From: Chloroflexota bacterium
GTDB taxonomy: Bacteria > Chloroflexota > Anaerolineae > Promineifilales > Promineifilaceae
NCBI GenBank assembly: GCA_020353135.1
Contig: CP070688.1
Span: 4,192,159 to 4,201,690 of the forward strand
Direction of reading: 5' to 3'
Length of the DNA: 9,532 bases
The notes beneath the pieces are model-generated. The model did not search any database and was not told the DNA's origin. It was given only the letters and a program-made list of their open reading frames with translations. Positions 1-9,532 of the stretch are shown piece by piece. The translations under genes were made by a program, and so were the position numbers. Position 1 is the first letter of the stretch, and each line of letters opens with the position of its first letter.

Positions 1-1606
1 GCTCAATCTGCGACTCTTCGGTTTGAGCCATCTCTTCGCCCGCAGCTTGGCCGGCTCTTACGGCGATAGCGGCCAGTGATTCCTGCAATCCATCGTCTAG
101 TCCCGCCACATAACTCTCGGGCAACACCGCCAGTACCTCTGGTGAAAAGGCGAGCAGAGTCACTGCATCAAGGTCATCTAGGAGCTGCGGTGCAGCGCCG
201 GACAGCGCAGTCATGGCCTCAGCGTTGATATCGGCCGTACTCTCTAAATCAAATCCGACCGACGCGGCCATCTGCACCCACGACTCCGGCAAAGGTGCAG
301 GCTCAGGCGTTTCACCTAGGCCGGCATGTTGAATCGATTGAAGTTCGGCCAAGAATTCGGGCTCCACTTGCTCGGCCAGCGCCGGTAGTACGATTGCCAG
401 CGCCGCCGGTTCGACGACGCGCCAGGCGGAGGGTTCGAGCTCGACCAGCATCTCAGGCGCTAAGTTGACGATGAGACCCACGACCTCTGGCGTCAAGTCA
501 GCCGTCGTGGCTAAATCTTGCCCGGCCTGCGCGGCCGCCTCTACCCACGATTCTGGTAAGTCGGCCGGTTCCGGCCCTAAAGCCTCTGGTTCCAGAACCG
601 CCGCGGGTTCGGGGGTTTCCGTCGGTTCAACGGTCGGCGTCGGCGCCTCGGCCACTTCCTCGCCTCGCAGCATTGCTACAGATTCGCTCAGTGTATATTG
701 GTTAAATCCCTGGTCTCCGGCGAGTTCAGACAGCACTTGCTGCAATTCTGGATCCAGTTGGCTCACGTATTCCTGTGGTAGAAGCGCCAGCGTTTCAGGC
801 GGCGCAAAGGGCAAGATATCCGGCGGTATCATTTCCAGGACTATCAAGACCTGACTCTCGTCCTCAACTGCGTTGCTAACGCCAGCGAGGAATTCCGGCG
901 TAACGTCCTGCGCGTACTCGATCTCGATGCCCAGCGCCTTGGCGCCTTCAATCATGACCAGCGGCAACCGGCCGGGATCTTCGTCGACTTCCTCGGCCGG
1001 AGCTTCCACATCGGCCTCTGGCGGGCTTGTTTCCGCCTCTTCCGGAAGCTCCTGTCCGCCGCTAACGCTCACCTCGCTGACTTGTTCCAGATTCTCAAGC
1101 CTGGGCTGGAGTTCTTCGGATACCACTTGTTTCAGTTCCTCGAGGCTGAGATCGCTTGACGAAGCGCTGGCAACCACCACCGGCAAGTCGCTCAAGCTGA
1201 AATTCAAGGTTTGAGGCTGCTCAACGCCTTCGGGCAAGGTCACCTCGGCTGTGGCGGCTTCGATATCTTCCACGATACGATCCTGATCCAGGCCGAATTC
1301 ATTGCGCAAGATGATAAAAGCGAAGTTTCGAGTTGTGGTTGACTCGACATTGACAACGCCGTCTACTTCCGAGAGTTTCTCCTCTAGCGGAATCGTCACC
1401 TCATCCAGGAATTGTTCGGCCGATTCAGCGTCCGGCCACTGGGCCACTACAACCGTTTGCGGAAACTCAATACGCGGCAGCAACTCCAGGTTCAGCGTGC
1501 TCGCAGCATAGATGCCGGCGGCGATAATCAACAGGGATAGAATCAAATCTACCCATCGAAATCTGAGCGAGAGGCGGGTTATCGTATCGAAAATTCTAGT
1601 CAGCAT
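1..1606 (-). CDS. RND-family (HAE1/AcrB-like) export permease, 3' end cut by window, with large repeat-bearing insertion
   Basis: The frame reads open from ATG at 1606 to the window edge, giving 535 codons, so the C-terminal majority is missing. Residues 18-38 form the first transmembrane helix. Residues 40-184 match the N-terminal porter segment of RND exporters: LLPRIEFP after the helix, a TIPLEEKLSEVDGV block, LPEGVEQPQ, then SLSDLPVVV. From residue 185, after VSVSGG, expected RND sequence stops. It is replaced by at least 350 acidic, Pro/Glu/Thr-rich residues holding three tandem repeats (residues about 214-296, 350-426 and 439-515). RND permeases are proton-driven inner-membrane exporters of lipophilic compounds or lipids. 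The substrate here is unknown. The ATG lies 9 bp after the upstream MarR stop, so the two form an operon. The start is supported by AAGGAAG four bases upstream. Family assignment rests on the first 184 residues and is fairly secure; the insertion's role is not known. Confidence 0.85.
   Translation of the reverse strand, partial: MLTRIFDTITRLSLRFRWVDLILSLLIIAAGIYAASTLNLELLPRIEFPQTVVVAQWPDAESAEQFLDEVTIPLEEKLSEVDGVVNVESTTTRNFAFIILRNEFGLDQDRIVEDIEAATAEVTLPEGVEQPQTLNFSLSDLPVVVASASSSDLSLEELKQVVSEELQPRLENLEQVSEVSVSGGQELPEEAETSPPEADVEAPAEEVDEDPGRLPLVMIEGAKALGIEIEYAQDVTPEFLAGVSNAVEDESQVLIVLEMIPPDILPFAPPETLALLPQEYVSQLDPELQQVLSELAGDQGFNQYTLSESVAMLRGEEVAEAPTPTVEPTETPEPAAVLEPEALGPEPADLPESWVEAAAQAGQDLATTADLTPEVVGLIVNLAPEMLVELEPSAWRVVEPAALAIVLPALAEQVEPEFLAELQSIQHAGLGETPEPAPLPESWVQMAASVGFDLESTADINAEAMTALSGAAPQLLDDLDAVTLLAFSPEVLAVLPESYVAGLDDGLQESLAAIAVRAGQAAGEEMAQTEESQIE
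62..292 (-). repeat. Protein-level tandem repeat, copy 3 of 3, in RND permease
   Basis: Residues about 439-515, starting LPESWVQMAASVG and ending LQESLAAIA (77 residues, the same length as copy 2). It is predicted to be mostly helical from its Leu/Ala/Glu spacing. A fourth copy could lie beyond the window edge. Confidence 0.75.
329..559 (-). repeat. Protein-level tandem repeat, copy 2 of 3, in RND permease
   Basis: Residues about 350-426, starting LPESWVEAAAQAG and ending FLAELQSIQ (77 residues). It aligns without gaps to copy 3: LPESWV is identical, TADLTPE faces TADINAE, and the LAIVLP segment faces LAVLPE. It is preceded by a linker rich in Pro, Glu and Thr. Confidence 0.75.
719..967 (-). 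repeat. Protein-level tandem repeat, copy 1 of 3, in RND permease
   Basis: Residues about 214-296 of the permease (LPLVMIEGAKALGIEIEYAQ onward, ending LQQVLSELA). It aligns with the two later copies over the DVTPE, PPETLALLPQEYV and LDPELQ blocks, with about six extra residues in the middle. It is the most diverged copy. It is flanked by acidic Pro/Glu linkers. Confidence 0.65.
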
Positions 1607-1610
1607 GGTT

Positions 1611-1617
1611 CTTCCTT
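1611..1617 (-). promoter_or_regulatory. Ribosome binding site of the RND permease
   Basis: AAGGAAG read on the minus strand, four bases before the ATG at 1606. Its first two bases lie inside the MarR stop codon (TAA, 1618-1616). Ribosomes ending on the regulator therefore stop on this site, which suggests coupled translation of the two genes. Confidence 0.7.
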
Positions 1618-2056
1618 AATCTATTTCGTACAAGTCAAACGTCTTACGCATGACGTCAAGTCCGGCGGCCAGGGTCTCGGCATCTGAGTCTGAGATGGGC
1701 TCCAGCAAAGCGCCAAGCGTCTCCTCGGCTAGCCGGCCGATTTCTTCGAGACGCTTTCGACCGTCCTCAGTCAGTTCGACGAGTGTCACCCGTCGATCAT
1801 GAGGACTTGATGAGCGTCTTATCCAGCCGATTTTCTCGAGTCGGCTCACCGACCGTGAGATCGTCGGTAAGCTGACACTCTGGTATTCAGCCAGCTTGCT
1901 CATGTTGGCGGGGCCGTCGTGCAGCAGGAACATCATCTGAAAATTGCCCGGCGTCATGAGCTGTCCTGAGCGGCGAAACTCGGCCGTCAGAACACGCATA
2001 ATCTGGGGGATGATATGCAGGATTTCCTGTGCAAGAATGCGGGTGCTATGAGACAC
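1616..2056 (-). CDS. MarR-family transcriptional regulator
   Basis: A 146-residue winged helix-turn-helix repressor of the usual MarR length. An N-terminal dimerisation helix (residues about 5-30) is followed by the helix-turn-helix at 50-75 (MSKLAEYQSVSLPTISRSV, recognition helix about 62-75). The wing at about 81-97 has the family signature SPHDRRVTLVELTEDG, and a C-terminal dimerisation helix follows. The start is GTG at 2056; an in-frame stop lies just upstream, and the next ATG (residue 20) would remove the first dimer helix. No clear Shine-Dalgarno is visible before the GTG. It sits directly upstream of, and nearly touches, the RND permease gene. By analogy with MarR/MexR-type systems it probably represses its own operon and is released by a small ligand, possibly an export substrate. 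The ligand cannot be read from sequence. Confidence 0.92.
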   Translation of the reverse strand: MSHSTRILAQEILHIIPQIMRVLTAEFRRSGQLMTPGNFQMMFLLHDGPANMSKLAEYQSVSLPTISRSVSRLEKIGWIRRSSSPHDRRVTLVELTEDGRKRLEEIGRLAEETLGALLEPISDSDAETLAAGLDVMRKTFDLYEID

Positions 2057-2071
2057 AAATACTTAGCCTAT

Positions 2072-2095
2072 CTAATTATTGAAGCGGCTAATTAT
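2072..2095 (-). promoter_or_regulatory. Direct ATAATTAG repeats, candidate MarR operator
   Basis: ATAATTAG occurs twice on the minus strand, at 2095-2088 and 2079-2072, 16 bp apart. Each contains the palindromic core TAATTA. The first overlaps the -10 hexamer and the second lies just downstream of the predicted start point. A MarR dimer bound here would block RNA polymerase. That this regulator binds it is inference. Confidence 0.5.
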
Positions 2096-2118
2096 ATGAC
2101 TCCGCTTGCCCTTGTCAA
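2091..2118 (-). promoter_or_regulatory. Consensus sigma-70-type promoter of the marR-RND operon
   Basis: On the minus strand the -35 is TTGACA (2118-2113) and the -10 is TATAAT (2096-2091), both perfect consensus, with a 16-bp spacer. Transcription would start near 2084, giving a leader of about 28 nt before the GTG start. Such a strong promoter fits a gene normally held off by a repressor. Confidence 0.85.
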
Positions 2119-2146
2119 TAAGTAGCAAGACGTTACCAGGGTTATC

Positions 2147-2175
2147 TTGACTTGCACGGCCGGCCAGGCTACGAT
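2147..2175 (+). promoter_or_regulatory. Likely promoter of the glmS leader transcript
   Basis: TTGACT (2147-2152) is separated by 17 bp from TACGAT (2170-2175), predicting a start near 2182. This lies about 70 nt before the ribozyme cleavage site. It is back to back with the marR promoter: the two -35 elements are only 28 bp apart, so events at one could affect the other. Confidence 0.6.
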
Positions 2176-2245
2176 GGTTGAGTCTTATTAACATGGCAGC
2201 GGCGATCTGGAATTGCGGCGTCGTTAACAATCGAATATGCGGGTT

Positions 2246-2467
2246 AAACGAAGCGCATGGGCCTTGCTTCTAGCAAGGTTGACGAGGTGGAGGTTCCTCA
2301 CCAAGTGGTGAGGCTAAGGGTGATTCTGAACACGTAAGTATTCAAACGCCCGAAAATCGAATTATCAGCGGATGCCTCCCAGGATTGCCACATCCTGCGT
2401 TTTCCCCCTCCGAAAAGAAGCTTTGCTACAAACCGGTTTGCGCAAGCGACCGACAAAAGGCAAAGCA
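2246..2467 (+). ncRNA. glmS ribozyme: glmS ribozyme (glucosamine-6-phosphate-activated self-cleaving riboswitch), enlarged form
   Basis: This lies in the leader of glmS and reproduces the glmS ribozyme core in order. AAGCGC carries the cleavage site between A2252 and G2253. P1 is CCTTGC/GCAAGG (2262-2267/2273-2278), extended by two G-U pairs. The conserved strand GACGAGGTGGAGGTT spans 2281-2295. ATCGAATTATCAGCGGATG begins at 2356 and is followed by CCTCCC. P3 is CAGGAT/ATCCTG (2380-2385/2392-2397). P4 is GCTTTGC/GCAAAGC (2420-2426/2460-2466), enclosing ACAAACC, a GCAA-capped inner stem and GACAAAAG. Known members cleave themselves when glucosamine-6-phosphate binds, which destabilises the glmS mRNA; in Bacillus subtilis this acts through RNase J1. 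Unusually, 60 nt (2296-2355) are inserted into the core. Assignment is from remembered consensus, not a covariance search, but both sequence blocks and position agree. Confidence 0.92.
2296..2355 (+). other. Two-hairpin insertion inside the glmS ribozyme core
   Basis: In the Bacillus and Thermoanaerobacter ribozymes as remembered, GGUU is followed almost at once by AUCGA. Here 60 nt intervene. Hairpin one is CCTCACC-AAGT-GGTGAGG (2296-2313), a perfect 7-bp stem. Hairpin two has an outer stem GGGTG/CGCCC (2318-2322/2347-2351, one G-U pair), a small internal loop, and an inner stem TGAACAC/GTATTCA with one C-A mismatch. It is capped by a GTAA tetraloop (2334-2337), which is a GNRA type. Confidence 0.7.
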
Positions 2468-2669
2468 GTGGTCCAGGTCAGAATCCTCGTCGGGTCGGAC
2501 CTTGGAATTCCCAGAGGAGGGCCTCCCAGCTATCAACAATCGATATTTGGCGGGCGCGCTATCAAAGCGATGCTAGATTGGCGAAGCGGCTTTGGCTGTC
2601 TGACCAATGCATGGACGTTGGTCAGACTCGTTGTCGGCCGAAATGTGATTGTCGTTGCCGATAATCCAC
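2468..2669 (+). other. Post-ribozyme leader of glmS, about 200 nt, no gene seen
   Basis: This RNA lies between the ribozyme and the glmS ribosome binding site. No convincing gene lies here; short reading frames in it lack a ribosome binding site or run into glmS out of frame. It contains a possible long-loop stem GGTCC/GGACC (2470-2474/2497-2501) and the strong inverted repeat at 2598-2627. After ribozyme cleavage this whole segment would remain on the 5'-OH glmS mRNA. Confidence 0.5.
2598..2627 (+). repeat. Perfect 10-bp inverted repeat in the glmS leader
   Basis: GTCTGACCAA (2598-2607) and TTGGTCAGAC (2618-2627) are exact reverse complements around a 10-nt loop. No T-run follows, so it is not an ordinary intrinsic terminator. 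It lies about 43 nt before the glmS ribosome binding site. As RNA it would be a stable stem; as DNA it could be a dimeric repressor site. Confidence 0.75.
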
Positions 2670-2682
2670 GGAGGGTGTTTAC

Positions 2683-4527
2683 ATGTGTGGAATTGTCGGT
2701 TATGTCGGCAGCCGTCGGGCCCAGCCTATTCTGCTGGAAGGTCTCAAACAACTGGAATATCGCGGCTATGACTCAGCCGGACTGGCCGTGATAGAGAAAA
2801 ACGGCGCAGTCTCCGTCCGTCGATCGGTCGGCAAGTTGGCCGGCCTGGAGTCGTTAGTAGAGTCGTCCCCAATGCCTGGCCAAATCGGCATCGGCCATAC
2901 GCGCTGGGCTACTCATGGCATGCCTTCTCAGCGCAACGCTCATCCCCATACTGGTATGCGCGGCCGGGTGGTGATCGTTCATAACGGTATCGTAGAGAAT
3001 TATCTACCGCTGCGTCAGGAGCTGACCTCTGAGGGCGTTGAATTCAACTCAGATACCGACACTGAAGTGATTGTCCAGCTGATTGAGCTACACATGGCCA
3101 ACGGGTCTGATCTCGAGCATGCGGTTCGACGGTCTTTAGGCCAAATTAGAGGCTCCAACGCTATCGTGGCCATGGCCTTGGACAGCCCGGAACAATTAGT
3201 GTGCGCCCGTCTGGGAAACGCCGGCGGTATCGCATTGGGCCTTGGTCAGGACGAGATGTTCATCGCCTCGGACATTCCAGCGATCCTGAAACATACACGA
3301 GAAATGATCTTTCTGGAGAATCGGCAGATGGCAGTGGTAGAGGCCGGTGAATACCGCGTGTCTGATCTCGACGGCCGGCCACAGGAAGCTGCGGTGCACT
3401 CAATCCCGTGGGATCCGGTGAGCGCCGAAAAAGGACCCTATCGCTATTTCATGGAGCGGGAGATCTTTGACCAGCCGCGCGCGCTGGTTGACACCATCCG
3501 CGGCCGGGTAGATTTTGATCTTGGCAGGCTCGAGATTCCGGAATTGGGACTCGGCGCGGACGCTACGGCGGAAATTGACAAAATCTTCATCGTTGCCTGC
3601 GGGACTAGCTATTACGCCGGTTTAGTGGGCAAGTATATGATCGAAGCCATCGCCAAGGTGCCGGTAGAGGTGGGCTACGGCTCTGAGTTTCGTTATGCCG
3701 ATCCGTTAATTGACGAGCGTACCGCCGTGCTGGCTATCAGCCAATCAGGCGAAACGGCCGATACATTGGCCGCATGTGATTTGGCCCGCAGCAAAGGGGC
3801 AAAACTCTGGGCAATCGTAAACGTCTTTGGCAGTCAGGCCACGCGGATCTCCGACGGTTACATTGCCATGCATGCCGGCCCGGAGATTGGCGTGGCAACT
3901 ACCAAGGCCTTCACGGCTTCTCTGGTCGATCTCTACCTCCTGGCCTGCATCTTGGGCAAGATGCGGGGCGTCATTTCCGAGTCTGGCTTGCGGGAATTGC
4001 TGGCCGATCTGGCCCACCTACCCGAGTTGGCCGGCCAGGTGCTGGAACGCGACCAGGAGTATCAGGCTCTGGCGGAACGATTCTGCGAAGCGCAAAATTT
4101 CTTGTTTATCGGTCGTGGAATCAACTATCCGATCGCGTTGGAAGGCGCGCTAAAACTGAAAGAGATCAGCTACATACACGCCGAGGGCTATCCGGCCGGC
4201 GAAATGAAACATGGCCCCATCGCCTTGATTGACGAGCAAATGCCGGTAGTAGCTATCGCCACCAGGGATGACTTGTATGACAAAATGGTTAGCCAAATTG
4301 AACAGGCCAAGGCTCGCGGGGGTACGGTTATCGCTTTGGCAACGGCAGGCGACTCCGATATTGCCGGGAAGGCCGATTACGTAATCTACGTGCCGGATAC
4401 ACCGCCGCTGTTGTCGCCGATTGTAAATGTCATGCCGCTGCAGCTCCTCAGCTTCCACATCGCCCTGCTGCGCTCGTGCGATGTCGATCAGCCTCGCAAT
4501 CTGGCGAAGAGCGTGACCGTTGAATGA
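2683..4527 (+). CDS. glmS: Glutamine--fructose-6-phosphate aminotransferase (isomerizing), glucosamine-6-phosphate synthase
   Basis: This cytoplasmic enzyme converts fructose-6-phosphate and glutamine to glucosamine-6-phosphate and glutamate, the first committed step to UDP-GlcNAc for peptidoglycan and other envelope glycans. It has 614 residues, the usual length. The N-terminal class II amidotransferase begins MCGIVGYVG, where Cys2 becomes the nucleophile after Met removal. It carries HTRWATHG (72-79), HNGIVEN (100-106) and SDTDTEVI (123-130). Two SIS domains follow: IFIVACGTSYYAG (301-313) and SQSGETADT (353-361), then FIGRG (475-479) and the KLKEISYIHAEGYPAGEMKH block (491-510). It ends with the classic DQPRNLAKSVTVE. 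ATG at 2683 is preceded by GGAGGG (2670-2675) at a 7-nt spacing. Expression is presumably controlled by the glmS ribozyme in its leader. Its stop overlaps the next gene. No key residue is missing. Confidence 0.98.
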   Translation: MCGIVGYVGSRRAQPILLEGLKQLEYRGYDSAGLAVIEKNGAVSVRRSVGKLAGLESLVESSPMPGQIGIGHTRWATHGMPSQRNAHPHTGMRGRVVIVHNGIVENYLPLRQELTSEGVEFNSDTDTEVIVQLIELHMANGSDLEHAVRRSLGQIRGSNAIVAMALDSPEQLVCARLGNAGGIALGLGQDEMFIASDIPAILKHTREMIFLENRQMAVVEAGEYRVSDLDGRPQEAAVHSIPWDPVSAEKGPYRYFMEREIFDQPRALVDTIRGRVDFDLGRLEIPELGLGADATAEIDKIFIVACGTSYYAGLVGKYMIEAIAKVPVEVGYGSEFRYADPLIDERTAVLAISQSGETADTLAACDLARSKGAKLWAIVNVFGSQATRISDGYIAMHAGPEIGVATTKAFTASLVDLYLLACILGKMRGVISESGLRELLADLAHLPELAGQVLERDQEYQALAERFCEAQNFLFIGRGINYPIALEGALKLKEISYIHAEGYPAGEMKHGPIALIDEQMPVVAIATRDDLYDKMVSQIEQAKARGGTVIALATAGDSDIAGKADYVIYVPDTPPLLSPIVNVMPLQLLSFHIALLRSCDVDQPRNLAKSVTVE

Positions 4528-5021
4528 GCGGAACGCCAACTGAACTGTCGTTTCGCATCTTCACGCGAGACGATCAAGTTCGCGTTCGACAGTTGATTCT
4601 TTCGGGACTCGGCGACCATTTTGGCCAAATTGACACTGAGCTGAACCGCGATCTCGATGACATCAACGAAACTTACATCGTAAGAGGGCATATATTCGTC
4701 GTCGGCGAGATAGAAGATGCGGTCGTTGCGGTCGGGGGCCTGGTTGAGCTGCAAGAGGATTTGGGCCGGATCGTGCGCGTTTCGGTGGCCAAGAGATACC
4801 GTCGGCAGGGTTTTGGCCAGGCGATTGTTGAGTATCTGTTGGAAGTCGCTCGTCAGAATGGCTACAGGCGCCTTCTGGTAGAGACAAATCATGACTGGAC
4901 AGCTGCAATCGCTTTGTACCAGCGTTGTGGATTTCGCGAATTTGACCGTGACACGGAGAGTATCCACATGCGGCTGGACTGGACGGACTGGCAGTCGCAA
5001 GGAGCCCGCACCTCTGGCTGA
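4524..5021 (+). CDS. GNAT-family N-acetyltransferase, translationally coupled to glmS
   Basis: A 165-residue protein with a GNAT fold. The acetyl-CoA pyrophosphate loop is in motif A (residues 85-101, RVSVAKRYRRQGFGQAI, with the QxxGxG-like RRQGFG). Motif B is LYQRCGFREF (131-140). The N-terminal part contains LILSGLGDHFGQIDTELNRD (residues 24-43), which I associate with an uncharacterised bacterial GNAT subgroup. Its ATG at 4524 overlaps the glmS TGA as ATGA, so the two are on one mRNA and probably share ribosomes. A ribosome binding site is not obvious, which supports coupling. The substrate cannot be read from the sequence. Position suggests, but does not show, an amino-sugar substrate such as glucosamine-6-phosphate; protein or small-molecule acetylation is equally possible. 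No terminator is seen after it. Confidence 0.9.
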   Translation: MSGTPTELSFRIFTRDDQVRVRQLILSGLGDHFGQIDTELNRDLDDINETYIVRGHIFVVGEIEDAVVAVGGLVELQEDLGRIVRVSVAKRYRRQGFGQAIVEYLLEVARQNGYRRLLVETNHDWTAAIALYQRCGFREFDRDTESIHMRLDWTDWQSQGARTSG

Positions 5022-5133
5022 AGCATCATTCACCGCCCGTCTGTTAGCCCAATCGAGTTGGACTTCCGTGTGAGCTCGAAGATTGTCAGATAAGTGTTGT
5101 GTAAGGATAAACCAATCAGTAGCCTACGGTACA

Positions 5134-5161
5134 TTGGGCTGGTACGGTTTGTGGCTATAAT
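5134..5161 (+). promoter_or_regulatory. Likely promoter of the first C39-TPR gene
   Basis: TTGGGC (5134-5139), a 16-bp spacer, then a perfect TATAAT (5156-5161), predicting a start near 5168. It lies in the 283-bp gap between the GNAT gene and the first C39-TPR gene. I see nothing else convincing in that gap. The -35 is weak, the -10 strong. Confidence 0.55.
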
Positions 5162-5304
5162 GCGGTGTTGATGCGGTAGTCGCCCCTTCGCGCGATCTGG
5201 ACTTCAGTCAAATCAGAGAGCGGGTAGTTGGGTAGCTTCTGGTCATGTGGCTCCTTGGTCCGGCCGTCATTCCCTGGTCGCCCGCATTTGATGAGCCGTT
5301 GATT

Positions 5305-6669
5305 ATGCGCAGACGACGCTTACTGATTCTGGCTCTAGTCCTCGTTCTGGTCTTGTTGATTTGGCAGTCGCCTGCTCTGCTGAAGGCCGTGCCGAGTCGC
5401 TATGTCGCCGCCTATCTACCGAAGCCCCTCCAGGCGCTGGCCGAACGCGACCATGTCGAGATGTTGCCGACGGTAGACCTTGCCGTCGACACGGCCGCCC
5501 TTCTTGGACAATCGGCGCAGCCGACCCAAGAGGCTGAACCGGTCTCTACCACGACTGAACCCACTCCTTTCGCGACCACGGCCACGCTGTCGCCGGGGGA
5601 TCCGTCAGCCACACCGACGACTTTGGCGGCAACTTCACAGCCATCGCCAACGGCCGAGGCGACGCCTACCCCGACGAACACGCCTATCCCATTCCCGGCC
5701 ACGGCCAGGCTGCGTGCGCTCGATCATCATTTTCAGGGCTGGAACAACTGTGGACCGGCAACAATGGCTATGGCGCTGAGCTATTTTGATCTGCGCCTCA
5801 GCCAAGAACAGACGGCGGCCGTGTTGAAGCCCGATCCCGAGGACCGCAACGTCAGCCCCTACGAAATGGCTGATTATGTCAACAACGAGACTAATCTGGC
5901 TGCTTTGAGCCGGACGAACGGCGACCTTGACTTGGTGCGTCGCCTAGTGTCTCGCGGATTTCCTGTGATCATTGAACTCGGCCTCGACCCGCCGGGCGAG
6001 TATCGTTGGATGGGCTGGTACGGTCATTACCTGCTGGTAGTGGCCTATGATGACCAAAACGAGCAAGTCTGGGCATATGATTCGTGGTTTGGCACCAGTG
6101 AAGTACCTGGCGAAAATGCCGATTCTGAGGGCCGTCAGATCGGTTACGATGATCTGGATACCTACTGGCGCCAGTTCGGACGCAACTATATCGTCCTATT
6201 TGATCCCGTGGATCGTCCAACAGTGACCGAGATAATCGGTCCAGCAATGGATGATGAGACGATGTGGCGCGCCGCGTTGGCTAGAACGCAAGATGAAATC
6301 GCTCACGAGGACGACAACGCCTTTCTCTGGTTCAATCTCGGTACGGCTTATAACGCCTTGGGCGACCACGAAATGGCGGCCGCCGCATTCGACCAAGCCC
6401 GGGCTATAGGTCTGCCCTGGCGAATGCTATGGTACCAATTCGGACCATACGAAGCCTACTACGAGGTCGGCCGCTATGAAGATGTGATTCTGCTGGCCGA
6501 AGTTACTCTCCAGGATCGGCCCTATTTTGAGGAATCCTATTATTATCGCGCCCTGGCCAAGGCAGCCCTAGGTGAACTCAAGCAGGCCCAGGCGGATCTG
6601 GAAAAGGCAGTGAAGCGCAATCCAAATTTCGGGCCGGCGGTCGAGGCATTAGAGCAAATCCGTACTTAG
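5305..6669 (+). CDS. Membrane-anchored or secreted C39-like cysteine peptidase with TPR tail (paralogue 1)
   Basis: Residues are numbered from ATG 5305. MRRRR plus a hydrophobic run (5-19) form a signal peptide or anchor. A Pro/Thr/Ser-rich linker (about 53-133) follows, typical of extracytoplasmic Chloroflexota proteins. The C39-like domain (about 134-310) has Gln144 and Cys149 in FQGWNNCGPA, His241 in GHYLLVVAYDD and Asp259 in AYDSW, so an intact Cys/His/Asp arrangement with an oxyanion Gln. The TPR region (about 337-454) starts DNAFLWFNLGTAYNALGD. C39-like enzymes cleave peptides, classically after Gly-Gly in bacteriocin leaders, but no ABC transporter domain or leader peptide is nearby, so substrate and activity are unknown. 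An in-frame ATG at 5245 would add 20 residues; I prefer 5305 because the Arg-rich start precedes the hydrophobic run. Neither has a clear ribosome binding site. The next gene is its paralogue. Confidence 0.85.
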   Translation: MRRRRLLILALVLVLVLLIWQSPALLKAVPSRYVAAYLPKPLQALAERDHVEMLPTVDLAVDTAALLGQSAQPTQEAEPVSTTTEPTPFATTATLSPGDPSATPTTLAATSQPSPTAEATPTPTNTPIPFPATARLRALDHHFQGWNNCGPATMAMALSYFDLRLSQEQTAAVLKPDPEDRNVSPYEMADYVNNETNLAALSRTNGDLDLVRRLVSRGFPVIIELGLDPPGEYRWMGWYGHYLLVVAYDDQNEQVWAYDSWFGTSEVPGENADSEGRQIGYDDLDTYWRQFGRNYIVLFDPVDRPTVTEIIGPAMDDETMWRAALARTQDEIAHEDDNAFLWFNLGTAYNALGDHEMAAAAFDQARAIGLPWRMLWYQFGPYEAYYEVGRYEDVILLAEVTLQDRPYFEESYYYRALAKAALGELKQAQADLEKAVKRNPNFGPAVEALEQIRT

Positions 6670-6732
6670 ACTTAGCAGCCTGGCACCCCCAAAAGTGCAA
6701 TTGCGAAGACTTGCGACGCAGAGCCACTGTTG

Positions 6733-6763
6733 TTGACGCCCTATGACTGATGTAGACTAGAAA
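6733..6763 (+). promoter_or_regulatory. Possible weak promoter before the second C39-TPR gene
   Basis: TTGACG (6733-6738) has only poorly placed -10 candidates: TAGACT (6753-6758, 14-bp spacer) or TAGAAA (6758-6763, 19-bp spacer). A start near 6770 would support translation from 6832 and make the ATG at 6769 unlikely. No terminator is visible between the two paralogues, so read-through from the first is also possible. Confidence 0.3.
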
Positions 6764-6831
6764 GTTCGATGTACTTGGTCAGGCGCTCGAAGCGAGACGG
6801 CGAACTTTACGGACGGAGTAACTGTGATTCG

Positions 6832-8205
6832 ATGAGTAAACGAACAAAACGAATCATCCTGGCCATAGTCCTGGTCCAGGTGGTTTTGATCATCGCCTTG
6901 CTGATTTTGCCCCAGGCAGTCCTGGCCATCCCCGGCCGCTACCGTGTGGCTCTGGCCGATCGTTATCCTGTGGTCAGTCAGATTACCGAGGACATGATTG
7001 CGCGAGTTGCGCCGGTCGCCGACGCCTTGCCGGCGCCGGTTGAGCTAAGCGAAAGAGTAGCTATCACCATCCCAACGCTGGCGCCGACGTTGGTTCCGCC
7101 GCCGACCCCCACGCCGACGCCAACTGCTATAGTAAAGGACGCCCCAGTTCAGGTAGCAACTTCGGTGGTTGAGTCGACCCCTAACTCTACGCCGCTGCCT
7201 ACGTCAACGCCAACTCCTGAGCCTCTGCCGGACGACGTCTTGTTGACAGGTATCAAGAGAATCCAACAGAGCTTCAATAATTGCGGCCCAGCCAATCTAA
7301 CCCAGGTGCTGAATTGGCATGGCGACGTGACCACCCAGGCCGAGGCCGCCTCTTATCTAAAGCCAAATCCGGAAGACCGTAACGTAAGCCCTTGGCAACT
7401 CAGCGATTATGTCAACGAATTCACGGAGTTGAAATCGACTGTACACAGCGGCGGCGATATGGAAATGATAAAGCGTTTCATCGCCGCTGGATTGCCCGTT
7501 GTTATCGAGAAGGGTTATGAGCCGGATACGACCCGTTCGCAGGGCTGGTTCGGCCATTACCTGACTGTCTTTGGCTACGATGAAGAGCTACAAATGTTCC
7601 ACAGCATGGACAGTTATCTGAGGGTCGACGAAGTCACCGGTAGAGCCGATCCCTATGAGGAGATCGAGAGATACTGGCAGCAGTTCAATTACACATTCTA
7701 CGTTGTCTACGAACCGGACCAGGAAGCTCAGGTACAAAGCATCCTGGGACAAGACCTGCTGCAACCGATGCAAATGTGGTTGAAAGCGGCCGAAAGGGCG
7801 CAGGCGGAGCTAGAGAATGATCCCGACAACGCCTTTATCTGGTTCAACTTAGGCACCAGCCTCACTCGCCTCGGGGAATTGACCGGCAGTCCCGAATATT
7901 ACGAAAGTGGCGCCGCAGCCTTTGACCAGGCTTTGGCCATTGGCTTGCCGCCGCGTATGCTTTGGTACGAGTTTCGACCCTATTTAGCTTATATGAAGGT
8001 CGGCCGCTACGAGGATATGATCACGCTAGCCGAAGCGGTCCTCGCGACCCAGGGCGGGCAAAATGTCGAGGAGACATACTTGTATCAAGGCCATGCACTA
8101 CTGTTTCAAGGCGATGTAGCAGCCGCGGCCGCTGCCTATAAACGAGCATTGCAACTAAACCAGAACTTCTATCCGGCCGAAATCGCCTTACAGTCAATCA
8201 GTTAG
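6832..8205 (+). CDS. Membrane-anchored or secreted C39-like cysteine peptidase with TPR tail (paralogue 2)
   Basis: This has the same plan as the preceding gene. Residues are numbered from ATG 6832, 457 in all. MSKRTKR plus a hydrophobic helix (8-30) is followed by a Pro/Thr linker (about 70-135, with PTPTPTP). The C39-like domain has Gln146 and Cys151 in QQSFNNCGPA, His242 in GHYLTVFGYDE and Asp260 in SMDSYL. The TPR region runs about 332-457. Blocks shared with paralogue 1 include LKP(D/N)PEDRNVSP, DNAF(L/I)WFNLGT, AAAFDQA and VGRYED. The linkers and domain interiors have diverged, so the duplication is old. The TPR tail has a short extra segment (GELTGSPEYYESG). An in-frame ATG at 6769 would add 21 residues; 6832 is preferred because it places the basic residues directly before the helix. 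GGAG at 6815-6818 is a distant ribosome binding site. The function is unknown, probably at the outer face of the membrane. Confidence 0.86.
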   Translation: MSKRTKRIILAIVLVQVVLIIALLILPQAVLAIPGRYRVALADRYPVVSQITEDMIARVAPVADALPAPVELSERVAITIPTLAPTLVPPPTPTPTPTAIVKDAPVQVATSVVESTPNSTPLPTSTPTPEPLPDDVLLTGIKRIQQSFNNCGPANLTQVLNWHGDVTTQAEAASYLKPNPEDRNVSPWQLSDYVNEFTELKSTVHSGGDMEMIKRFIAAGLPVVIEKGYEPDTTRSQGWFGHYLTVFGYDEELQMFHSMDSYLRVDEVTGRADPYEEIERYWQQFNYTFYVVYEPDQEAQVQSILGQDLLQPMQMWLKAAERAQAELENDPDNAFIWFNLGTSLTRLGELTGSPEYYESGAAAFDQALAIGLPPRMLWYEFRPYLAYMKVGRYEDMITLAEAVLATQGGQNVEETYLYQGHALLFQGDVAAAAAAYKRALQLNQNFYPAEIALQSIS

Positions 8206-8237
8206 CCAGACTATGTTGACATAACGCGTCTCAAGTG

Positions 8238-8275
8238 AGCCTGGCGGCGTGATTGGCTGCCGGGCTTTTTATTTT
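8238..8275 (+). terminator. Rho-independent terminator after the C39-TPR pair
   Basis: AGCCTGGCGGC (8238-8248) pairs over 11 positions, two of them G-U, with GCTGCCGGGCT (8256-8266) around a 7-nt loop. It is followed by TTTTTATTTT. It ends the transcript 33 bp after the second paralogue's stop and isolates tyrS from it. Confidence 0.92.
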
Positions 8276-8286
8276 GCCGTCGATCA

Positions 8287-8315
8287 TTGCCTTGCCCCTG
8301 CGCTTCATCTAAAAT
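8287..8315 (+). promoter_or_regulatory. Likely tyrS promoter
   Basis: TTGCCT (8287-8292), a 17-bp spacer, then TAAAAT (8310-8315), predicting a start near 8322 and a leader of only about 39 nt. That is too short to hold a T-box riboswitch. Confidence 0.55.
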
Positions 8316-8360
8316 CTGGGACTGTACGCCGTATCGATCGTTGCGGCTTAAGGGGAAAAT

Positions 8361-9532
8361 ATGAATCCATTGGAAGAGCTCGAGTTTAGGGGACTCTTAT
8401 ACCAGATAACCGACCGCGAAGGGCTTGGTAAGCGACTAGAGGACGGACCAATCACGCTCTATATTGGTTTCGATCCGACGGCCGACAGTTTACACATAGG
8501 CAATCTGCTGCAGATCTTGTTGCTACGGCGCTTCCAACTGGCCGGGCACCATCCCATCGGCGTGGTGGGCGGCGGGACCGGTCTTGTGGGCGATCCCAGC
8601 GGCAAAAGCGGTGAAAGAAAACTGAACACCCAGGAAGTGGTCGAGGATTACACCGCCAAGATCCGGCAACAGCTCCAACAGTACCTGGATTTCGATACGC
8701 GGGACAATCCCGCGCGTGTGGTCAACAATTATGAATGGCTCAGCCAGCTAGAATTGATTCCGTTTTTGCGCGATATCGGCAAGTACTTCCCCATCGGCGC
8801 CATGCTGGCTAAAGACTCGGTAAAATCGCGTCTTGAGGTCGGAATCTCCTTCACCGAGTTCAGCTATATGATCTTGCAGGCCTATGACTTCTTGCAGTTG
8901 AAGCGCTGCTACGGCTGCGAACTGCAGGCCGGTGGCAGCGATCAATGGGGAAATATCACCGCCGGCGTAGATCTGATCCGCCGCGAGTCAGGCGAAACCG
9001 CTTACGGCCTGACTCAGCCGCTTATCACGCTGAGCGATGGCAACAAGCTTGGCAAGACCGAAAAGGGCACAGTTTGGCTCGATGCTGGTCTCACGTCACC
9101 CTACCAGTTTTACCAGTACTGGATCAATATCCCTGACGAAGACGTGATCCAATTCCTCAAATACTTCACTTTCTTGGGCCGAAAAGAGCTCGCCGCGCTG
9201 GAAGAATCGGTGGATGAGCAACCTTGGGAACGGGTTGCCCAGCGGACGCTGGCCAACGAGGTCGCGACGCTTGTTCATGGCCAGGAAGCGACAGAAAGGG
9301 CCAAGAACATCTCCAGCGCCCTCTTCTACGGCAAGGTTGCAGAGCTGTCGCCGGGCGAATTAGAGGAAGGTTTGCATGATGTGCCGTCGTTTGAGATTAG
9401 CGGCGACCAGAACTTGTCTCTCGTTAGCTTACTTGCCGACGCGCAGATCTCTCCTTCAAAGAGACGCGCCCGGGAAGACATCGTCAACGGGGCCATAATG
9501 GTAAATGACGTCCGCTGTGAGGACGTCGCAAC
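8361..9532 (+). CDS. tyrS: Tyrosyl-tRNA synthetase, 3' end cut by window
   Basis: A class I synthetase that charges tRNA-Tyr with tyrosine in the cytoplasm. It reads open for 390 codons to the window edge; comparison with remembered bacterial TyrS suggests only about 25-35 residues are missing. The Rossmann core has YIGFDPTADSLHIGN (residues 34-48), with HIGN in place of HIGH. GGGTGLVGDPSGKSGERK follows, then the tyrosine-binding region AKDSVKSRLEVGISFTEFSY and QAGGSDQWGN. KLGKT is the KMSKS-equivalent ATP loop. The alpha-helical anticodon domain follows, and then the start of the S4 RNA-binding domain (SPSKRRAREDIVNGAIMVN). ATG at 8361 has AAGGGG (8350-8355) five bases upstream. It appears to be an independent transcription unit after the terminator at 8238-8275. 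Confidence 0.97.
   Translation, partial: MNPLEELEFRGLLYQITDREGLGKRLEDGPITLYIGFDPTADSLHIGNLLQILLLRRFQLAGHHPIGVVGGGTGLVGDPSGKSGERKLNTQEVVEDYTAKIRQQLQQYLDFDTRDNPARVVNNYEWLSQLELIPFLRDIGKYFPIGAMLAKDSVKSRLEVGISFTEFSYMILQAYDFLQLKRCYGCELQAGGSDQWGNITAGVDLIRRESGETAYGLTQPLITLSDGNKLGKTEKGTVWLDAGLTSPYQFYQYWINIPDEDVIQFLKYFTFLGRKELAALEESVDEQPWERVAQRTLANEVATLVHGQEATERAKNISSALFYGKVAELSPGELEEGLHDVPSFEISGDQNLSLVSLLADAQISPSKRRAREDIVNGAIMVNDVRCEDVA

Follow-up and report, generated by a model that had tools for sequence, protein, structure and literature searches.

The glmS ribozyme of the window (the whole stretch of DNA analysed here, 9,532 bases) carries a 60-nt insertion of two hairpins, and comparison between genomes strongly supports the reading of this insertion as a real structured RNA within the pseudoknot core. 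Both stems covary across relatives, and the position and short linkers of the hairpins are conserved. The same extended branch also yields ribozyme matches upstream of genes other than glmS.

The ribozyme and its insertion

Among catalytic riboswitches, the glmS ribozyme is a textbook case. In the window, RF00234 was the sole Rfam family above its cut-off, aligning over its full length (model positions 1–167 of 167) with positions 2241–2476 at 40.9 bits against a gathering cut-off of 37. This match sits in the 5' leader of glmS, which starts approximately 200 nt downstream and encodes a protein of 614 amino acids scoring 791.1 bits with TIGR01135 (cut-off 418.05). The protein was nearest to those of Anaerolineae (Chloroflexota) MAGs, with 65–68% identity over the best 6 of 80 loci.

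The window RNA shares with RF00234 the AGCGC cleavage strand, P1, GACGAGG, P2, AUCGA, GCGGAUG and P3/P4 with a GNRA L4, together with the downstream glmS gene (Table 1). It differs from the consensus by the two-hairpin extension added at the P2/P2.1 joint and in P2.2, where the C5–G61 pair is absent and A5/A61 is found instead, with U6. The RNA is thus identified as a glmS ribozyme, and it is probably active and controls glmS; cleavage presumably takes place between A2252 and G2253, the family cut site taken over by homology. As a separate observation by eye, two adjacent and similar ORFs downstream of glmS (5245–6669 and 6769–8205) bear NNCGPA motifs, resemble C39 peptidases with repeat-like tails and appear to be a tandem duplication.

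Table 1. Features of the window ribozyme and loci at which related ribozymes precede other genes.
Feature	Position or locus	Strand	Basis
Cleavage-site strand AGCGCAUGG and P1 hairpin	2252–2280	+	Sequence, RF00234 alignment
GACGAGG (P2.1 first strand), P2 5' strand, UU joint	2281–2295	+	RF00234 alignment, model R1
hp1, 7-bp hairpin, loop AAGU	2296–2313	+	Folding, covariation, R1
Linker CUAA, UAA side of UAA/GAN-like frame	2314–2317	+	Parsed relatives, alignment A1
hp2, longer hairpin, loop GUAA	2318–2351	+	Folding, covariation
Linker GAAA, GAA side of UAA/GAN-like frame	2352–2355	+	Parsed relatives, alignment A1
AUCGA (P2.1 second strand), loop, AUCAGCGGAUG (P2.2 strand), P2 3' strand CCUCC	2356–2379	+	RF00234, R1
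P3 hairpin	2380–2397	+	By eye
P4, including an internal loop and capped by a GCAA tetraloop	2420–2466	+	RF00234 alignment, by eye
glmS coding sequence	2683–4527	+	ORF, TIGR01135
Ribozyme directly before glnA	L281, L283, L284, L285, L286 (431–511), L289, L319		
Ribozyme before ada-like/EamA/glnA	L291, L293, L295–L297, L299–L301, L304, L305, L307		
Ribozyme before glutamate-synthase-like gene	L287, L309		
Ribozyme before FAD/Fe-S oxidoreductase	L282		
Ribozyme before CofD/YvcK+phosphohexomutase fusion	L310		RF00234, 62.2 bits

The original prediction had described a 60-nt insertion at 2296–2355 that forms two hairpins, one with a 7-bp stem (hp1) and one ending in a GUAA loop (hp2), in the pseudoknot region of a ribozyme whose known forms pass almost directly from GGUU to AUCGA. 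This description proved exact: GGUU (2292–2295) precedes the insertion and AUCGA (2356–2360) follows it, both hairpins are present, and the insertion lies at the P2/P2.1 joint of the pseudoknot core. The RF00234 consensus at this point reads GGUUuAUCGA, and relatives free of the insertion likewise join the two almost directly (e.g., L009).

When folded alone, the insertion reached −22.4 kcal/mol, compared to a mean of −11.5 for shuffled sequences (z −4.67; 0 of 200 shuffles as low). The whole 150-nt core (2241–2390) showed no excess stability (z −0.74), with 50 of 200 shuffles folding as well, and the case for the structure therefore depends on the comparison between genomes.

In crystal structures, P2, P2.1 and P2.2 make up the core double pseudoknot, according to PMC11602151. 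PMC7125110 states that the second strand of P2.1 contributes to the cofactor pocket and that, in the Tte core, point duplications are tolerated better than deletions or base changes. In our own mapping, this second strand corresponds to the UCG of AUCGA in the window, so that the extension would enter one nucleotide ahead of the cofactor-pocket strand.

Covariation and anatomy of the hairpins

A total of 168 distinct cores, including that of the window, were parsed: 126 with two hairpins (the window among them, and L232, which is probably mis-cut), 7 with one hairpin and 35 with none, counts that are not to be read as rates since 68 of the 245 loci (L001–L045, L081–L280) yielded no core, some of them being insert-free and some being copies away from glmS. 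A GlmS start was found downstream in 162 of the 168. Pairing in hp1 and hp2 was tested on a preceding version of the parse, in which L033, L061 and L232 were set aside to leave 123 two-hairpin cores; hp1 could be parsed in 121 of them and hp2 in 102.

The 18-nt hp1 sequences align without gaps, and among 73 distinct ones 503 of 511 cells pair; 1000 shuffles of the 3' sides gave 356 on average (sd 5.8) and at most 373. The outer four pairs of hp2 form in 375 of 388 cells over 97 distinct sequences (200 after shuffling; sd 8.0, maximum 227). Alignment A1 comprises 49 sequences thinned at 0.90 similarity from 66 two-hairpin cores with an 18-nt hp1 and a 10–25-nt hp2. Here, all 13 pairs of hp1 and hp2 show changes on both sides, 96.8% of cells pair over the whole structure compared to 40.7–54.0% when partners are slid by 1–3 columns, and RNAalifold gives the same hairpins unprompted. 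Over 87 rows of the GlmS tree, the two sides of each hp1 pair change in step and about as often as each other: the seven pairs need 7–23 changes on the 5' side and 7–21 on the 3' side, with 7/7 for the outermost pair, 23/21 for the fifth and a less even 18/11 for the innermost.

The original prediction had named covariation in the two stems and the presence of the insertion in relatives as its checks. Covariation was strong for both hp1 and hp2, which rules out chance hairpins; the expectation regarding relatives held only in part, as 35 of the 168 cores are without the insertion.

Of the 121 hp1 hairpins parsed, 94 are 18 nt long and 90 form 7 outer pairs, while the loop is GNRA in 71 and another GCRN in 19. 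By comparison, the length of hp2 among parsed relatives lies anywhere between 8 and 83 nt, and its apical loop is GNRA in only 5 of 93. The window is thus exceptional at hp1, where the loop is AAGU rather than GNRA, and the GUAA loop of its hp2 is not a common feature among relatives. The docking of this GUAA loop elsewhere in the RNA, as originally proposed, was rejected on these counts, GNRA loops being frequent on hp1 but rare on hp2.

The linkers are more uniform: UU stands ahead of hp1 in 106 of 121 cases, the hairpins are separated by CUAA or UUAA in 92 of 121, and hp2 is followed by GAAA or GAAC in 109 of 121, GAAC replacing GAAA in one set (L236–L278). The seven one-hairpin forms lack the UAA–hp2 unit; six keep GAAA and one has AAAA. 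The UAA/GAN internal-loop motif, reportedly described by Lee, Gutell and Russell in 2006, consists of UAA opposite GAN between two helices. In most parsed relatives, the base of hp2 is framed by UAA and, on the opposite strand, GAA, which resembles this motif; the full motif would need a further helix beyond the loop, and no Watson-Crick helix is evident there by eye in A1. Given that only the short linkers are conserved, while the length and loop of hp2 vary, a separate ligand sensor appears unlikely, and a second ligand aptamer within the insertion was rejected as no conserved pocket was seen.

Distribution and possible role of the extension

For a close relative, RF00234 found matches in 183 of 396 genomes from the same class and in 125 of 400 from the same phylum. 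A covariance model built from A1 with the window excluded (R1) recovered the window at 2281–2379 with 75.9 bits. It matched 214 of 392 class genomes, with E <1e-8 in 201 and a best E >1e-8 in 13, and 73 of 400 phylum genomes (66 and 7, respectively), and its weak local matches include insert-free ribozymes such as that of G006, the genome of L009. The phyla covered by R1 were Chloroflexota, one centred on Acidobacteria and one centred on Thermodesulfovibrionales, plus four other genomes. None of the 199 genomes of the Acidobacteria-centred phylum matched, nor did any of the four genomes of other phyla reached through the loci. The Thermodesulfovibrionales-centred phylum gave one unconvincing match in 148 genomes (L321, 37.3 bits), which lacks GACGAGG, shows neither GlmS nor GlnA on inspection by eye and was treated as chance.

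On a GlmS tree of 158 rows (at most 220 N-terminal residues each; 47 of 155 inner branches starred), the insertion labels cluster, with 15 changes for the three classes compared to 36.7 after shuffling, and presence versus absence of the insertion requires at least 9 changes. Ribozymes free of the insertion occur in outlying groups, and others branch from within the insert-bearing ones (L009, L039/L040, L097), which indicates repeated loss or gain of the extension and, from the nested relatives, that it is dispensable. As judged from these comparisons, the two-hairpin insertion is a family trait. Separately, some relatives without this insertion (L025, L033, L090, L094, L107) instead have a hairpin within the loop that follows AUCGA, a second place of extension.

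McCown, Roth and Breaker reportedly described, in RNA 17:728 (2011), extra catalytic-core stems in glmS ribozymes of Deinococcus-Thermus. On that description, extra core stems would be common to both groups. In the titles and excerpts that our literature search returned, we found no glmS ribozyme work on Anaerolineae, and the mentions of Chloroflexi describe no such variant.

We consider it likely that the insertion is a structural extension specific to this lineage and acts as a folding buttress in a genuine glmS ribozyme. The extension departs from the core at the P2/P2.1 joint, just 5' of the AUCGA strand with its cofactor-pocket bases. Its basic unit would be hp1, which has 7 bp in most relatives and is often GNRA-capped, and hp2 would be an add-on held between UAA and GAA, with a length free to vary. 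As a buttress, the extension may help to pre-organise the double pseudoknot, probably without altering how the RNA cleaves or its reliance on GlcN6P. The near-fixed length of hp1 suggests that this hairpin perhaps packs on another part of the RNA; with the AAGU loop of the window, packing via a GNRA loop cannot be general.

A gating or re-tuning role, in which hp1 or hp2 would form or dock so as to slow or sharpen cleavage depending on, for example, Mg2+, temperature, a protein or a small molecule, seems unlikely, albeit the best of the alternatives. It would suit an insertion that lies directly beside the AUCGA strand, which contributes some of the cofactor pocket's lining according to PMC7125110, and that keeps its unpaired linkers conserved. 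However, hp2 varies widely in length (8–83 nt) and loop (5 of 93 GNRA), apart from the linkers, no pocket of conserved unpaired bases was apparent in A1, and nested relatives do without the insertion.

The change in P2.2 bears on a further alternative. Nucleotides 5 and 61 (window 2257 and 2367) read A/A in 98 and C/G in 65 of the 168 cores, window included, and never A/G or C/A; the other five are U/A (2), A/C (1) and G/A (2, where the wrong cleavage strand was probably picked). On the GlmS tree, each of the two nucleotides changes 16 times and they agree in 153 of 153 rows (5 of 158 dropped), while a sign test on starred branches gave four of four changes in the same way, with only four pairs (p 0.125). 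U6 occurs in 75 of the 98 A5/A61 cores and in 32 of 65 with C5–G61 (Fisher p 0.0004, relatedness ignored). The A5/A61 combination may reflect a bulge that has shifted to nt 5, away from nt 6, so that U6 pairs with A61, although 23 of the 98 are without U6. In section 14 of PMC7125110, a similar bulge shift is inferred from mutant data and the C5–G61 pair is described as not well conserved in known ribozymes, and we thus regard this as a variant position rather than a defining one.

That the extension offsets a P2.2 helix weakened by A5/A61 in place of C5–G61 is improbable. In line with such compensation, A5/A61 is found in 91 of 133 insert-bearing cores and in 7 of 35 insert-free ones, but these 7 cores manage without an extension and C5–G61 is kept in 39 of the 133, counts on which strict compensation was rejected; further, the enrichment of U6 with A5/A61 fits the shifted bulge (U6–A61) and not simply a weaker helix. 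A functionless neutral or mobile hairpin insertion is barely credible and, from the alignments, appears already largely refuted by covariation: it would agree with the absence from some nested lineages and with some long hp2 that look repeat-like by eye (L018, L027, L193), but not with conserved position and linkers, the nearly constant length of hp1 and numerous compensatory changes made in concert.

Compact Firmicutes forms are the subject of the structures and mutant maps cited above. Two covarying hairpins beside the cofactor-binding strand indicate that elaboration at this place is accommodated by the core and retained in evolution, and the natural sets of RNAs with two hairpins, one or none are suited to tests of added structure in pseudoknot folding.

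Ribozyme copies at other genes

At least two R1 matches were found in 23 of the 214 matching class genomes. We inspected 40 places with 41 matches (L281–L320), mostly second copies or RF00234-negative and not a random sample, and assigned downstream genes by tblastn (L282 and L310 by family search). The 41 matches precede glmS (17), glnA directly (7), an ada-like gene followed by EamA and glnA (11), an ada-like gene followed by the contig end (2), a glutamate-synthase-like gene (2), an FAD/Fe-S oxidoreductase gene (1) and a CofD/YvcK+phosphohexomutase fusion gene (1). The order in L286 is ribozyme, glnA, ribozyme, glmS.

The GlnA of L281 scored 552 bits with TIGR00653 (cut-off 429), and the other GlnA proteins tested pass the Pfam cut-off. 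Ada-like, glutamate-synthase-like and fusion proteins also pass Pfam domain cut-offs; they miss the NCBIfam full-length cut-offs (Ada 163/345, glutamate synthase large subunit 211/1047, YvcK 132.5/196), and the names Ada, glutamate synthase and YvcK are therefore approximate.

RF00234 itself scored above its cut-off at L281, L282, L283, L284, L309 and L310, and below it at L285 (34.9), L286 (35.0) and L287 (23.0). It gave no match at E <=0.05 at L289, L290, L291, L293 and L295–L300, and none at E <=1 at L301, L305, L307 and L319.

All 20 glnA and ada copies carry AGCG[G/A]CUG upstream, instead of AGCGC, together with AUCAGCGG; these strands would pair if the bulge were moved to nt 4 (C5–G62, U6–A61). 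The cleavage strand is less sure in L298 and L299, since it lies 99–102 nt before ACGAGG. A further mark of the 13 ada copies is [C/U]ACGAGG together with AUCGG. At the cleavage strand, AGCGC is common to the two glutamate-synthase-like copies and the glmS ones, and L310 has GGCGC.

GlmS consumes glutamine in making GlcN6P, so that a gene set comprising glnA and glutamate-synthase-like genes makes metabolic sense. We see about an even chance that the extended Chloroflexota branch is a multi-gene switch acting on glmS, glnA, ada-eamA-glnA, the glutamate-synthase-like gene and the YvcK fusion, in which GlcN6P would cut mRNAs for glutamine supply and the glnA subfamily with the bulge at nt 4 might have an altered choice of cofactor. 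If these extra copies are active, control by GlcN6P would extend from amino-sugar synthesis to nitrogen assimilation. The 2011 catalogue of McCown and colleagues is said to hold only two ribozymes outside glmS mRNAs. A literature search for the glmS ribozyme with glutamine synthetase or glnA, at the level of titles and the starts of abstracts, returned nothing on such copies.

Finally, 6S RNA (RF00013, above cut-off) was detected in L285 (98–273), L290 (52–227), L293 (51–227) and L319 (137–312), where it ends approximately 30–105 nt ahead of the glnA- or ada-linked ribozyme.
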